A DNA stretch of 64,000 nt from Roseivivax halotolerans (GTDB lineage: Bacteria; Pseudomonadota; Alphaproteobacteria; Rhodobacterales; Rhodobacteraceae), in assembly GCF_900115815.1 (NCBI RefSeq), contig NZ_FOXV01000016.1:1-64000 (forward strand), read 5' to 3'. Under the pieces are notes generated by a model that was given only the letters and a program-made list of their open reading frames with translations, did no database searches and was not told the origin of the DNA. Shown here piece by piece: positions 1-64,000 of the stretch (within the stretch, counting starts at the first letter, position 1; every line of letters starts with the position of its first letter). Made by a program: the position numbers and the translations under genes.

Positions 1-96
1 ATACCGTCCACCAGCGCCAGAGAGCATCGTGCCGATAGACCAGAGGCCGACCATGCACTAACAAACTAACTGGACCACTCGGTGGGGGCAGACCAG
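1..96 (+). mobile_element. 3' end of an insertion element (transposase C-terminus), partial
   Basis: Frame 2 reads an open tail ending at TAA 59-61 with the residues YRPPAPESIVPIDQRPTMH. That is the style of C-terminus (xYRPPAPE...PTxH/N) found on integrase-core transposases of the IS3/IS481 type. The 35 bases after the stop (about 62-96) have no coding sense and would hold the terminal inverted repeat. Immediately afterwards a reading frame starts that matches only the last transmembrane part of a TRAP small permease. The family call comes from memory of such C-termini; the other end of the element lies outside the window, so the terminal repeat cannot be verified. Confidence 0.5.
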
Positions 97-306
97 CTGC
101 CCGCGCTCTGGGACTTCGTGACCTTCATGAAGATCCAGGAGACGTCCTATCTCGATATCCCCTTCAGCTGGGTCTATTCGGTGGCGGTCATCTTCTCGAT
201 CGCGACGATCCTGCGATATCTCTGGATTTTCTGGGGAGCCGCTCGCGGTACGAATACCGGCCTCGGTGCTGACGACGACCTCGTACGCAAGGATTTCAAG
301 GAATGA
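97..306 (+). pseudogene. dctQ: TRAP small permease DctQ, 5'-truncated fragment
   Basis: About 70 codons encode the last membrane helix and cytoplasmic tail of a DctQ-type TRAP small subunit (hydrophobic stretch after DIPFSWVYS, then a charged tail). Family members are usually 150-200 residues, so more than half is missing. An in-frame TAA at 67-69 rules out an upstream extension. A GTG at 82 could initiate, but it lies in what looks like insertion-element sequence. The end overlaps the dctM start by ATGA. Inference: the insertion at the left edge split dctQ, so this TRAP system is probably inactive unless the fragment still suffices. Confidence 0.65.
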
Positions 307-1598
307 GTTGGGAATTCGGCGTGGCGGTCGGAATGATCGTCATCTCCGCACTGATCGGGCTGCCTATCGGTCATGCGATGTTGGCCTCCTCGGTGTTCTA
401 CCTGCTTTTGCAGGGTCAGGACATGTCCATCGCCTTCGAGCAGATGCTGACCGGCCTCTACGGCTCCTATGTGCTTCTGGCGATCCCGCTCTTCATCTTC
501 GCGGCCGATCTGATGAATGTGGGCTCCCTGTCGGACAAGCTCTTGGATTTCTGCCGCGCACTTGTCGGACGCTTCCGCGGCGGGCTCGGGCATGTGAACG
601 TTGTCTCCTCGCTGATCTTTTCGGGCATGTCCGGCTCGGCCATCGCGGATGCGGTCGGCATGGGTCGGATCATCATCAACTTGATGACGAAGGACGGCAA
701 ATATCCCGGCGCCTATGCCGGCGCGATCACTGCCGCCTCTGCGATCATCGGGCCGATCATCCCGCCGTCGATTCCGATGGTCCTATACGCGCTCGTTTCG
801 GACACCTCGATCGGATACCTGTTTCTCGGTGGAGTGGCCCCGGGGGTGATCCTCGGGATTCTCCTGATGGCGATGAATGCCTGGCAGGCTCGCATCCACG
901 GCTACCCGGTGGAAGAGCCGGTGCCGCTGCGAGAATTACCCGGAATCACGCTACGCGCAGTCCCTGCCCTTCTGATGCCCGTCATCCTGCTGGTCGGCAT
1001 TTATGGCGGTGTCACGACACCGACGGAAGCGGCGGCCCTGGCCGCGTTATACGCCTTTCTTGTCTCGATGCTGTTCTACCGGTCGGTCAGCTTGCGAATG
1101 GCCTACGAGACGGTTCGTAGCTCGGCCAAATCAACAGCTGCCGTCGGTTTCCTGATCGCAGGGGCCCTCGCCTTCAACTACGTGGTAACGATCGAGCAGG
1201 TGCCAAACGTGATCCGCGATGTCCTCGGCGATACCGAACTGACGCGCATCACATTCCTGCTGCTCGTCAACGTGATCCTGCTTCTGCTTGGCTGCCTTCT
1301 CGAGGCGAACGCGATCCTTCTCGTGATCGTCCCGATTTTCTTGCCCACCGCCGTGGCGCTCGGAGTAGACCCGGTGCATTTCGGCGTCCTTGTGGTGGTC
1401 AATACGATGATCGGCCTCGCGACACCGCCCTACGGGCTTCTGCTGTTCGTGGTAACATCGATCACCCGCTCGCCCATCCGGGACACGATCCGTCACCTCT
1501 TGCCGTTCCTCGCGATCATGATCGTTGGACTGGGCATGATCACCTTCTTGCCGGATGTCGTGCTCTGGCTGCCGCGTCTCTACGGATACGGTGGATGA
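303..1598 (+). CDS. dctM: TRAP transporter large permease, DctM subunit
   Basis: The 431-residue, very hydrophobic protein has the length and repeated-helix layout of DctM, the ion-coupled transport subunit of TRAP systems. Typical blocks are visible: GGLGHVNVVSSLIFSGMSGS near residues 96-120, a PPS motif after IIGPII, and the C-terminal ATPPYGLLLF segment. The ATG overlaps the stop of the dctQ fragment, as in intact dctQM operons. No DctP receptor is in the window for this system, and the partner DctQ is truncated. The downstream dehydroquinase-like gene starts 16 bases later, which hints at a quinate- or shikimate-type carboxylate substrate, but that is inference. Confidence 0.9.
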   Translation: MSWEFGVAVGMIVISALIGLPIGHAMLASSVFYLLLQGQDMSIAFEQMLTGLYGSYVLLAIPLFIFAADLMNVGSLSDKLLDFCRALVGRFRGGLGHVNVVSSLIFSGMSGSAIADAVGMGRIIINLMTKDGKYPGAYAGAITAASAIIGPIIPPSIPMVLYALVSDTSIGYLFLGGVAPGVILGILLMAMNAWQARIHGYPVEEPVPLRELPGITLRAVPALLMPVILLVGIYGGVTTPTEAAALAALYAFLVSMLFYRSVSLRMAYETVRSSAKSTAAVGFLIAGALAFNYVVTIEQVPNVIRDVLGDTELTRITFLLLVNVILLLLGCLLEANAILLVIVPIFLPTAVALGVDPVHFGVLVVVNTMIGLATPPYGLLLFVVTSITRSPIRDTIRHLLPFLAIMIVGLGMITFLPDVVLWLPRLYGYGG

Positions 1599-1614
1599 AA
1601 TCTCGGAGACCCGA

Positions 1615-2052
1615 ATGGACGCTATCTTGATTATTAACGGCCCTAACCTCGACATGCTCGGCATTCGTCAGCCGGAGGTTTACGGATACGACACCCTCGC
1701 CGATGTCGAGGCGCTCTGTCAGCGCACGGCCGAGGAAGAAAATGTCTCGATCGATTTCCGCCAGAGCGATAGCGAGGCAGAGATTATGGGCTGGATTAAG
1801 AAAGGACGCGCCACGACATCCGGCTTGATCCTGAATCCGGCCGGGTTCACCTCAACGTCAATCGCGATCCTCGACGCATTGCTGATCTACGACCGACCCA
1901 TCATCGAGGTGCATATCTCGCCCCTCTTCCGGCGCGACGAGTTCCGGCATCTGAGCTATCCCTCCAAGGCAGCCTCCGCCAAGATCGAGGGGTTCGGAAT
2001 CCGTGGCTACGAGTTCGCATTACGCAAGCTGGCTGAATGGGCGCGCGGTTGA
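1615..2052 (+). CDS. aroQ: Type II 3-dehydroquinate dehydratase-like protein
   Basis: A 145-residue protein, the normal size for AroQ, which dehydrates 3-dehydroquinate to 3-dehydroshikimate as a dodecamer. NGPNLDMLG (8-16), the RQPEVYG loop with the active-site tyrosine at 23, RQSDSEAE (49-56), Asn74 and IEVHIS with Glu98 and His100 are all present. The usual THTS block reads TSTS here, so the substrate-pocket histidine is serine at 80, and the segment after IEVHIS is also atypical. The ATG at 1615 was chosen over an upstream in-frame start because it opens directly on the conserved strand. Placement behind dctM suggests a catabolic paralogue rather than the biosynthetic enzyme. Confidence 0.85.
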   Translation: MDAILIINGPNLDMLGIRQPEVYGYDTLADVEALCQRTAEEENVSIDFRQSDSEAEIMGWIKKGRATTSGLILNPAGFTSTSIAILDALLIYDRPIIEVHISPLFRRDEFRHLSYPSKAASAKIEGFGIRGYEFALRKLAEWARG

Positions 2053-3134
2053 GCGGAATGATTTGGAGCTTCAAGAGCGGCCCACGAGTGAAGTTGGTCG
2101 CGAGGCAATGACACCCGTGGCAGGCGTTCGGGAATAATCGCCGTGCTATGCTTTTTGCAATGTGGTTCACTACCTGACAATTTAAATGTCTCAATCGTGA
2201 GACAGGAAGTTCCCATGACCCAGAGAGAATATGGCCGCCGCGAGCGCAGATGATCGAAGACATGCGCGTCCGAGAGATGGACTAAAAGGAGCAGAAGTCC
2301 CGCATCCGGGCCGTAGAGAATTTCGCTCAATTCCTTGATCATTCGCCAGACACATAAGACGCCGGGAAATCTCCAGGGGTAGATCTGGAGCTTTTCGGGC
2401 GTGCTGTTATAGATTCACGCTTAGCGCCAGTGTCCGGTCTTATCTGCGGCCTTCGCGCTATCGTCGCGCACGTGCCCTTGACCGCATTCCTCTGGATCAA
2501 TCTTGGCCTCAAGCCAAGGACAAATTCAGCCACTTGCCAGCTGGCGAAGAGTACGTCACATAATTTGTCACACTGCGGAGTCGGACAGGAGTCGCTCTCC
2601 AAAAGTGCATCAAACTCAGTGACTTGAGGCGTGCACTCCGGCCTCTACCGCCGGAGCCAAAACTTCCCTAAGCCACTGAAACCGCACATTCTCGGAACTT
2701 AGCTCCGATGGTGGAAAGCGGTTTGAGCGGAAATGTTGCACAGGCGTTGCACACGGGGTCGCACCCCGTGGGAGAACCCGTGCTGCTCCGAGGTGATCCG
2801 TCTCGCATGGAGAGACGCACAATATGCCCAGCCCATACCTTTACTTTCACCGAGGACGGTTCTACTTCCCGCGCCGCCTACCGAGGTTTTCACATCTCGA
2901 TCGCCAATTTTTTTGTCCCTAGGGACGACAGACGAAAATTTTGCGCATCCCGGCCGGGAGCCCGGCAAGTTCAATGCCATGCTCGGCACTATCAGCGCCG
3001 TTCTCGAGCATGCCCGCACAAATGGGGGAAGCCCGGTCGACCCGAATGATCTGCCACATCTGCGGCCATGGCAGTGATCGTTCCACCCTTCCCCTAAGAC
3101 ATGCTGAACGGGCTTTCCCGCGTGTCTTCCGAAC
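2053..3134. other. Gene-poor stretch with decayed sequence
   Basis: No intact gene is supported across about 1.08 kb. It holds the recombinase relic at 2215-2370 and a small hairpin at 2752-2770 (CACGGGG, 5-base loop, CCCCGTG). A short open tail at about 2940-3077 ends in HARTNGGSPVDPNDLPHLRP; it looks protein-like but I do not recognise it. Codon patterns are irregular and stops are frequent, consistent with a degraded insertion site. Confidence 0.5.
2215..2370 (+). pseudogene. Relic of a tyrosine recombinase N-terminal domain
   Basis: Read from the ATGs at 2215 and 2250, the translation follows the pattern of the SAM-like N-terminal domain of phage-type integrases: MIEDMRVREM, then KSRIRAVENFAQFLDHSPDT, comparable to the common RMIEDMxxRxxxxxTQxxYIRAVxNFAxFxGRSPDT block. 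The frame is broken by stops at 2283-2285 and just after SPDT, and nothing like the catalytic domain follows. It is therefore a dead fragment, marking an old mobile-element insertion. Confidence 0.6.
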
Positions 3135-3884
3135 CTATCGAGGCGCCTTCCGGGCTCCGGAGCGACGAGCGATCCGCGCTTCAAGCTGGATGAGCGCATC
3201 GTAGACGGCGACCGCGAACAGCCCGACGATCAGTCCGCCCTGAAGCACATAGGCGGTATTGCTGGTCAGAAGCCCGGCGATGATCACCTCGCCCAGCGTG
3301 CGAGCCGCCACTGTGGAGCCTATTGTCGCCGTGCCCAGAGAGATCACGACCGACAGGCGGATGCCCGTCAGGATCACCGGCAGAGCCAGGGGCAGTTCCA
3401 CTTGGATGAGCCGCTGCCAACGGTTGAGACCGATACCCCTCGCCGCCTCCATCGTTGCCGGCGGCAGGTTCGAGAGCCCGGTCACGGAGTTCTCGAAGAT
3501 CGGCAGCAGACCATAGAGAAACAACGCTACCAGCGTCGGCCCGTTTCCGAAGCCGAGCGCGGGCACGGCGAGGGCGAGGACAGCGACGGGCGGAAAGGTT
3601 TGGCCCATGTTCGTGATCGTGCGCGACAACGGCCGGAAGGCCGCGCCCGCCTCGCGCGTGACCAGGATCGCCAGCGTGACCGACACGAACGTCGCCGCCG
3701 TCGTGGCCGCCGCGACGAGGCCGAGGTGGCTCAGGGACAGTGACAGCAGTGAACTCCTTGCATAGATCACCGGTGCGCCTTCGGGGGCCAGCGGCGCAAA
3801 GACTGGCGTGAACCATTCCGGCTTCAGGACCAGCGCCAGCAGAAGCAGGATCACGGCCGGGCGCAGTATCGCGCCGGCCTTCAT
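3135..3884 (-). CDS. yehW: Osmoprotectant ABC importer permease, YehW/OpuCD type
   Basis: A 249-residue inner-membrane permease with about six hydrophobic segments. It carries the BPD-type coupling region EAARGIGLNRWQRLIQVELP near residues 155-175, which docks the ATPase. It is the last gene of a four-gene minus-strand set (binding protein, permease, ATPase, permease) in the order of the E. coli yehZYXW (OsmU) importer of glycine betaine and related compounds. The ATG at 3884 overlaps the stop of the ATPase gene (ATGA), which fixes the start; a longer in-frame reading would run into that gene. Closest alternative: a choline/betaine OpuB-type permease. Confidence 0.88.
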   Translation of the reverse strand: MKAGAILRPAVILLLLALVLKPEWFTPVFAPLAPEGAPVIYARSSLLSLSLSHLGLVAAATTAATFVSVTLAILVTREAGAAFRPLSRTITNMGQTFPPVAVLALAVPALGFGNGPTLVALFLYGLLPIFENSVTGLSNLPPATMEAARGIGLNRWQRLIQVELPLALPVILTGIRLSVVISLGTATIGSTVAARTLGEVIIAGLLTSNTAYVLQGGLIVGLFAVAVYDALIQLEARIARRSGARKAPR

Positions 3885-4816
3885 GCGCGCAGCCCCGCAC
3901 GGGCGCGGATGGTCTCCAGCGTCACGCGTCCGATCAAGGCGCCCTCTCGCTCCACCGGCACTGCCGTTCGTCCGGTCCAAAGGCAGGCTGACAGGGCGTC
4001 GCGCAGGCTGCCATCGGCCGGAAGTGCCGCGCCCGGTGCGCCGCCGTCCTCGACAACCTCCGCCAGCGGCACCAGCGATAGCAGCCGCAACGGACGCTCC
4101 ATGTCCCCGACCATGTCGGCGACGAAGGGGGTCGCCGGGTTTGCAATGATGTCGGCGGGCGTGCCGTGCTGCACCAGTTGCCCGCCGTCCATCACAGCGA
4201 CCCGGTCGCCCAGTCGAATGGCCTCTTCCATGTCGTGCGACACCAGCACGATCGTGGAGCCCAGCGCCCGTTGAATCCGACGCAGATCATCCTGCGCTCG
4301 GGCCCGGATGATCGGGTCCAGCGCGCCGAATGGTTCATCCATCAGGAGGAGATCCGGCCGCGACGCCAAGGCGCGCGCCACGCCGACGCGCTGCTGCTGC
4401 CCGCCGGACAGTTCTGCGGGAAAGCGGTCCCGGAATTCGGCGGGCTCCATCGAGAACAGCGTCAGCAATTCGTCGACGCGCGCGCGGATCTTGTCTTTTG
4501 GCCAGTTCAGAAGCGTTGGAACCGCGCCGATGTTGCGCGCCACGTTGTGATGGGGGAACAGGCCGTGTCCCTGGATGGCATAGCCAATGCGCCGACGCAG
4601 CAGATGCGGCTTGATCTCGAGCGTCGACTCCCCGTTGATCCGGACCTCACCCGACGTCGGCTCCTCGAGCCGGTTGATCATCCGCAGCAGCGTGGTCTTG
4701 CCGGAACCCGACGTGCCCACAATGACGGTGATCGTGCCGCTCTCGACAGTCATGGTGACAGCATCCACTGCCGGCACGCCGTTGTAGATCTTGGTGATGC
4801 GATCGATCTCTATCAT
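3881..4816 (-). CDS. yehX: Osmoprotectant ABC importer ATPase, YehX/OpuCA type
   Basis: The 311-residue ATPase powers betaine-type osmolyte uptake at the inner face of the membrane. Walker A GTSGSGKT is at 34-41, followed by the Q-loop, the LSGGQQQR signature, Walker B LLLMDEP and the switch-histidine block VLVSHDMEEA. A C-terminal extension of about 75 residues resembles a single CBS-like regulatory module, as in OpuCA-class proteins that sense ionic strength. The ATG at 4816 overlaps the stop of the preceding permease by ATGA. The open frame continues upstream but only as antisense-type sequence across the permease gene. Confidence 0.92.
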   Translation of the reverse strand: MIEIDRITKIYNGVPAVDAVTMTVESGTITVIVGTSGSGKTTLLRMINRLEEPTSGEVRINGESTLEIKPHLLRRRIGYAIQGHGLFPHHNVARNIGAVPTLLNWPKDKIRARVDELLTLFSMEPAEFRDRFPAELSGGQQQRVGVARALASRPDLLLMDEPFGALDPIIRARAQDDLRRIQRALGSTIVLVSHDMEEAIRLGDRVAVMDGGQLVQHGTPADIIANPATPFVADMVGDMERPLRLLSLVPLAEVVEDGGAPGAALPADGSLRDALSACLWTGRTAVPVEREGALIGRVTLETIRARAGLRA

Positions 4817-5979
4817 GCGGCCCTCGCGGCTTGCGGGCGGGTCAATTCCACCAGGATGTCCATTACGATGGCGGATATGAGCGCCAGCGCCACCGACGGC
4901 AAAGCCCCCAGAAGGATCAGATCGGTGGCGGTCTGGTTCAGTCCCTGGAAGACGAATGTGCCAAAGCCGCCTCCGCCGATCAGGCCGGCGATCACGGCCA
5001 GCCCGATGTTCTGCACCAGCACGATACGCAGGCCGGTCAACAGGATCGGCAGGCCCATCGGAAGCTCGACCCGCAAGAGGCGCTGGCCAGACGTCATGCC
5101 CATTCCGCGCGCGGCCTCGATTGACGCCGGCGGGGCGGCGGCAAGGCCGGCGACGGTATTGGCGACGACCGGGAGAAGCGAATAGAGCACCAGCGCGAGG
5201 AAAGCAGGTGCGAAGCCGATCCCGGCGATGCCGAAAGCCTGCGCGCCAGGGACGCTGTCGCCGATCCAGCCGAGGATGGGGATCATAAGGCCAAACATCG
5301 CCAGAGATGGGATTGTCTGAAGAAAGCTGAGGACCGGCAGGATCGCGCCGCGCAGCCTCCGGTTGCGATGGCACAGGATACCGACCGGGAAGCCGATGAG
5401 CGCCGCCGTTGCAAGGGAGCCGAAGGCAAGCGCCAGATGGCGCAGCGCCGCGTCGGCGAAGGCCGCCTTCCGGCTGGCATATTCCTGAAGGACCGAAAGC
5501 GGCGCCAGCGCTCCCGACCAGAGGATTACGGCCAGCGCTGCCAGCACCGCCGCCAGCAAAGTGCCGCGTGCCAACGGCCCCGGCGCGAGTTGCACAAGCG
5601 CGTCGGTCATAGACAGCATGAAGATCGTCAGCAGACACCACACACCCAATGCGGGGGAGACCCGAGCGTAATCTCCCGCCCCGTCGAGAAGCCCCGACGC
5701 GCCTTGCACCAGCAGCCAAAGCAATCCGCCAAGACCCAAGACCGCTCCGAGCAGTCGCAGGCGAGGCCGGGCTGCCGGCAAGCCCAGCCCGAGTCCCAGC
5801 ACAAGCGCCACAAGGCCAGGTATCGTGAGCGCGGCGGGAGCGACAGACCACGCCATGACGCCCTCAGCCGCAACGATACGGTTGGCGGCGAGCGTCATGA
5901 ACGGAACGAGCAGGGCCGCCAAACCGAGGACAGCGAAGAGCACCCCGGGGTGCGAGACGCCGTGCCGCGCCCCCGCCAT
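4813..5979 (-). CDS. yehY: Osmoprotectant ABC importer permease, YehY type
   Basis: A 388-residue permease matching the long YehY class: an N-terminal block of extra membrane segments (about 1-150) precedes a standard permease domain. The ATPase-coupling loop EAARGMGMTSGQRLLRVELP sits near 290-310, and the GGGGFG pore-region motif follows. The ATG at 5979 is the first plausible start after the binding-protein gene, which ends at 5997; GTG codons a few residues earlier are alternatives. Length and gene order both match yehY rather than the shorter opuCB type. Confidence 0.85.
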   Translation of the reverse strand: MAGARHGVSHPGVLFAVLGLAALLVPFMTLAANRIVAAEGVMAWSVAPAALTIPGLVALVLGLGLGLPAARPRLRLLGAVLGLGGLLWLLVQGASGLLDGAGDYARVSPALGVWCLLTIFMLSMTDALVQLAPGPLARGTLLAAVLAALAVILWSGALAPLSVLQEYASRKAAFADAALRHLALAFGSLATAALIGFPVGILCHRNRRLRGAILPVLSFLQTIPSLAMFGLMIPILGWIGDSVPGAQAFGIAGIGFAPAFLALVLYSLLPVVANTVAGLAAAPPASIEAARGMGMTSGQRLLRVELPMGLPILLTGLRIVLVQNIGLAVIAGLIGGGGFGTFVFQGLNQTATDLILLGALPSVALALISAIVMDILVELTRPQAARAA

Positions 5980-5996
5980 CGCCACTGCCACGCCTC

Positions 5997-6902
5997 TCAG
6001 TCGAGCACTCCGACCTGGGTAAGATAATCGCGCGCAACGGCCTCGGCCGGTTCGCCGCCGACTTGGATCCGGCCATTGAGCTGCTGTAGCGTCGACATGT
6101 CCAGTTCGGCGAAGATCGGGTTCAGCACGTCCCGAATGGCAGGATACTCCTCCAGCACCTCGCCGCGGACGATCGGTGCCGGCTCGTAGACCGGTTGCAC
6201 GCCCATGTCGTCTTCCATCACGACCAGTCCGGTTGCGCCGACCCCGCCATCCGTGCCGTATACCATCGCCGCGTTGACGCCGGAGGTGCCGCGTGCAGCG
6301 GCTTGGATCGTTGCGGCAGTGTCGCCTCCCGAAAGTATGACCGTCTGGTCCTCGGAAAGCTCGAAGCCGTACGTCTCCTGCATGGCGGGAAGAACGGCAG
6401 GGGAAGATACGAATTCCGTCGATGCGGCCAGTTTGACGTCTTCGCCCTCCGAAACCCATTCGCCGAAGTCGGACATGGTCATCAGGTCGTTCTCTTCCGC
6501 CACGGGGCCGGTGACGGCGATAGCCCAAGTGTTGTTCGCCGGGGCGCTGTCGAGCCAAACGATATCGTTTTCCTCGGCGTCCAGCTCCGCCGCGCGGTCA
6601 TGAGCGGCCTGCGGATCTTTCCAGACATCGCTGTCGGCTTCGTTGAAGAAAAATGCGGCGTTGCCCGTGTACTCGGGATAGATGTCGATCTGTCCTGCAA
6701 GGATCGCTTCGCGCACGACCTGCGTGCCGCCGAGTTGCAGTCGCTGCTCCACGGGCAGGCCCGCATCCTCGAGCGCGAGTGCGATGACGTTGCCCAATAG
6801 GCCGCCCTCGGTGTCGATCTTGGAAGACACGACGATGTCTGCCTGTGCTGCGGTCGCGTATGCGCCGAACACGCCGGCGGCGAGAATGAGGTGCTTTTTC
6901 AT
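5997..6902 (-). CDS. yehZ: Osmoprotectant ABC importer periplasmic binding protein, YehZ/OsmF type
   Basis: A 301-residue exported receptor. Residues 1-22 form a signal peptide (MKKH, hydrophobic core, AQA cleavage site). The mature part shows SKIDTEGGLLGN, DIYPEYTGNAAFFF and APANNTWAIAV, which closely follow E. coli YehZ/OsmF. It should capture betaine-like solutes and deliver them to the YehY/YehW permeases. The start at 6902 is taken because it opens on the signal peptide; an upstream in-frame ATG would add 20 unrelated residues. First gene of the importer operon, so its 290-base upstream region should hold the promoter; no clear box was seen. Confidence 0.9.
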   Translation of the reverse strand: MKKHLILAAGVFGAYATAAQADIVVSSKIDTEGGLLGNVIALALEDAGLPVEQRLQLGGTQVVREAILAGQIDIYPEYTGNAAFFFNEADSDVWKDPQAAHDRAAELDAEENDIVWLDSAPANNTWAIAVTGPVAEENDLMTMSDFGEWVSEGEDVKLAASTEFVSSPAVLPAMQETYGFELSEDQTVILSGGDTAATIQAAARGTSGVNAAMVYGTDGGVGATGLVVMEDDMGVQPVYEPAPIVRGEVLEEYPAIRDVLNPIFAELDMSTLQQLNGRIQVGGEPAEAVARDYLTQVGVLD

Positions 6903-7193
6903 CCAGAGTCTACTTTCTGCCGTTAGAGATTCCACGCCCTGCGGCGTCCACTTCCAAGGCAAGGTAGAAGAATGTCTCTGCCAGCCAAGCTCATCCGCAC
7001 CTATCGTGGTCGACAGAATTCCAGACGACTGATCTGTCCCGAAAAGTTATGCGGATCGGGCTTTCTTGCAGCCGGGTGAGGTTTGGCCCCCTCCTCTGGT
7101 CATTGTTTCGAGGAAGCGGGCAGACCGGCAAGTTTTTTGCAGGCTGGATGAAAGATGGACCTCAGCCCTTCATGCGTCCGTTCACCGTTCCCT

Positions 7194-8045
7194 TCACCGC
7201 ACAAGCAGGATCGGCACCTTGCACGTGCGGATCATCTCCATGCTCGTCGAGCCGACGAACAGCGATCTGAGCCGGGAGTGGCCGGAGGCGCCCATCACAA
7301 GATGATCGAAGTCTGCCTCTTCGATGAGTTTGCCGAGAGCGTCTTCCGGCTGGCCGGGCAGGATTCCGATCTCCGCGTCGAGCCCCGCAGCCGACAGCAT
7401 CGCTTTCGCATCCTCGAGGCGTTTCTTCGCGGCGTCGGTCGCGGAACCGATCGTGACGATCTTGATCTTGAGACCGGTATAGAGCGGAGAGCGGGCAACA
7501 TAGTCCACCGCGCGCATGGCGCTCGCGCTGCCATCGTACGCGATGAGCACCTTGCCGATCGGACGGAACGCCCGCGAGGCGATGAAAAGGGGCTTCGACA
7601 CCGCGCGGACGACGCGTTCGAGGTTCGAGCCGAGGTGCCCCTTGGCAAAATCCGCCGCCTCGCCACGCTTGCCGATCAGAAGCATCTCCGCATCGCCTTC
7701 CTTCTCGGAGATCGCCTCCATCAGGTCGCCGTGACGCAGGTGTTCGCTGGTCTTCACGTCCGCCGCATCGACGAGCGCCTTGGCATCCTCGAGAATGGCG
7801 CGCCCGCGCACGATGGACAGCTTGGCGCGCTGCTCGTCGAGAGCGGACAGCTCTTCCAGGAGGGAGCTGCGCGCGCCGAGTGAAATCGCTCCCGAGCGAT
7901 CCGATCCCGCGCCGCTCTCGCGTCGGCCGAGGACGTGCATCAGCTCGACGGCATAGGCCCCGCGCCCTGCGATCCAGGCCGCGTGGTCGCAGACGCTTTT
8001 CGAGTAGGCGGAGCCATCCACCAGAGCGATGATCTTGTGGGTCAT
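7194..8045 (-). CDS. Tandem universal stress protein (UspA domains)
   Basis: A 283-residue cytoplasmic protein made of two UspA folds, each about 140 residues. The first opens with KIIALVDGSAYS and the second with KVLIAYDGSASAMRAV near 155-170. The C-terminal domain keeps the ATP-binding pattern GASGHSRLRSLFVGST followed by KVPILLVR. The N-terminal domain lacks a clear copy (GKRGEAADFAKGHLGSN), so probably one domain binds nucleotide. It lies 13 bases downstream of the SulP gene on the same strand and is probably cotranscribed, suggesting a stress-linked role next to the anion transporter. Confidence 0.88.
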   Translation of the reverse strand: MTHKIIALVDGSAYSKSVCDHAAWIAGRGAYAVELMHVLGRRESGAGSDRSGAISLGARSSLLEELSALDEQRAKLSIVRGRAILEDAKALVDAADVKTSEHLRHGDLMEAISEKEGDAEMLLIGKRGEAADFAKGHLGSNLERVVRAVSKPLFIASRAFRPIGKVLIAYDGSASAMRAVDYVARSPLYTGLKIKIVTIGSATDAAKKRLEDAKAMLSAAGLDAEIGILPGQPEDALGKLIEEADFDHLVMGASGHSRLRSLFVGSTSMEMIRTCKVPILLVR

Positions 8046-8058
8046 GTCGTCTCCTCCC

Positions 8059-9540
8059 TCAATGCGCCATCAGCTTGTCCATCGCGCCGGGCTCGTCATG
8101 GACGGCCAGTCGGTCAACGATGGTCTTCGATGCTTCGTTCATGCCGACGATCTCGACCTCGCAGCCGTCCCTGCGGAACTTGAGCACGGCCATGTCGAGC
8201 GCGGCAATCGAAGAGATGTCCCAGATATGCGCGCGGCTGACGTCGATCACCACGCGGTCAGCCGCCTCCTTGAAGTCGAAAGCGTCCATGAAGTCTTCGA
8301 CCGAGGCGAAGAAGAGCTGTCCTTCGACATGGTAGGTACGCACGCGTCCGTCGTCCGAGAGGGACGAGGTGACCCGGAAGAGCTGCGCGATCTTGCCCGC
8401 GAAGAACAGGCCTGAGAGCAGCACGCCCACGAGCACGCCGATGGCGAGGTTGTGGGTATAGACCACCACAGCCACCGTCGCGATCATCACGATGGACGAG
8501 GACCGCGGATGCGTCTTCAACTGCTTGATCGAGGACCACGAGAACGTGCCGATCGAAACCATGATCATGATCGCCACGAGGGCGGCCATCGGGATCTGTG
8601 CCACGAGATCGCCCACCACGACCACCATGAAGAGCAGGAAGACGCCCGCCGAGAAGCAGGACAGCCGCCCGCGCCCCCCCGATTTGACGTTGATGATCGA
8701 CTGGCCGATCATCGCACAGCCCGCCATGCCGCCGATGAACCCGGTGGCGGTGTTGGCAAGCCCCTGCCCGATGCATTCCTGGTTCCGGTCCGACTTGGTG
8801 TCGGTCAGGTCATCGACGATGTTCTCCGTCATGAGACTTTCGAGCAGGCCCACGACGGCCACTGCGGCGGCATAGGGAAAGATGATCGTCAGCGTCTCGA
8901 GATTGAGCGGGATGTCCGGGATCAGGAAGACCGGCAGCGTATCCGGCAGCGCGCCCATGTCGCCGACGGTCCGTACGTCCCAGCCCATGATCATCACCAG
9001 AGCGCTCAGAACGATGATCGTCACCAGTGGCGACGGCACGGCGCGGGTCAGGTAGGGAAAGAGGTAGATGATCGCGAGACCGGCCGCGACGAGCGGATAG
9101 GTCAGCAACGGCACACCGACCAGTTCGGGGATCTGCGCCATGAAGATCAGGATAGCGAGTGCGTTCACGAAGCCGGTCATCACCGAGCGCGACACGAAGC
9201 GCATCAGGTGCCCTAGCCGCGCGAAACCGGCTGCGATCTGCAGGAGGCCGGCCAGCACCGTCGTTGCAAGCAGGTATTGGAGGCCATGATCGGCGACCAG
9301 AGTCACCATGAGAACGGCAGTGGCGGCCGTCGCGGCCGAGATCATGCCAGGCCGGCCACCGGCGATGGCGGTGACGACGGCAATGGAGAATGAGGCGTAG
9401 AGCCCCACTTTGGGGTCGACGCCGGCGATGATCGAGAAGGCGATCGCTTCGGGGATAAGGGCGAGCGCGACGACGATGCCTGCGATGAGATCGCCGCGCA
9501 CGTTACCGAGCCATTGGCGCCGGTATGCGTTGAGAGTCAT
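8059..9540 (-). CDS. SulP-family anion transporter with STAS domain
   Basis: A 493-residue inner-membrane transporter. Roughly residues 1-390 are membrane segments with the SulP signature region [18 protein letters not shown] near the N-terminus and [20 protein letters not shown] mid-protein. A cytoplasmic STAS domain follows (about 400-490, [14 protein letters not shown] and [19 protein letters not shown]). Members exchange sulfate, bicarbonate or other anions; the shape resembles the bicarbonate-transporting BicA group, but substrate cannot be read from sequence. It precedes the tandem UspA gene in a likely two-gene operon. Confidence 0.88.
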
Positions 9541-10132
9541 GGTTGAGATGTCCCGTTCCGGTCCGGCCCGGCGGCGACGCCGCGCCGGTCATCTATTCAA
9601 ATAGTCTTGGTTGACCCGGCGGATCGGCGGCCGGGAGAGCCACCCGGGGAATTTCACCCCAGGTCCAGATGATTGCCGTGCGCTTAGACCGCCAGGACGA
9701 GACACGCAAGGCTGGGACGAGATCAATAGACGAGACGACCGCCAGAAAAAGCAGAATGTCTCGAGGACGCACATAATTGATGCGGCGGTTGCTCACGCAA
9801 TGCGCGTTCGGCGACCGATATGCCAGAGGCCGAATTTCGAGCCGCTCCTCTAAACCGGGCCAGGAACAAGCTACGATCTGACCTCTGTTGGTCTTCCGAA
9901 CGCTTTCGCATCAAGGCGCCTGGGTCGCATCGGCTTCGCTTATCACAAGACGCCGCACAGATTGCCGCGCATGGGATACGTGACACCTCGCTTCGCTCGC
10001 AAGATCGTGGCCGCGGCACGCGCCGGGCATGGACGAACGCGGCCTGATCGCATGACTTCGGGGCAGGCATACATCCGAAGGTTGAACCGGAGCAGCGAGC
10101 CAGCAAAGCTGGCACGGTAGAGGAGGACCCCC
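9541..10132. other. Intergenic region without recognised gene
   Basis: About 590 bases separate the divergent SulP and hydrolase genes. Several short open frames cross it on both strands, none with a recognisable domain, a good ribosome site or consistent codon use. It must hold both promoters. The only clear signal is the strong AGGAGG-type ribosome site just before 10133. Confidence 0.5.
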
Positions 10133-11431
10133 ATGAAACACATGCTTCTATCGCTTGCCTCGGTGACAGCACTCGCGTCTCCCGCCGGCGCCGAAAATCC
10201 GATCGACCGGATTCGCCCAGACGCCCCGGCGCTTTCCGCCTACGGCACGCATCCGGTCGGCGTTGTCACACGGAGTTTTACCGATGTTGGCCGCGCTGCC
10301 GTGATCACGGCGCAGGATGTGGAAGGCGAGCTGCCGCGCTCGGACAGGACCCTGACCACGGAGATCTGGTATCCGGCTGCCGGAGGCACCACGCCAGGCA
10401 CGACCTACGAAACCGTGCTCCGCGACGGTGAGACGCCGGTGAGCCTGTCGGGCCGGGCGTCTCGAGACGCCGCTCCGGCCTCGGGATCGTTTCCGCTGGT
10501 GCTCATCTCACACGGATATCCCGGCAACCGCTTCCTGATGAGCCACCTCGGCGAGAACCTTGCCTCGAAGGGCTACGTGGCGGTTTCCACGGACCACCCG
10601 GACAGCACGTATCAAGACATGGCGCTCTTCGCCTCCACCCTGGTCAACCGGCCATTGGATCAGGCTTTCCTCTTCGACGCTCTGTCCGAGATGGAAGGCG
10701 AAATCGGAGCCATCATCGACGCAGAGAATGCAGGGCTCGTCGGCTACTCTATGGGAGGATACGGCGCGTTGATCTTCGGCGGCGCCGGCCTTTCGGACAC
10801 GGCGGTGACGCGAGAGGAGCCGGCCGCCTATGTTGCGCCGCGCGACCTGCTGGACCAGCACGCAGCCGGCAGCGACAGTCACGCTGGCCTGATCGATCCG
10901 CGCGTCAAAGCGGTGATCGCCATCGGTCCCTGGGGACGCAACCGCGACTTCTGGGATGCCGAAGGCTTGGCGGGTTTCGAAAAGCCGTTGCTGCTGGTCG
11001 CAGGCGATCAGGACGACGTATCGGGCTACGAGCATATCCGCGAAATATTCGAGGAGACCACCGGAACCGACCGATATCTGCTCAGTTTCGCAGGGGCGAA
11101 CCACAATGCAGCCGCCCCGATGCCCGCGCCGGACAATTCATGGGAGGTGTCTGAGGCGCTCGGCGGACCTCCGTTCAATCACTACGCCGATGCCGTGTGG
11201 GACACGACGCGCATGAACAACGTGCTGCAACACTTCTCAACGGCATGGTTCGATCAGCACCTCAAGGGCGAAGAAAATGCCGGGCGCTTTTTCGATCTTG
11301 TCGAAACCGCCGAAGACGGCGTCTGGTCGATGACCGATGCCGGCGAGCCGAGCGAAGAACATACCTACTGGACCGGCTTCCCGGAGCGTACGGCGAAGGG
11401 CTTGCGACTGGAGTTTCGTTCAGCCGAGTGA
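10133..11431 (+). CDS. Exported alpha/beta hydrolase, dienelactone hydrolase/PAF-acetylhydrolase-like
   Basis: A 432-residue protein with a signal peptide (residues 1-20, cleaved near AGA). An ester- or lactone-hydrolysing fold follows: the oxyanion-loop segment LVLISHGYPGNR, the nucleophile elbow GYSMGGYG with serine in the middle, an acidic residue in the LLLVAGDQDDV strand, and the candidate catalytic histidine in FAGANHNA. The layout fits the PAF-acetylhydrolase/dienelactone-hydrolase branch; the substrate is unknown. AGGAGG lies 6 bases before the ATG. A strong terminator follows at 11462, so it is probably monocistronic. Confidence 0.85.
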   Translation: MKHMLLSLASVTALASPAGAENPIDRIRPDAPALSAYGTHPVGVVTRSFTDVGRAAVITAQDVEGELPRSDRTLTTEIWYPAAGGTTPGTTYETVLRDGETPVSLSGRASRDAAPASGSFPLVLISHGYPGNRFLMSHLGENLASKGYVAVSTDHPDSTYQDMALFASTLVNRPLDQAFLFDALSEMEGEIGAIIDAENAGLVGYSMGGYGALIFGGAGLSDTAVTREEPAAYVAPRDLLDQHAAGSDSHAGLIDPRVKAVIAIGPWGRNRDFWDAEGLAGFEKPLLLVAGDQDDVSGYEHIREIFEETTGTDRYLLSFAGANHNAAAPMPAPDNSWEVSEALGGPPFNHYADAVWDTTRMNNVLQHFSTAWFDQHLKGEENAGRFFDLVETAEDGVWSMTDAGEPSEEHTYWTGFPERTAKGLRLEFRSAE

Positions 11432-11461
11432 CGGAGCGTGTAGACATGTCCGAAAATGAAG

Positions 11462-11491
11462 AACGGGCGATCTCGACGCATCGCCCGTTTT
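11462..11491 (+). terminator. Rho-independent terminator after the alpha/beta hydrolase gene
   Basis: Ten-base arms AACGGGCGAT (11462-11471) and ATCGCCCGTT (11480-11489) enclose an 8-base loop and run into a short T tract. It lies between the plus-strand hydrolase and the convergent histidine kinase and may serve both. Confidence 0.85.
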
Positions 11492-11551
11492 GCCTTTCGG
11501 TATCGGGGTCGAGTGCCATTGCTAAAAGCCACTCACCCCCTTCGCGCCAAC

Positions 11552-13342
11552 CTATCCCGCCAGTCGCCGCTCATCAGTGAGATCCGCGGCGATGATCGGG
11601 AAGTCGAGGTGGAACGTGGCGCCCTGGCCGGGGACGCTCTCGTAGGAGAGTTCACCGTTCATCTGGCGCGCCAGCTTGCGGGCAATGTGCATTCCGAGGC
11701 CGGAGCCTTGCGTCGCCCCCTGCCCGTCATCGGCGACCTGCTGGAAGCGGCCGAAGACGATATCCTGCATTCCCTGCGGGATCCCGCGCCCGGAATCGGT
11801 AATCGACAGGCGCAGTCCCTCGTCGCGCACCAGCGTCAGCACTCCGCTGACGACGCCGTCGCGTTCCGAAAACTTGATCGCGTTGGCCAACACGTTGTCG
11901 ATGATCTGACGGATCGCGAAAGCATCGCCGCGAACGAGGCCGGGTATCTCCTCCGCGGACTTGACGACCCGGATCCCGCGTTCTTCGGCGAACATGCGGT
12001 TTTCCTCGATGCTCTCTTCCAAGAGGCGGGCCATATCCAGCTCCTCGCTGTTCAGGGACACCGCGCCGAGTTCGATTTTCTGGGCGAGGAGGATGTTGTC
12101 GACGAGCCGCGAGAGACGAATCCCGTTGCGATGCGCGATCGACAGCGCGGAATTTATCTGCGGGTTGAGATCCCCCAACCGGCCGCTGAGAGCCAGGGCA
12201 AGACCGCCTTTCAAGGAGGTAAGCGGCGTACGCAACTCGTGGCTGACGACGGAGATGAAGTCGTCCTTCGCGCGGTTCGCCTTGTCGGCCTCCACCAGCG
12301 CGTCCTGCAAGGCGCGGTTGGTCGCAACCCGCTCCGTGACGTCGACATAGGTCACGCTCCACCCCAGTTTCGCGCCACCCGGATTGAGCGGATTCTCCAC
12401 GCTCTGAACCCGGGGCTCGTAGATCCGCGTGCCGATCTCGATATGTCCGTCCGCGTCCGCTTGCCCCAGATCGCCAAAGCCCGTCGTCAGATCGTGCAGC
12501 GGCGAGCCATTCGTGGTGCAGAGCCCGTTCTTCTTCGCCGCTGTGTTGCACAGGACAATCTGCCGGTTCGAGTCGAAAAGAACGACCGGCTCGCTCATCG
12601 TGTCGAACAGGAGCGACCGTCCGATCGACGCCATGTCCATCTTGCGGTCGGTCACGATCATGCCGGTAAAGCTGAGGATCCCGATCATGAACATGAACGC
12701 GGTCGGATCCATCCCGAAGACGGTGAGATCGAAGACGATATACCCGACATTCGCAATGAGCGGTGTGAGCGTGATGACGCTCAGCATGGCGAGCAGCGGC
12801 AGAACGGTCCGGCGCGCACGCCGCAAGGCTCGCACGATGCAAAACAGCGTCGCCATGACGAAAAGGTAGACGCTGCCAATAACGAGGTAGAAGGCCGGTC
12901 CGTGCACGAACCGGACCCTGCCGGTTTCGGCCTGCATGCCGGATGCGTCGGTGTAGATGAGGCCGTGCCACGGGTTCGTCATCGCCAGGAGAAGCCCAAG
13001 GGAGGGCGCGACGACAAGAACGAGATCCGTCTTGCGCGACCGGGTCCAGTCTGTCGCCTCGACATAGGCGAAGACGAAGAAGCACCAGGCAATCGGGACC
13101 AGCACATTGCCGAACCAGGCCAGCATCGCCCATTGCATCTGGCACTCTGCGGAGGTGGACGCGCCTTCGAGCCCGACGCAGAGAAGCGTACAGATCACGC
13201 CGAGATAGGTAATCGCGAGAAAGCGCTTGCCGGGAAATTCCTGGAAGCGCGTGGTAAGGATCATGACAAGTGCCGCAATAGCACTCGCTGCCGCGCTCCC
13301 GATGAAAATCGGGTCCGCCAGAACTCCCTGAACACAGTTCAT
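11552..13342 (-). CDS. Membrane sensor histidine kinase: 7TM-PAS-HisKA-HATPase
   Basis: A 596-residue kinase. Residues 1-220 form seven hydrophobic segments of the HisKA_7TM sensor type (the NPWHGLIY loop is typical). A PAS-like domain (about 245-345, DTMSEPVVLFDSNRQIVLCN) and a short coiled coil follow. The H box SVVSHELRTPLTSLKGG carries the phosphorylated histidine. The N box (DNVLANAIKFS), G1 (DSGRGIP) and G2 (GSGLGMHI) ATP-lid motifs are intact. The ATG at 13342 starts directly at the first helix; an in-frame start at 13405 would add 21 polar residues. No response regulator is adjacent, so its partner is elsewhere. Confidence 0.87.
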   Translation of the reverse strand: MNCVQGVLADPIFIGSAAASAIAALVMILTTRFQEFPGKRFLAITYLGVICTLLCVGLEGASTSAECQMQWAMLAWFGNVLVPIAWCFFVFAYVEATDWTRSRKTDLVLVVAPSLGLLLAMTNPWHGLIYTDASGMQAETGRVRFVHGPAFYLVIGSVYLFVMATLFCIVRALRRARRTVLPLLAMLSVITLTPLIANVGYIVFDLTVFGMDPTAFMFMIGILSFTGMIVTDRKMDMASIGRSLLFDTMSEPVVLFDSNRQIVLCNTAAKKNGLCTTNGSPLHDLTTGFGDLGQADADGHIEIGTRIYEPRVQSVENPLNPGGAKLGWSVTYVDVTERVATNRALQDALVEADKANRAKDDFISVVSHELRTPLTSLKGGLALALSGRLGDLNPQINSALSIAHRNGIRLSRLVDNILLAQKIELGAVSLNSEELDMARLLEESIEENRMFAEERGIRVVKSAEEIPGLVRGDAFAIRQIIDNVLANAIKFSERDGVVSGVLTLVRDEGLRLSITDSGRGIPQGMQDIVFGRFQQVADDGQGATQGSGLGMHIARKLARQMNGELSYESVPGQGATFHLDFPIIAADLTDERRLAG

Positions 13343-13561
13343 GTCGTAGCCTGAGTAACCTGTCCGGCTCAAAGATAACTGCAAGATGTGGCGAAATCTG
13401 GCCATTTATGTCGTCGAAGCCGACAAAAGCGAAACATGTGGTCGCAGGGAAACGCTTGGGATTGGGGCGCATAGATTCGGCAACCTCCCACCGCTGGCCG
13501 GTGGCGGTCGGGACGCTTTGGCCTTCAGCAGAAAAGGCAACGAGCGCTTCGAGAGGCCCCA

Positions 13562-14323
13562 TCACGGCTCTGGGATTGCTGTTTCACTGACGAGACGCAT
13601 GCCGAGATGCGCTGGTGGCGATCCGACGGCGCATCCCCCGCGAGCGGGGTCGCGGATAAGGTAGGACATCGCGGCAACATGTTCGCCCGCGACGTAAAAG
13701 GCCGGGCAGCGTGCCGGATCTGCGTTGTCCGATGCGCTGGGAAAGCACTCCCCTGTCCACTCCCAAACGCTTCCGTCAAGATCGGCGATGCCTTCGGGGG
13801 AGAGCGAGAAGCTGCCCCGTGGCTTCAGCGCACGAGGCGTCGAACCTTCAGTCAGATAGGTAGACGCCCAGGTGAGGGAAGGATCGGTGAAGATCGGGTC
13901 AGCTTCCTCCGGCAGCACGGATGCCGCCATCTCGGTCCACTCGCCTAAGGTGGGCAGCCGGAAAGTCATGCCGGTTACCCCATTGATCCAGTCAAGGTAT
14001 TCGCCGACATCGACGTAGCTCAAGCTCGTCGCAGGCGTCAGCCGTGCGTCTTGGTCCGACCGGACCCGCAGGCGCAGGGTGCAGGCACCTTCCTCGTGGC
14101 AGGTGTTCCATTCGGCTACGCTGACCTCGTACTTCTGGACGTAGATCTTTGCTCCGGTAGACAGCGTGACCGGGGTTGCTGCCATCTCCGGCAGTTGCGC
14201 CGGGTCGTATTCGGCACCGCGCCGGGTCAGCGCGATGCCGAGAACAACCGCCGCGATGAGCAACAGCGAAACCAGTAGAAGGGTCACCTTCAGGCCAGGC
14301 TTCACGGTCAACGCGGCGGTCAT
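13562..14323 (-). CDS. nirV: NirV, formylglycine-generating-enzyme-like denitrification accessory protein
   Basis: A 253-residue protein with one N-terminal membrane anchor (about 10-35) and a periplasmic sulfatase-modifying-factor fold: YEVSVAEWNTC, FRLPTLGEWTEMA and DLDGSVWEWTGEC. The C-terminal region lacks the GGSYxC...C pair that active formylglycine-generating enzymes use, so this activity is unlikely. NirV regularly follows nirK; its exact role is unsettled. The ATG at 14323 has GGAG 8 bases upstream; a longer start at 14350 overlaps nirK and lacks that site. The nirK stop lies 17 bases before it, so the pair is cotranscribed. Confidence 0.85.
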   Translation of the reverse strand: MTAALTVKPGLKVTLLLVSLLLIAAVVLGIALTRRGAEYDPAQLPEMAATPVTLSTGAKIYVQKYEVSVAEWNTCHEEGACTLRLRVRSDQDARLTPATSLSYVDVGEYLDWINGVTGMTFRLPTLGEWTEMAASVLPEEADPIFTDPSLTWASTYLTEGSTPRALKPRGSFSLSPEGIADLDGSVWEWTGECFPSASDNADPARCPAFYVAGEHVAAMSYLIRDPARGGCAVGSPPAHLGMRLVSETAIPEP

Positions 14324-14339
14324 GGTTCCGCTCCTATCC

Positions 14340-15557
14340 TCAGCTTTCAAAGGGTCGTGGTTCCGCGACCTGTTCCATCAGGGTGTTGTCCCACTCGCCC
14401 TCGACGACGAAGTGTGCGGTCGCTCCCAGCATCGCGCCGATGATCAGGTTATGGTTCACGTAGGCGTAGACGCCGGGCTGCTCGAACGTATACATCGCCG
14501 CCGCCGCGCTGCCGCCGCGGACGAACCATGTCTCCATCCCTGTCAGTGGCGTGTCGCTGAACGAGCTTTCCCAGACATAGTCTCCGTGCCCGCCGATCAG
14601 GTGCGGACGGCTGTCCACGTTGCATGAATTGTGGACCATCAGGACGGTCTCGCCGACCTTGGCCTTGAGGGCGTTCGCGCCCGTGAGGGCACCGACTGCG
14701 CCGTTGAACACCTGGTGCGTCGGCACGAGGCCGCGCATCGCTTCGAGACTGTCGGCGTAGTCGTCGCCAGCGGCGTCGTAGCTTTTGAAGTCGCCGTTCT
14801 CATCGATCGGAAGGTAGTAGTCCTGCTCGCCGATATAGGCGATGCTGTCGTAGCGCAGCGGGTTGCCCTGCGCGTCCTTCAGCCCGTCGCGCGGCAGCAC
14901 CATGACCGCACCATTCATGCCGTGGGTCACGTGGTACGGGATCATCGCGCCGCCGGGTGCACAATGATAGGTGAAGCATCCGGGCTTCGTCGCCTTCCAG
15001 CGCAGCACGCATTCCTCGCCCGGATAGACATGGGTCAGGCCACCGCCGCCCAGCGCACCTGTTGAGGCGTGGAAGTCGATATTGTGCTCCATCATCGAGT
15101 CCGCGGGGTTGCGGAGGGTCAGCTCGACCATGTCGCCCTCGTGGCAAATGATCAGCGGGCCGGGCACGGAGCCATTGTACGTCAAGGCCCAGACGCTGGC
15201 CCCGGTGTCTTCGTCCACGACCATCAGCCGTTCTTCGGTCACCAGGGTGACCTCGATGATCTTTGGGGCGCCCGTCGCGACCTGTTCGTGGACCGGGGCG
15301 AAGGGCGGGGCGACGAGCTCTTGCTTGACGCGGACATAGCTTGACAGGTCGGCGGGTTTCGCGGTGCTGCCCGCATTCTGCTCGGCGGCAGCCTTGTGCA
15401 GGTTGCGCGACACCGCGTCGGCCTTCAGCGGCAAACGGGGTTGGCGGGCGAAGGCTGCGCTCACTCCGGTCATGGCGGCAGCGCCGGCCAGGACCGTTCC
15501 CCGCAACACGTTGCGGCGGCTCGTTTGCGTCAGGCCGGGATTGTTGATCTGTGTCAT
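14340..15557 (-). CDS. nirK: Copper-containing nitrite reductase
   Basis: The 405-residue periplasmic enzyme reduces nitrite to NO. Residues 1-40 are a TAT-type signal (SRRNVLRG, then a hydrophobic stretch to AFA), followed by a linker and two cupredoxin domains. Type 1 and type 2 copper ligands are visible in HNIDFHA, the [17 protein letters not shown] block (Cys, His, Met ligands) and LIGGHGD in the C-terminal half. AGGAG precedes the ATG at 15557 by 7 bases. It lies between pseudoazurin, its probable electron donor, and nirV. Expression is probably driven from the NnrR-like site at 16107. Confidence 0.96.
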
Positions 15558-15608
15558 GTCTTTCTCCTGGGGCACGAGTGCGGCGGAGAACCCGCCCGGC
15601 CCCGTGCG

Positions 15609-16040
15609 TTACATGTTGCTGAGTTGATCTTCGAAACGGGCCTTGGCCTTCGCCGGCACACGGCCTTCGAGGAAGCCTTCCGGCGCATCGACGTCGCCGA
15701 CGGCGATGGTCATCACCATGCCCATGGCGTAGTGCGGCTTGCAGGCCACGGCATAGACGCCTTCGGTGTCGAGGGTGATCTCCAGTTCCTCGTTGATCTT
15801 GCCCTGGAAGCCCGCTGCGCTCTCGGGGATCATGCCCTCGACGGTCTCCGCGTTGTGCCCCTTGTCGGTCGCGATGAACTTGATGGTGTCGCCTGCCGCG
15901 GCTTGGACGAAGGCTGGCTCGAAGACCATGCGTTCGCCATCGCTGCCCTTGTTGAGCATCTTGACTTCAAATGTTTCGGCGAAGGCGGCGCCCCCCATCA
16001 GGGCCGCGAATGCCAGGCCGGTTGCCAGTGTGCGGATCAT
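15609..16040 (-). CDS. Pseudoazurin, blue copper electron donor
   Basis: A 143-residue periplasmic cupredoxin with a signal peptide (1-20, cleaved after AFA). Type 1 copper ligands are the histidine in KGHNAETV and the Cys, His and Met in ACKPHYAMGM. It should carry electrons from the respiratory chain to NirK, encoded 51 bases downstream on the same strand. The ATG at 16040 follows AAGGAAGAG; the open frame extends further upstream but only through the promoter. First gene of the pseudoazurin-nirK-nirV unit. Confidence 0.93.
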   Translation of the reverse strand: MIRTLATGLAFAALMGGAAFAETFEVKMLNKGSDGERMVFEPAFVQAAAGDTIKFIATDKGHNAETVEGMIPESAAGFQGKINEELEITLDTEGVYAVACKPHYAMGMVMTIAVGDVDAPEGFLEGRVPAKAKARFEDQLSNM

Positions 16041-16106
16041 CGGTCTCTTCCTTTCAGATCGCTGTTTGGGTTGACTGAAAGATACCGTGTCCGTGTCAGG
16101 TGCTTT

Positions 16107-16120
16107 TTGCTCTGGCGCAA
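16107..16120. promoter_or_regulatory. NnrR/FNR-like box between pseudoazurin and the Crp-type regulator
   Basis: TTGCTCTGGCGCAA has the TTG-N8-CAA dyad of Fnr/Dnr/NnrR sites. It lies 67 bases upstream of the pseudoazurin start and 68 bases before the regulator start, so one site could serve both directions. It shares its core with the site before norC. Assignment to NnrR is by similarity to the Rhodobacter TTGCG-N4-CACAA type. Confidence 0.65.
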
Positions 16121-16187
16121 ACTTCTGCCCGATGACGTGAGAACTTCGTATTGGTTGAGTGAACCGGAATGTGACAAAACCCTCGCC

Positions 16188-16904
16188 ATGGACGCTTTCC
16201 CTTCGCGCAAGACCCTGCCGCGGCTCGACGAGAGCCTGCTGTCGCACCTGCCGCCCTTCTCGCGCCTCGAGAAACGACAGATCCGAACGATTCTGGATCA
16301 GGCGTCATCGCGCCGCTACGACGCGGGCATCGCAATCTTTGAAGAGGGGCACCCGGCTGATCGCTTTTACATGCTATTGGACGGGTATGTTCGCGTCGTG
16401 CGCATCACACCCACTGGCGAACAGGTCACGGCACTGCACATCCCGCCGGGCCAATTGATGGGCATCGCCCGCGCTATTGGACGCGATACATATCCCGCGA
16501 CGGCGATGACCGCGTCGGAATCGCTTGCGCTCAGCTGGCCGATGCACCTGTGGGATAGCTTTGTCGCGGAATTCGACGGCTTTGCCACCGAAAGCTACAA
16601 GACACTCGGCCAGCGGCTCGGCGAAGTGCAGAACAAAATCGTGGAAATGGCCACCCAGCAAGTCGAACAGCGTGTCGCCAACGCGCTTCTGCGCCTGGTC
16701 AACCAGACGGGCCGCAGGGTCGAAAACGGAATCGAGATCGATTTTCCGATCACGCGACAGGACCTGTCGGAGCTGACCGCGACCACCCTGCATACGGTCA
16801 GCCGCCTGCTCAGTGGATGGGAAAGGCAAGGGCTGGTGGAAAGCCGCCGCAAGCGCATCGTTGTGCGCGATCCCCACGCGATGGTGGTTCTCAGCCAAAA
16901 GTAA
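16188..16904 (+). CDS. nnrR: Crp/Fnr-family NO-responsive regulator, NnrR/Dnr type
   Basis: A 238-residue regulator with a cyclic-nucleotide-like sensor domain (about 25-140: IFEEGHPADRFYMLLDGYVRV), a dimerisation helix (about 140-170) and a winged HTH (TRQDLSELTATTLHTVSRLL near 190-210). It lacks the N-terminal cysteine cluster of FNR, which fits the NO-sensing Dnr/NnrR branch. It sits between the nirK and nor units, divergent from pseudoazurin, and both units have matching boxes. The ATG at 16188 was chosen because it opens the sensor domain; a long upstream open frame only crosses the pseudoazurin gene. Nnr versus Dnr naming is uncertain. Confidence 0.82.
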   Translation: MDAFPSRKTLPRLDESLLSHLPPFSRLEKRQIRTILDQASSRRYDAGIAIFEEGHPADRFYMLLDGYVRVVRITPTGEQVTALHIPPGQLMGIARAIGRDTYPATAMTASESLALSWPMHLWDSFVAEFDGFATESYKTLGQRLGEVQNKIVEMATQQVEQRVANALLRLVNQTGRRVENGIEIDFPITRQDLSELTATTLHTVSRLLSGWERQGLVESRRKRIVVRDPHAMVVLSQK

Positions 16905-16910
16905 GCACAG

Positions 16911-17123
16911 CTAGCCCAGCTCTGCCGCCTGCCTGAGTTCCGCCAGGAAGTCTTCCTCGTTCAGGTGGTACTCAGCACAGGCGTCGGTCACTGTGTGAAG
17001 CGGGCTGATGAGGCATCCGACACACAGCATCTTGTGACGCACAAAAACGGGGATGGTCTGCGGCCACGCTCTCATCAGGTCGGCCAGAGGCAGATCGGGG
17101 TCGTCCAGACGGAGGCGGGCCAT
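16911..17123 (-). CDS. DUF1858 small cysteine protein
   Basis: A 70-residue cytoplasmic protein made of a single DUF1858 domain: a helical start (LPLADLMRAWPQTIPVF), then VRHKMLCVGCLISP with the conserved CxxC and a histidine. These domains are common beside denitrification and NO-stress genes; the CxxC could bind a metal or an iron-sulfur cluster, but the role is not known. The ATG at 17123 has GGAG about 8 bases upstream. It diverges from norC across the NnrR-like box at 17173. Confidence 0.8.
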   Translation of the reverse strand: MARLRLDDPDLPLADLMRAWPQTIPVFVRHKMLCVGCLISPLHTVTDACAEYHLNEEDFLAELRQAAELG

Positions 17124-17172
17124 GAGATGTCTCCTTTCCGCTTCCAGCCTAACCGACCAATCGCGGCGAACT

Positions 17173-17186
17173 TTGCGCTGGCACAA
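17173..17186. promoter_or_regulatory. NnrR-like box upstream of norC
   Basis: TTGCGCTGGCACAA fits the TTGCG-N4-CACAA pattern recalled for Rhodobacter NnrR targets. It is centred about 65 bases before the norC ATG and about 56 bases before the divergent DUF1858 gene. It shares CTGG and flanking bases with the box at 16107, indicating one regulon. Confidence 0.75.
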
Positions 17187-17244
17187 ACTTCGGCCTCGGA
17201 CGTGCCGCTACGACAGGGCATCCCGCTTTCAAGGAGGCCCGAAC

Positions 17245-17697
17245 ATGGCTGAAATTCTCACGAAATCCCGGGCGCGAAACATCTTCTACGGGGGCTCGAT
17301 CTTCTTCGTCGTGGTCTTCGTCGGGATGACCGTCCACTCGCACCGCTACGTGGTGCAAACCTCGACCGCAGGAATGCCCCTCAGCGAAGAGGTGCGACAC
17401 GGCAAGCATGTGTGGGAGGAACATTCCTGCATCAACTGCCACAGCCTGCACGGCGAAGGTGCTTATTTCGCCCCGGAACTTGGCAACGTCACGACCCGCT
17501 GGGGGGTGCAGGACAGTCCCGACGACGCGTTCTGGATGCTCAAGGGCTGGATCGAAAGCCAGCCGAGCGGACTCGAAGGACGTCGCCAGATGCCCCGCTA
17601 CGAACTGACCGATGAAGACATTCGTGCCCTGTCGGAATTCCTTCGCTGGGCAGATCAGACAGACACCCAGGGCTGGCCGCCCAACGACGCTGGATAA
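17245..17697 (+). CDS. norC: Nitric oxide reductase cytochrome c subunit
   Basis: A 150-residue membrane-anchored cytochrome c. One N-terminal helix (about 12-35) is followed by the haem-binding CINCH (about residues 65-69) and a distal methionine candidate in RRQMPRYELTDEDI. It feeds electrons to NorB for 2 NO to N2O. AGGAGG lies 9 bases before the ATG at 17245. First gene of norCBQD; norB starts 13 bases after its stop. Confidence 0.96.
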   Translation: MAEILTKSRARNIFYGGSIFFVVVFVGMTVHSHRYVVQTSTAGMPLSEEVRHGKHVWEEHSCINCHSLHGEGAYFAPELGNVTTRWGVQDSPDDAFWMLKGWIESQPSGLEGRRQMPRYELTDEDIRALSEFLRWADQTDTQGWPPNDAG

Positions 17698-17710
17698 GGA
17701 GGCGAAGCAG

Positions 17711-19060
17711 ATGAAATACCAATCTCAGAAAGTGGCGTACTGGTATATCCTGGCCGCGCTGGCCCTTTTCGGCATCCAGGTGGCCGGGGGGCTGCTTGCG
17801 GGCTGGGTCTATGTCTCGCCCAATTTCCTGTCCGAATTGCTGCCCTTCAACGTGATCCGGATGATCCATACGAACGCGCTGATCGTCTGGCTGCTGCTGG
17901 GCTTTTTCGCGGCAGCCTACTTCCTCGTGCCCGAAGAAGCCGAGCGCGAGATCTGGTCTCCGAAACTGGCCTATCTTCAGCTTGTCATCCTGCTCGTGGG
18001 CACGCTCGGCGCGGTTGGATCCTACCTCGTCGGCATCCATGGCGGCCGCGAGTTTCTCGAACAGCCCCTCTGGGTCAAGTTCGGCATTCTCGTTGCTGCG
18101 CTCATCTTCCTGCTCAACGTCTCGATGACCGTTCTGTCGGGAAAGAGAACGGCGATCACCAACGTGTTGCTCATGGGCCTGTGGCTTCTGTCCTTGCTCT
18201 GGGTCTTCGCCTTCATCAACCCCGACAATCTCAGCCTCGACAAGATGTACTGGTGGTTCGTCGTGCACCTCTGGGTCGAAGCGACCTGGGAACTGGTGAT
18301 GGCCGCGATCCTGGCCTTCCTACTCTTGAAGCTGACCGGCGTCGACCGCGAAGTCGTCGAGAAATGGCTCTACGTCATCGTCGCCACCGCGCTCTTCTCG
18401 GGCATTCTCGGCACCGGGCACCACTTCTACTGGATCGGTCTGCCGGGATACTGGCAGTGGGTCGGCTCGATATTCTCGACCTTCGAGGTGATACCGTTCT
18501 TCCTGATGATGTCCTTCGCCTTCGTCATGGTGTGGAAAGGCCGCAAGACCCACCCAAACAAGGCCGCCCTGCTCTGGTCGCTGGGGTCCTCCACGGTTGC
18601 GTTCTTCGGCGCTGGCGTCTGGGGCTTTTTGCACACGCTGCACGGGGTGAACTTCTACAGCCATGGCACACAGATCACCGCGGCCCACGGGCACCTTGCC
18701 TTCTACGGCGCATACGTGGCCCTGAACCTTGCGGTCTTCAGCTACGCCATGCCGATGCTGCGCCAACGCGAGCCCTATAACCAGGTGCTTAACATGGCGA
18801 GCTTCTGGCTGATGACCGGGGGCATGGCCTTCATGACCTTCGTGCTGACCTTCGCCGGCACCATCCAGACGCATATGCAGCGCGTGGTGGGCGACTATTA
18901 CATGGACGTGCAGGACAGCCTCTCGGTCTTCTACCTGATGCGCTTCGGCGCCGGGGCCGCCGTGGTGATCGGGGCACTCCTATTCATCTACTCGATGCTG
19001 GTCGTGCGCCGCAAAGAGGTCATCACCCCCGGCCCTGCAAACCCTGTTCCGGGAGAGTGA
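17711..19060 (+). CDS. norB: Nitric oxide reductase catalytic subunit
   Basis: A 449-residue, 12-helix haem-copper-type protein of the inner membrane that reduces NO to N2O. Conserved histidine-bearing blocks include NVIRMIHTNALIVWL (low-spin haem), VHLWVEATWELV, GTGHHFYWIG (the HH of the haem/FeB site) and THGHLAFYG-type AAHGHLAFYG. The ATG at 17711 is preceded by GGAGG; an earlier in-frame start lies inside norC. Short, quinol-independent form, so it pairs with NorC. Confidence 0.96.
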   Translation: MKYQSQKVAYWYILAALALFGIQVAGGLLAGWVYVSPNFLSELLPFNVIRMIHTNALIVWLLLGFFAAAYFLVPEEAEREIWSPKLAYLQLVILLVGTLGAVGSYLVGIHGGREFLEQPLWVKFGILVAALIFLLNVSMTVLSGKRTAITNVLLMGLWLLSLLWVFAFINPDNLSLDKMYWWFVVHLWVEATWELVMAAILAFLLLKLTGVDREVVEKWLYVIVATALFSGILGTGHHFYWIGLPGYWQWVGSIFSTFEVIPFFLMMSFAFVMVWKGRKTHPNKAALLWSLGSSTVAFFGAGVWGFLHTLHGVNFYSHGTQITAAHGHLAFYGAYVALNLAVFSYAMPMLRQREPYNQVLNMASFWLMTGGMAFMTFVLTFAGTIQTHMQRVVGDYYMDVQDSLSVFYLMRFGAGAAVVIGALLFIYSMLVVRRKEVITPGPANPVPGE

Positions 19061-19063
19061 GCC

Positions 19064-19858
19064 ATGAACATGGAAAGCAAGTCCACACTGCCGTTCTATC
19101 AGCCCACTGGCCGCGAATGCGACCTCTTTGAGACGGCCCATGACAACGGTTTGCCCCTTCTTCTGAAGGGGCCGACCGGCTGCGGCAAAACCCGTTTCGT
19201 CGAACATATGGCGGCCCGGCTGGGCAAGCCGCTTTATACCGTGGCCTGCCATGACGACCTGTCGGCCGCGGACCTGATCGGGCGCTACCTGCTCAAGGGC
19301 GGCGAGACGGTCTGGGTTGACGGCCCCCTGACCCGCGCCGTGCGCGAGGGCGGGATCTGCTATCTCGACGAGGTGGTCGAGGCGCGCAAGGACGTCACCG
19401 TGGTCCTGCACCCTCTGACGGACACGCGCCGCACCCTGATGATCGACCGCACCGGCGAAGAACTTGTGGCGCCTGCGGGCTTCATGCTCGTGGCTTCCTA
19501 CAATCCGGGCTACCAGAACGTGCTCAAGCGGCTGAAACCCTCTACCCGGCAACGGTTCCTCTCGATCTCCTTCGACTTTCCGGATGCGGAAACCGAGATC
19601 GCCGTGGTCGCCGCCGAAAGCCGGCTGGAGCCGGGACGCGTCGCGCCGCTGGTGCGGCTCGCGGGGCATATCCGGCGACTGTCGGGCATGGACCTGGAGG
19701 AAGGCGTCTCGACCCGCCTGCTGATCTATGCCGCGACCCTGATGGCGGGGGGCATGGGCGTCATTCAGGCGCTCGAGGCCGCCGTCATCGAACCTCTCAG
19801 CGACGAGCCGGACGTGCAGCAGGCGCTGCGCGACCTCGTCGAGACGATCTACGGGTAA
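19064..19858 (+). CDS. norQ: NorQ, MoxR-type AAA+ ATPase for NO reductase maturation
   Basis: A 264-residue AAA+ protein of the MoxR/CbbQ group. Walker A GPTGCGKT is at 36-43, Walker B is ICYLDEVVEA near 105-112, and VASYNPGY supplies the sensor 1 asparagine. NorQ works with the VWA protein NorD to insert or activate the non-haem iron of NorB. It starts 3 bases after norB and is followed 5 bases later by norD. Confidence 0.94.
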   Translation: MNMESKSTLPFYQPTGRECDLFETAHDNGLPLLLKGPTGCGKTRFVEHMAARLGKPLYTVACHDDLSAADLIGRYLLKGGETVWVDGPLTRAVREGGICYLDEVVEARKDVTVVLHPLTDTRRTLMIDRTGEELVAPAGFMLVASYNPGYQNVLKRLKPSTRQRFLSISFDFPDAETEIAVVAAESRLEPGRVAPLVRLAGHIRRLSGMDLEEGVSTRLLIYAATLMAGGMGVIQALEAAVIEPLSDEPDVQQALRDLVETIYG

Positions 19859-19863
19859 GCGCG

Positions 19864-21747
19864 ATGCACTTTCTCGATCTCATGGAACCCGAAGAGACCG
19901 TCGGCAACCTCTGGCACGACATGGCCAGCCGGATCGGGGCCGAGGTCAGCTACCCGCAGGCCAGCGTTACGCTCGCCCCGCTCCGACCCAGCCTTGCCAT
20001 GCTCTTCCGCTCGCTGGGCGGGGCGCCGGGGGTGGAACTCTCCGAAGCTGCCGCGACGCTGGTGCGCCACCGCCGGCCCCTGCGGCGCAGGCTCGGGGCC
20101 GAGCGGGACCACGAATGGGTCGCGCGTTTCGACGGGGAACGCCTGGCCCTGCCGCCCGTCATCGCCGCCTTTCCGGAACCCGCGCTGAATCGTGCTGCCT
20201 ATTTCTGGCTGACGGCGCTGGCGGCCTGCTCCGACATCGCCGCGTTCGACTTCGCCGTGGACGGACCCGCGCTCGACTGCGCCCAGATCCGCGCCAACAT
20301 GGCGGCAGCGGACGCAGCCTATGCCGCCTGTCCCGGGCTGCGACAACGCTATGCAAAGATGGCTCTACACTGCGCCGAGACACGTCCAAAGGTCATCCGG
20401 CCTGCCGAGGAGGCGTCCATGGAAGCCGCCATTCTCGACCAGCTTTGCGGGGCGAAACCCACGCTTGCGCCTGCCCAAGCCCCACGCGGCTACATTCCCG
20501 CAGCACCGGTGCCAATTTGGCTGCGCTTTGCCGACCCCGGTTGCGGCGCACCGGCGGGCCAGGAGCAGGCTGATCCTGCCGCGCCTCCGCCCAATACCGC
20601 ACAGACCAGCCGCAAGTCGGGTGAACGCAAGGATCAGGATCAGCAGAACCGCAAGGACAGCTTCATCATCCACCGGTTCGAGTCGATCCTGTCCTGGGTC
20701 GAGTCGATGAACATCAACCGCAGCGTCGATGATGACGACGACGAGAACGCCCAGAAGGCCGCCGACGACCAGGACCGGATCACCCTGTCGAAACAGGATC
20801 GCAAGGCCGCGACCCGCCTGCGCCTGCATCTCGACCTGTCGCCCGCCGACGCCGATCACGAGGCGCTGTCCGGGAAATATACCTATCCCGAGTGGAACCA
20901 CCGCAGCCGAAGCTACATGACCGGCCATTGCCGCGTGCTGGACGCGCCCGCGCGCCCCGGCGGTACGGCATTCGTGCCTGACGCCCGCCGCCTGCGCGAG
21001 GTCCGCCGCCAGTTCGAGGCGCTACGCCCGCGCCGGATCCTGCAACCGCGGCAGATCGACGGCTCCGAGCTTGACCTCGACGCCCTGCTGACGGCCCGCG
21101 CGGACGTGGCCGCCACCGGGCGCGGCTCGGATCGCATCTGGCAATCGGCCCGCCAGACCGAGCGCGACCTGTCGGTGGCGTTCCTGATCGACACATCCCG
21201 CTCTACCGAGGCAGCCATCGGCGACACTTCGGTCATAGAGGTGGCGCGGGAGGCAATGGCGGCGCTGGCCGGGGGCATCGATGCGGCAGGCGACCGTCTT
21301 GGCATCTGGGGTTTCTCCTCGCTGCGAAGGGACCGTGTGTTCCTGACGCGCTGCAAGGATTTCGACGCCCCCATGTCGCCCGAGATCACCGCCAATATCG
21401 GAGCGCTAAGCCCCGGCCACTATACGCGCCTCGGCGCCGCGATCCGCCATGTCAGCGCAGGTTTGTCGGAGCAGCCGAGTGCCCGAAAACTCCTGCTCGT
21501 ACTGACCGACGGCAAACCCAACGACCTTGACCATTACGAGGGCCAGCACGGTATCGAGGACAGCCACATGGCCGTGCGCGAAGCTCGAAGTGCAGGACAA
21601 AGCTTGCACGGCATCATCATCGACGAGGACGGGCAGGGTTGGTTCGCACGCATCTTCGGACGCGGCGGCTTCACCCTTCTGCCCGATCCCGAACGCCTGA
21701 CCCGGGCCTTGCCCGACATCTACCGGACCCTGACACAGGAGACCTGA
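19864..21747 (+). CDS. norD: NorD, VWA-domain NO reductase activation protein
   Basis: A 627-residue cytoplasmic protein. The N-terminal 300 residues are helical, followed by a low-complexity linker rich in Q, K, D and E (about 235-300). A von Willebrand A domain occupies the C-terminal 190 residues, with the MIDAS motif DTSRS near 440 and DGKPND near 548. It is the partner of NorQ; together they form a chelatase-like maturation machine for NorCB. The ATG at 19864 lies just after the norQ stop. Confidence 0.93.
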   Translation: MHFLDLMEPEETVGNLWHDMASRIGAEVSYPQASVTLAPLRPSLAMLFRSLGGAPGVELSEAAATLVRHRRPLRRRLGAERDHEWVARFDGERLALPPVIAAFPEPALNRAAYFWLTALAACSDIAAFDFAVDGPALDCAQIRANMAAADAAYAACPGLRQRYAKMALHCAETRPKVIRPAEEASMEAAILDQLCGAKPTLAPAQAPRGYIPAAPVPIWLRFADPGCGAPAGQEQADPAAPPPNTAQTSRKSGERKDQDQQNRKDSFIIHRFESILSWVESMNINRSVDDDDDENAQKAADDQDRITLSKQDRKAATRLRLHLDLSPADADHEALSGKYTYPEWNHRSRSYMTGHCRVLDAPARPGGTAFVPDARRLREVRRQFEALRPRRILQPRQIDGSELDLDALLTARADVAATGRGSDRIWQSARQTERDLSVAFLIDTSRSTEAAIGDTSVIEVAREAMAALAGGIDAAGDRLGIWGFSSLRRDRVFLTRCKDFDAPMSPEITANIGALSPGHYTRLGAAIRHVSAGLSEQPSARKLLLVLTDGKPNDLDHYEGQHGIEDSHMAVREARSAGQSLHGIIIDEDGQGWFARIFGRGGFTLLPDPERLTRALPDIYRTLTQET

Positions 21748-21748
21748 C

Positions 21749-21925
21749 ATGCGCAGACTTATCCTTCCCTTCGCCGCGCTCTTCGCCTCGCCCGCCCTTG
21801 CCGAGAGCTTCGACCGGCCCATCCCGCAAGCCCAGTCAGCCACCGCGGAATTCTGGTACGCGATGGCTTGCATTGCGCTCGTCGTGTCCATGATCGCCGT
21901 GCAAAAACTGGTGTCGCGAAGATGA
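21749..21925 (+). CDS. Small exported/membrane protein of the nor operon
   Basis: A 58-residue protein not covered by longer gene calls. It has a signal-like N-terminus (MRRLILPFAALFASPALA), a short polar stretch and one C-terminal helix (about 36-52), ending in KLVSRR. It starts 1 base after the norD stop and its TGA overlaps the next ATG, so translation is almost certainly coupled within the nor operon. I do not recognise a family. By position it may be one of the small nor accessory proteins of Rhodobacter-type operons, but the name is not assigned. Confidence 0.75.
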   Translation: MRRLILPFAALFASPALAESFDRPIPQAQSATAEFWYAMACIALVVSMIAVQKLVSRR

Positions 21926-22161
21926 CCCGGCAGGGGTGGTCCACCCGGCGCATCGCGCTGGCGCTCTATCCGTTCGGGGCCGGGGCAGCAGCGGTGAACG
22001 TCTTTTTCGCCTCGCTGATCTTCAGCTGGGTCGGCGGGCCGGTCGCATCCACGGCCGCGTCGCTGGCCCTGGGCTGCGTGATCGGCGCACCGGCAACGTG
22101 GTATTTCGCCCGCCATATCCGCCACCTCATGAACTTGGCCGACAGACAGGAGCCGATATGA
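21922..22161 (+). CDS. Small two-helix membrane protein of the nor operon
   Basis: A 79-residue protein with two hydrophobic segments (about 12-35 and 42-62) joined by VGGPVAS, and a basic end. Start and stop both overlap neighbours by ATGA, showing tight coupling. No family is recognised. Size and topology are reminiscent of the small subunit-like NorF proteins in other denitrifiers, but no diagnostic motif is visible. Position between norD and the DUF6522 gene supports a role in NO-reductase assembly or stability. Confidence 0.72.
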   Translation: MTRQGWSTRRIALALYPFGAGAAAVNVFFASLIFSWVGGPVASTAASLALGCVIGAPATWYFARHIRHLMNLADRQEPI

Positions 22162-22412
22162 AGATCGACATGCAAACGGGCCAGCCCACCATCGACGCCG
22201 CCGATCTCGCAGGGCTTCTGGAACTGACACCCGCCCAGGTCCGCGACCGAATGCGTGACGGCCGTATCAAGACCCGGCTGGAGACGGGCGAGGGCGACGA
22301 CGCCGGTAAGATCCGGCTCACCTTCTTTCACGATGACATGCGCGTGCGCCTGACCTGCTCCGAGGACGGCACAGTGCTCAAGACCACGCGCACCAGAACA
22401 GGATCACGATGA
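22158..22412 (+). CDS. DUF6522-like small protein
   Basis: An 84-residue soluble protein, probably cytoplasmic. It opens with a helix-rich part (IDAADLAGLLELTPAQVRDR) and ends with strands (GKIRLTFFHDDMRVRLT). The pattern LTP/LDPxxV...MRxGRI...RLTFFH matches the DUF6522 family as I recall it, which often accompanies alphaproteobacterial nor genes. Function is unknown. Its ATG overlaps the preceding stop and its TGA overlaps the nnrS start. Confidence 0.72.
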   Translation: MKIDMQTGQPTIDAADLAGLLELTPAQVRDRMRDGRIKTRLETGEGDDAGKIRLTFFHDDMRVRLTCSEDGTVLKTTRTRTGSR

Positions 22413-23599
22413 TGGCCGATACATCAGCGGAACACATGCCGGTTTGGCATGGACCGGCGCTCTTCAGCTTCGGCTTCAGGCCCTTCTTCCTTTTCGGCGC
22501 GCTCTGGGTCGCTCTCGCGATGGCTTTGTGGTTGCCTGCCTTGCCCGGCGCGCTTGCTCTGCCGACGCGATTCGACCCGGTGTCCTGGCACGCGCATGAA
22601 TTCCTCTTCGGATATCTCGGCGCGGTTCTGGCAGGGTTTCTGCTGACAGCGGTGCCCAACTGGACCGGTCGCTTGCCGATAGCAGGATGGCGCTTGGCGG
22701 CGCTCTTCGCTCTGTGGGTCGCGGGCCGTGTCGCGGTGCTGGTTTCGAGCCATCTTCCCGAAGCGGTCGCCCCTGCCCTCGATCTGGCCTTTCCGCTCTT
22801 TCTCGGCGGCCTGATCCTGCGCGAGATCGTGGCGGGCCGGAACTGGCGCAATCTGATTGTCCTCGGCCTCCTTGCCGTCTTCGTGCTGGCCAATGGCATT
22901 TTCCATATCGAGGCCCTTACGGGGACTTACGCCGCGCAAGGGCTTGGGCTGCGTCTCGGCCTCGCGACCGGCATCATGATGATCGCGGTGATCGGCGGAC
23001 GGATCATCCCGTCCTTCACCCGAAACTGGCTGGCGAAGGAAAACGATCCTGTGCGTCCCGTGCCGCCGATGCAGCGTTTCGACAGGGCCATTCTGTTGGC
23101 GAGCATCGCCCTCCTGATGCTCTGGGTCGCGGGGCCTCGCGACATGCAATCCGCAGCGGCGCTGATTGCATTCGGCGGCCTTCATCTTGCCCGACAGGCT
23201 CGCTGGACACCCCTACACACGTGGCGCGAGCCCCTCCTCTGGGTTTTGCACGCAGCCTACCTGTTCATTCCATTGGGTGCTCTTGCGATCGGGCTTGAGC
23301 AAATCTTCGGCACTCGCGGCACCGCCGGGGCGCAGCACCTCTGGATGGCCGGGGCCATCGGCGCGATGACGCTCGCCGTGATGACCCGCGCCACCCTTGG
23401 CCATACGGGTCAGTCACTCACCGCGAACCGGGCGACCGTAGCGATCTACTTCTGTATCTTCTGCTCGGTCCTGAGCCGCTACCTCGGCAGTGTTCATTCG
23501 GGCCTGACGCATCTTTCAGGGGCGCTCTGGCTGGCCGCATTCGCAGGCTTCGCACTTGTCTACGGCCCTGCTCTTCTGCGTCCAAGACCGGAGAAATAA
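22409..23599 (+). CDS. nnrS: NnrS family haem/copper membrane protein
   Basis: A 396-residue protein with about 12 membrane helices. Typical NnrS blocks are present: FSFGFRPFFLFG near 16-27, DPVSWHAHEFLFGYLGAVLAGF near 52-72, GGRIIPSFTRNW near 195-206 and MTRATLGHTGQSL near 325. NnrS protects against NO and nitrosative stress and is part of NO regulons. The ATG at 22409 overlaps the preceding stop; a second ATG follows at once at 22412. nnrU starts 2 bases after its end. Confidence 0.92.
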   Translation: MMADTSAEHMPVWHGPALFSFGFRPFFLFGALWVALAMALWLPALPGALALPTRFDPVSWHAHEFLFGYLGAVLAGFLLTAVPNWTGRLPIAGWRLAALFALWVAGRVAVLVSSHLPEAVAPALDLAFPLFLGGLILREIVAGRNWRNLIVLGLLAVFVLANGIFHIEALTGTYAAQGLGLRLGLATGIMMIAVIGGRIIPSFTRNWLAKENDPVRPVPPMQRFDRAILLASIALLMLWVAGPRDMQSAAALIAFGGLHLARQARWTPLHTWREPLLWVLHAAYLFIPLGALAIGLEQIFGTRGTAGAQHLWMAGAIGAMTLAVMTRATLGHTGQSLTANRATVAIYFCIFCSVLSRYLGSVHSGLTHLSGALWLAAFAGFALVYGPALLRPRPEK

Positions 23600-23601
23600 G
23601 G

Positions 23602-24270
23602 ATGGGATGGGCAGGCTTCGCCGCCGTATTCGCGGTCTTTTTCCTGACGCACTCGATCCCCGTGCGACCGCCGGTCAAGGCGCGCCTTGTCGACAGGATC
23701 GGTGAACGCGGCTTCGGCGCTGGTTATTCGGTCCTTTCGGTCGGGATGCTCGCGATCCTGGTCTGGGCTGCGGGAGAGGCTCCTCATGTGCAGCTCTGGC
23801 CGCAGTTGAGCTGGCACCGCCACGCGGCGCATCTGGGGATGCTGGCGGTATGCGTGATACTCGCGCTGAGCATCGCACGGCCAAACCCGTTTTCCTTTGG
23901 CGGGGCGCGAAACGACAGGTTCGATCCCGCGCGCTCCGGCATCGTGGGCTGGACACGGCACCCCGTTCTTCTGGCGCTTGCGATCTGGGCGGGTGTCCAC
24001 CTGCTGCCCAACGGCGATCTTTCGTTTGTGATCCTGTTCGGCGTGCTGGGCAGTTTCGCGATTGTCGGCCGGGCCATGATCGACCGGCGCAAGCGAGCCG
24101 TGATGGGCGCGTCGAACTGGGAGACCCTCGATACGACACGCAAGGCCGGCGCACGTTTCCACGCGCCTCGGTCGTGGTTGTTACTGATCCTGCGGCTGAT
24201 GCTTGGTATCGCCGTGTTCGCCGCGCTCCTCCTGGCCCATCCTCATGTGATCGGCGTGCCGGCGGTGTGA
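23602..24270 (+). CDS. nnrU: NnrU family membrane protein
   Basis: A 222-residue protein with about six helices and the NnrU hallmarks: FFLTHSIPVRP near the start, FGAGYSVLSVGMLAILVWA near 40-60, and NPFSFGG...GIVGWTRHPVLLALAIWAGVH near 95-130. NnrU is needed for nitrite/NO reduction in Rhodobacter, with an unsettled role. It is the last gene of the norCBQD-nnrS-nnrU transcript, followed by a hairpin at 24384. Confidence 0.9.
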   Translation: MGWAGFAAVFAVFFLTHSIPVRPPVKARLVDRIGERGFGAGYSVLSVGMLAILVWAAGEAPHVQLWPQLSWHRHAAHLGMLAVCVILALSIARPNPFSFGGARNDRFDPARSGIVGWTRHPVLLALAIWAGVHLLPNGDLSFVILFGVLGSFAIVGRAMIDRRKRAVMGASNWETLDTTRKAGARFHAPRSWLLLILRLMLGIAVFAALLLAHPHVIGVPAV

Positions 24271-24383
24271 TGTCTCTGGAAGCGGACGGTCGCGCTGCCG
24301 GAGGGTGGGGATCAGTGCGTCTCATCGAACGGAAGGGTCGTCGCTCGCCGCGAGGCGCCTTCACGCAAATCGAGAGGTTGCCA

Positions 24384-24408
24384 GGTGCCCGCCAAAAAGG
24401 CGGGCACC
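24384..24408. terminator. Hairpin between convergent nnrU and dctP
   Basis: A perfect 10-base stem GGTGCCCGCC/GGCGGGCACC with an AAAAA loop lies 113 bases after nnrU and 26 bases after the dctP stop. A T-rich stretch (GTCTTTATTC) follows on the plus strand. It probably acts as a bidirectional terminator. Confidence 0.7.
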
Positions 24409-24434
24409 AAGTCTTTATTCAGGATCGGTGTCGA

Positions 24435-25523
24435 TCAGCCAGCGCATTCGCGCAGGGCCTCGGCATCCGGGCCATTGGGCGTACGGCCGAGGTTGTACGG
24501 CGCCGACGCGTCACGCCATTTGGCGTAGTCGTCCAGATACTCGATCATGCTGAGATAAACCTTCGCCGAGTTCGGGTTTTCGCACGCGGTCTCGACGATC
24601 ACCTCGTTGGCCATCTGCTGAACCTGCTCGAGCGTCTCGTCGTCGTAGCGGTTGATCTCGACCTCTTCCTCAAACTTGGCATAGGCCTCGGTCGCGCGCT
24701 TTTCCGTGAAGGCCAGCGACCACAGCAGCGTGGCTTCAGCCGCGATCTCCAGCTTGTTCTGCGTCTCTTCGGACAGCGCGTCCCAGGATTGCTGGTTGAT
24801 CATCACACCGAAGACCGAAGCCGACTGGTGCCAGCCGGGCGTCGCCCAGTAATCAGTGACCTGCTGGAAGCCGGCCGAGAAATCGACGTTAGGCGTCGAG
24901 AATTCCGCCCCGTCGATGACTCCGCGCTCAAGTGACTGGTAGATCTCGCCACCGGCCATCGAGACCTGGTTGCCGCCCAGACGTTCAAGCAGGCGCCCCT
25001 GCTCGAGACCGGACAGGCGCAGACGCTTGCCCTGAAGATCCTCGAGGGTGCGGATGGGCTCGTCCGTGGTGCGGAAGCCGGATTCGTTGTTGGTTACGCC
25101 ATAGGGCAGATAGACCATGCCAAACTGGCCGTAGATCTCGTCGTAAAGCTCCGCCCCGCCCCATTGCTGGATCCAGTTGACGTAGTCGACCGCGTTGAAC
25201 AGAGCCGGCGTCGTCGCGAGCGGCGAGAACGCGGAGTCGCGGCCCGCCCAATATCCCGGCCAGTCGCCACCGGCTTGCACGGTCCCGGACTCGACAGCGC
25301 CGAAGACTTCGCCCGCGGGGACCAGCGAGCCGCCCTCGAAGAACTCGATCTGGAGCTCGTCGCCGGTCAGTGCATTGGCGAGTTCGACGAAGTGGCGATC
25401 CGTCTCGATCAGTTCGAGCGAAGACGGCCAGGTCGTGGTCATCGTCCAGCTTTCCTGGGACAGGGCCGGCGCGGCCGTCACGGCCACGAGCGCCGTGCCC
25501 AATGCGAGTGCCTTAGTCGTCAT
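24435..25523 (-). CDS. dctP: TRAP transporter periplasmic receptor, DctP family
   Basis: A 362-residue binding protein with a signal peptide (1-22, cleaved near ALS). The DctP fold is recognisable from TTTWPSSLELIE, the domain-crossing VESGTVQAG, GKRLRLSGLEQGRLLERLGG and ERGVIDGAEFSTPNVD. The receptor block and the AEFSTP/GWHQ region resemble TakP-like receptors for 2-oxo acids, but substrate is uncertain. AGGAGGAG lies 8 bases before the ATG. It is the last gene of the dctQMP operon, whose divergent LacI regulator is disrupted. Confidence 0.9.
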   Translation of the reverse strand: MTTKALALGTALVAVTAAPALSQESWTMTTTWPSSLELIETDRHFVELANALTGDELQIEFFEGGSLVPAGEVFGAVESGTVQAGGDWPGYWAGRDSAFSPLATTPALFNAVDYVNWIQQWGGAELYDEIYGQFGMVYLPYGVTNNESGFRTTDEPIRTLEDLQGKRLRLSGLEQGRLLERLGGNQVSMAGGEIYQSLERGVIDGAEFSTPNVDFSAGFQQVTDYWATPGWHQSASVFGVMINQQSWDALSEETQNKLEIAAEATLLWSLAFTEKRATEAYAKFEEEVEINRYDDETLEQVQQMANEVIVETACENPNSAKVYLSMIEYLDDYAKWRDASAPYNLGRTPNGPDAEALRECAG

Positions 25524-25602
25524 CTTCAGTCTCCTCCTAGAAGAACGGTTTTTGGTTGGAACGAACGCCCCGACACCGCTGGCCGGGACATCAAGGGTTG
25601 CC

Positions 25603-26925
25603 TCAGCTGTAGAGCGCGGACGGCAACCAGGTGACGAGTTGAGGGAAGAACGCCACGAGAAAGCACATCACGACGATGATCGCGATGAACGGCAGGACGC
25701 CCCGGATGATGTGACCTGTCCTGACCTCACGTGGCGCGATAGACCTCAGATAGAACAGCGCGTATCCGAATGGTGGCGTCAGGAAAGAGGTTTGCAGCAC
25801 GACCGCCATCAGGACGACGAACCACAGAAGGCTCACGCCTTCCATCTCCTGCACGATCGGCAGGAAGATCGGGAAAGACAGCAGCACGATACCGGTCCAA
25901 TCGAGGAATGCGCCCAGGACGAAGACGATGGCCATCATCATGGTCAGCAGCATCCAGGGCTCCATGTCGAGCGAGCGAATGATATCCTGCGTCGCGCGCA
26001 GGCCGCCGGTTATGTTGAACACACCGGTAAAGGCCGTCGCTCCCAGAACGATGAACAGGATCATGGCCGACGTTCGCCCGGTCTCGAGCATCGCACCGTA
26101 GAAGGTCGATAAGGTGAAGCGACCGCGCAGGATCACGATGAGAAGCGCCAGCACGGCGCCGATGGCCGATGCCTCGGTCGCGGTGGCGATGCCGGCGAGG
26201 AGCGATCCGAGGATGCCGAAGATCAGCACCAGCGGCGGGAGCGCCTCGAGGGCCAGCATCCGCAAGAGCGCACCGCGACTGATCTTCTCATCCGGCTCGA
26301 CCGCCGGAGCCAGGTCGGGGCGGAGTACGGAGATCACGTAGACATAGAGCGCGTATGCGAGCCCCAGAAGCACGCCGGGAATCATCGAGCCCGCGAAGAG
26401 CTCACCCACCGATAGCGGGGAGTAGCTCGCCATCAGGATGAGCATGATCGACGGTGGGATCAGGATGCCGAGACACCCCGAAGCAGCGATGACTCCCGTC
26501 GTCAGCGTCGGTGCGTAGCCGTATTGCAGCATCGGGCGCAGCGCCATCACGCCCATCACGGTTATCGACGCACCGATGATGCCGGTGGTCGCCGCCAGCA
26601 GGATCGAGATGAACACGACCGCCAGCGCGAGACCGCCACGGACCCGGCTGAGCAGCAAGCGCAGCGCCTCGAACATCCGGTCGGTGACGCCGGAATCCGA
26701 CAGGAACCGAGCCATCAGCACGAAAAGAGGGATCGCGATCAGCGTGTAATTGTCCAGGACGTCGCCGAAGATGCGGTTGATGACGATGCCCAGCACCATC
26801 GTCTTGCCCGCGAGGATCGCGCCGAGAACGGCGGTCCCGCCAAGGACGAACGCCAGCGGATGCCCCATGAACAGGCCCAACAGAAGCAGGCCGAACATGC
26901 AGAGTGCTAGAGGTTCGGGGCTCAT
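25603..26925 (-). CDS. dctM: TRAP transporter large permease, DctM subunit
   Basis: A 440-residue membrane protein of DctM type. Diagnostic features are LFMGHPLAFVLGG near 16-28, SRVRGGLALAVVFISILLAATTGIIGAS near 90-118 (split here by family pattern), ILIPPSIMLILMAS and the C-terminal SFLTPPFGYALFYL. It starts at 26925, overlapping the dctQ stop by ATGA; the open frame continues upstream only through dctQ. This system is complete, unlike the one at the left edge. Confidence 0.93.
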   Translation of the reverse strand: MSPEPLALCMFGLLLLGLFMGHPLAFVLGGTAVLGAILAGKTMVLGIVINRIFGDVLDNYTLIAIPLFVLMARFLSDSGVTDRMFEALRLLLSRVRGGLALAVVFISILLAATTGIIGASITVMGVMALRPMLQYGYAPTLTTGVIAASGCLGILIPPSIMLILMASYSPLSVGELFAGSMIPGVLLGLAYALYVYVISVLRPDLAPAVEPDEKISRGALLRMLALEALPPLVLIFGILGSLLAGIATATEASAIGAVLALLIVILRGRFTLSTFYGAMLETGRTSAMILFIVLGATAFTGVFNITGGLRATQDIIRSLDMEPWMLLTMMMAIVFVLGAFLDWTGIVLLSFPIFLPIVQEMEGVSLLWFVVLMAVVLQTSFLTPPFGYALFYLRSIAPREVRTGHIIRGVLPFIAIIVVMCFLVAFFPQLVTWLPSALYS

Positions 26926-27416
26926 GCCTGGTCCTCGCGATGGTTGAGGATGATCTTGAGAACCTCCGAGACGCCCTGCAGCAGCAGAAGCCCGGCGGCG
27001 ACGCACATCGCCATTTTCAGCGGATAGACCGGCATCTGGATCGCACCGTAGGTGGTCTCGCCCTGGGTCCAGGACCGCATGGCGAATTCCCACGAACGCG
27101 TCAGGAAGACCCAGGCGAATGGAAAGAAGAAGATGGCGTAGCCTGCGACCTCAACCACTTTGAGCGCGCCCGGGCCGAGTTTTTCAATCACGAGATCAAC
27201 GTTCACATGCGCTCGATGGCGCAGCGCGTATCCGCCCAGCAAGATGAAATAGAACCCGTACAATTGCTTCGAGACGTCGAAGGCCCAGCGGGTGGGTTCG
27301 TTGAAGGCATAACGCATCACCACGTCGTAGATGATGATCGCGGCGAAGACGACCGCGACCACCGCGACAATCCTCCCGACGATCTCGTTCAGCCCGTCGA
27401 TGGCGCGGATGACCAT
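26922..27416 (-). CDS. dctQ: TRAP transporter small permease, DctQ subunit
   Basis: A 164-residue protein with four hydrophobic segments and the DctQ pattern YDVVMRYAFNEPTRWAFDVSKQLYGF (positions about 29-54) and ALRHRAHVNVDL. The ATG at 27416 follows GGGAGGAG and was preferred to an upstream frame extension of unrelated sequence. It heads the QMP operon and diverges from the LacI pseudogene 318 bases away. Confidence 0.92.
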   Translation of the reverse strand: MVIRAIDGLNEIVGRIVAVVAVVFAAIIIYDVVMRYAFNEPTRWAFDVSKQLYGFYFILLGGYALRHRAHVNVDLVIEKLGPGALKVVEVAGYAIFFFPFAWVFLTRSWEFAMRSWTQGETTYGAIQMPVYPLKMAMCVAAGLLLLQGVSEVLKIILNHREDQA

Positions 27417-27733
27417 TGGCTCCTCCCAAAACCCGTGTCGTGACCGGCTGGATGTCGCACCCCACCAGTATTGAGCCGCACCTTGGTTGGCATGAGGTCG
27501 AAGTGCAACCGGCGGAGCGAGCGCTTCTGCATGCATAACCTCAAGACCGCTTTTGCAGAATCATGAGGCTGGATGATTTGCTCCTGAATGCGTCCCGAGC
27601 CCGCCGCCACTTCGCGATACGGGCAGGTCTGTGTCCACTCTCCGCCAGTCCACTCCGGACCCCGAGGATAGGAAGATGCCATCGTGACGCTTGCCGATTA
27701 ACGTACGTCAGAAAACTCGTGAAGGCATATGCG
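27417..27733. other. Divergent promoter region between dctQ and the lacI pseudogene
   Basis: No gene is supported in these 317 bases. It must contain the dctQMP promoter and the former LacI operator. No clear palindromic LacI-type operator was found by eye. Confidence 0.45.
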
Positions 27734-28696
27734 GTGAACCGACCAACGATACATGACGTGGCGCGCGAGGCAGGTGTCAGCCTGTCGACCGTTGACCGTT
27801 GACCGTTGACCGTTGACCGTTGACCGTTGACCGTTGACCGGGTGCTGAACGACCGCGACGGCGTCCGCAAGTCCACGCAGGCGCGTGTTGCCGAAGCGAT
27901 GCTCCAGCTTGGCTACGAACGCAACCTTGCCGCGGCCAACCTGTCTCGCCGCCGTCTCTATCGCATCCGCTTCATCCTGCCTTCGGGACCGAACGCCTTC
28001 ATGCGCGGCCTCGAAGCGCGTGTGCGCGAGCGCATGACGAACGCGGCACGCGAAGCCACGGTCATCGATGTCTCGACTGTTCCGGCCTTCGATGCACAGG
28101 CGCTTGCGGCAGAGCTTCGCGGTTCTGGATCTTCGCGACCGCGGCAGTGCGGTTGTCACCCTGGTGTCCGACCTGCCCTCTTCGGCGCGGCAGCATTTTG
28201 TCGGTATCGACAACGTGCAGGCGGGGCGCACGGCGGCCAGCCTGCTCGGCCGGTTTTGCCGCTGGCGCAGCGGGCGGATAGCGCTCGTCGCGGGTTCGAT
28301 GCTGGTGCGAGACCATGTCGAGCGAACGCTAGGCTTCGAGCAGGTCATGCGCGAGGAGTTTCCCGACCAGAGCTTGTCGACCGTGATAGAAGGGCTCGAC
28401 GATCAGGACATCGTCGCCGAAAGGCTGACCGAGGCTCTCGCTGCCGATCCCGATATCGTCGGCATTTACAGCTTCGGCGCCGGCAATCGCGGCGTGGCGC
28501 GCGCGATCTCCACGCTGCCCGCCAAGCGCCGCCCTTCGGTCGTGGTTCACGAACTCACAAAATGCTCGCGCGATGCCCTGATCGAAGATGTCTTCGACGC
28601 GGTCATTCACCAGGACGAGGTGCGCGAGATCGAGGTAGCGCTCCGCACGCTGCGCGCCCTGGCCGACCGGGTCCAGACCATCGACGCGGGTGAGCG
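27734..28696 (+). pseudogene. LacI-family regulator, disrupted
   Basis: A GTG at 27734 opens a LacI HTH (RPTIHDVAREAGVSLSTVDR) that stops in an expanded run of the heptamer CGTTGAC. After the run the frame resumes as RVLNDRDGVRKSTQARV and an effector domain. Around 28115-28130 the reading shifts frame (AAELR joins a different frame at AVLDLRDRGS), with about 25-30 expected residues missing. The remainder (VSDLPSSARQHFVGIDNVQAGRTAASLL, then IYSFGAGNRGVA) is well preserved until the insertion element cuts it at 28696, roughly 15 residues before the usual C-terminus. It diverges from dctQMP, which it presumably once controlled. Confidence 0.88.
27790..27838 (+). repeat. Heptanucleotide tandem repeat (CGTTGAC)7 in the lacI HTH
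   Basis: Seven perfect consecutive copies of CGTTGAC. One copy would restore the expected STVDRVL sequence. The six extra copies add 42 bases, which keeps the frame length but introduces TGA stops inside the array. Confidence 0.97.
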
Positions 28697-28750
28697 GGCT
28701 TTGTTTCGCAAAGAGGTTGAAGCCGAGACTTCCCATTTCCCCGGACGGAC

Positions 28751-29719
28751 TTATCCCACGGGCTCGGTGACAGGTATGCCGAGCGCGGTGTAGCCGTTCA
28801 GGACGGCGGCGCGGATCTGGAGTTCGGCGACCTGGCGATCGAAGTCGCGTGCCATGAGGCTCTGCCGCAGCAGCTTTACGCAATGCATCTTCGTCTCGGC
28901 GCGGCTTCGTCGGTGGAAACCGCTCCATTTTCGCCAGATCGCGCGACCGAGGTATTTCGAGGCGCGAAGGGCCTCGTTCCGCGCGATGGCGCCCGCGGTC
29001 GACGGTTTCCAGGGCTTGGCATTCTTTCGCGGTGGTATGACGGCGTTGGCACCTCGGTCGGCGTCGTGGCACTTGCGCGTGTCGTAAGCACCATCCGCAG
29101 TGACCGAGCCGATCTCCACGTCGGCGGGGATCTGGTTGAGCAACTCGGGCAGCATGGGCGCGTCCCCGACGTTGCTTCCGGTGATCTCGATGGCTCGGAT
29201 CTCCAGCGTCTGTTCATCGACACCGATGTGGATCTTGCGCCATAGACGACGTTTCGCACCGCCATGCTTTCGCGCGTGCCACTCGCCTTCGCCTTCTGCC
29301 TTGATGCCGGTGCTTGTCCACTGCCCGGCAGTGCATCACGCAGTGATGTCACGAGAGGGGATCAGCAGGTTCAGTGGGCCCTGCGAGCCGCGGTAGGGAA
29401 TGCTCACGACCAGGGTTTCCCGGCGCCTGCTCAGCGTGCTGAAATCCGGCACCGTCCAGTCGAGGCCAACGAGCCGCAGAAGGTTCTCCACGAAACCAGC
29501 CGTCTGGCGGAGCGCCATGCCGAAAAGCACCTTCATCGTCAGGCACGTCTGGATCGCGGCATCGCTATACTGCGGCTGTCGGCCTCGCTTGCCGGTGGGC
29601 GGCGGCACCCACGCCATATCCGGGTCGAACCAGATGGTCAGGGAGCCACGTTGCTTCAGCGCTTCGTTGTAGGCCGGCCAGTTCTTGGTCTTGTCGCTCG
29701 GCGGGATGGGTCTGCTCAT
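28751..29719 (-). pseudogene. IS5-family transposase, interrupted
   Basis: The N-terminal half (MSRPIPPSDKTKNWPAYNEA...) reaches QGPLNLLI, where a DSTG catalytic block should follow. Instead about 14 extra codons appear, including an in-frame TGA at 29336-29338, after which the same frame continues as STGIKAEGEGEWHARKHGG. The second aspartate (TADGAYDT) and the glutamate (SRAETKM) are intact. Thus the first DDE aspartate is displaced and translation stops. A stretch in a different frame covering the middle is antisense-like noise. Confidence 0.85.
29319..29348. repeat. Twin palindromes inserted in the IS5 transposase
   Basis: Two adjoining perfect inverted repeats: CACTGCC-C-GGCAGTG (29319-29333) and CATCAC-GCA-GTGATG (29334-29348). 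They make up most of the extra sequence that splits the transposase catalytic block. Confidence 0.85.
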
Positions 29720-29802
29720 GCAGACCGGCTACCACGCTGGATTCACGAGATGAATCCCCTTCGATATTTGCGCAACAAAGCCAATCGGCTGGGTATCGCG
29801 CC

Positions 29803-31164
29803 TCAGAATCTATTCGTGGTCAGATATGCCAGCAATCCCAAAGCATCCCGAAGCTCGGTGCGCGAAATCTGACCACCCAGGCACACACGCAAACTCTCGG
29901 ACGGCTCCCCGCTGACGGTGAAGGCATCGGAGGGCATAATCCCAACGCCGGTGCCCGCCATTCGGCCAATGACATCCGCTCGACTAATCCCCTCACGCAG
30001 GCGAAGCCAGATATTGAAGGCGTGAGGCTCGGATTCGTACTCCAATTGGGCCAGCACCTGCGATGCGATGGCCTGCCGCGCCAGCGTCTCCTCTCGGATA
30101 AAGCGGCGTATCCGGTCGGCGGTGCCGTCGGTGATCCAGTGCGTGGCCAGCGCCATCATCAGCGGCGACGGCATGACCGAGACCAGCCGTAACTGGTGTG
30201 CCAACTCGCGCGCCGCCAGGCTGTTGGGCGCAACTGTATAGGCCAGGCGCAGGCCAGCGCCAATGCATTTGGCGAGGCCCCCGATGTGCCAAACCAGATC
30301 CGGAGCGAAACTCGCGAGCGGCGCAGGCGGATGCGGCGGAATGAAGCCGTAGGCGTCGTCCTCGATCAACGGCAGCTTGTGCGCGATGATCACCTCGGCG
30401 ATGCGCTCGCGCCGCGCCAGCGAGATCGTGCGCGTCGTGGGATTCTGCAGCGTCGGGTTGAGATAAAGCGCTTTGGCTCCATGCTGGACGATCGCGATAT
30501 CAAGCGCGTCCGGATCGATGCCCTCGGCATCTCCCGGTAGCCCCACAAGCCGCAGACCGAGCCGTCCGGCGATCCCACGAAATCCGGGATAGGTCACGTC
30601 CTCGCAGAGCAAAGTGTCCCCCGTCCGTGCCAGCCCGGTCAGGATCGCCAGAATGGTCGGATGCGCGCCCGGCGTGACCGCGATGCGGTCGAGCGAAGGG
30701 ACAAGACCACGGAGCGACAACCATGAGGACGCGGCCTCCTTGTCGATCTGCCCGCCGGTTGCCGATTGGTAGCGTAGAAGATCGATAAGGTTGGCCGAGA
30801 CTGTCTGCAGACCATCCTGCATCCGCGCGAGCAGCAGCGGATCTTCGGGCTCTGGCGGTAAGTTCATTGTCAGGTCGATATCGGCCTGCCTGCGCAATTC
30901 GCGTTGTCGCGTATCCGCGGGCGATTGAGCCACGAAGGTCCCACGCCCCACATGACTATCGATCAGGCCGCGCCGCTGCGCCTCCGCATAGCCGCGTGAG
31001 ACTGTGGTGAAATCGATGCCGAGACGCTCCGCCAGGCGCCGCTGTGGCGGCAGCCGGTCCCCGCGCGACAGCGTGCCGTCGGCTATCCCTTCGGCGATCG
31101 CATCAGCCAGTTGCAGGTAACGCGCAGCGCCTCCGCGGCGCAGTATTGGGGACCAGTCTTGCAT
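29803..31164 (-). CDS. MocR-type regulator (GntR HTH fused to PLP aminotransferase domain)
   Basis: A 453-residue protein. An N-terminal winged HTH (about 10-75: LQLADAIAEGIADGTLSRGD, then RLGIDFTTVSRGYAEAQRRG) is followed by a class I aminotransferase fold. Within it lie LYLNPTLQNPTTRTIS, the PLP-contacting IEDDAYGF and the Schiff-base lysine in GGLAKCIGAGLR. MocR proteins sense PLP or amino-compound ligands and control neighbouring genes. It diverges from the Nit1C cluster across a 254-base AT-rich gap containing a palindrome, so it is the likely regulator of that cluster. Confidence 0.9.
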   Translation of the reverse strand: MQDWSPILRRGGAARYLQLADAIAEGIADGTLSRGDRLPPQRRLAERLGIDFTTVSRGYAEAQRRGLIDSHVGRGTFVAQSPADTRQRELRRQADIDLTMNLPPEPEDPLLLARMQDGLQTVSANLIDLLRYQSATGGQIDKEAASSWLSLRGLVPSLDRIAVTPGAHPTILAILTGLARTGDTLLCEDVTYPGFRGIAGRLGLRLVGLPGDAEGIDPDALDIAIVQHGAKALYLNPTLQNPTTRTISLARRERIAEVIIAHKLPLIEDDAYGFIPPHPPAPLASFAPDLVWHIGGLAKCIGAGLRLAYTVAPNSLAARELAHQLRLVSVMPSPLMMALATHWITDGTADRIRRFIREETLARQAIASQVLAQLEYESEPHAFNIWLRLREGISRADVIGRMAGTGVGIMPSDAFTVSGEPSESLRVCLGGQISRTELRDALGLLAYLTTNRF

Positions 31165-31338
31165 GTCATCTGATTACAATCGATTCGTGCCAGATTGAAG
31201 CACTTTGTATGGATAATTCTGATCGACCTGCGATGAAAACTTCAAAAACTGCCAAATTTTGCAACTAAATCGCGTTAACCTGCCACCAAATAGGCGCTAA
31301 TACTAGGACTGCTGACAAAATTGTATGCATAAATGAAC

Positions 31339-31353
31339 TGCAATTTGATTGCA
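31339..31353. promoter_or_regulatory. Palindromic operator candidate upstream of the Nit1C cluster
   Basis: TGCAAT-TTG-ATTGCA is a perfect dyad 66 bases before the first cluster gene, within the AT-rich divergent region shared with the MocR-type gene. A partly related TTGTATGCATAA lies just upstream. Binding by the MocR protein is inferred from position only. Confidence 0.45.
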
Positions 31354-31418
31354 TCATTTGCGTTGCGCAGGGTGACCTCACGAAATCATCCCAGCGAAAC
31401 GGCAATCGGAGGAAGCGC

Positions 31419-31901
31419 ATGCCTGCAGTCACCATGGAAAAGCACAAGGACGGAGATTTCTTCGTCGATTACGAAGACAAGGTATTCGAGGACGTTAAGG
31501 CCGAAGAAGGCCAGAAGGCCCTCGTGACCTTCCACACCGTCGCCTTTGAGGGCTCGATCGGCCTGGTGAATATCCTCAACGCGATCCGACTCAACCGGAA
31601 GGGCTACGAGACCTCGATCCTGCTTTATGGCCCCGGTGTCACGCTCGGCATCCAGCGCGGTTTCCCGACACTCGGCGATGCGGCTTTCCCGGGTCACCAG
31701 AACTTCGCCGACAACCTCAAGAAGTTCATGTCCGAAGGCGGCAAGGTCTATGCCTGCCGTTTCGCGCTGCAGGCGCTTTACGGCCATGGCGAGCCGTCGC
31801 TGCTGGAGGGAATCATTCCGATCGCGCCGCAGGACGTGCTCGATCTCAAGCTGATCCATGTGCGCGACAACGCCGTGATCGTCGATACCTGGACGGTCTA
31901 A
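31419..31901 (+). CDS. MSMEG_0572/Sll0783 family protein of the Nit1C cluster (NitB-like)
   Basis: A 160-residue soluble protein with a DsrE-like look: [37 protein letters not shown] is cut here to its pattern of a strand, a glycine turn and a helix at about 28-65. Then comes [20 protein letters not shown] at 73-92. It fits the MSMEG_0572/Sll0783 family, the standard first gene of Nit1C clusters. GGAGG precedes the ATG by 7 bases. No catalytic role is established; a single cysteine in YACRFAL may matter. Confidence 0.85.
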
Positions 31902-31953
31902 TCGCGGCCTGCCGGGGCCGCGACAGGCCCCGGCCCCAATCCCCGGAGGTTTC

Positions 31954-32919
31954 ATGTCCCGTATCGTCAAGGCGGCCGCCGTCCAGATCGCACCCGATCT
32001 GACCAGTCGTGACAAGACCCTCGCACGGGTGCTCGACGCCATCGACGAGGCTGCGGGCAACGGCGCCGATCTTGTCGTCTTTCCCGAAACCTTCGTCCCC
32101 TATTATCCATATTTCTCGTTCGTGCTGCCGCCCGTCCAGCAGGGCAAACCGCACCTTGCGCTATACGAGCAGGCGGTAACCGTTCCCTCGGATGAGACGC
32201 GCCGCGTCGCGCAACGCTGCGCCCATCACGGCGTCGTCGCCGTTCTGGGCATCAACGAGCGGGACCACGGGTCGCTGTACAACACACAGCTGATCCTCGA
32301 CGCCGATGGCACTCTGAGGCTCAAACGGCGCAAGATCACGCCGACCTACCATGAACGAATGGTCTGGGGGCAGGGAGACGGCTCCGGCCTGAAGGTGGTC
32401 GACACGCGTGTCGGTCGTCTCGGCGCGCTGGCCTGCTGGGAGCATTACAACCCGCTTGCCCGCTATGCGCTGATGACACAGCACGAGGAAATCCACGCCG
32501 CGCAGTTCCCCGGAAGTCTTGTCGGCCCGATTTTCGCCGAACAGATCGAGGTCACCATGCGCCACCACGCGCTGGAGGCTGGCTGCTTTGTCGTAAACGC
32601 CACCGGATGGCTGACCGAGGATCAGATCGCCTCGGTCACCGACGATGCCGCCCTCCAAAAGGGCCTGCGCGGTGGATGCATGACCTGCATCATCACACCC
32701 GAAGGCCGCCATGCTGTGCCGCCCCTGACCGAGGGCGAAGGCATCCTTTATGCCGACCTCGACATGGCGCTGGTGACCAAGCGCAAGCGCATGATGGACT
32801 CCGTCGGCCACTACGCGAGGCCCGAGCTTCTGGCGCTGCGCCACGACCCGTCACCCGTGGAGACGCGCCACTTGACCGCGCCCGAGGTGCCCTTCCCATC
32901 CATCCCGCTGGAGGACTGA
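31954..32919 (+). CDS. Nitrilase of the Nit1C cluster (NitC-like)
   Basis: A 321-residue carbon-nitrogen hydrolase that should convert a nitrile (in studied Nit1C systems, cyanide is implicated) to acid and ammonia. The catalytic triad is complete: Glu45 in FPETF, Lys127 in [11 protein letters not shown] and Cys161 in [12 protein letters not shown]. Length fits the nitrilase 1 branch, and the C-terminal region contains the [13 protein letters not shown] segment. It lies 52 bases after the MSMEG_0572-like gene and 4 bases before the radical SAM gene. Confidence 0.93.
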
Positions 32920-32923
32920 CCCA

Positions 32924-34042
32924 ATGCCAGATACCGGCTCCGTCATCACCGACCTGCAAACCCGCGGCATGCGGATGATCGACCCGCGCGCAGGCGCAGA
33001 CAGTCGCCGCGGCGGTGCGGGCCCAACCGACCACAAGGCGGTCACCATCGACGGGCTGACCGTGATGATCCCTGTCCACACCCATGCCGCTTTCGACAGC
33101 CCCTATATCGTCGACGCACCCGATGCCGAGGGACGCGCGCGCGTCACGCGGGACGGTACGTTTTTCGCTGAGATCAGCTTTCCAAAACGCGCGAGCTTCC
33201 TGGATCTCGCCACTGCGGATGGCATCCCCTACGGCCATATCGCACAGCTGCATGCGAAAGACGTTCTGGCCACGACCGTGCTGCAGACCTGCATCCGGTA
33301 CGAGAGCCGCAAGAAGACCTGCAAATTTTGCGCCATCGGCCAAAGTCTCGCGGCCGGGCGGACCATCGCCCACAAGACCCCCGCACAGCTGGCCGAGGTT
33401 GCGGCGGCTGCCGTCAAACTCGATGGCGTGAAGCACATGGTCATGACCACCGGAACCCCTGCGGGCAAGGACCGCGGCGCGCAGGTGCTCGCAGATAGCG
33501 CCGAGGCAATCCGCGCCGCCGTCGACCTGCCGCTTCAGGCGCAATGCGAGCCGCCCGAGGACGATGCCTGGCACCGGCGCATGAAGGATGCCGGGATCGA
33601 CAGTCTCGGCATGCATCTCGAGGTCGTCACGCCCGAGCTGCGCGCCGAGATCATGCCCGGTAAGGCGCAGGTCCCGCTGGAGAAATACTTCGACAGTTTC
33701 GCCGCCGCCGTCGACGTCTTCGGTTGGGGCCAGGTCTCGACCTATATCCTCGCGGGTCTGGGCGATACGCCGGAAGCGATCCTGGAGATGTCCGAACGGC
33801 TGACGGCGATTGGCGTCTATCCCTTCGTCGTGCCGTTCGTCCCCGTCTCTGGCACACCACTGGAAAGCCACGCCGCGCCGACCCCGGCGTTCATGCACAG
33901 CGTCCTGCCACCCTTGGCCGCCATGATCCGCAAGGCCGGGATGAGCGCTGAGGATATAAAGGCCGGTTGTGGACGCTGCGGCGCCTGTTCCGCGCTCTCG
34001 GCCTTCGAGAAATTCGCGCCGAAAGAGAAAGCGCTCGCATGA
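32924..34042 (+). CDS. Radical SAM protein of the Nit1C cluster (MSMEG_0568/NitD-like)
   Basis: A 372-residue enzyme with a radical SAM barrel. The probable [4Fe-4S] cysteines are Cys123, Cys133 and Cys136 (CIRYESRKKTCKFC), a CX9CX2C spacing rather than CX3CX2C. GTPAGKDRGA and ECE-type EPPEDD segments follow. A second cysteine cluster CGRCGAC lies near the C-terminus. Substrate is unknown, but conservation with nitrilase, GNAT and AIR-synthase-like partners suggests a shared biosynthetic or detoxification chemistry. Its TGA overlaps the next ATG. Confidence 0.88.
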   Translation: MPDTGSVITDLQTRGMRMIDPRAGADSRRGGAGPTDHKAVTIDGLTVMIPVHTHAAFDSPYIVDAPDAEGRARVTRDGTFFAEISFPKRASFLDLATADGIPYGHIAQLHAKDVLATTVLQTCIRYESRKKTCKFCAIGQSLAAGRTIAHKTPAQLAEVAAAAVKLDGVKHMVMTTGTPAGKDRGAQVLADSAEAIRAAVDLPLQAQCEPPEDDAWHRRMKDAGIDSLGMHLEVVTPELRAEIMPGKAQVPLEKYFDSFAAAVDVFGWGQVSTYILAGLGDTPEAILEMSERLTAIGVYPFVVPFVPVSGTPLESHAAPTPAFMHSVLPPLAAMIRKAGMSAEDIKAGCGRCGACSALSAFEKFAPKEKALA

Positions 34043-34584
34043 TCATCGAAAAGCCCAAAGCCTTCGTCACACCTGAATTCCTGATCCGCCAGGCGACGCA
34101 ACCTTGGGAAATTGGCGGGGCAGCGTCGCTTCGGCACCGCACCTTCGTGTCCGAACAGGGTATCTTCGCCGATCACGACCGTGACGAGATCGACAAGATC
34201 GCGCTGCCGCTGGTGGCCATCTCCACCATCGCAACCGAGGCCGACGAGGTCGTGGGCACGGTGCGTATCCACGAAGCCGATCCGGAGGTCTGGTGGGGCT
34301 CGCGCCTTGCCGTGGCGCCGGGCTACCGGCGTGTCGGGCGGCTCGGCGCCGAGCTGATCCGATTGGCTGTCGGCACCGCCCATGCGCGCGGAGCCAAACT
34401 GTTCCTCGCCTATGTGCAGATGCAGAACGTGCCGCTGTTCGAAAGGCTCGATTGGGAGGGGCTTGGCGCACAGGATCTGCACGGCCACCCGCACATGAAG
34501 ATGCGCGCCGACCTGTCGGCCTATCCCGCGATCGAGGACCCGGCGCGCGGTTGGATGGCATTGACGCGTCGGCGCGCCGCATGA
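34039..34584 (+). CDS. GNAT acetyltransferase of the Nit1C cluster (MSMEG_0567 N-terminal-like)
   Basis: A 181-residue GNAT-fold protein. EVVGTVRIHEADPEVWWGSRLAV is the usual strand pair before the acetyl-CoA loop, which reads PGYRRVGRLGAELI in place of the textbook Q/RxxGxG/A. In some genomes this domain is fused to the AIR-synthase-like protein encoded next; here the two are separate but overlap by ATGA. The open frame begins earlier inside the radical SAM gene; the ATG at 34039 is fixed by that overlap. Confidence 0.85.
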   Translation: MIIEKPKAFVTPEFLIRQATQPWEIGGAASLRHRTFVSEQGIFADHDRDEIDKIALPLVAISTIATEADEVVGTVRIHEADPEVWWGSRLAVAPGYRRVGRLGAELIRLAVGTAHARGAKLFLAYVQMQNVPLFERLDWEGLGAQDLHGHPHMKMRADLSAYPAIEDPARGWMALTRRRAA

Positions 34585-35561
34585 CCGACGTCGCTGCCCT
34601 TGCCGCAGATCTGGCCGCGCATCCCAACGTCACCGGCAAGCGCGACATCGACGTCGTTTGCGGCGCGCTGGGTCTGAGCCAGGACAGTCCGGGCCGTCCC
34701 GGCGACGATGCCGCCGCGCTGCCGGACGGCGACGGCTGGCAGCTGGTCGCGACCGAGGGTTTCATGAACGAATTCGTGGCCGATGCGCCCTGGTTCGCGG
34801 GCTGGTGCGCGGTCATGGTGAACCTGTCGGACATCGCGGCGATGGGCGGACGCGCCACGGCACTGACCAATGCACTCTGGACGCAGGGCCCGGACCAGGC
34901 CGCAGAGATCCTGCGCGGCATGGCCGAGGCAAGCGCGACCTATGGCGTGCCTATCGTTGGGGGCCATTCGAACCTGCGCACCGACCGCGCGCAACTCGCC
35001 GCAACCATGCAGGGCCGCGCACAGGCACTGATTACCAGCTTCGACGCCGAGCCGGGCGACGTGCTGATCGCGGCGGTCGATCTGCGCGGGTGCTACCCCG
35101 GCGAGAGCGACAATTTCGCGGCGTTCCTCGGTACGCCGGCTGAGCGCCTGCGCGGCGATCTCGAATTGCTGCCAGAGCTTGCCGAGGCCGGGCTCGTCCA
35201 CGCGGGCAAAGATATCAGCCAGGGTGGCATCGCGGGCACTGCCCTGATGCTGGCCGAATGCTCAGGCTGCGGGATAGACATCGATGTCGCCGTGATCCCG
35301 CGTCCCGAAGGTACGGATCTCGCGCGCTGGATGCGCACCTTCCCCAGCTTCGGCTTTCTTCTGGCAGCCAAGGCCGCGGATGTCTCTGCGATCTGCGCGC
35401 GCTTCGCCGCACGCAACATCGCCGCTGCCGAGATCGGCCGCATCACATCCGGCAGCGCGGTGACCTTGTGCGACGGAGCTGACCGCGCACCGCTCTGGGA
35501 CCTTGCGGCCCGGCGGTATCTGGGCCTCGCCCCCATCCAAAAGGAGCCGATCGATGCCTGA
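34581..35561 (+). CDS. AIR synthase-related protein of the Nit1C cluster (MSMEG_0567 C-terminal-like)
   Basis: A 326-residue PurM/SelD/ThiL-type ATP-dependent enzyme. The N-terminal half shows GDDAAALPDGDGWQLVATEG (nucleotide/metal-binding acidic pair) and MVNLSDIAAMGGRATALTNA. The C-terminal half has AGKDISQGGIAGTALMLAE. PurM-like enzymes activate an amide or carbonyl oxygen with ATP, fitting ring-closing or amidination chemistry, but the substrate is unknown. ATG at 34581 overlaps the GNAT stop; the 3' end overlaps the next gene by 8 bases. Confidence 0.88.
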   Translation: MTDVAALAADLAAHPNVTGKRDIDVVCGALGLSQDSPGRPGDDAAALPDGDGWQLVATEGFMNEFVADAPWFAGWCAVMVNLSDIAAMGGRATALTNALWTQGPDQAAEILRGMAEASATYGVPIVGGHSNLRTDRAQLAATMQGRAQALITSFDAEPGDVLIAAVDLRGCYPGESDNFAAFLGTPAERLRGDLELLPELAEAGLVHAGKDISQGGIAGTALMLAECSGCGIDIDVAVIPRPEGTDLARWMRTFPSFGFLLAAKAADVSAICARFAARNIAAAEIGRITSGSAVTLCDGADRAPLWDLAARRYLGLAPIQKEPIDA

Positions 35562-35832
35562 AGTGACCTTTCGTCTGCGCTGGCCCGACGGGACGGAGGA
35601 CACCTGCTATTCGCCGTCGACGGTGATCCGCGAGCACCTGAAGGCGGGTGAGTCCTATTCGCTGGCAGACTTCATGGACCGCGCAATTGATGGCCTCGAC
35701 CGGGCCGCACAGCGCGTCGAGGCCAAATTCGGCTTCCGCTGTAGCTCTGCCGATGCACAGGCCGCGCGGATCAAGTCCCGCGCCTCCGCCTATTCCCCCG
35801 AGGAGACGATCACATGCCTATCCATGACCTGA
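35554..35832 (+). CDS. MSMEG_0570 family small protein of the Nit1C cluster
   Basis: A 92-residue protein with FRLRWPDGTEDTCYSPSTVI near residues 5-24 and a helical C-terminal half (RAIDGLDRAAQRVEAKFGFRCSSA). It matches the small MSMEG_0570-type member found in Nit1C clusters; no activity is known. Two cysteines are present. The ATG at 35554 lies inside the end of the preceding gene and the end overlaps the flavoprotein gene by 19 bases, so the order is translationally packed. Confidence 0.82.
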   Translation: MPEVTFRLRWPDGTEDTCYSPSTVIREHLKAGESYSLADFMDRAIDGLDRAAQRVEAKFGFRCSSADAQAARIKSRASAYSPEETITCLSMT

Positions 35833-37103
35833 CAGCGGCACCCGAGGCCCGCACCCATCTGCCCGTCGTCATCATCGGCGCAGGCCAGGCGGGGATGTCG
35901 GCCTCGTGGCATCTGTGCCAAGCGGGCGTCGAGCACGTGGTTCTGGAGCGGAACACACGTTTTCATGCGTGGAAAAACCAGCGCTGGGACAGTTTCTGCC
36001 TCGTCACGCCGAACTGGCAGTGTCGCTTGCCGGGCTTCCCTTATTCTGGCGATGATCCGGGCGGCTTCATGCTCAAAGACGAAATCGTGGAATACGTGGA
36101 GGCCTTCGCGGAGAGTTTCGATGCGCCGCTGCGCGAGGGCGTCACCGTCTCCCGCGTCGCGCGCGATGCCGCGGGGCGCATCGAGGTAGATACCGATGGT
36201 GGGCTCTGGTCGGCCGATCACGTGATCGTGGCTTCGGGCGGCTATGATCGCCCCATCACGCCGCCCTTTGCGGCCGGTCTCGATCCGTCGATCACCCAGC
36301 TTCATACCCGCGACTACACTGGCCCGAATGACATCCCAGAGGGCCGCTGTCTCGTCGTTGGCACGGGCCAGTCCGGTGTGCAGCTGATGGAGGATCTGCA
36401 CATCGCGGGCCGCGATGTGTCACTCGCCGTTGGCCCCGCGCCGCGCAGTCCGCGCCAGTACCGGGGGCGCGACGCGACCGACTGGCTGCACGCGATGGGC
36501 TATTACGACATCACCATCGACCAGACGCCCGACCCCAAGGCGACTGAGGCCAAGACCAATCACTACATGTCGGGCCGCGATGGCGGACACGAGATCGACC
36601 TGCGCCGCTTCGCAAAAGACGGATTGCCGCTTTATGGCTCGGTCACCGGCATGGACGGCACGCTGATCTCCTTCGCGCCCGATCTGGAGAAAAACCTCGA
36701 TGACGCCGACAAGAGCTATGTCGGAATCCGCGAGATGATCGACGCCTACATCGCGCGTGAAGGCATCGACGCGCCAGTGGAGCCGCCCTTTGAGAAGGTC
36801 TGGCGCCCCGCGACCGAGATCACCGAGATCGACGCCGCCGAGGAGGGCATCACCTCTGTCCTGTGGTGCATCGGGTTCCGGCCAGATTACAGTTGGCTGC
36901 AGCTCGACTGCCTCGATCCCACCGGGCGCCCGGTGCATCGTCGCGGTGTCTGCGAGAACCCGGGCGTCTATTTCCTGGGGCTCAGCTGGCTGAATACTTG
37001 GGGCTCCGGGCGCTTCCTGAGCGTCGGCGAGGATGCCGAGTATGTCACGGGGGTGATCTCGGAGCGTCTGGACAAGCACGGGCGTGATCGGCGCTACGGC
37101 TGA
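35814..37103 (+). CDS. FAD-dependent oxidoreductase of the Nit1C cluster (MSMEG_0569/NitH-like)
   Basis: A 429-residue flavoprotein monooxygenase-like enzyme. An FAD-binding Rossmann motif VVIIGAGQAGMSASWHLCQAG begins near 18 (G-x-G-x-x-G) and a second dinucleotide motif VVGTGQSGVQ lies near 180. The ATG-like end IGFRPDYSWL and a closing GLSWLNTWGSG region follow. It resembles the flavin monooxygenase family and matches the MSMEG_0569-type member. In cyanide-assimilating bacteria an oxygenase step has been proposed for this cluster; here that is inference. Confidence 0.88.
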   Translation: MPIHDLTAAPEARTHLPVVIIGAGQAGMSASWHLCQAGVEHVVLERNTRFHAWKNQRWDSFCLVTPNWQCRLPGFPYSGDDPGGFMLKDEIVEYVEAFAESFDAPLREGVTVSRVARDAAGRIEVDTDGGLWSADHVIVASGGYDRPITPPFAAGLDPSITQLHTRDYTGPNDIPEGRCLVVGTGQSGVQLMEDLHIAGRDVSLAVGPAPRSPRQYRGRDATDWLHAMGYYDITIDQTPDPKATEAKTNHYMSGRDGGHEIDLRRFAKDGLPLYGSVTGMDGTLISFAPDLEKNLDDADKSYVGIREMIDAYIAREGIDAPVEPPFEKVWRPATEITEIDAAEEGITSVLWCIGFRPDYSWLQLDCLDPTGRPVHRRGVCENPGVYFLGLSWLNTWGSGRFLSVGEDAEYVTGVISERLDKHGRDRRYG

Positions 37104-37441
37104 GACGGGCCGCGAAATCTGCCAACGTCCATTGCTCGGTATGGTTTTGAGATATCATCTGCGCTCAGGTCTACATTTGGACTTTTTGGGCGGACAGCCG
37201 ACATTCGCTGCCTGGCGCACCAAGGTCCGCTACGTCTGAAAGCCGCCGATCCTGTTCCCGGAATGCTGCAGATCAGTTGAAGGCCAGTGTCCTTCGAAAA
37301 AGCGGGAAGTGGTCTGCAGCTACGGCGGGACCTTGCCCGTGATGCGCGAGGCCATAGCAAGTTGCCAACGAATGTCTCGAACGCGGTCGTCTCAAACGAC
37401 GGTCTCAAAGCCTGAGCCGACCACGGCTCCGGCTCGAGGGA
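37104..37441. other. Intergenic region with a dispersed repeat copy
   Basis: These 338 bases between the Nit1C flavoprotein and the convergent phosphoesterase hold no supported gene. The copy of the GCGGA...TTCGCTGC repeat at 37190-37211 is the only recognisable element; no strong terminator stem was seen. Confidence 0.5.
37190..37211 (+). repeat. Dispersed intergenic repeat, copy 1
   Basis: GCGGACAGCCGACATTCGCTG followed by C matches two other intergenic sites (50324-50345, 60745-60766) at most positions. All three copies share GCGGA, CCG/CCGG, A-C-x-TTCGCTGC. Confidence 0.6.
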
Positions 37442-38497
37442 TCAACTATTCTTCACAAGCGTCAGCTGCCTCGCGGGATTGCAGCTTGCCCGTCCCTCAT
37501 CGAGCGGCCTTCCATCCGTGGCCGACAGGAAAGACCACGTGAAAGCGCTCTCACCAAGCATCAACCGAAGCAGCCCCCGGGTTTCGAAGATCGCGGCATC
37601 CGTTGTGTCACGCGGCGGGATGGAGTGGGATGTCTTGCCGCCCGTACCAACCGTGAACTCGATCGTTCCGGCATGATTGTCTCTGCGCCCCTCTGCATCG
37701 AGAGGCGCGGTGCGTTCATAGAAATGGTTGTGCCCGTTCAGAACGAGTGTTGCCCCGGCCTGCTGAAGAGCCCGGAACAACGCGATAGCTGCTTCGCTGC
37801 CGCCGCGGCTTTTGATCGAATGCGCGGGCTTGTGATAGAAGGCCAGGATACAGCGCTCGCTTGCCTCCTCGAGTGTCTTTGCCAGCCATCTGCCCTGGTC
37901 CGATGCCGGATCGGCGGGGACCTCGCTGTTCAGGGATAGGATCAGCCAAGCGCCCCGATGAAGCGCGTAATAGCCCGTGCGGTCTTGGCCCGCCTGGCCC
38001 TTCCAATAATCGAAGTAGCCATCCGCCCGGTGTGTTCGGTATTCGTGGTTTCCCGGCGCCGGGAACGTGCGGTAGCGCAGCTTGCCCCAGACCGGATCGT
38101 AACACTGATCGAACTCGGCATTCGTACCGGAACGGTATACGAGGTCGCCGAGGGCCAGGAACGCGGCGTCCGTATAGGCCTCTGCCAAGCGCGCGGTCTC
38201 GACAGAGCTGTCTTCCCTTGGCAGAAACGCCGCTTTTAGACCGAGAAGGTTGGAAGTTTCGGGAAGGACACCCTTGAGCCCGCGACCCCGGGGACATTCG
38301 GCGAGATCGCCAACGGCAATCAGCTCAAGAGGGCCTTCCGAAGGCTGCAGGCGATCCGGTTGCGGCCCGAGGCTCTGGATGTCCGGGGGGAATGACGACC
38401 TGATCTCTGATGCGGCGAAGCTCATCCACCCGCTCTCGACTGAGAGAAGCAATAGTGTCGTTACCGCGATGCTTCCTAGGACCCCACGAGCGTTCAT
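37442..38497 (-). CDS. Exported metallophosphoesterase, purple-acid-phosphatase-like
   Basis: A 351-residue protein with an N-terminal membrane or signal segment (about 5-25). The calcineurin-like metal site is complete: VGDLAE, LALGDLVY, APGNHEYR, AFYHKPAH and NGHNHFYERT supply the Asp, Asn and His ligands. It should hydrolyse phosphate esters outside the cytoplasm. The start at 38497 was chosen on the signal segment; a longer frame overlaps the regulator gene. It is the last of four minus-strand genes with PepSY, cytochrome b561 and LuxR-type proteins. Confidence 0.85.
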   Translation of the reverse strand: MNARGVLGSIAVTTLLLLSVESGWMSFAASEIRSSFPPDIQSLGPQPDRLQPSEGPLELIAVGDLAECPRGRGLKGVLPETSNLLGLKAAFLPREDSSVETARLAEAYTDAAFLALGDLVYRSGTNAEFDQCYDPVWGKLRYRTFPAPGNHEYRTHRADGYFDYWKGQAGQDRTGYYALHRGAWLILSLNSEVPADPASDQGRWLAKTLEEASERCILAFYHKPAHSIKSRGGSEAAIALFRALQQAGATLVLNGHNHFYERTAPLDAEGRRDNHAGTIEFTVGTGGKTSHSIPPRDTTDAAIFETRGLLRLMLGESAFTWSFLSATDGRPLDEGRASCNPARQLTLVKNS

Positions 38498-38498
38498 G

Positions 38499-39044
38499 TC
38501 ATGTTTCTCTGTGTTGAGGCCGCTCGTGCTGTCCTGTCGCGGCGCCGCATCGATCAATTTCTGCGACGGCCAGCCCGGTCTCAAGAAGATCTTCCACGAA
38601 CCAGGCCGCAAATTGCGCGCGTCCGGTCACTCCGGCCTTTGAATAGATCCGGGTAAGCTGTGCCCGCACCGTCCCTGGAGCCGCGCCGCGCAACTCGGCG
38701 ATCTCACCCACGTCCAGGCCCTTGAGCGCGAATGCACCGACATCGCGTTCCGCAGGCGTCAATCCCCATGCATCGAACTGAGCGCTTATGACATCTGCGA
38801 GCGCACCGCGGGCGGTGTCGAGAGCACGCTCCTGGCTGCGCAGACGTTCGAGCGTGACTCGAAGCTGCCACCCGGCAAAGATCACACCCAGGATCAAGGC
38901 GACCGCGACGAACGCCTCCAGCAAACTGTGAGGGGCCGACGGAGCGTTCAGCAGATCCGTGACAGCGTCACCCACAAAGAACACGGTCGCGACAGCCTGC
39001 AAGATCACTATGGCGGCGATCACCACGGGGCGGGGCCTGTTCAT
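38499..39044 (-). CDS. Membrane-anchored LuxR-type HTH protein
   Basis: A 181-residue protein with two hydrophobic helices (about 8-30 and 42-62), a short coiled coil (LRVTLERLRSQERALD) and a C-terminal GerE/LuxR HTH (LTPAERDVGAFALKGLDVGE, then GTVRAQLTRIYSKAGVTGR). No receiver or ligand domain is present, so sensing would have to come from the membrane part or a partner. The ATG at 39044 overlaps the cytochrome b561 stop, and its own stop lies 1 base before the phosphoesterase start codon region. It may regulate its own operon. Confidence 0.83.
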   Translation of the reverse strand: MNRPRPVVIAAIVILQAVATVFFVGDAVTDLLNAPSAPHSLLEAFVAVALILGVIFAGWQLRVTLERLRSQERALDTARGALADVISAQFDAWGLTPAERDVGAFALKGLDVGEIAELRGAAPGTVRAQLTRIYSKAGVTGRAQFAAWFVEDLLETGLAVAEIDRCGAATGQHERPQHRET

Positions 39045-39712
39045 CACGTGGCTCCGGCGTCCCGCTTGCTCTTTTTCCGGCCTGTCAGCATCGGCATCAC
39101 AAGATTTCGTCCGAGCAGGCGGCTTTCGAGCGCGACCCCGGCAATATGCAGAAAGGCCAAGACAAAAACGAGGTTGGCTGCAAGTTCGTGTGTCTCTTCG
39201 GCGATCTCCTTCACACCTTCATGATCGCGGCTTTCCTCGCCCTCCACAAGCACGGACCAGTCACCCGCTGCGACGGCCGCCTTTTGCTCGGAAATCGAAA
39301 GGGGGCTTTGAGCATCAGTCATCACAAGACCCGTAAGCACCACCAGGCCCAGGCATGCCCACAAGGCGTAAGCCATGATCGAGCCTGCCGGATTATGCGA
39401 GGGATAATGTTTGGGCGTTCCTCGCAAGAGGTCGCTGAGATGCTTCAAAGCCGCGATCGGTCTGGGCGGGAATGTGGAAAAGCGGGCCTCGCGCGGTCCC
39501 GTGAAGCCCCAGACGAACCGAAGCGCCAGCAATCCGAAGACCGCCCAACCGACCCAGATATGCGGGGCGCTGCCATCCTCGGTAATGAGGCCATTCGCCA
39601 CGACTGCGCTCGCGACGCCCCAATGCGTCAAACGGACCAGTGGATCCCAGAGCTCTGGGGGCGCATCGGCGCCCCCGTCGCGCGCACCGGCGTTCGTCCG
39701 GGTGTCAGTCAT
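39044..39712 (-). CDS. Cytochrome b561-type membrane protein
   Basis: A 222-residue di-haem b-type cytochrome with four main helices. Haem-ligand histidines are found in RLTHWGVASAVVAN near the N-terminus and in the later HELAANLVFVLAFLHIAGV block. It probably shuttles electrons between quinol and a periplasmic partner. The gene starts inside the end of the PepSY gene (8-base overlap) and ends with an ATGA overlap to the LuxR-type gene. PepSY plus b561 pairs are common; the added regulator and phosphoesterase are not. Confidence 0.88.
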   Translation of the reverse strand: MTDTRTNAGARDGGADAPPELWDPLVRLTHWGVASAVVANGLITEDGSAPHIWVGWAVFGLLALRFVWGFTGPREARFSTFPPRPIAALKHLSDLLRGTPKHYPSHNPAGSIMAYALWACLGLVVLTGLVMTDAQSPLSISEQKAAVAAGDWSVLVEGEESRDHEGVKEIAEETHELAANLVFVLAFLHIAGVALESRLLGRNLVMPMLTGRKKSKRDAGAT

Positions 39713-39965
39713 CGGCCTTGATCTCCGTCACCAACCCCGTGTTCGGCGCAATATAGACTTCCCATTTCTTGCCGTCGGCATCCTTGCACTTGGCTTCGAT
39801 CTCTCCATCTTCAGCCTCGAAGCGTGGCGACATGCATCCGCTCGCTTCAAGAGCAGCTGTGGCGTCTTCGGGGTTGGATCCGACCAAGTCACCGACCGCA
39901 GGCATGGCCATGGCGGAGAACGGAACAGCGCTGAAAACAAGAGCTGTGAGGTAAACGAGTTTCAT
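39705..39965 (-). CDS. PepSY domain periplasmic protein
   Basis: An 86-residue protein with a signal peptide (1-21, ending AMA) and one PepSY-like domain: ATAALEASGC, then AEDGEIEAKCKDADGKKWEV and a closing IAPNTGLVTEIKADD. Two cysteines may form a disulfide. PepSY proteins of this size often accompany cytochrome b561 and may modulate or donate to it. It heads the four-gene operon and overlaps the next gene by 8 bases. Confidence 0.83.
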   Translation of the reverse strand: MKLVYLTALVFSAVPFSAMAMPAVGDLVGSNPEDATAALEASGCMSPRFEAEDGEIEAKCKDADGKKWEVYIAPNTGLVTEIKADD

Positions 39966-40323
39966 CGAGATCGTCCTTTCAGGGTTGTTTCCGCGGCGCT
40001 CCTATCGTCGCCGCCAAGCTCGATCAGGACGAAGATCGTGGTCGAGGTCGATCCGATGAATGTTGAAAACGGGCCCGATAAGCGCGCGCTTATTCCGGCG
40101 ACGTGATGACTTCTTGGCGCATCCGACCGGTCGGGCCTGAATTGTCGATGGCCGGAGAGCTATGCCCACGCACAAACCGACGACAGCTTCAGTTTTCGAT
40201 CCCGCCGCGTCGTTTCGACCACGAGAGCCGTATTCGGCCAGGCGCTCTCGTTGCGTCGGAGCAGGGCCGATCGCATCCATGCGATGCGAAACACAAAGCG
40301 GAGTTCGCAAGACACGAGTCGGC
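39966..40323. other. Intergenic region, nothing recognised
   Basis: These 358 bases between the P1B ATPase end and the PepSY start must contain the promoter of the PepSY operon. Short open frames are present but none shows a domain or ribosome site, and no clear hairpin terminator for the ATPase gene was found. Confidence 0.45.
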
Positions 40324-42225
40324 TCAGGGCGTGGTGCCTCGGGCGATGTCGGCCGTCGCGGAGGAGGCAGTGTTCACGGTGCCGGCCGCCCATTCATGGG
40401 GCGTGATGCGAAGAGCACGGAGCGCGTTCAGGATCACGGCAACGTCGATGAGCTCCTGCAGGAGGGCTCCTTGCACCGGGGTGAGGTAGCCGAACGCGGC
40501 GGCAATCATGCCGATGATCGACAGTCCGATCCCGACGACGACGCTTTCGACGGCGATGCGCCGGGCACCGCGCGCGATGTCGATCCCCGGCCCGAGCCGG
40601 TCGATCCGGTCAATGAGTAGCACCACGTCCGCCGCCTCTGCCGAAGCCGCTGCGCCGCGCGCGCCCATCGCGACACCCACGTCAGCCACAGCCAGCGCCG
40701 GCGCGTCGTTGACGCCGTCGCCCACCATCATGACGGGCCCGCGCTTGCGCTCGTTCAGCACGAGCCGGACCTTCTGGTCGGGTGTGAGACCGGCGTGCAG
40801 CCCGTTGAGGCCAAGCCCCATGGTCACCTGTTTGGCCACGTCGGCGCGGTCGCCGGTGGCGAGCAGGATACGTCCGACGCCCTGGCGGCGCAGACCCTCG
40901 AGCATCAGGCGCGCGTCGACCCGTAGGGGATCGGACATCACGAGGAGCCCTGCCATCTGTCGGTCGATAGCGACGGCAACGAGGACCGAACCGGCGACGG
41001 GATGTCCGCCCGGTTCCTGTCCGATGCGCGATGCGACGAATGCATCCCCCCCGACGATGACCGTGCGGCCCTCGACCCGGCCAGCGATGCCTTCACCCGG
41101 GGTCTCGGCGACGTCGAAGGGGGCGGGCAGAACGAAGCCGCGCGCATGCGCGGCGGCGACGATGGCCTGCGCCACGGGGTGCTTGGACGCCTGGTCAAGC
41201 GCGGCGGCCACCCGCAGGATGTCGGCCTCCGCAAAGTCGCCGAAGCTCTCGATTGACATGATCTGCGGACGGCCTTCCGTCAGCGTGCCGGTCTTGTCGA
41301 GGATCAGCGTTCCGATGCGCGCCATGGTCTCCAGTGGCCCTGCGCCCTTGATCAGCACGCCGAACTGCGCCGCACGCGATAGACCAGCGACCAGCGCGAC
41401 TGGCACCGCAAGGATCAACGGACAGGGCGTCGCGACGACGAGCACGGCAACGGCCCGGATCGGATCGCCGGTGAACCACCAAGCGGCACAGGCGATGCCG
41501 ACCGTGATCGCCAGAAACCAGAGCGACCAGCGGTCGGCAAGCCGCGACATCGGCGCCTTCGAGGCTTGTGCCTCTTCGACCAGCCGAACGATCCCGGCAT
41601 ACGTGCTGTCCTTGGCTTCTCGCATCGCGATCAGATCGAAAGCCTCGCCCGCGTTGGTCGAGCCGCTCATCGCCTCCGCCCCGCGCGTCAGCCGGATCGG
41701 CAGGGATTCGCCCGTCAGCGCGGAGGTGTCGAGGAAGGCTGTATCCGAGGCCACCTTGCCATCGACCGGCGCGACGTCTCCCTGCCGGATCAAGAGCCGG
41801 TCGCCCGGCGCAATCTCATCGAGGGGCACCTCCTCCAGCCCGCCGTCGCGATGCCGTGTCGCCGTGCGGGGCACGCGGGAGAGAAGGTCGCGCATTTCAC
41901 GGCGGGCCCGGCCCTCGGCGAAGGCTTCGAGGAAGGTGCCACCGGAATACATCACCGCGACAACCGCCGCGGCAAGCTCCTCGCCAAAGAAGAGCGCCGC
42001 CGACATCGACAGCGCGGCGACGATATCGAGGCCGACCTCGCCCGAGCGAAGGCTGACCAAGATCTCCACCACGAGCGCGGCGAGTGCGGGAACGACCCCG
42101 GCGATCCAAATCACGTTCGCCGCATCCGGTCGGCCGGACAAGGAAACGACAAGTCCCGAAACCAGGCCGACTGCGGCAGTGATCAGCAAGGCTGTCTTCA
42201 GGTAATCGGAACGGATCGTGTCCAC
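40324..42225 (-). CDS. P1B-type heavy-metal-transporting ATPase
   Basis: A 633-residue inner-membrane metal pump. The actuator loop contains TGES, the membrane metal site is ATPCPLILAVP, the phosphorylated aspartate is in DKTGTLTEGRP, and the hinge is GDGVNDAPALA. There is no N-terminal HMA metal-binding domain: the protein starts directly with membrane helices (about 8-60). CPL with a C-terminal QGALLQELIDVAVILNALR helix is typical of Zn/Cd/Pb exporters of the compact type, but specificity is uncertain. Monocistronic by appearance. Confidence 0.9.
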   Translation of the reverse strand: MDTIRSDYLKTALLITAAVGLVSGLVVSLSGRPDAANVIWIAGVVPALAALVVEILVSLRSGEVGLDIVAALSMSAALFFGEELAAAVVAVMYSGGTFLEAFAEGRARREMRDLLSRVPRTATRHRDGGLEEVPLDEIAPGDRLLIRQGDVAPVDGKVASDTAFLDTSALTGESLPIRLTRGAEAMSGSTNAGEAFDLIAMREAKDSTYAGIVRLVEEAQASKAPMSRLADRWSLWFLAITVGIACAAWWFTGDPIRAVAVLVVATPCPLILAVPVALVAGLSRAAQFGVLIKGAGPLETMARIGTLILDKTGTLTEGRPQIMSIESFGDFAEADILRVAAALDQASKHPVAQAIVAAAHARGFVLPAPFDVAETPGEGIAGRVEGRTVIVGGDAFVASRIGQEPGGHPVAGSVLVAVAIDRQMAGLLVMSDPLRVDARLMLEGLRRQGVGRILLATGDRADVAKQVTMGLGLNGLHAGLTPDQKVRLVLNERKRGPVMMVGDGVNDAPALAVADVGVAMGARGAAASAEAADVVLLIDRIDRLGPGIDIARGARRIAVESVVVGIGLSIIGMIAAAFGYLTPVQGALLQELIDVAVILNALRALRITPHEWAAGTVNTASSATADIARGTTP

Positions 42226-42511
42226 GCGGCTTATCTCCTCTCCGCTGAGGCGATTGCCGCCGGCTGTTCCTCAAGTCGTCGTCCGAACACCCAAGCCCCA
42301 TGCACCGGCATCATCATCGCGCAAGAGGACCAGGGCGTCGAGGCATCTGCGCCCACCTGCGTGCTTGCGTGGCGGCCCAAAACAGGATGGCGCTCGGACT
42401 TGCAGATGGCAGCTTCTGGATCTCAAGGCTCGGAGCCTTGGGACGCCAGAGCCCAATCTACCCCCCGTCGCTCCTCGTCATCGAGGCGAAGTCGCTCGCG
42501 GTTAGGCGCGC
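42226..42511. other. Intergenic region at the edge of the accessory block
   Basis: These 286 bases separate the metal ATPase from the truncated helicase-like gene. They would be the place where the missing helicase 3' part ended, but no recognisable remnant was found in any frame. Confidence 0.4.
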
Positions 42512-43708
42512 TCACTTTCCCGAAACTTGGATAATCTCGGCCTCCGGTTTGGCTTCGATCGGAACGAAGCGCGCTCCTTCGGCGAGGCGGTTGGTGATCT
42601 CGGGGTCGGCATCCGCATCCAGCAGCATCAGCGGTGCATCTCGTGGCAATGACCTGAAAGAGTGCAGCTTGATGACGCGCCGCGTCTCACCCTTCTCCTT
42701 TACTGTCCCAAGCGTCAGCTGGGCGTCGAGTGCGGGATCGTCTTGCGCCAGACGCCTGAAAATCGCTTGGCGCTTCCGTGACGCCTGAAACGCACGACGA
42801 TCGAACATGTCGATGCGGAACGCCGTAGTTTTGCGGGGGTCCCACGGAAAGATCTCGAGCTCTGGACGTATCTCGGCCTCCGCTTTGCAAAAGGCCTCAA
42901 GGCGATCGCACGCAAACCTCTTGTCCTGCAATGCAGCCGAAACGCTTTTGCCAACGCGCAGCGCGGCGACGAGCTTTGTCCGCGCCTCCAGATACTCCTC
43001 CTGCAGATCCGTGGGAAAAGCGGCTCCCGGCGGGTCGAGAAAATCGTCCAGAGAGATTTGCATCGTTTTCACACGCGTCGACCAGACTTTTTCATCGATG
43101 ATCCGGATCGCGACAGGCACACGCTGGTCGATCGGTGGGAGTGCGTCGAGATAGGTATGCGCGAGGAAGATGATCCGGGTGCCCGTCACCTCTTTCTGCG
43201 CAAGGTAGTGGCAGCCTTGCGCACAAGGGGCATGGCGTATCTTGCCGGATTTGGAGCGTGCGCGGCACAGAGATTGGGTGATCGATGGCACGAGGCCCTG
43301 AACCTGGCGCACAAGGTCGTGTCGGTTGCACATGGGCGTGTCCGGATCATCGCTCCGCGGTGCGGTGCGGCCGCGAATGACCTGGATAGGCAAGCCCGTG
43401 CCCAAAGCGGCAAAATCGCGCGCGGCGCGGTCCGCGAGATCGAGCGTGGGCATATAGATCATCACATGACCGCGCTGAAGAAGCCGGGACCCCTGTTCGG
43501 CAAGAATGCGGAGCGCGGTCGACGTCTTGCCAAGGCCCGCGGTCACCTTGAACGCGATTGCGGGCGCAACCTCATCCGGCACGTCCTTTTCCTCCGCTAC
43601 AGATGAGATGAAATCAGACATCTCGTGATAGAGCCGTTGGCGCGCCTCTTTGGGCTCAAGCCAGTCCGGGATGGGCGCGGAGGCGTGGAGTTCTGTGTCG
43701 AAATGCAT
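42512..43708 (-). CDS. Helicase-like P-loop ATPase, probably C-terminally truncated
   Basis: A 398-residue protein with Walker A at KVTAGLGKTSTALRI (about 57-71), RGHVMIYMPTLDLADRAARDF (helicase motif Ia-like), a four-cysteine stretch between about 150 and 195 (MCNRHDLV, SLCRARS, APCAQGCHYLAQKE), and a DEKVW box in the motif II position. It ends soon after PLMLLDADADPEITNRLA, a motif III-like strand after which full-length helicases carry a second RecA domain. None is present, so it is probably truncated. Start at 43708 follows AAGGAAG. It diverges from the tandem-HTH gene. Confidence 0.7.
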   Translation of the reverse strand: MHFDTELHASAPIPDWLEPKEARQRLYHEMSDFISSVAEEKDVPDEVAPAIAFKVTAGLGKTSTALRILAEQGSRLLQRGHVMIYMPTLDLADRAARDFAALGTGLPIQVIRGRTAPRSDDPDTPMCNRHDLVRQVQGLVPSITQSLCRARSKSGKIRHAPCAQGCHYLAQKEVTGTRIIFLAHTYLDALPPIDQRVPVAIRIIDEKVWSTRVKTMQISLDDFLDPPGAAFPTDLQEEYLEARTKLVAALRVGKSVSAALQDKRFACDRLEAFCKAEAEIRPELEIFPWDPRKTTAFRIDMFDRRAFQASRKRQAIFRRLAQDDPALDAQLTLGTVKEKGETRRVIKLHSFRSLPRDAPLMLLDADADPEITNRLAEGARFVPIEAKPEAEIIQVSGK

Positions 43709-43814
43709 GCGGTCTTCCTTCGATTTTTGAAGACCTCTGATCGTCTCGTGTCCGCGCAAAACGTTTTGGGTGAAAAAGTCCGGGTCCCGTCGCGACAACA
43801 AAGGTGGGGGTGCT

Positions 43815-43833
43815 CTAAGAAGGATATTCTTAG
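43815..43833. promoter_or_regulatory. Dyad between the helicase-like and HTH genes
   Basis: CTAAGAA-GGATA-TTCTTAG is a perfect 7-base-arm palindrome in the divergent promoter region, 91 bases before the tandem-HTH start and 107 bases from the helicase start. It is a plausible operator for the HTH protein. Confidence 0.45.
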
Positions 43834-43923
43834 GCCGGTCCCATCTTTGGCATTTGTTTCCGTTTCTTTTGGGCGGATGTCCTCCGGACCCATCTTCTCT
43901 TTGCCACTGAAGAGGAGAGAATA

Positions 43924-44295
43924 ATGCTAAGGCTCGAGGAGGTCGCAGAGCATTACGGGCTGAAGCCCGACACGCTGCGACGAAAAATCAAAGAGGGGGC
44001 GTTACCCGCCATCAAGATCGGCCGGACATACCGGCTCAAGTGGACGGATGTCTGGTCTTGCGAAGAGGGCCGCATGCCGCGCGGTGCGGGACAGGCGCGT
44101 TACCGCGAGCCGCTCCTGAGCAAGAAAGCGGTGGCAGAGGCGCTCAGCGTCAGCGTGCGCAGCGTGGAGCGCTGGATCGAGGCCGGATTGCCGACACGCA
44201 ATGTCTTTGGCGCAGTGCGGTTCAACCCGCATGACGTGACCGATTGGCTGCGCGGGGCGCAGGATCTCGACCTGCCGGGGGAGTGGTGGCGATGA
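43924..44295 (+). CDS. Tandem helix-turn-helix (excisionase/MerR-like) protein
   Basis: A 123-residue protein with two HTH_17-like units. The first is LRLEEVAEHYGLKPDTLRRKIKEGALPAIKIGR at about 2-35, quoted here by its ends, and the second is LSKKAVAEALSVSVRSVERW at about 68-87, with VRFNPHDVTDWLRG following. Each has the winged K/R-x-G-R or V-R-F segment typical of excisionase-type DNA binders. AGGAG precedes the ATG. It lies upstream of two recombinase genes and could be their directionality factor or repressor. Confidence 0.8.
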   Translation: MLRLEEVAEHYGLKPDTLRRKIKEGALPAIKIGRTYRLKWTDVWSCEEGRMPRGAGQARYREPLLSKKAVAEALSVSVRSVERWIEAGLPTRNVFGAVRFNPHDVTDWLRGAQDLDLPGEWWR

Positions 44296-44483
44296 GTGAT
44301 CTCGTGCGTCGCACAGAAAATGCCGGGAGCTCGCTGACACGGGCGGGAGGGCTGCGTCTGTCGCACATGCGCCCCCAATCATTCATCGGCGTCATGTTTG
44401 ACCCTGTCCGTGCGAATCCGGGGAAAACCCCGACTGGATGTGCGAAACCCCGACAGCTTACGCGTAGCTCTCCTGCTCCGGCC

Positions 44484-44536
44484 ATGGCCCGGTTCGGAGT
44501 GTCTTTGGGTCCGAAGACACTCCGAACCGAGGCCAT
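44484..44536. repeat. Long palindrome before the recombinase pair
   Basis: Perfect 15-base arms GGTTCGGAGTGTCTT (44491-44505) and AAGACACTCCGAACC (44514-44528) flank an 8-base spacer TGGGTCCG. Outer arms ATGGCC (44484-44489) and GGCCAT (44531-44536) extend it. It ends 15 bases before the ATG of the first recombinase, overlapping its ribosome-site region upstream. No T tract follows, so it does not look like a plain terminator. Confidence 0.9.
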
Positions 44537-44551
44537 GAAAAGGAGCAAGAC

Positions 44552-46489
44552 ATGATTTATCAACCAAACAAGATCGAGATCCCCCAAGCGACGCTCGGTG
44601 ACGTGCTCGCATGGGCGGAAGCCACCGGGGAAAAGCGCGACGCGATCTATGAGCTGAAGAAGGTGCCTGCGCGGCTGAACACGGCGCTCGAAGAAATCGG
44701 CCTCCTGCCGGCAGATCTGAAGCACTTCGAGCAGGTCGTTGCACCCGCGCCTTACGGCATGGTCTCGAGCAGCAAGGATCTCGAACAGGCGCGGCGGCGC
44801 GGAAACTCGCGTGTCCGCGGGTTGCTCGAGCGGTTCTGGGCAGCTCAGTGCGACCAACCGCCTACCCTGGAAAACGTGGCGCAGAGCTATACAGACCTGA
44901 TCGACTGGGTTCGCGCGCATGAAGGCTTCGTCGAGCATGGTGCCCGCTTCACGACGTCCACGCATAAATGCCTCTTTGCGTTGCGCGCCCGGTGCCAGGT
45001 GCCGCTGCCGGAGCTCGATCAAGGCGAGATCGATCGTGTCTTCGCAGAAGCGACAACGGAGAAGCGGAAATCGCTGCAGCGTGGGGTGAAACTTCTGAAC
45101 AGGCTGCAGCGCGGCATGAATGCCTGGCCGGAGATCCGGCCGCTGCTGTCGAAGACGAATTTCGAGATCCCGAAATCCTCCGATCGCGCGGAGCGCATTC
45201 TGTGGGCATCGCTTCCGGAAGCAATGCGCTGCGATGCGGAGACCGTGTTCCGCGAAGTGCTGATGACCCAGGACGATCTCAGCGCCTGGGCAAAGGCGCA
45301 GATGGCGGCGGGGGTCGCGTCTCTCGAGATCGACCAGGCCGTGGCGCAGAAGGTCAAGATACGGGGCCGCCGACCGAGAAACAGCAAGACTGCTCTTTCG
45401 GGATATCAGGGTGCAGTAACCTGGCTCGCGCGCAGCGTGAGACAGCATGAAGGTGGCCTGTCCCAGATCGCAGGTCTGCGGGATCTCATGACCCGCGACC
45501 GCATCTCCAAGGCTATCGAGGACCAAATCGCCCGGTCCCAGGCATCGCTTTTGCTGAAAGCCCCTAAGAAGACCCAAACGCTGGGGAACCGGCTCAAGAA
45601 CCTGAGAGCCATCGCGCGGAATGGGCTCTACGACCCGGAAATCGTCGCGCATGTGGACGTGCTGCGCGTCGTCTTTGACGATTACGTCGTCACGCCGCGC
45701 GAGATGCATGACCATGCCGAAGAGATCTGCAAGCTGCTGCAACGGCGGCCGGACCTTGCGGCGAAGCTCGTGAATGCGCCTGCAGCCCTCGCTTCAAAGG
45801 CAGAGGCGTGGCTCAAAGACGCGCGTGATCAGCAGGATGAACAGCGCGAGCTTGCAGCACTCCGGCTCTTTGCGGCGGCCGTGCTGCACGCCATCCAGAT
45901 GTCGCGCCCACTAAGGCCCGCCAACCTCATCGCGCTTCGGTGCCAAGGCTGTCAGGAAATCGCTGGCAACCTCACATGGGTCCGCAAGGGCGGACATGCC
46001 GAACTGCGCTTCGCACCGGGCGAGATCAAGAATGATCGAGAGGTCACGGTCCATGTGATTGGCGCGGATGCGCAGATCCTCGCGGACTGGATGGAAAGAC
46101 ACCGCCCCCGCCTTCTGGAGCTAATGCGTCTCTCCGACAGTCCCTACATCTTCCCGGGGCAGGCGAGCCCGCGCAATGTCAAGGACGTGATCACCCTGCC
46201 CCATGGCTGCATGTCAGCGTCCAGCTTCGCGGAGTTGTGGGCGCTCGGGGCTCAGAAAGTTGGTCTGGGCCTGACGCCGCATCTCTGCCGGCACGCGCTG
46301 GCAACGCTCATTCTCGCGATCGAGCCCGGCAACTTCGCCAAGGCCGCAGCGGTCCTCGGTGACACGGAAGAGACCGTGCGACGTCACTATGGGCGGGACA
46401 GCGGCGAAGAGGCCGCGAAGTCAGTGCGCGCGGCGCTGCTCGCGCGGCATCCCGCGCTCTTCAAATCCATGAAGCGGAGACTCAAATGA
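44552..46489 (+). CDS. Large tyrosine recombinase 1
   Basis: A 645-residue protein whose C-terminal third is a tyrosine-recombinase catalytic domain. The first arginine lies in LRPANLIALRC near 455, HxxR in LTPHLCRHALATL near 585-597, and the tyrosine in TEETVRRHYGRDS near 610-620. The long N-terminal 400 residues have no recognised family but include helical segments consistent with an arm/core-binding part. AAGGAGC precedes the ATG. It overlaps recombinase 2 by ATGA, so the two are coexpressed. Such large recombinases are typical of genomic-island modules. Confidence 0.85.
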   Translation: MIYQPNKIEIPQATLGDVLAWAEATGEKRDAIYELKKVPARLNTALEEIGLLPADLKHFEQVVAPAPYGMVSSSKDLEQARRRGNSRVRGLLERFWAAQCDQPPTLENVAQSYTDLIDWVRAHEGFVEHGARFTTSTHKCLFALRARCQVPLPELDQGEIDRVFAEATTEKRKSLQRGVKLLNRLQRGMNAWPEIRPLLSKTNFEIPKSSDRAERILWASLPEAMRCDAETVFREVLMTQDDLSAWAKAQMAAGVASLEIDQAVAQKVKIRGRRPRNSKTALSGYQGAVTWLARSVRQHEGGLSQIAGLRDLMTRDRISKAIEDQIARSQASLLLKAPKKTQTLGNRLKNLRAIARNGLYDPEIVAHVDVLRVVFDDYVVTPREMHDHAEEICKLLQRRPDLAAKLVNAPAALASKAEAWLKDARDQQDEQRELAALRLFAAAVLHAIQMSRPLRPANLIALRCQGCQEIAGNLTWVRKGGHAELRFAPGEIKNDREVTVHVIGADAQILADWMERHRPRLLELMRLSDSPYIFPGQASPRNVKDVITLPHGCMSASSFAELWALGAQKVGLGLTPHLCRHALATLILAIEPGNFAKAAAVLGDTEETVRRHYGRDSGEEAAKSVRAALLARHPALFKSMKRRLK

Positions 46490-47835
46490 CCCATCCTTCG
46501 CTCGACGACCACCTGCAACCGGTTCCCTTGCCCGTGAAGCGCGCCATGCTTGAGGACGCCGCTTCGCTCGAGCCGGGCGCGGCTGCAGTGATAGGGCGCT
46601 TCTTCGCGATCCTGCAGGATCGGCGCGAACCGGTGGCGGCCCCCAGCGCGGAGAGCTTCCGCCAGGCGGCCGCCTCGGAGTCGACCTTCCGCGCGCTTCT
46701 TCGGGCGCTCGCCCGCTATGCGCCGGATGTCTCGACCTCCTCGGCGGTTGAGGTGAAGGCAGAGTGGGTGTCGCGCCGACCAAAGCCGAAGCCCCGGCAG
46801 CCTGCCGGGGGAGAAAAAGTTCAGAAACCTCGGATTGACCCTAACACCTGGCCGCGGAGTTGGCAGAAAATGGAGCAACGGCTTGCCGAGGCAAAAATCA
46901 AAGAGAGCAGCCTGGCGCGCTATCGTGCTTCCGTGCATCGTTGCGCCCAGCTCGTTGCCGCGGGCCATGGATCTGAAACACTGGGTTTTGTGACGGGGAT
47001 CGCGCTCGTCGAGGCGTTCCGGGAGACGGAGCCGGGGAAAAAGCCCCTGCGACCGGCGACGATCGCAAATTACCTCGAAGGCCTGATCATGCTCGGCAAG
47101 CACGGCGGGGCGCACGAAGATGCGCTGGCAAGCTTGCGCTTTATCGTCGAAGACCTTCGAGAGAATGCGCGCGCGGTCGGCAAGGTGAAATATCCGCGTC
47201 TGGCAAAGATCACGGAAGCCGGTGGCTTTGCCTTTATCGCGGATCGTATTGGCGAGATGCGGCAGGAGGCCGAAGCACTGCCGGACCATGCTTCCGAGAA
47301 GGTACAGCTCTTTCAAGCGACGGCCCTCTGTGCAGTCAGCATGAACAAGCCCGGCCGGACAGGCGACGTGTCCCGGTGGTGCCTTGGAGAAGAGCTGGTC
47401 CGAGAAAGCGACGGGACATGGGTGCTCGCCTGGGAACAGGGCAAGACCGGGTATGAAACCGAAGCTGGACGTCTTTGGCCCGAAGTGTCCGAGGTTCTGG
47501 ATGCGCTGATTCTCGGCGGCCGCCCCGATTGGTTCGTGCATATGCGCTATCGCGCCCTTCTTGGCATGAACTGGCTGACACTCGGTCAAAGAGCGATGTC
47601 GGAGAAATGGCCGAGCTCGGTGGTCAAAGTCGCGATCGGCGTTCCGCTGCACGACCTGCGCACGCTCGCTGCGGATTACATGCGCCGGCATGATCCCGAG
47701 CGCGCGGCGGATGTCATCTCCTCTCATCTCGGTCACAGAACGAGCCGTGCTGGAGACGCTTACCGATCCGAGAGCGAAGGCGAGGCGGCCGCGAAAGGTT
47801 GGGCAGAGATGCGGTGGCAGATCGCCAAAGGATAG
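46486..47835 (+). CDS. Tyrosine recombinase 2
   Basis: A 449-residue protein starting inside the stop of recombinase 1. Its C-terminal half carries tyrosine-recombinase elements: the first arginine in KPGRTGDVSRW near 290-300, HxxR in LHDLRTLAADYM near 388-400, and ISSHLGHRTSRAGDAYRS with the second histidine and the candidate tyrosine near 415-430. A proline/lysine-rich linker (about 95-115) separates a helical N-terminal part. Paired expression with recombinase 1 suggests a hetero-oligomeric integrase. Confidence 0.82.
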   Translation: MTHPSLDDHLQPVPLPVKRAMLEDAASLEPGAAAVIGRFFAILQDRREPVAAPSAESFRQAAASESTFRALLRALARYAPDVSTSSAVEVKAEWVSRRPKPKPRQPAGGEKVQKPRIDPNTWPRSWQKMEQRLAEAKIKESSLARYRASVHRCAQLVAAGHGSETLGFVTGIALVEAFRETEPGKKPLRPATIANYLEGLIMLGKHGGAHEDALASLRFIVEDLRENARAVGKVKYPRLAKITEAGGFAFIADRIGEMRQEAEALPDHASEKVQLFQATALCAVSMNKPGRTGDVSRWCLGEELVRESDGTWVLAWEQGKTGYETEAGRLWPEVSEVLDALILGGRPDWFVHMRYRALLGMNWLTLGQRAMSEKWPSSVVKVAIGVPLHDLRTLAADYMRRHDPERAADVISSHLGHRTSRAGDAYRSESEGEAAAKGWAEMRWQIAKG

Positions 47836-47883
47836 AGCCCGTCACTTATGCAAAAGTGGGAGAGGGAGCGTCCGCGGCGACGC

Positions 47884-47928
47884 CATCCTTGGGCCCGGGT
47901 CCTCAACTTGAGACCCGATCCAAGGATG
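47884..47928. repeat. Nested palindrome after the recombinase pair
   Basis: Outer arms CATCCTTGG (47884-47892) and CCAAGGATG (47920-47928) enclose inner near-palindromic sequence GGGTCCTCAACTTGAGACCC. The structure begins 49 bases after the recombinase 2 stop. It lacks a T tract. Confidence 0.85.
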
Positions 47929-48000
47929 ACGCGCTGCGTCGCATAAAAGCCTGCAGGATCTTTGGTCTCAACCCAACTCAATACTCTGAAAGGAAACTGC

Positions 48001-48384
48001 ATGCAGCATTTTGCTCCCGCCGTGACGCGGGCTGAACCTGTTCGTGCTGACAAAGGCACCGCGCTTCATATCCTCTTCTCTCTTCATGGCGAGGAACTCT
48101 ACGACGCTGCCGAAGCGCTTGGGGGGCCGCGTGGCGTGCGTCTCGTCTCCCGCCTCGACGCTCAGCTTCGAAAGGCGACGGAGGTCACCCGCGCTGCCCG
48201 ACAGCTGGCGGGCGAGCTCGTGAGGCTTCTTATGCTCGACGGCGTCGATGGCCTCGAAAGCGAAGAAGCTGGACACTTCGCTCAAATCGATCCCGCGAGC
48301 GAGCTCGTGCATATGATCTGTCGGCTCACGGATTTGCTCCTAGATGCGCTTTCATCCATCGAAAGAGAACGATCTCAAAGGTGA
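48001..48384 (+). CDS. Hypothetical protein of the recombinase block
   Basis: A 127-residue, mostly helical protein with no recognised domain. Segments such as RLDAQLRKATEVTRAARQLA suggest a coiled coil. GAAAGGAAACTGC gives a usable ribosome site before the ATG at 48001. It sits between recombinase 2 and a terminator at 48394, in a row of small genes of similar style. Function cannot be inferred. Confidence 0.65.
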   Translation: MQHFAPAVTRAEPVRADKGTALHILFSLHGEELYDAAEALGGPRGVRLVSRLDAQLRKATEVTRAARQLAGELVRLLMLDGVDGLESEEAGHFAQIDPASELVHMICRLTDLLLDALSSIERERSQR

Positions 48385-48393
48385 GCCCTCTAC

Positions 48394-48427
48394 CCCGCCG
48401 CCGCGTGTCTCCAAGGCGGCGGGTTTT
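48394..48427 (+). terminator. Rho-independent terminator in the recombinase block
   Basis: CCCGCCGCC (48394-48402) and GGCGGCGGG (48415-48423) form a 9-base GC stem with a 12-base loop, followed by TTTT. It lies just after the 127-residue hypothetical gene. Confidence 0.8.
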
Positions 48428-48485
48428 GTCAGCGCCGGTTCGAAGATCAGCCCTGTGGCTGACACCGGACGCTCGGAGACTCACC

Positions 48486-48791
48486 ATGAAGGATTCATTC
48501 GAAGATCCGAACGCCGAGCGCGCGCATATCCATGCGTATCAAATCGCGCACTTTTGCAAATGGCACGGCGCGAGCCTTTGCGACATTCTCGAGGTCGTCG
48601 CGGGTGAAGTCGGCGTCAACCTGTGCTGCGACCTGCTCGGTGCGCTGAGCCAGAAACACCCTGATCCCGCACTCGTGGCCGAGCTCGTGGACCGCGCGCG
48701 GTCCATGCTCGAAGTCGCCCAAGACGTGCCGGAGGCCGCGCGGGATGCGCATCGCTGGCACGGGGCAAGGCTCAGTGAACTTTCAGCATAG
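48486..48791 (+). CDS. Hypothetical protein of the recombinase block
   Basis: A 101-residue protein, acidic and helical, with cysteines in HFCKWHGASLCDILEV and VNLCCDLLG. No family is recognised. The ATG at 48486 was preferred over an upstream in-frame start inside the terminator region because the upstream part is basic, low-complexity and overlaps the stem. Same orientation as the recombinases but transcriptionally separated by the terminator. Confidence 0.6.
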   Translation: MKDSFEDPNAERAHIHAYQIAHFCKWHGASLCDILEVVAGEVGVNLCCDLLGALSQKHPDPALVAELVDRARSMLEVAQDVPEAARDAHRWHGARLSELSA

Positions 48792-49177
48792 CTAGGCAAA
48801 GAATGTGCGCTCCGGCGGCTTACGTCGGGGCGCACAAAAGATCTGGCGAGTTCCCTTTTGGCGACCTTGCGATCGCGCAATCTCGTCTTCAGACACGGCG
48901 ATGAGCGCGTCAGCGTGATCACCGCAGGACAGCCTCGCCTGCGCGATGCAGGCACAGGCGAGCATCGCCAAAAGGCGGTTTTTTTTGAAAGAAAAGGTTC
49001 GCGACTCCGTTGCTGAACCCAATTGTTAAGAGTGCCAGGCAGACCAAGGCCAGGCGCATCGTTCATCATCGCCGACGGCCCGGGCAAACCCAGCGGATCA
49101 AAGCGAAAGCCCGTTGCGACATTCATCCTTTGATTGGGAACTCCGATCCACCGACCCAAACCCCGAAAGGAATAGCC
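48792..49177. other. Intergenic region with terminator-like hairpins
   Basis: The 386 bases contain an 8-base inverted repeat CTCGCCTG/CAGGCGAG (48934-48962), followed by CGCC-AAAA-GGCG and eight T residues up to about 48986. This is a plausible terminator on the plus strand. A minus-strand open frame (48792-49022) crosses it but has no recognised domain and is not called. Confidence 0.5.
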
Positions 49178-49546
49178 ATGGGACTTGATGTTGATTTTCT
49201 GGATGGCGAAAGCCGAGAAGAGATCCTGTACTTGCGCAAGCCGGAGGTTTTCTTCATCGCTCTTGGCACCAAGCAGGGCGAGATCGTCGAGGAGCCGTAT
49301 TCTGACTTCTGGGTCTACGAAGAGGACCTTGCGGAAACGGCTTCGGAACTGGCCGGCAGAGGTGCCAAATATCAGAAAGCGTCGTCAGAGTTGCCTTCCC
49401 TTAGAGAAATCGAGACCGCATTAAATGATCTAAGTCCGAGCGAAGCTGATGCACGCTCCGAACTCGATGACGCGTTGCTTATCGCGTTGGTATTGCAGGC
49501 GTATGTCGAAAAGAACGGGAAAATTATTTGCGCTTGGTCGGCTTGA
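49178..49546 (+). CDS. Hypothetical acidic protein
   Basis: A 122-residue acidic protein with no recognised family. Visible features are LDGESREEILYLRKPEVFFI near 8-27, a glutamate/alanine-rich middle and a final helix ending VLQAYVEKNGKIICAW. CGAAAGGAATAGCC precedes the ATG at 49178. It lies just before the IS1595-type relic and may be cargo of the same accessory block. Confidence 0.6.
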   Translation: MGLDVDFLDGESREEILYLRKPEVFFIALGTKQGEIVEEPYSDFWVYEEDLAETASELAGRGAKYQKASSELPSLREIETALNDLSPSEADARSELDDALLIALVLQAYVEKNGKIICAWSA

Positions 49547-49620
49547 CGACCTGATGCTTCATCTGGGTCCGGCACTTCGCAGATCCGAAAAAGGTCACGC
49601 CGCCGCCCCGCCCCAGGTAG

Positions 49621-50052
49621 GAAGACTTCGCCACGCAGGTGCTGAAGATGATGCGAGGCCTCTCGAAGTGGCAGCTCCCCATTCTAACCGTCGCTGACCG
49701 CGGCGGAGCGCACCTCTTCCGCCGCCTGCCGGACCGCAAAGGCGTGACGCTGGAGCGGGCCATGAGGCCACTGGTGCCAAGCGCCGCCGTGCTCTGCTCG
49801 GATGGCGCTAACGGCTATAAAAATCTCGCAGCAGCGAGCGGCATCGAACACTTCGTGGTCGGCAGCAAGGCCGGCACGCGCGTGGCTTTAGGCTGCTATC
49901 ACATCCAAAACGTTAACTCGCTCCATGCCCGCTACAAAAGGTTCGTCAAGCCATTCTGCGGACCGGCCTCGAAGAACCTCAATGGCTATATTCGCTGGCT
50001 GGAGGTGCGGCTGGCGGGTATGCGCCCGGCGGAGATTGTCCGCGCATCGTAA
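49621..50052 (+). pseudogene. IS1595-family transposase fragment
   Basis: The reading frame after a TAG at 49618 matches the DDE_Tnp_IS1595 catalytic domain: LPILTVADRGGAHLFRRLPD, SAAVLCSDGANGYKNLAA, and the closing HIQNVNSLHARYKRFVKPFCG/GPASKNLNGYIRWLE region. The zinc-ribbon N-terminus and first catalytic part are absent, and upstream sequence has stops in all frames. It is therefore a remnant. No inverted repeats were found. Confidence 0.75.
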
Positions 50053-50508
50053 ACCAGGTGTCGCGCAGAGGTCTGCTTCGAGCCCGAATTGACTGTCGCT
50101 TGAGGTGGCCAGTTCGCAGACGCAGCGATGAACGTCCTGTCGAGATCGGCCCAGACCTGCCGTTCAGTCCCTCGCCGATCGCCGCGGTGCAGCTTCGCCG
50201 GACCGGCCATTCGTCCATCATGCAGCATTTTCGGAGGATGAAGGTCAGCAGGGCGGGACCTTCCCGCCGTTCGCCGCACCTGCTCAGATTTCCCTGCACC
50301 CGCGAAGAAAGGCGGTAGAGAGGGCGGAGACCGGACCTTCGCTGCAGCTGTAACGAAAGTCTGCTGCCAAGACTGTGCCGTGCAGCCCAAATTAGGGCGA
50401 GCATCTATGAGACATTCCTTCGTCTGGGGGCATTTCTTGCCGGACCGGACTTGAGCGTAGAGCAGGCAGGACGCCTATAACATTTGCTTCCCACGGACAT
50501 TTGACGCC
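50053..50508. other. Intergenic region with a dispersed repeat copy
   Basis: The 456 bases between the IS1595 relic and the lipoprotein hydrolase have no supported gene. The repeat copy at 50324-50345 and the related AGGTCTGCTTCGAGCCCG near 50069 belong to a GC-rich intergenic sequence type that also appears near 37190 and 60745. Confidence 0.45.
50324..50345 (+). repeat. Dispersed intergenic repeat, copy 2
   Basis: GCGGAGACCGGACCTTCGCT followed by GC; best match to copy 3 at 60745 and copy 1 at 37190. Confidence 0.6.
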
Positions 50509-51570
50509 CTAATGTCGCGCTCCGGCCTGAACGGCGGCCACGTCTATAACGCCGCGACTCGGAAACCGGTCGGCCAGAACGTCCTCGCGCGCGCTCGTCA
50601 CGATATCGATGACGACGGGCGACGTCGCCGCCAGAAAGTGGTTGCGCGCGTTGGGCAGCCCCGAGAGGTCGAGCACCAGAAGGTCCAGCGCCGCGAGGCG
50701 GTCGCGATCCCGCGCCGAGCCCAATCTTTCCGGTTGCGCGGTCAGCAGCGAAGAGAAGCGCAACGCATAGTCGCTTTCGGAGGTCATGACGACAAAAGGG
50801 CTGGGCATAGGGTCGATGCGTTCGTGCTGGGCCTCGAACAGGTCGAGGTCGATATCGGGTGAAACGAGAATGACGCCGCCGATCCTGCTCAGGACGTCTT
50901 TCTGCCCCGTGATCGACAATTGCCGCAGGGTTTCCACCACGAGCTGCGTGCCCATTGAGTGGCCGAAAACGAACACGTTCTGGTTGTCCCCGGTTAGCTC
51001 GACGAGCAATTCCTCCAGATGATCGCGGGCGATCAGGATGCTGTCCTTGTCGCGCACATATCCCAAGGTCCGTTCAATTGACGGCCAGGCGAAGGTGACC
51101 TGCGGCCCCTGAAGCCCGTAGTCGTGGGCGATCTGGGCGTGGCGATAGACGGCGTATTCCATGGCCGTGTTGAAGCCATGAACGTAAACCACCGGGCCGT
51201 CGATGGGGCGGCCAAGAGAGCCGGCCTCGGCGCGGACAATTTGGCCGAGCTCCGGCAAGCGTGCGATCGCGCGCGCGCCGGCGACGGTGAAGCTTTGCGT
51301 AGGGTCGGGATTCGTGGCCGAGAATGCCACCTCGCCGGGCTCATGACCGGGCGGGATCGTGATGTCATACTGCGCAAAGGAAAGTGCGCCGCCGCGTTTT
51401 GTGGTCCCTGAAAGATCTGGAGCGAGGATGCGATCTGTTGCAAGGTAGATCCGTTGCACCTTCGCCGAACCGACCTCGGCGTTCGGCGCGACGAAACTCT
51501 CTGGCTTGCCGGTACATCCGGCAAGAACTGCGAGAGACAAGCACAGGAAAAGAGTGGCACGTAGTGTCAT
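50509..51570 (-). CDS. Lipoprotein alpha/beta hydrolase (DUF900 type)
   Basis: A 353-residue protein with a lipoprotein signal: hydrophobic residues 5-17 and lipobox LAGC with Cys19. The DUF900-type hydrolase core shows PVVYVHGFNTAMEYAVYRHA, the nucleophile GHSMGTQ and an acidic residue in LVSPDIDLDLF. It should be anchored to a membrane facing the periplasm; substrate is unknown. ATG at 51570 follows GGAGAG. Last gene of the seven-gene sulfatase operon. Confidence 0.84.
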   Translation of the reverse strand: MTLRATLFLCLSLAVLAGCTGKPESFVAPNAEVGSAKVQRIYLATDRILAPDLSGTTKRGGALSFAQYDITIPPGHEPGEVAFSATNPDPTQSFTVAGARAIARLPELGQIVRAEAGSLGRPIDGPVVYVHGFNTAMEYAVYRHAQIAHDYGLQGPQVTFAWPSIERTLGYVRDKDSILIARDHLEELLVELTGDNQNVFVFGHSMGTQLVVETLRQLSITGQKDVLSRIGGVILVSPDIDLDLFEAQHERIDPMPSPFVVMTSESDYALRFSSLLTAQPERLGSARDRDRLAALDLLVLDLSGLPNARNHFLAATSPVVIDIVTSAREDVLADRFPSRGVIDVAAVQAGARH

Positions 51571-51614
51571 TTTGACGATCTCTCCAGTGTTTTCCAAAGT
51601 ACCTCCGTCGCGGA

Positions 51615-52025
51615 TCATGCGCGTTCCGTGATCTTGCGGCACGCCGCCCTGATGATCAGGTACCCGCTTGCCCCCGCGAGCGCGATTTCAGCAGCCAGAT
51701 AGAAAACCAGGAGGGATCCCGGCCAGCCGTCGAGTCCAAGGCTCAGGACCCGGCCCAACGCAATGCCGGCAACAAACACAAAGACGCTCCATAGCGCGGG
51801 CATCCGCAGGTCGTGGTTCACCGCACCGATCAGCCAGAAACCTATCATGCCAAGGTAAAGGCCCATGACGGCGCGGAAGACATGCCGCGTGGGGAGGTCG
51901 GTTTCGCCGATGCCGTAGAGGAACGGCAAGCTTTTTTCGGGCAGCGCGCCATAGGACAGCGCCACGGGAAACAAACCGATGCTCATCGCCAGCAAGAAGA
52001 GCTTCTGTGCCCGGTCAATAAACAT
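51615..52025 (-). CDS. DUF4345-like membrane protein
   Basis: A 136-residue protein with four hydrophobic segments. The block FRAVMGLYLGMIGFWLIGAV then RMPALWSVFVFVAGIALGRV is the DUF4345 pattern as I recall it. Function is unknown. The ATG at 52025 opens the first helix; an earlier in-frame start would add 15 polar residues. It lies between the FGE gene and the lipoprotein hydrolase in the same direction. Confidence 0.75.
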   Translation of the reverse strand: MFIDRAQKLFLLAMSIGLFPVALSYGALPEKSLPFLYGIGETDLPTRHVFRAVMGLYLGMIGFWLIGAVNHDLRMPALWSVFVFVAGIALGRVLSLGLDGWPGSLLVFYLAAEIALAGASGYLIIRAACRKITERA

Positions 52026-52078
52026 CAGCGGACCTCGCGTATTGGCACATGGATTGCCTTGGCGGGCCAAAATGTCGG

Positions 52079-53008
52079 TTATCGTAACTCATCCGAGTTC
52101 CCAATGCTTTGCACGACACGAAAACCCACGTGCGCGGTGCTGAAGTCCCTCTCGAGGCTCTCACGGGCCGCGGTGCGGTAGCGCTGGCAGTAGTCTTCGC
52201 TACACAAGTACGACCCACCCTTTATCGTGGCGCGCGGCACGCCGGGCGCGAACGGGCTGTCGGTCCATTCCCAGACATTGCCGATCATGTCGTAGGCGCC
52301 CGTGCGCCCCGGCTCGAAACAGCCGACGGGGGCGGTTCCGGCAAAGCCGTCGCGCCGCGAGTTGAGGACCGGAAACAGACCTGTCCAGATATTGGCGCGC
52401 AGGCTACCATCGGGGGCGCGGATGCCCGATTCCGGGTCCATCGGATCGAAGAGGCCAAGGCTTGCGGCGTATTCCCACTCGATTTCGGTCGGCATGCGCG
52501 CGCCGGCCCAGGCGGCATAGGCGCGCGCATCGTTGAGCGTGACATGCACCACCGGATGCAGATCGCGGCCCGACAGGTCCGACCCTTCGCCATCCGGGGA
52601 GCGCCACGTCGCCTCGGCGTTAAGCGACCACCACGACAGGAAGACCTCGGGCGTCTCGCTTTCGCTGAACTGCGCCGAGCCGCCAGTGCGCTCGGCCTCG
52701 GTGACATAGCCCGTCTCGGCGACAAAGGCGGCGAACTGGCTGTTGGTGACCTCATGGGCCTGCAGGCGGAACGGCGAGACCAGCACCTTGCGCGGCGGAC
52801 CTTCCTCGGGAAAGACCGGGTCGACGCCCATGACAAACCCGCCGCCGGGAATATCAACAAAGCCGCCGAGGCTTGCCGCGTCGAGCGCGCAAGCGGATTG
52901 CGCGGCCGATGGCGCTGCATCCTTCGGAGTCACAACCAGCGCGGTCATAAGGACAGCCGCGGCAACAGCCGCGCTTGCGCCGTATTTCAAGTGCGATTTC
53001 CTGGGCAT
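52079..53008 (-). CDS. Formylglycine-generating enzyme, exported
   Basis: A 309-residue FGE-sulfatase-fold protein with an N-terminal signal or anchor (about 10-27). FVDIPGGGFVMGVDPVFPEE, RMPTEIEWEYAAS and GNVWEWTDSPF mark the fold. The catalytic cysteine pair is intact in GGSYLCSEDYCQRYRTAAR, Cys269 and Cys274, with the spacing of active FGE. It should oxidise the cysteine of sulfatase CxPxR motifs to formylglycine; the sulfatase encoded three genes upstream has such a motif. Contrast with NirV, which lacks the pair. Confidence 0.92.
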   Translation of the reverse strand: MPRKSHLKYGASAAVAAAVLMTALVVTPKDAAPSAAQSACALDAASLGGFVDIPGGGFVMGVDPVFPEEGPPRKVLVSPFRLQAHEVTNSQFAAFVAETGYVTEAERTGGSAQFSESETPEVFLSWWSLNAEATWRSPDGEGSDLSGRDLHPVVHVTLNDARAYAAWAGARMPTEIEWEYAASLGLFDPMDPESGIRAPDGSLRANIWTGLFPVLNSRRDGFAGTAPVGCFEPGRTGAYDMIGNVWEWTDSPFAPGVPRATIKGGSYLCSEDYCQRYRTAARESLERDFSTAHVGFRVVQSIGNSDELR

Positions 53009-53024
53009 GGGACCGATCTGACGT

Positions 53025-53531
53025 TCAGTGAATGGCGTATTTCAACAGGGCCAGGGCCGAACCAACGCCCCCGGCGAAGAGCGCACCGGCCACGGGCAGC
53101 CACGCGCCGCGGCTTACGACCCAGCCGAACCGAGCGCCGAGCATCACAAGGATCGCTACGCAGAAAACCTGGCTGAGCGCCGTGGCCGCGTCCGTGGTCA
53201 GCCATCCCAGACCGACGGCAAGGAACAGCGCGGTCGGCACGTTCGCGACCAGCAGTGTAGGGTGGCTGTGCTGCCACGCGGTCAGCAAGGCCCGCCGGCT
53301 CAGGATGCGTTCGCCCGTCTCGATCCCGTGGGACAGAAGCTCTGAGAACGCCTTGGCGAGCGTTACTGCCAGAACCGAGCCGAAGAGCACCATGGCCGGT
53401 TCGAAGGGGGCATCGGGCGTATCGCCAAGGGCCATGATCAGGCTCAGCACCATGATCGCGCCGTAGATCAGCCCGAAGGCGGCCTTTTCCAACGGTTTCC
53501 AACCGAAATGAATGTCATGCGTGGTGTGCAT
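53025..53531 (-). CDS. Membrane protein of unknown function in the sulfatase operon
   Basis: A 168-residue protein with about five hydrophobic segments (for instance GLIYGAIMVLSLIMALG and TLLVANVPTALFLAVGLGWL) and a histidine-bearing N-terminus. Family is not recognised; a remote VIT/CCC1-like look is possible but not supported by motifs. The ATG at 53531 starts the histidine-rich end (MHTTHDIHFGWK). It lies between the DJ-1-like and FGE genes. Confidence 0.65.
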   Translation of the reverse strand: MHTTHDIHFGWKPLEKAAFGLIYGAIMVLSLIMALGDTPDAPFEPAMVLFGSVLAVTLAKAFSELLSHGIETGERILSRRALLTAWQHSHPTLLVANVPTALFLAVGLGWLTTDAATALSQVFCVAILVMLGARFGWVVSRGAWLPVAGALFAGGVGSALALLKYAIH

Positions 53532-53565
53532 CGTCAGACGTCTCCAGAGGGCGCGACAGGCCGGG

Positions 53566-54399
53566 TCAGACGTTCCGCTGCGTGGCGATCTTTTCGAGGA
53601 TACGGTGCGCCGTCTCATAGCCGCTGTTCTGGTTCTGGCCGGTGATCAGGTTGCCGTCGATGGAGGTGTGCGTGGCGAAGGGGTCGCGAAAAGCGTGCTG
53701 GCATTCGTAGATCGCGCCCAGTTTGCGCAGTTCCTCCTCCGGGTGCTTCGGGGTGACCGCGATGCCGAAGGTGTTGATCTGACCATTGGTCACGCCAGTC
53801 ACGCGGCGGCCTTTGACCAGCGGTTCGCCATCCAGCCCCTTGGCGCTGCACAGACCCAGCGCGCCGTGACAGACCGAGCCGAGGATCTTTCCGGAGGCAT
53901 TCGCCCGCGTGATGAAATCGGCCAGTTCCTCGCTTTGCATCAGGTCATAGGCCGCGCCCCAGCCGCCGGCCATGAAGATCACGTCGTAATCGTTCGGATC
54001 CAGATCGGCGATGGCCTTGGAATTCTTGAGGTCGTGCATCGCTTTCTTGTCGGCCATGAAGCGCTTGTCGTCGTCGCAGGCCAGCGGCCAGGACCAAGAC
54101 CCGGGCTGGATCGGGATCACGCCGCCCTTGGGCGAGGCCATGTCGACCTCCATGCCGGCGTTGACGAAGGCGTAATAGGGCACCGTAAATTCCGACCCGA
54201 AGGCGCCGGTGTCCCGCTTCAGCGGGTCCAGCCGGTCGTGATTGGTGCAGATCATCAGCGCCCGCCGCCCCGTCATGTCAAAATCTGGGATCGTGTAGTG
54301 GCGGTGGATACCCAACAGGCGCAGAAACGCGGGCAGGTAGAGATACGTGAGGATGGCCAGTAGAGCCAGGACAAGCAGGGTGACGACGATCCAGTTCAT
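53566..54399 (-). CDS. DJ-1/PfpI-superfamily protein with N-terminal membrane anchor
   Basis: A 277-residue protein. A single membrane helix (about 3-25) is followed by a class I glutamine-amidotransferase-like fold: ALMICTNHDRLD, PYYAFVNAGMEVDMASPKGG, DVIFMAGGWGAAYDL and the nucleophile elbow GSVCHGALGL with cysteine. It resembles Hsp31/YhbO-type glyoxalase or chaperone proteins. GGAG precedes the ATG at 54399. In a sulfatase operon its role is unclear. Confidence 0.83.
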   Translation of the reverse strand: MNWIVVTLLVLALLAILTYLYLPAFLRLLGIHRHYTIPDFDMTGRRALMICTNHDRLDPLKRDTGAFGSEFTVPYYAFVNAGMEVDMASPKGGVIPIQPGSWSWPLACDDDKRFMADKKAMHDLKNSKAIADLDPNDYDVIFMAGGWGAAYDLMQSEELADFITRANASGKILGSVCHGALGLCSAKGLDGEPLVKGRRVTGVTNGQINTFGIAVTPKHPEEELRKLGAIYECQHAFRDPFATHTSIDGNLITGQNQNSGYETAHRILEKIATQRNV

Positions 54400-54468
54400 G
54401 ATAAGTCTCCGATAATCAGGTGTTTGGAACGTGCCCCGGCCCCGGGGCGCCATTTTCACGAGAAAGGG

Positions 54469-56244
54469 TCAGTGAGCCGGTCGGCGGATTGCCAGCCGTA
54501 CAAGCCGGAAGAGGGCGTAAAGGCCGGCCAGCAGCACCAGCACCAGACCGGCCAGATACGGCCAGTACTTGGCCGTTGTCCGTTCCAGCAAATTGGAAAA
54601 CAACTGGGCTTCGGCATAGTCATCACGCCCCAGTTCGAAGACGCCGACCGTTTCGACATAGGCATCGTATTCGGCACGCATCTCGGCAAAGAGCTCTGGG
54701 TTTTCGGCAGAAAGGTCGGTGGTTTCGCCGGGATCGACCGACAGGTCGTAGAGCCGCCACGTAAAGTCTCCGCGGGGCAGCGCAGTGCGTACCAGCTTCC
54801 AGGTGCCGCGATAGAGCGCCGCATTGCCGCTGACTTCGACGCCGAAGGTTTCGTCCGGGCTGCGGGTCTCGTCCGTTTCACCGGACAGAAGCGGCAGGAT
54901 GCTTTGCCCGAAAAGGGCGCCCGCGTCATAATCGACGCCCGCTGCGTCAAGAAGGGTGGGCATCAGGTCGGCGACATGCACCGGGGCGTCCTGAATCCCC
55001 GTGGCCTCGATACCCGCACCGGCGATGATGAGCGGCACCCGCAGCCCGCCTTCGCTGGAGTAGAACTTGTAAAGGTTGAAAGGCGATGCCTCCACCGAGG
55101 CCCATTCCGGCCCTATGGCGCTCAGGCTGCCGGGCAGGCCCATGTTCTCGGGCGAGGTGTCGATCCCTTCCAGCCTGTGAACTCCGCTCAGCAGTAGGTT
55201 GAACACCGGGTTGTCCAGCGTCGTGACACCGGATTCGGCCCCGTTGTCCGAAGTGATGACGACGATGGTGTTCTCCAGCCGACCGGTCGATTCGAGATGG
55301 TCCAGCAGGCGCCCGATATGGAAATCGGCGGCATCTTTCATCCCGGCATTGACCTGCATGACGCGCGCGGCCACCGCCTTTTCCCGATCCGACAGATCCT
55401 CCCACGCGCGATGATCCTCGTGCACCGGGGCCAGTGTCGTGGTCGCAGGGACGAGGCCCAGGTCGATGGCCCGCTGCAGGCGCTCTTCTCGCATGACGTC
55501 CCACCCGGCGTCGAACACGCCGTCATATTTGTCGATGAACTCGGCCGGGGCCTGGACCGGAATGTGCACCGCCTGAAGCGACAGGAAGCCGAAGAACGGC
55601 TGCTCCGCATCGCCTTCGTTGATGTAGCGGATCATCTGGTCGACGAGGTTGCGCGAGGAATAGAAATCCTTGGGCAGCCGGATCGGCTCCCCGTCCTCGT
55701 ACCAGGACACCTCGGGGTAACCCGGCAGGTAGTGGCTGTGGTCGTAGTTACTGCCCCCGGTGGAATCCATCACGTAGGAGCGGTCAAAACCAAAGCGGTC
55801 GGGCAGGTTCTTGCCCTTGGCGCCGATACCCCACTTCCCTGTGACGTAGGTTTGGTATCCGGCCCCCGACAGCAGGCTCGCGATGGTTTGCTGATCGTCG
55901 TCCCAGACCATCGAGTAGCCGGGCAATGCGCTCTGATCGGGCGTTACCGTCTCGACCAGCGTGCCCATGCCCGTCTCATGGTTGTCCTGACCGGTCATCA
56001 GCATGGCGCGGCTGGGCCCGCAGAACGGTGAGGAGTAGTAGCGCGAGAACAGCGTCCCCGATTGCGCCAGCGCGTCGATGGTGGGGGTGCTCGCATCGGC
56101 GCCATAAGCTCCGAAGCCGGTGAAGCCGACATCGTCAAACAACACCACCAGGATGTTGGGACGCGTCTCCTGGGCGATGGCAGGCAGAACCGTTGCCGCG
56201 ATGATCGTGAACGCGCCAAGCGCGGTTCGGGTGGGTCCGGTCAT
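54469..56244 (-). CDS. Membrane-anchored arylsulfatase-type sulfatase
   Basis: A 591-residue type I sulfatase with a signal peptide (1-24). The metal site begins at NILVVLFDDVGFTGFG. The formylglycine site is Cys75 in SPFCGPSRAMLMTG (CxPSR), and the second metal block is ITSDNGAE near 330-345. After the catalytic domain a C-terminal helix (about 560-585) would anchor it in the inner membrane facing the periplasm. It should cleave sulfate esters once FGE (52079) has modified the cysteine. Substrate unknown. Confidence 0.9.
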   Translation of the reverse strand: MTGPTRTALGAFTIIAATVLPAIAQETRPNILVVLFDDVGFTGFGAYGADASTPTIDALAQSGTLFSRYYSSPFCGPSRAMLMTGQDNHETGMGTLVETVTPDQSALPGYSMVWDDDQQTIASLLSGAGYQTYVTGKWGIGAKGKNLPDRFGFDRSYVMDSTGGSNYDHSHYLPGYPEVSWYEDGEPIRLPKDFYSSRNLVDQMIRYINEGDAEQPFFGFLSLQAVHIPVQAPAEFIDKYDGVFDAGWDVMREERLQRAIDLGLVPATTTLAPVHEDHRAWEDLSDREKAVAARVMQVNAGMKDAADFHIGRLLDHLESTGRLENTIVVITSDNGAESGVTTLDNPVFNLLLSGVHRLEGIDTSPENMGLPGSLSAIGPEWASVEASPFNLYKFYSSEGGLRVPLIIAGAGIEATGIQDAPVHVADLMPTLLDAAGVDYDAGALFGQSILPLLSGETDETRSPDETFGVEVSGNAALYRGTWKLVRTALPRGDFTWRLYDLSVDPGETTDLSAENPELFAEMRAEYDAYVETVGVFELGRDDYAEAQLFSNLLERTTAKYWPYLAGLVLVLLAGLYALFRLVRLAIRRPAH

Positions 56245-56296
56245 GTTGAGGGCCTCATGGGACTGCGTTCTGAAAAGGCTGTGGCGTATCCAACCG

Positions 56297-57259
56297 CTAT
56301 TGAGCCGGACGGACGGCGACATTGGTCGTGGGGTTCAAATCGTCGTTCGGGTCGGTCAGCACGCCCTCAGGAAACGACACGGCGACCGGCGTATCGCCGG
56401 TATCAAGGCACAGCAGATGATTGTTGTCGCCGTCGCCCAGGTCCGCGAGGGCGGTCGGCGTGACATCCCGCTCCGTGCCGTCGGCGGCGCGCACCGTCAC
56501 GCGGTAGAGATCGCGCTCCGCATCGCCCGGCTCATCGCCGTTCTCTAAAGTGACGCCGCCCGCCCAAACCACGCGCACCGCCTGCACGATGCCGTCAGTC
56601 GGGCAATCGTCCCCGTCGGTGCGGCGCTGGCCAAGGCCGAGGTCTTGCGCGGCCGGATTCGCGATTTCGGCCATCACCAAGCTCGGGCCGGGCGCCAAGG
56701 GGGTGGCGTCGACTTGCGCGCCATGGAAGTCCAGCGTCCCGTCTATCGAGTGAAGGTGACCGACGATTTCGACCGACACCGGCGGATCGGCGTCTGCATC
56801 GCCGAATTCCCCCACCAGCAGGACCGTGCGCAACTCGCCGGCATCGGTCGCGGGAAGGAGCGTGACGCAGTGCATGTCGCCTGTGGCGCCCGACGCCTTG
56901 GTGACCCGGAAGTCGCCCGCCTGCAGGGTCGTGGGGTCGATCTCGGTCGAGAAGACCACGGGCATCCCGTCCTTTCCGGGGGCGCCACGACAGATCAACC
57001 GGGAGAGACGCGGCAACGCGTTGTCGAGCCCGAAGAAGGCGGACAGAAGGTCGGCCGATTGGCCACCGCTTTCGCGCGGGAGGGACGCATTCCGAGTCGT
57101 GTCGGTCTGGTCCAGACTGGTCGCCTGGGCCCACGCCGGGGGCGCGACAACTGCCGACAGGGACAGGCCGAGGATGAAGGTCCCGAGGCGCGTCCGCTGA
57201 CGGCCGCGGGCGCCCGCATGGGCTACGGCACCTGTCGTAGGAATATTTATGAATGGCAT
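56297..57259 (-). CDS. Exported hypothetical protein in the sulfatase operon
   Basis: A 320-residue protein with a long N-terminal signal region (hydrophobic about 26-43, cleaved near AWA). The mature part is acidic, with strands such as TVLLVGEFGDADADPPVSVE and repeated D/G-rich turns. Three to four cysteines are present. No domain is recognised. GGGAGCGGGG precedes the ATG at 57259. It precedes the sulfatase gene by about 50 bases and heads the operon, so it may be a substrate-binding or structural partner. Confidence 0.6.
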   Translation of the reverse strand: MPFINIPTTGAVAHAGARGRQRTRLGTFILGLSLSAVVAPPAWAQATSLDQTDTTRNASLPRESGGQSADLLSAFFGLDNALPRLSRLICRGAPGKDGMPVVFSTEIDPTTLQAGDFRVTKASGATGDMHCVTLLPATDAGELRTVLLVGEFGDADADPPVSVEIVGHLHSIDGTLDFHGAQVDATPLAPGPSLVMAEIANPAAQDLGLGQRRTDGDDCPTDGIVQAVRVVWAGGVTLENGDEPGDAERDLYRVTVRAADGTERDVTPTALADLGDGDNNHLLCLDTGDTPVAVSFPEGVLTDPNDDLNPTTNVAVRPAQ

Positions 57260-57354
57260 AAACCCCGCTCCCGCAAGACTGCTGTGCGGGGGAGTTTACC
57301 TTGCGTCTGCGTGTGAGCGATGCCGGGTCAGGATCATCATCGGCCATAGGACAT

Positions 57355-58422
57355 TCATTTTCGGCCAAGGGTATCCTTAGCCAGCGACTGATCTCGAAAG
57401 GCCTTCGGGCTGAGCCCCGTCCAGCGCCGAAAACTGCGCGCGAAGTTCGAGGGCGAATCGAAGCCAACCGCGCCGGCAATCGTCTTGATAGGGCGCATGC
57501 CCGTGGCCAGCAGCGCCCTTGCACGGCTTTCGCGGACCTTATCCACGAGCTTGCGGTAAGATGTGCCCGACCGATCAAGCAGGCGGCGCAAGCTGCGCTC
57601 GGAATAGCCCAGCCCGGCGGCCACCTCTGAAAGGGGCACGTTCAGGCTTGGCGCGGCGTCGAGGAAGGCCACGACCTCGGCAACCGGTGTCGTCTCGTAT
57701 GCCATTTCGGCGGCGAATTGTTCGCACAGCACCACAAACCGGGCATGATTGATCGGATCGGCGCCGGGCAACGGGTGCGAGAGCAGAACCGCAGGAAAAA
57801 CGATCCGGTGTTCCGCGGCCTCGAACCGAACCGGAAAGCCGAGCCTGGACTCGACGGCGGACCAGCCATCGGGCGCTGCGACGGCCATGTCGGCGCCCGT
57901 CGCGACGACATCGGCGGCCAGCATAGCCTTTAACAGACCATTGATGGCCACGATGGCACTGCCGAAGGCGAAATACTCTATGCCGGTGAACGGAAACCTG
58001 GACCTCAGCTGAATGGCCGCATCGCCGACCTGCAATTCCGGTTGTGCCTCGATCACCTTGAAATCGAACGCGGGAAAATTCAGGCGAAAAAACCGCTCCA
58101 GAATATTCAGCCCGTCGCGGAAATTGGCGGCATTCATGGCCGTGTAGGACGGCAGGCCGATGTACGTGGGCTGAAACCTCAGGGCCAGCGTGACTCCCAG
58201 ATGCGGATCGCCGGTCTGCGCCATCGCATTCAGAAACAGGCGCTGCAGAGGCTGGAACCCGCATCGGAAATGCGGATCGCTCAGCCGCGCCTCGTCAAGA
58301 CCGGTGTCCGACAACAGTGCCTCCGGCGGATAGCCGCCTTCGCGTAGCACGCGAAAGACAAAGCCGGGATAGTTCATCGGCAAAGCCGGGTCGTCTGGCG
58401 TGAAGCGCTTGTGCTTCGTCAC
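57355..58422 (-). CDS. AraC-family regulator with Arabinose_bd-type N-terminus
   Basis: A 355-residue regulator with an N-terminal ligand-type domain (FVFRVLREGGYPPEALLSDTG and FALRF-like segments) and a C-terminal AraC HTH (VPLSEVAAGLGYSERSLRRL and IAGAVGFDSPSNFARSFRRW). The GTG at 58422 has GGAG 6 bases upstream and was preferred; an ATG at 58377 is an alternative, and a longer frame reaches 58569. It lies just upstream of the sulfatase operon on the same strand and may control it or the adjacent hydrolase. Confidence 0.82.
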   Translation of the reverse strand: MTKHKRFTPDDPALPMNYPGFVFRVLREGGYPPEALLSDTGLDEARLSDPHFRCGFQPLQRLFLNAMAQTGDPHLGVTLALRFQPTYIGLPSYTAMNAANFRDGLNILERFFRLNFPAFDFKVIEAQPELQVGDAAIQLRSRFPFTGIEYFAFGSAIVAINGLLKAMLAADVVATGADMAVAAPDGWSAVESRLGFPVRFEAAEHRIVFPAVLLSHPLPGADPINHARFVVLCEQFAAEMAYETTPVAEVVAFLDAAPSLNVPLSEVAAGLGYSERSLRRLLDRSGTSYRKLVDKVRESRARALLATGMRPIKTIAGAVGFDSPSNFARSFRRWTGLSPKAFRDQSLAKDTLGRK

Positions 58423-58591
58423 AACATGCTCCGTGGGGCTCGCTGCTATAGTGGCCAACTTGCACGCATCGGGCAATGACCGACCGCGAGTTAATGCGCG
58501 GCTTGCAGGCTCGTGCACATAAGACATGCAGGCGGAACTGGGTGGACGACGCCTCGCACTGTCGCCCACCGACCGCCACCTGTCGTTGAAG

Positions 58592-59479
58592 CTATGACGC
58601 CATAGCGCGCAAAGTTGTCCCGTCGGTCATGCCTTGTGCGCCGATGAAGTTCAGCGCAGTCTGCGCGACGCGCTCCCATCCACTGTCGATCACAAGCGAA
58701 TGGCCGGCATCTGGCAGGGTCACAAGCTCGGTAACCGACGTATCGCGGGTCTGGATACGATAGGCCGCGCGGCTGACGGTGGCGGGAACGGTGTTGTCCC
58801 TTTCCGCGGCGATGATCAGCAGCGGACCGCGCTGCGCATCACGCCGCGGCACGCGCGCCTCGGTCCACGGGTTCAGGTTGGCCAGCCCGGCTTGGAACAG
58901 CGGTCGGCCCGGGGCCGGCACGTGATGCTCTTCATAGAGACGGTTGGATTCGGCCTCTGTCAGAGTATTCGCGAAGCCGTAGCGGAACTGCGCCGGGGTG
59001 AGTTGAACAGCCCGACGGATATTCAGCGGATTCGCCAACACCGGAAAGGCCGACCGCAGCGCGGACACGGGCAGCGGCAGAACACCGCGGAACGGCGCGG
59101 GTGAGATCGCGACCGTGGCGGCCGCACCGATCCGCGCCGCCAGCATCTGCACCAGCAGGCCCCCCATGGAATGGCCGATCAGAATCGGCTCGCGATGCAG
59201 GGCACCCGCCAGAGCCTCCAGATGCGACAGGATCGTGCCTATGGAGGTGCCCGCCAGCGCCTGTGGGTTGGCGCGCGCGGCGTCCGGCGTGATCGGATCA
59301 CCGGGCCAATCCGCGCAGACCGGGGCGTAGCCGGCGGCCGCAACCATCTCGGTCCAGGGCTGCCAAGAGCTTGCGAGAAGCCAGAGCCCGTGCACGAACA
59401 GGACAGGCTGTCGGCCACTTGCATTGGCCGCGTCGATCTCCTTGCGTTCGCGCTGGGACAGGTGGGATGCTTCGGTCAT
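58592..59479 (-). CDS. Alpha/beta hydrolase
   Basis: A 295-residue soluble hydrolase: PVLFVHGLWLLASSW (oxyanion region), nucleophile elbow GHSMGGLL, acid in LLIIAAERDNTVPA and histidine in LPDAGHSLVI complete the triad. Esterase or lactonase activity is likely; a haloalkane-like substrate cannot be excluded. It diverges from the AraC gene at 59581 across 101 bases, a typical regulator/target pair. Confidence 0.86.
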   Translation of the reverse strand: MTEASHLSQRERKEIDAANASGRQPVLFVHGLWLLASSWQPWTEMVAAAGYAPVCADWPGDPITPDAARANPQALAGTSIGTILSHLEALAGALHREPILIGHSMGGLLVQMLAARIGAAATVAISPAPFRGVLPLPVSALRSAFPVLANPLNIRRAVQLTPAQFRYGFANTLTEAESNRLYEEHHVPAPGRPLFQAGLANLNPWTEARVPRRDAQRGPLLIIAAERDNTVPATVSRAAYRIQTRDTSVTELVTLPDAGHSLVIDSGWERVAQTALNFIGAQGMTDGTTLRAMAS

Positions 59480-59580
59480 GGGTCGTCTCCTTTGTACGGC
59501 TGCGGGGTTGCGGCTTCCGAAAAGCCGGTCGCTTCCCTGTTTCGATGACCGAAAGATGCTTCGTCACCAGGAGACGCGCC

Positions 59581-60531
59581 ATGATCGAAAAAGCGGAACA
59601 TCTTGCAAGAACACCAAACGGGGGCGCGGACCCGTTGTCATCGGTTCTGAGCGTCGTGCGGGTGCGCGGGGACAGGGCCGCCATTCTGGCGCCGACGCGG
59701 CCGCAAAGCGTTCTGTTTCCGGCGCGCGCGCCCTGCCTGCATCATGTCCAGCGCGGTGAGATCTGTATCCGTGTCGCGGCCGAGGATCCGGTTCTCTTGC
59801 GCGCGAACGAACTGGCCCTGCTGCTGCACGGCGATGCGCATCGCATCGATTTGAACGGCGGCGGCGTCGCACGCGATTTCGACGAGTTTCTCGGCTCAGC
59901 CGCCACACCGATGGAGGAAAATTTTCCCGAGACATCGACGCGCTCCTTCTGGGGAAGCTTTTCCTTCGACACCGACCTGGCCGCCAAGGTGCTGCAACCT
60001 CTGCCTCGGATCATCGTTCTGACCGATCTTGTGCAGCGTCCGATTGATTGGCTGGACCTCGTCTGCGACCTGATCCTGCAGGAGAATGCGGCAGGGCGAC
60101 CGGGGTCTGCGGTGATGGTCTCGCGGCTTCTGGACCTGCTGCTCATCCAGGTCTTGCGCCGCTGGGCGCAGTCTGCCGAAACGCTGCCGGGATGGCTCGC
60201 CGCGGCAAGGGACGACCGGATCGCGCGGGTGCTTGCCGCGATTCACAAAGATCCGGCACAGGACTGGACGAACGAACGGCTGGCGGCGCTGTCAGGGATG
60301 TCGAAATCGAGCTTCGTCGCTCGGTTTCGGCAGGTCATGGGCCATCAACCTGGCACCTATGTGCGGCACTGGCGTCTGGACCGAGCCGCCGAGGCGATCC
60401 AGCATTCGAATGCGACGATCGACACCGTCGCCGCAACCGTCGGATACGCCTCGCAGGAAGCGTTCAGCCGTGCTTTTCACAGCCGGTTCGGCACGACCCC
60501 GTCCGCATGGCGCGCCGCTCAGAGGAGTTAG
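59581..60531 (+). CDS. AraC-family regulator
   Basis: A 316-residue regulator with a cupin-like N-terminal sensor (about 15-110, CLHHVQRGEICIRV) and a C-terminal HTH (NERLAALSGMSKSSFVARFRQ, quoted by its parts, and IDTVAATVGYASQEAFSRAF). AGGAG lies 7 bases before the ATG at 59581. It is divergent from the alpha/beta hydrolase, which is its most likely target. An earlier in-frame ATG is possible but lacks a ribosome site. Confidence 0.85.
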   Translation: MIEKAEHLARTPNGGADPLSSVLSVVRVRGDRAAILAPTRPQSVLFPARAPCLHHVQRGEICIRVAAEDPVLLRANELALLLHGDAHRIDLNGGGVARDFDEFLGSAATPMEENFPETSTRSFWGSFSFDTDLAAKVLQPLPRIIVLTDLVQRPIDWLDLVCDLILQENAAGRPGSAVMVSRLLDLLLIQVLRRWAQSAETLPGWLAAARDDRIARVLAAIHKDPAQDWTNERLAALSGMSKSSFVARFRQVMGHQPGTYVRHWRLDRAAEAIQHSNATIDTVAATVGYASQEAFSRAFHSRFGTTPSAWRAAQRS

Positions 60532-60744
60532 AGACCGCGGCCATCCATGTTTCTGACCGGCGCGAAACTTTTTGATCGCTGAAAATTTCTTTAACCGAGT
60601 TTTTTGTGAAACATGCATTGGTTCCTTGGCGCATCGCTGGTGGATTTCGCGGAACAGCGGATACCCTGTAGCGCTAAAACCAGACGCAAGTGCCCGATCC
60701 TGCGGATGGCAGGTTTGGGCCGATCGCACCTTCTTGCAGGCACG

Positions 60745-60766
60745 GCGGAGAACCGACCTTCGCTGC
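60745..60766 (+). repeat. Dispersed intergenic repeat, copy 3
   Basis: GCGGAGAACCGACCTTCGCT followed by GC; shares nearly all positions with copy 2 at 50324. Confidence 0.6.
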
Positions 60767-60912
60767 ACCGGGCAGAATGCATCGCGCCGAGCTGGGATAG
60801 CGGACATCTGGAAAAAACGAAACCGAGATTTCGGCACCGTCACCAACTCCGCCGGACACGCGAACGATACTGAGGGCACAAGGCATTCCTGGTTTGGCTG
60901 AGCCGTGCGTCA

Positions 60913-60941
60913 GGCGCCCGGATTGTCTCCGGGCGCCTTTT
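60913..60941 (+). terminator. Rho-independent terminator between convergent genes
   Basis: GGCGCCCGGA (60913-60922) and TCCGGGCGCC (60928-60937) form a 10-base stem with a 5-base loop and TTTT. The T tract favours the plus strand; it also lies immediately after the minus-strand phytase-like gene and may work for both. Confidence 0.8.
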
Positions 60942-60943
60942 GC

Positions 60944-63106
60944 TCAGTTGAGCGTGACGCTCCAGAAGAGCGTTTCGCCCGAGCTGTTGTCGACGCCGTC
61001 ATTGTCCGTCATGACCCAAGCGGTACCGTCTGCGGTGATCGCGAGGCCTTCGACCTTGTCGACGACGTAGCCGCCCGTCGCTCTCAGGTCGGGGATCAGG
61101 TCGCGCACGACTTCCTTCTCCACGACCGGAAGCTCGCTACCGAGCGCGGCGGGCTCCAGCCCGTCGAGAGTGACGCGCGTGATCTGCTTGATCGCGGCCG
61201 CCGCACCAATCTGGTTGTCACGCTCGATGATATAGAGCGCACCGTCGTGATAGGTGATCTCCGACAGGCCGACCCAGCCGCTCTCTGCCGCTTCGATCGG
61301 GTAATGGACCGCGGACCAGTCGCCGCTCTCCGGCGCGTAGCGCAAAAGCTTCACCAGTCCCTTCGGATCATCTGCCCATTCGCGCTGGATCGCCATCCAG
61401 AGGCTGCCATCCTCGGCTCTCGTGATGCCTTCGAGGCCATTGGTTGTCGCGCCGGCGACGAGGTCGGCGGGGAGGTCCACCGTTTCGGTTACAATGCCTT
61501 CGGCATCGACGTGGAACAAGACCTGAGGCCGACCGTTCTCTGCGTGCCCTTCATTGGCGATCCAGAAGCCATTCGCGCCGTCTGTCGAGATGCCTTCCAT
61601 GTCGATACCAGCAGGCGCCGCACCATCCTGAGTGACGGGAATAGCAGTCGTGATCCGCGCGGGCGTCTGAGAGGGGTCTATGGTGAAGATCATCGGAGAG
61701 CCTGCATAGAAGCTGTCGTTCACAGCATAGAGCATGCCATCTTCACCTGCGACGAGACCCGAGAGCGCGCCCCATCCGATCAGCTCGTCCGCGCCGGCAG
61801 AGGTGAGCATCGGATAGACTGCTTCCGCCTCCTGACGCTCGAAGATCATGACGTGGGCCCGCGCGCCGCCATCGGGACCAAGGTCAGTCTCGTTGGCCGA
61901 GACGAGAAGGTTCCGCTCTGGCAGCGCCACATAGCCTTCCGGCCCAATGCCGGAGGGAAGGATTTGGGTCAGTTGCGGAGCCGCCGGATCGCTCACGTCG
62001 TAGACGCCGACCGCGGAGCCGCGCTCGGACCCGATGAAGACCACCGGGGTTTCGCCGAAGGTGGCGACTTCCACCGATTCAGGCTCCACGCCCTTATTCT
62101 CGGAGCGGCCCTCCGGGTAGTGGCCGATTTCGATCAACGCGTGCTCGAAGCTGTTACCGCTGTCGTAGATCACCTCGCCATCCTGGCTGAAGATGGTCCA
62201 GCCGCGCGAGCCGCCGTCCATGTCGCCTTCGTTTGCGGTGGCAAAGTGGGTGTCGTCGATCCATTTCACCGCGTCTGGCTCACGCGGGATGTCCGACAGG
62301 CTCTCGGTAAAGGACAGGGCATCGTCCTCGGTCGCGTCGACCTCTTCGAGCGAGACGGTTCCGGCGGAGAAGTGGCTGAGGACTTCGCCCTCGGCAGAGA
62401 CAACCGCGATATGATTGTTCTCCTGCAAGGTCACGACGATCTCGCCCTCGGTGTTGACGTCTACGAATTCGGGCTCGGGATCTTCGGGCGCGACATCGGC
62501 AAGGCCGGTCAGCTCGACCTGGATCATCGCGCTGCAATCCGCCATGCGCTCCGCGAGCGGCAGGATGACGAGGAAGCCGGCAGGCATCTGACCGACGCGG
62601 CCGTCGCCCGCGTCCTCGTCGCGCTCGTTCTCGATCGCGATCGTAACGAAGCTACCGTCCGGTGCCATCGCGACGCTGTCGGGCTGACCGCCAAGATCGC
62701 AATCGGCTCCTTCGACCTTTTCGCCAGCGGTCATGTCGATCGTGGCGAGGTAGCCAGAGGGCTCGGTGAAGCTGGGTGAGGTGTTCACGCCGACGAAGGC
62801 CGTGGTCCCGAGAAGGGCGACCGCGGTTGGTTCCCCGTCGAGCGCGACCTCTCCCTTCGGCGCAGGCGATGCGGGATCGTCGATGCCGATCATGCCTACG
62901 GTGCCGTTCGGGCTGTTCGTGTAGATCAGCGTCATGCCGTCGCCGGATGCCGCGATGATCTCGGCCGATGTCTCGGCAGCGGGATTCTCGCTGGCGTTCT
63001 CGGACACATCGAAGCTTGCGATGCGATTAAAGTTCATCTCCTGCGCCATTGCGCCGCCGGCGACGAGCGCCAGCAACGAGGTCAGGCAAAGCCCAGTACG
63101 TGTCAT
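60944..63106 (-). CDS. Large exported phytase-like/beta-propeller protein
   Basis: A 720-residue protein with a signal peptide (1-22, AMA cleavage). The N-terminal half is made of repeated beta strands typical of a propeller (EPTAVALLGTTAFVGVN, GQPDSVAMAPDGSFVTIAI, EPESVEVATFGETPVVFIG). The C-terminal part has the esterase-like phytase pattern: GWGALSGLVAGEDGMLYAVN, GIDMEGISTDGANGFWIANE and VVDKVEGLAITADGTAWVMT. It is probably periplasmic or secreted and hydrolyses a phosphate ester or only binds ligands. The start at 63106 follows GGGGGACGTGAC. Confidence 0.82.
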   Translation of the reverse strand: MTRTGLCLTSLLALVAGGAMAQEMNFNRIASFDVSENASENPAAETSAEIIAASGDGMTLIYTNSPNGTVGMIGIDDPASPAPKGEVALDGEPTAVALLGTTAFVGVNTSPSFTEPSGYLATIDMTAGEKVEGADCDLGGQPDSVAMAPDGSFVTIAIENERDEDAGDGRVGQMPAGFLVILPLAERMADCSAMIQVELTGLADVAPEDPEPEFVDVNTEGEIVVTLQENNHIAVVSAEGEVLSHFSAGTVSLEEVDATEDDALSFTESLSDIPREPDAVKWIDDTHFATANEGDMDGGSRGWTIFSQDGEVIYDSGNSFEHALIEIGHYPEGRSENKGVEPESVEVATFGETPVVFIGSERGSAVGVYDVSDPAAPQLTQILPSGIGPEGYVALPERNLLVSANETDLGPDGGARAHVMIFERQEAEAVYPMLTSAGADELIGWGALSGLVAGEDGMLYAVNDSFYAGSPMIFTIDPSQTPARITTAIPVTQDGAAPAGIDMEGISTDGANGFWIANEGHAENGRPQVLFHVDAEGIVTETVDLPADLVAGATTNGLEGITRAEDGSLWMAIQREWADDPKGLVKLLRYAPESGDWSAVHYPIEAAESGWVGLSEITYHDGALYIIERDNQIGAAAAIKQITRVTLDGLEPAALGSELPVVEKEVVRDLIPDLRATGGYVVDKVEGLAITADGTAWVMTDNDGVDNSSGETLFWSVTLN

Positions 63107-63208
63107 GTCACGTCCCCCATGTTTGGATGTGCATGTCATGACCGCGCCGTATGACAAACGCGTGAACGTCGGCGTTGTCCTCGTCAAGGATAGGCGAGAG
63201 AGCAGGTG

Positions 63209-63682
63209 TCAGCGGGCCGTTTCGCTGGGCAGTCCTTCTGTCGCGAGCACTTCGTTGGAATAGGCACGCTCTCCGGTGACTTCTGTGCCAAACCAGTCCG
63301 GTGGGATGAAGGCCTCGGCCGCCTTGCGACTTTCAAACTCCACCTCGACCAACCGGAGTGGTGAGTGATACCCCTCGAAGACATCGTATTCGAAGGTCTC
63401 ACCCTTTGGCAGGGCACCGGTCCAGCGGGTCTTCTCGACACGGCGACCTTCGGTGGCGGGCCAGAAGGTCTCGAAGATACCATGCTCGATCCGAGTTTCA
63501 TGTTCTTCTCGTACGAGGCCTTCGCCGGATTTCACCGTCAGAAGGAATTTCGCGCCCTTTTGGCGCAACCGTACCGAAACGGAATCGCCGGGCCGCGTGA
63601 TGTAGCCTTGGCGCACCGCGACAGAGGTCGCGTCGCCGAGGTCGGGCTCGGCTTTGACCAGGAACTTGCGTTCGATTTCCAC
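63209..63682 (-). CDS. CYTH domain protein
   Basis: A 157-residue protein with the CYTH triphosphate-tunnel fold: VEIERKFLV at the N-terminus (EIERKFLV signature), RQGYITRPGDSVSVRLRQ, FLLTVKSGEGLVREEHE and LVEVEFESRKAAEAF. Members are inorganic triphosphatases or adenylate cyclases; length here fits a triphosphatase. The GTG at 63682 has AGGAG 7 bases upstream and opens the signature; a start at 63697 overlaps the ParA-like stop. Probably cotranscribed with it. Confidence 0.85.
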   Translation of the reverse strand: MEIERKFLVKAEPDLGDATSVAVRQGYITRPGDSVSVRLRQKGAKFLLTVKSGEGLVREEHETRIEHGIFETFWPATEGRRVEKTRWTGALPKGETFEYDVFEGYHSPLRLVEVEFESRKAAEAFIPPDWFGTEVTGERAYSNEVLATEGLPSETAR

Positions 63683-63693
63683 GGGGTCGCTCC

Positions 63694-64000
63694 TCACAGC
63701 CGGTCCATCACATCGCGCCAGAGTGCGTCATAGGCTTTCGCCGCAGCGCTCGAGCGTGCGAAGGTCGAGACCGGCGCGCGGTGAATGCCCATCTTCTCGA
63801 CATCGGTCGCGAAAGGAACCGTCACGTCGAGCAGCCGCTTCCCATGCGTCTTGCGCATGCGTGCCATCGTTTCGCCGTGCAAGGTCTTGGAGCCCTGCGC
63901 CATCGAGAAAAAGCCGAGGATCTTCTTTCGGACGAGCTTTTTCTCTTTGAAGAAATGCAGGAGCTGCTCGAACGTGCGCTCGGAGAGTGTCGTCGGTATC
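63694..64000 (-). CDS. ParA-family ATPase, C-terminal part (runs off the window)
   Basis: The frame is open from the right window edge. The last 100 residues resemble ParA/MinD-type C-termini: TLSERTFEQLLHFFKEKKLV, KKILGFFSMAQGSKTLHGET and DVTVPFATDVEKMG, ending AYDALWRDVMDRL. The Walker A region lies outside the window. It is followed 12 bases later by the CYTH gene on the same strand. Alternatives within the CbiA/ParA group are possible. Confidence 0.7.
   Translation of the reverse strand, partial: IPTTLSERTFEQLLHFFKEKKLVRKKILGFFSMAQGSKTLHGETMARMRKTHGKRLLDVTVPFATDVEKMGIHRAPVSTFARSSAAAKAYDALWRDVMDRL

Follow-up and report, generated by a model that had tools for sequence, protein, structure and literature searches.

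A tyrosine recombinase pair with a candidate core site of its own on plasmids and genomic islands of Rhodobacterales

Introduction

On a contig of Roseivivax halotolerans (NZ_FOXV01000016.1), two very different tyrosine recombinases are encoded by overlapping genes behind a tandem-HTH protein. On which DNA would such a pair act, and to what end? The answer bears on how roseobacter plasmids and islands stay monomeric or exchange DNA, for which we know of few dedicated systems. An earlier note on this DNA had singled out the pair and its neighbors as a candidate mobile module. Here, we analyzed the locus in the window (the whole stretch of 64,000 nucleotides, positions 1 to 64,000 of the contig) and in related genomes. 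As far as sequence can tell, this gene kit probably serves to cut and rejoin the DNA of plasmids or genomic islands. More specifically, we propose a self-contained site-specific recombination module in which a heteromer of the two enzymes would act at a core between hth and recA, a reading that we hold tentatively, at close to even confidence.

Layout of the locus

All open reading frames named in the earlier note were present in the window. On the forward strand, the gene for the 123-aa tandem-HTH protein (43924..44295) is followed by those of the 645-aa and the 449-aa recombinase of this locus, here labeled RecA (44552..46489) and RecB (46486..47835), which overlap by 4 bp (ATGA). The HTH protein had been described as excisionase-like, and its profile matches of the Pfam/NCBIfam type agree: two stretches match HTH_17, and the protein also matches TIGR01764 excise. 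Three small proteins follow: s1, a small conserved protein (48001..48384, forward strand; ORF 47962-48384), s2 (48486..48791, forward strand; ORF 48381-48791), and s3, with likely ATG starts, as read from the sequence, at 48001, 48486, and 49178, respectively. We found no counterpart of s3 when comparing it with the ORFs of six plasmid loci. The note had also pointed to palindromes around the pair. The one at 44490..44529 (forward strand) is real; it is a strong hairpin directly 5' of the recA ribosome-binding site.

Divergent from the module runs a helicase-like (ResIII-type P-loop) gene (42512..43801, reverse strand, 429 aa), present as the note had said but truncated at its 3' end: its relatives have 744-777 aa (L038-L040, L042-L044). 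DNA homology between the window and pTHAF197b_a, a close relative, stops at 42520, and in pTHAF197b_a the helicase gene is split. This gene was not seen at most plasmid loci, and we therefore rejected it as a constant part of the module. Together with a stop that interrupts RecB in pTHAF197b_a and the broken RecB of three further loci (L046, L050, and L051), the damaged helicase genes could mean that we are looking at a relic, left by mobile elements in decay and no longer functional. Against this, RecA and RecB are open in the window and at most of the 27 loci, and in the one sequence pair compared (window and pTHAF197b_a) dN/dS ranged from 0.09 to 0.25 across the genes (RecA 0.19, RecB 0.13, HTH 0.09), so that we consider a relic very improbable.

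Family and active sites of the two recombinases

Profile searches linked RecA to integrases only through weak matches (Pfam PF00589, E 0.01, below its cut-off; PHROG 1, E 3.5e-6), and for RecB nothing matched in Pfam, NCBIfam, or PHROGs. In Foldseek comparisons of AlphaFold models, the best solved neighbors were Xer and an integron integrase for RecA (query-normalised TM-scores 0.20-0.27) and Cre for RecB (about 0.4, likewise query-normalised); these neighbors had a probability of about 1, yet E-values of 1e-3 or above and modest TM-scores. The active sites are more telling. R455, K493, H577, R580, and Y613 of RecA and R291, K320, H389, R392, and Y426 of RecB are each invariant in 22 out of 22 alignment rows, from which broken or cut copies and one near-duplicate had been left out. 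The box-III histidine is replaced in all 24 RecA copies by D, N, or S (D604 in the window), while RecB has it in the window (H417) and carries Q in 5 of the 25 copies counted, which leave out the heavily damaged L050 and L051. Taking the conserved R-K-HxxR-(H/W)-Y set and the fold as the criterion, both proteins belong to the tyrosine recombinase superfamily, RecA without the box-III histidine. An apparent loss of the first arginine in distant RecA members was rejected, as R452 had been mistaken for R455. We also discarded a role in defence, for which PADLOC gave borderline matches only (Cas12c on RecA, E 0.0047; PbeA on a helicase, E 0.0097) that we take as noise.

Distribution and co-variation of the module

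The earlier note had proposed searching other genomes for the order HTH-recombinase-recombinase, and this search brought out a conserved module. Among 394 genomes from the same family as the window, 23 have RecB profile matches, and three plasmids of Roseivivax marinus TCYB24 carry related modules; a class-level search added one weak match in 385 genomes beyond the window's own, and a scan of genome contigs with RecB peptides gave no match. RecA adjoins RecB at 24 out of 27 loci, the remaining three being those with broken RecB (L046, L050, and L051), and the HTH family profile matches at 23 of the 27, with a weak match in a distant group. Leaving out the broken RecB of L002, L046, L050, and L051, Mantel tests on pairwise distances gave r 0.981 for RecA and RecB (23 loci), 0.856 for RecA and HTH (22 loci), and 0.827 for RecB and HTH (21 loci), and just 0.322 for RecA and s1 (16 loci; equaled by 17 out of 2000 permutations). 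s1 is present in 59 out of 394 family genomes, and at 7 out of 12 inspected s1 loci the stretch lacks an A/B-like profile match, which weakens s1 as a strict module partner. Between two islands, RecA and RecB look to have been exchanged as one unit. At one locus (L004), cargo lies between a RecA-RecB-HTH unit on one side and a second HTH-site unit on the other; the corresponding units of another genome (G356, with RecB broken and RecA not found) surround different cargo. In both, an HTH-site unit lies kilobases away from the recombinase genes.

A candidate core site between hth and recA

What is new here is a putative core-type site between hth and recA with flanking arm repeats. The candidate core (44370..44406, forward strand) consists of imperfect inverted half-sites around the 7-bp spacer ATCGGCG (44385-44391). 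An alignment of the hth-recA region places arm-type repeats on both sides, all on the forward strand: GTCGCACA on the left (outer copy 44308..44315, inner copy 44360..44367), and TGCGAA (inner, 44411..44416) and TGTGCGA (outer, 44439..44445) on the right; the word GTCGCACA alone is no more frequent in the window than chance. Conserved DNA in such a place, beside an HTH gene, could also serve as an operator.

Within this region, no other 17-nt stretch is as well conserved as the core (11 loci aligned, scored on 9), and the spacer is identical in 9 out of 11 aligned loci, with ATTGGCG in L038 and ATTGGGG in L040. By eye, L005 keeps the core and the arm distance with different arm letters. Different cores, again with a 7-bp spacer, are found at five loci of recombinase clade 2 and at two out of six of clade 3, and no such core at L053, L055, L056, and L057. 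Of 20 cores picked by eye, 13 paired best with a half-site spacing of 7 bp, 5 with 11 bp, and 2 with 9 bp. The window core is poorly palindromic (6 out of 14, a value equaled at 104 out of 779 nearby positions), as are those of L002 (6), L006 (6), and L007 (7).

One way to read this DNA is as a mere operator through which the HTH protein controls recA-recB, with the recombinases acting elsewhere or only helping a tRNA integrase. The hairpin before recA suggests regulation, and the site remains with the HTH gene also where no recombinase genes lie alongside (L004, L163/L180). A mobility role would also explain HTH-site units far from the recombinases, as in L004 and G356. A largely kept, asymmetric 7-bp center between inverted half-sites fits a strand-exchange core better, and such centers recur in other clades; we regard a mere operator as rather improbable.

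Genome-wide searches tie the site to the module. In 84,980 genomes, a 23-nt core pattern had 14 matches, of which 13 lie directly behind an HTH of the module family and 11 are then followed by RecA; 9 of the 13 played no part in deriving the motif, and the sole match without such an HTH looks chance-like. The long form of the core was found almost solely with the HTH-RecA-RecB module. For nine core matches on viral contigs, the stretch examined showed neither an HTH nor RecA, and RecB is without a match in phage records; a phage origin was therefore dropped.

These searches also bear on whether the site is a true attP, with RecA and RecB as paired integrases and HTH as the excisionase of an integrative, plasmid-like element whose copies seen here would be the circular plasmid form or islands brought in by another integrase. 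The anatomy is attP-like (a core, arms on both sides, an adjoining recombinase, and an excisionase-type HTH), and the units of L004 and G356 bracket different cargo. With at most one mismatch allowed, each genome contains 11-21 copies of the short word CATNNATCGGCGNNATG, far more than the 0-4 of a reversed-pattern control, and several exact matches among those listed lie outside modules, so that a weakly matching attB could hide among them. Because this control shows the short word to be common, we weighted the attP slightly up and recombination at the module's own site slightly down. On the other side stand the single, chance-like long core without a module-family HTH and the sites of chromosomal islands, which are intact as well. 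A left-half pattern had nine matches in the 394 family genomes, eight of them module sites with the right half present, and no split (integrated) left half. The patterns used revealed no second or split long core. A per-locus scan, which overlooks weakly paired sites such as those of the window, L002, L006, and L007, gave no second core with the inner half-sites, only nine stray spacer matches with chance-level pairing (L002, L007, L042, L044, L045, L049, and L108). We lean against an attP but take it seriously.

Islands and the proposed role

Several chromosomal copies of the module lie in islands near tRNA-Asn, -Ser, or -Gln that carry a separate integrase, with the core intact between hth and recA. 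The earlier note had called for conserved boundaries; with the patterns used, no conserved element ends emerged, nor did we find an empty site or an excised form. Direct repeats between the tRNA regions and the left sides of the islands amounted to 11-mers at three out of seven loci and nothing at four, and the attL/attR split at island ends that marks the integrase of a tRNA island was not seen. The mobile-element reading is partly supported: the module is conserved and its recombinases look exchanged together, but the patterns used brought out neither conserved ends nor a split site, several chromosomal copies sit on islands with another integrase, and we found no support for the module itself as a bounded mobile element. 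Since these islands bring an integrase of their own, located near a tRNA gene, and no second or split long core was found with the patterns used, RecA and RecB are more likely to act at the internal site of the module than to integrate the islands.

From sequence comparison, the most likely role therefore seems to be recombination at the module's own site and not integration of the islands in which it was seen. RecA and RecB would form a heteromeric complex on the two inverted half-sites of the predicted core, with strand exchange across the 7-bp spacer between them. Direction and timing would be set by the tandem-HTH protein, perhaps with s1 or s2, through binding to the flanking arm repeats, in the manner of accessory or excisionase-type proteins of other systems. 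Recombination between copies of the site on circular DNA might then resolve multimers of plasmids or excised islands, or fuse and separate replicons with the same site. A bolder version, which we hold to be unlikely, is that the module represents an unnamed heteromeric class of Rhodobacterales with a catalytically altered long and a complete short enzyme, whose self-encoded site is not an integration end but a docking and resolution point that fuses and separates plasmids and islands. A tightly co-varying recombinase pair for which at least two versions of a cognate site are predicted is also a possible recombination tool.

Comparison with known systems

By the features tested, the module is not Tn554, GInt, SE, RIT, or XerCD-dif; its arrangement differs from the known systems compared, and we found no description of the RecA/RecB pair in open-licence papers. 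XerC/XerD-dif, cer, TnpI-IRS, and TnpS/TnpT-rst use two recombinases, or a recombinase and a helper, at a single internal site, and the module shares with them inverted half-sites and accessory sites at such a site. XerC and XerD, however, are two recombinases of ~300 aa with a chromosomal dif site, whereas RecA and RecB are 1.5-2 times longer, and the site of the module is found on plasmids and islands next to the module genes and is linked to the module's HTH. No Tn3-type transposase is annotated within about 10 kb of any of six plasmid loci. A lambda-type attP has a core with a 7-bp spacer, flanking arm sites, and int with an excisionase-type xis. The module resembles it in spacer, arm sites, and helper, but has two recombinases, and no attL/attR was found.

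GInt islands carry ginABCD (PMC5385486), and SE elements carry intA-tfp-intB-srap, with tfp between the recombinases (PMC10214605). Both resemble the module in having several divergent tyrosine recombinases with a small protein, and in that the active site is altered in one of the partners of recombinase fold. The note had found no match to RIT or GInt, and gene content indeed differs: GInt has three recombinase-fold genes (ginABC) plus ginD and RIT a recombinase trio, whereas the module operon has two recombinase ORFs, the extra integrases of tRNA islands being genes separate from recA-recB. Unlike in SEs, no gene separates RecA from RecB; SEs are defined by inverted terminal repeats of 13-19 bp at their ends and a 6-bp footprint. 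Here, no conserved ends could be defined, and the internal core with its 7-bp spacer was the sole site found. Moreover, ginC-ginD blocks are reported from Gamma- and Betaproteobacteria, not Alphaproteobacteria, and SEs from Gammaproteobacteria only (PMC10214605).

Tn554-type elements encode TnpA/TnpB/TnpC, and form Famint tandems, and plasmid pNL1 is listed as carrying one (PMC3414803). As in the module, a long tyrosine recombinase neighbors one of ordinary length, and a small third protein often accompanies them; the module differs in its long-short order, in the HTH gene and core before the long enzyme, and in that no ends were found. Sequence differs as well in the comparison made, which covered pNL1 genes chosen by our own reading of the annotation: there was no hmmsearch match at E 10, and no family-level similarity to the set of a long, a short, and a small gene. 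The best hhalign probabilities were 41% (short recombinase) and 49% (a trio recombinase), both on the C-terminal catalytic part of RecA.

Two tyrosine recombinases encoded behind an HTH gene

All the ORFs named in the earlier note are present in the window, and the tandem HTH gene that it had read as excisionase-like (43924-44295) encodes an excisionase-type HTH_17 protein. It is followed by recA (44552-46489, 645 aa) and recB (46486-47835, 449 aa), which overlap by ATGA; RecA and RecB are labels for the module proteins, unrelated to the RecA of homologous recombination. Against Pfam, NCBIfam and PHROGs, RecA showed weak integrase similarity and RecB had no match. Structure models built from alignments of 16 (RecA) and 17 (RecB) sequences (pLDDT 82, pTM 0.53 and pLDDT 86.5, pTM 0.64, respectively) had as their nearest solved structures Xer and integron integrase for RecA (best E 1.2e-3) and Cre for RecB (best E 1.4e-3), with probability 1.00 and modest TM-scores. 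The residues R455, K493, H577, R580 and Y613 of RecA are present in 22/22 aligned rows, as are R291, K320, H389, R392 and Y426 of RecB; the box-III histidine is absent from RecA in 24/24, being replaced by D, N or S, and is Q in 5/25 for RecB. Taken together, the fold neighbours of the models and the conserved catalytic residues identify both proteins as tyrosine recombinases. On plasmid pTHAF197b_a (L002 11935-13284), RecB has an internal stop, while RecA and HTH stay open.

The HTH-recombinase-recombinase order singled out by the earlier note recurs in other genomes, and the module is conserved across the 27 loci compared, which comprise the window, six loci of plasmid records and 20 of genomes. 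RecA was found in 24 of these and an HTH of the module's family in 23, several as weak matches and some on the opposite strand. In the plasmid collection, 10 records matched RecA and nine RecB, with nine in common (Roseivivax, Roseovarius and Thioclava); the tenth RecA record is a partial match in Microvirga. RecB-profile matches occur in 23/394 genomes of the window's family, including its own (three weak, E > 1e-10), and in 2/385 genomes of a class-level draw, namely the window's own and one weak match. Across 23 loci, distances among the RecA proteins track those among the RecB proteins (r 0.981); for HTH, r is 0.856 with RecA and 0.827 with RecB, as against 0.322 and 0.310 for s1, a small conserved protein encoded downstream of recB (48001-48384; 17 loci aligned); shared ancestry inflates these values, and their informative part is the contrast with s1. 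When islands L039 and L042 are compared, alignment of the A-B stretch is confined to pieces of 65-73% DNA identity, whereas both flanks show 84-88%, so it looks from the alignment as if A and B were exchanged as one. s1 itself is widespread (59/394 family genomes). Of 12 loci inspected (L144-L155), five (L145, L148, L149, L154 and L155) have s1 near A-like and B-like recombinases of greater divergence, so the module may be part of a larger superfamily.

A conserved core between hth and recA

In the hth-recA alignment (11 loci; 9 scored once near-duplicates were dropped), no 17-nt stretch is more conserved than the core, a candidate recombination site at 44370-44406. The ordered pattern in the window's clade is TCGCACA, TCGCACA, core, TGCGAAA, TGTGCGA, from which individual loci deviate in some letters, and the core consensus is close to CGTCCCC(A/G)AACATNN-ATCGGCG-TNATGTTTGGGGGCG. 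The spacer ATCGGCG (44385-44391) is found in 9/11 loci, the others having ATTGGCG (L038) and ATTGGGG (L040). For 20 cores chosen by eye, the best half-site pairing gave a 7-bp spacer in 13, 11 in five and 9 in two. The window's core pairs at 6/14 and 104/779 nearby positions do as well, so it is not recognisable alone. L005, whose RecA is 31% identical to the window's, retains the core and the 24-base distance of the left arm (counted by eye); its arm letters differ (TTCCAAA/TTTGGAA). Clade 2 (L006, L007, L041, L048 and L049) has a different core, about TTT-ACGGNCC-AAA, flanked by GAACGAAACG- and CGTTTCGTTCA-like arms, and L052 and L054 have a third; no core of these kinds was found for L053, L055, L056 and L057.

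A strong hairpin lies right before the recA ribosome-binding site (44490-44529), and like hairpins occur upstream of recA in L002, L038, L039, L040, L042, L043, L045, L052 and L054. Their stems vary in letters yet remain paired and the apex CTT(8 nt)AAG is repeated in several, which suggests control at the RNA level.

A 23-nt core pattern, scanned over 84,980 genomes with no protein used, gave 14 matches. Thirteen lie directly 3' of an HTH of the module's family (nine independent of the motif derivation), followed by RecA in 11; of the other two, L162 ends 247 bases past the site and L163 shows HTH and site but no RecA. By record title 12 of the 13 are Rhodobacterales; the exception, L158, is a MAG under the label Alteromonadaceae. 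The remaining match, in Akkermansiaceae, lacks an HTH and seems fortuitous. A left-half pattern (left halves only, up to 3 mismatches) gave 9 matches in the 394 family genomes: eight are the module sites, all with right halves present, and the ninth (G112) adjoins no HTH or recombinase and reads like coding sequence. Neither the 23-nt core across the 84,980 genomes nor the left-half pattern across the 394 revealed any sign of attL/attR. When one mismatch was allowed, the short core word CATNNATCGGCGNNATG occurred 11-21 times per genome versus 0-4 for the reversed control (13 genomes), an excess behind which codon use may lie; one inspected match (G394, C40) had no HTH or RecA. Since the word is common relative to this control and several exact matches, among those listed, fall outside modules, a weakly matching attB could be hidden among them.

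Proposed mechanism and island context

The best reading is that RecA and RecB would form a heteromeric tyrosine-recombinase complex that works at the module's own internal site and is assisted by the HTH protein. Its role would be recombination between site copies, that is, multimer resolution or replicon fusion and separation. The intact state of the site, on plasmids as well as in islands that have another integrase, makes this a better fit than integration. The module lies near tRNA-Asn in L040, L042, L043 and L044 (partial copy in L047), tRNA-Ser in L038 and L045, and tRNA-Gln in L052, and the tRNA islands carry another integrase. Pfam classes the separate integrase as a phage integrase in L038, L053 and L057, and likewise the 468-aa L043 protein; the match is to DUF6538 in L044 (above cut-off) and in L043 and L052 (below cut-off). 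Homologues also occur in further loci.

The main lead for a role in mobility is bracketed cargo: L004 (7459-17980) holds a RecA-RecB-HTH unit and, about 6 kb away, another HTH-site unit, and genome G356 has corresponding units (L046/L180), in which RecB is broken and no RecA was found. The cargo between units comprises chromate and metal genes in L004 and other genes in G356. The stretch that had been proposed as a mobile module (42512-49546) does hold a real, conserved module; its own mobility was not borne out, and the patterns used revealed no split attachment site.

The module has in common with Tn554 (PMC3414803), SE (PMC10214605) and GInt (PMC5385486) the idea of a long recombinase alongside an ordinary one and a small partner; unlike the module, GInt, SE and RIT have a third recombinase-fold gene. 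For pNL1, a plasmid given for a Tn554-like tandem in PMC3414803, neither the long/short/small gene set nor the three-integrase cluster had a profile match to the module proteins, and its genes gave weak scores in the catalytic part only. The open-licence literature searched yielded no description of the RecA/RecB pair, and the candidate flagged as undescribed proves real, conserved and new to that literature.

Several neighbours of the module were also observed. The right side of tRNA-Asn islands L042, L043, L047 and L108 carries a DUF6538-type integrase (about 757-804 aa), which in some of them overlaps a further integrase (about 402-468 aa). This is again a long enzyme paired with an ordinary one, and the two compared had no profile similarity to RecA/RecB. 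A coiled-coil gene, KfrA-like in our reading rather than by a profile, and a full-length helicase-like gene are part of many islands, though not of every module; the latter (42512-43801, minus strand) is cut at 42520 in the window and split in pTHAF197b_a. Left of the module in L039, L040, L047 and L108 is an N6/N4 methylase and UvrD-type helicase pair (Pfam: L047 only), possibly a defence system. In the window, an IS1595-family transposase fragment (49639-50052) lies immediately right of the module, and 31954-37103 holds a Nit6803-type nitrilase with MSMEG_0568 and MSMEG_0569 family genes.
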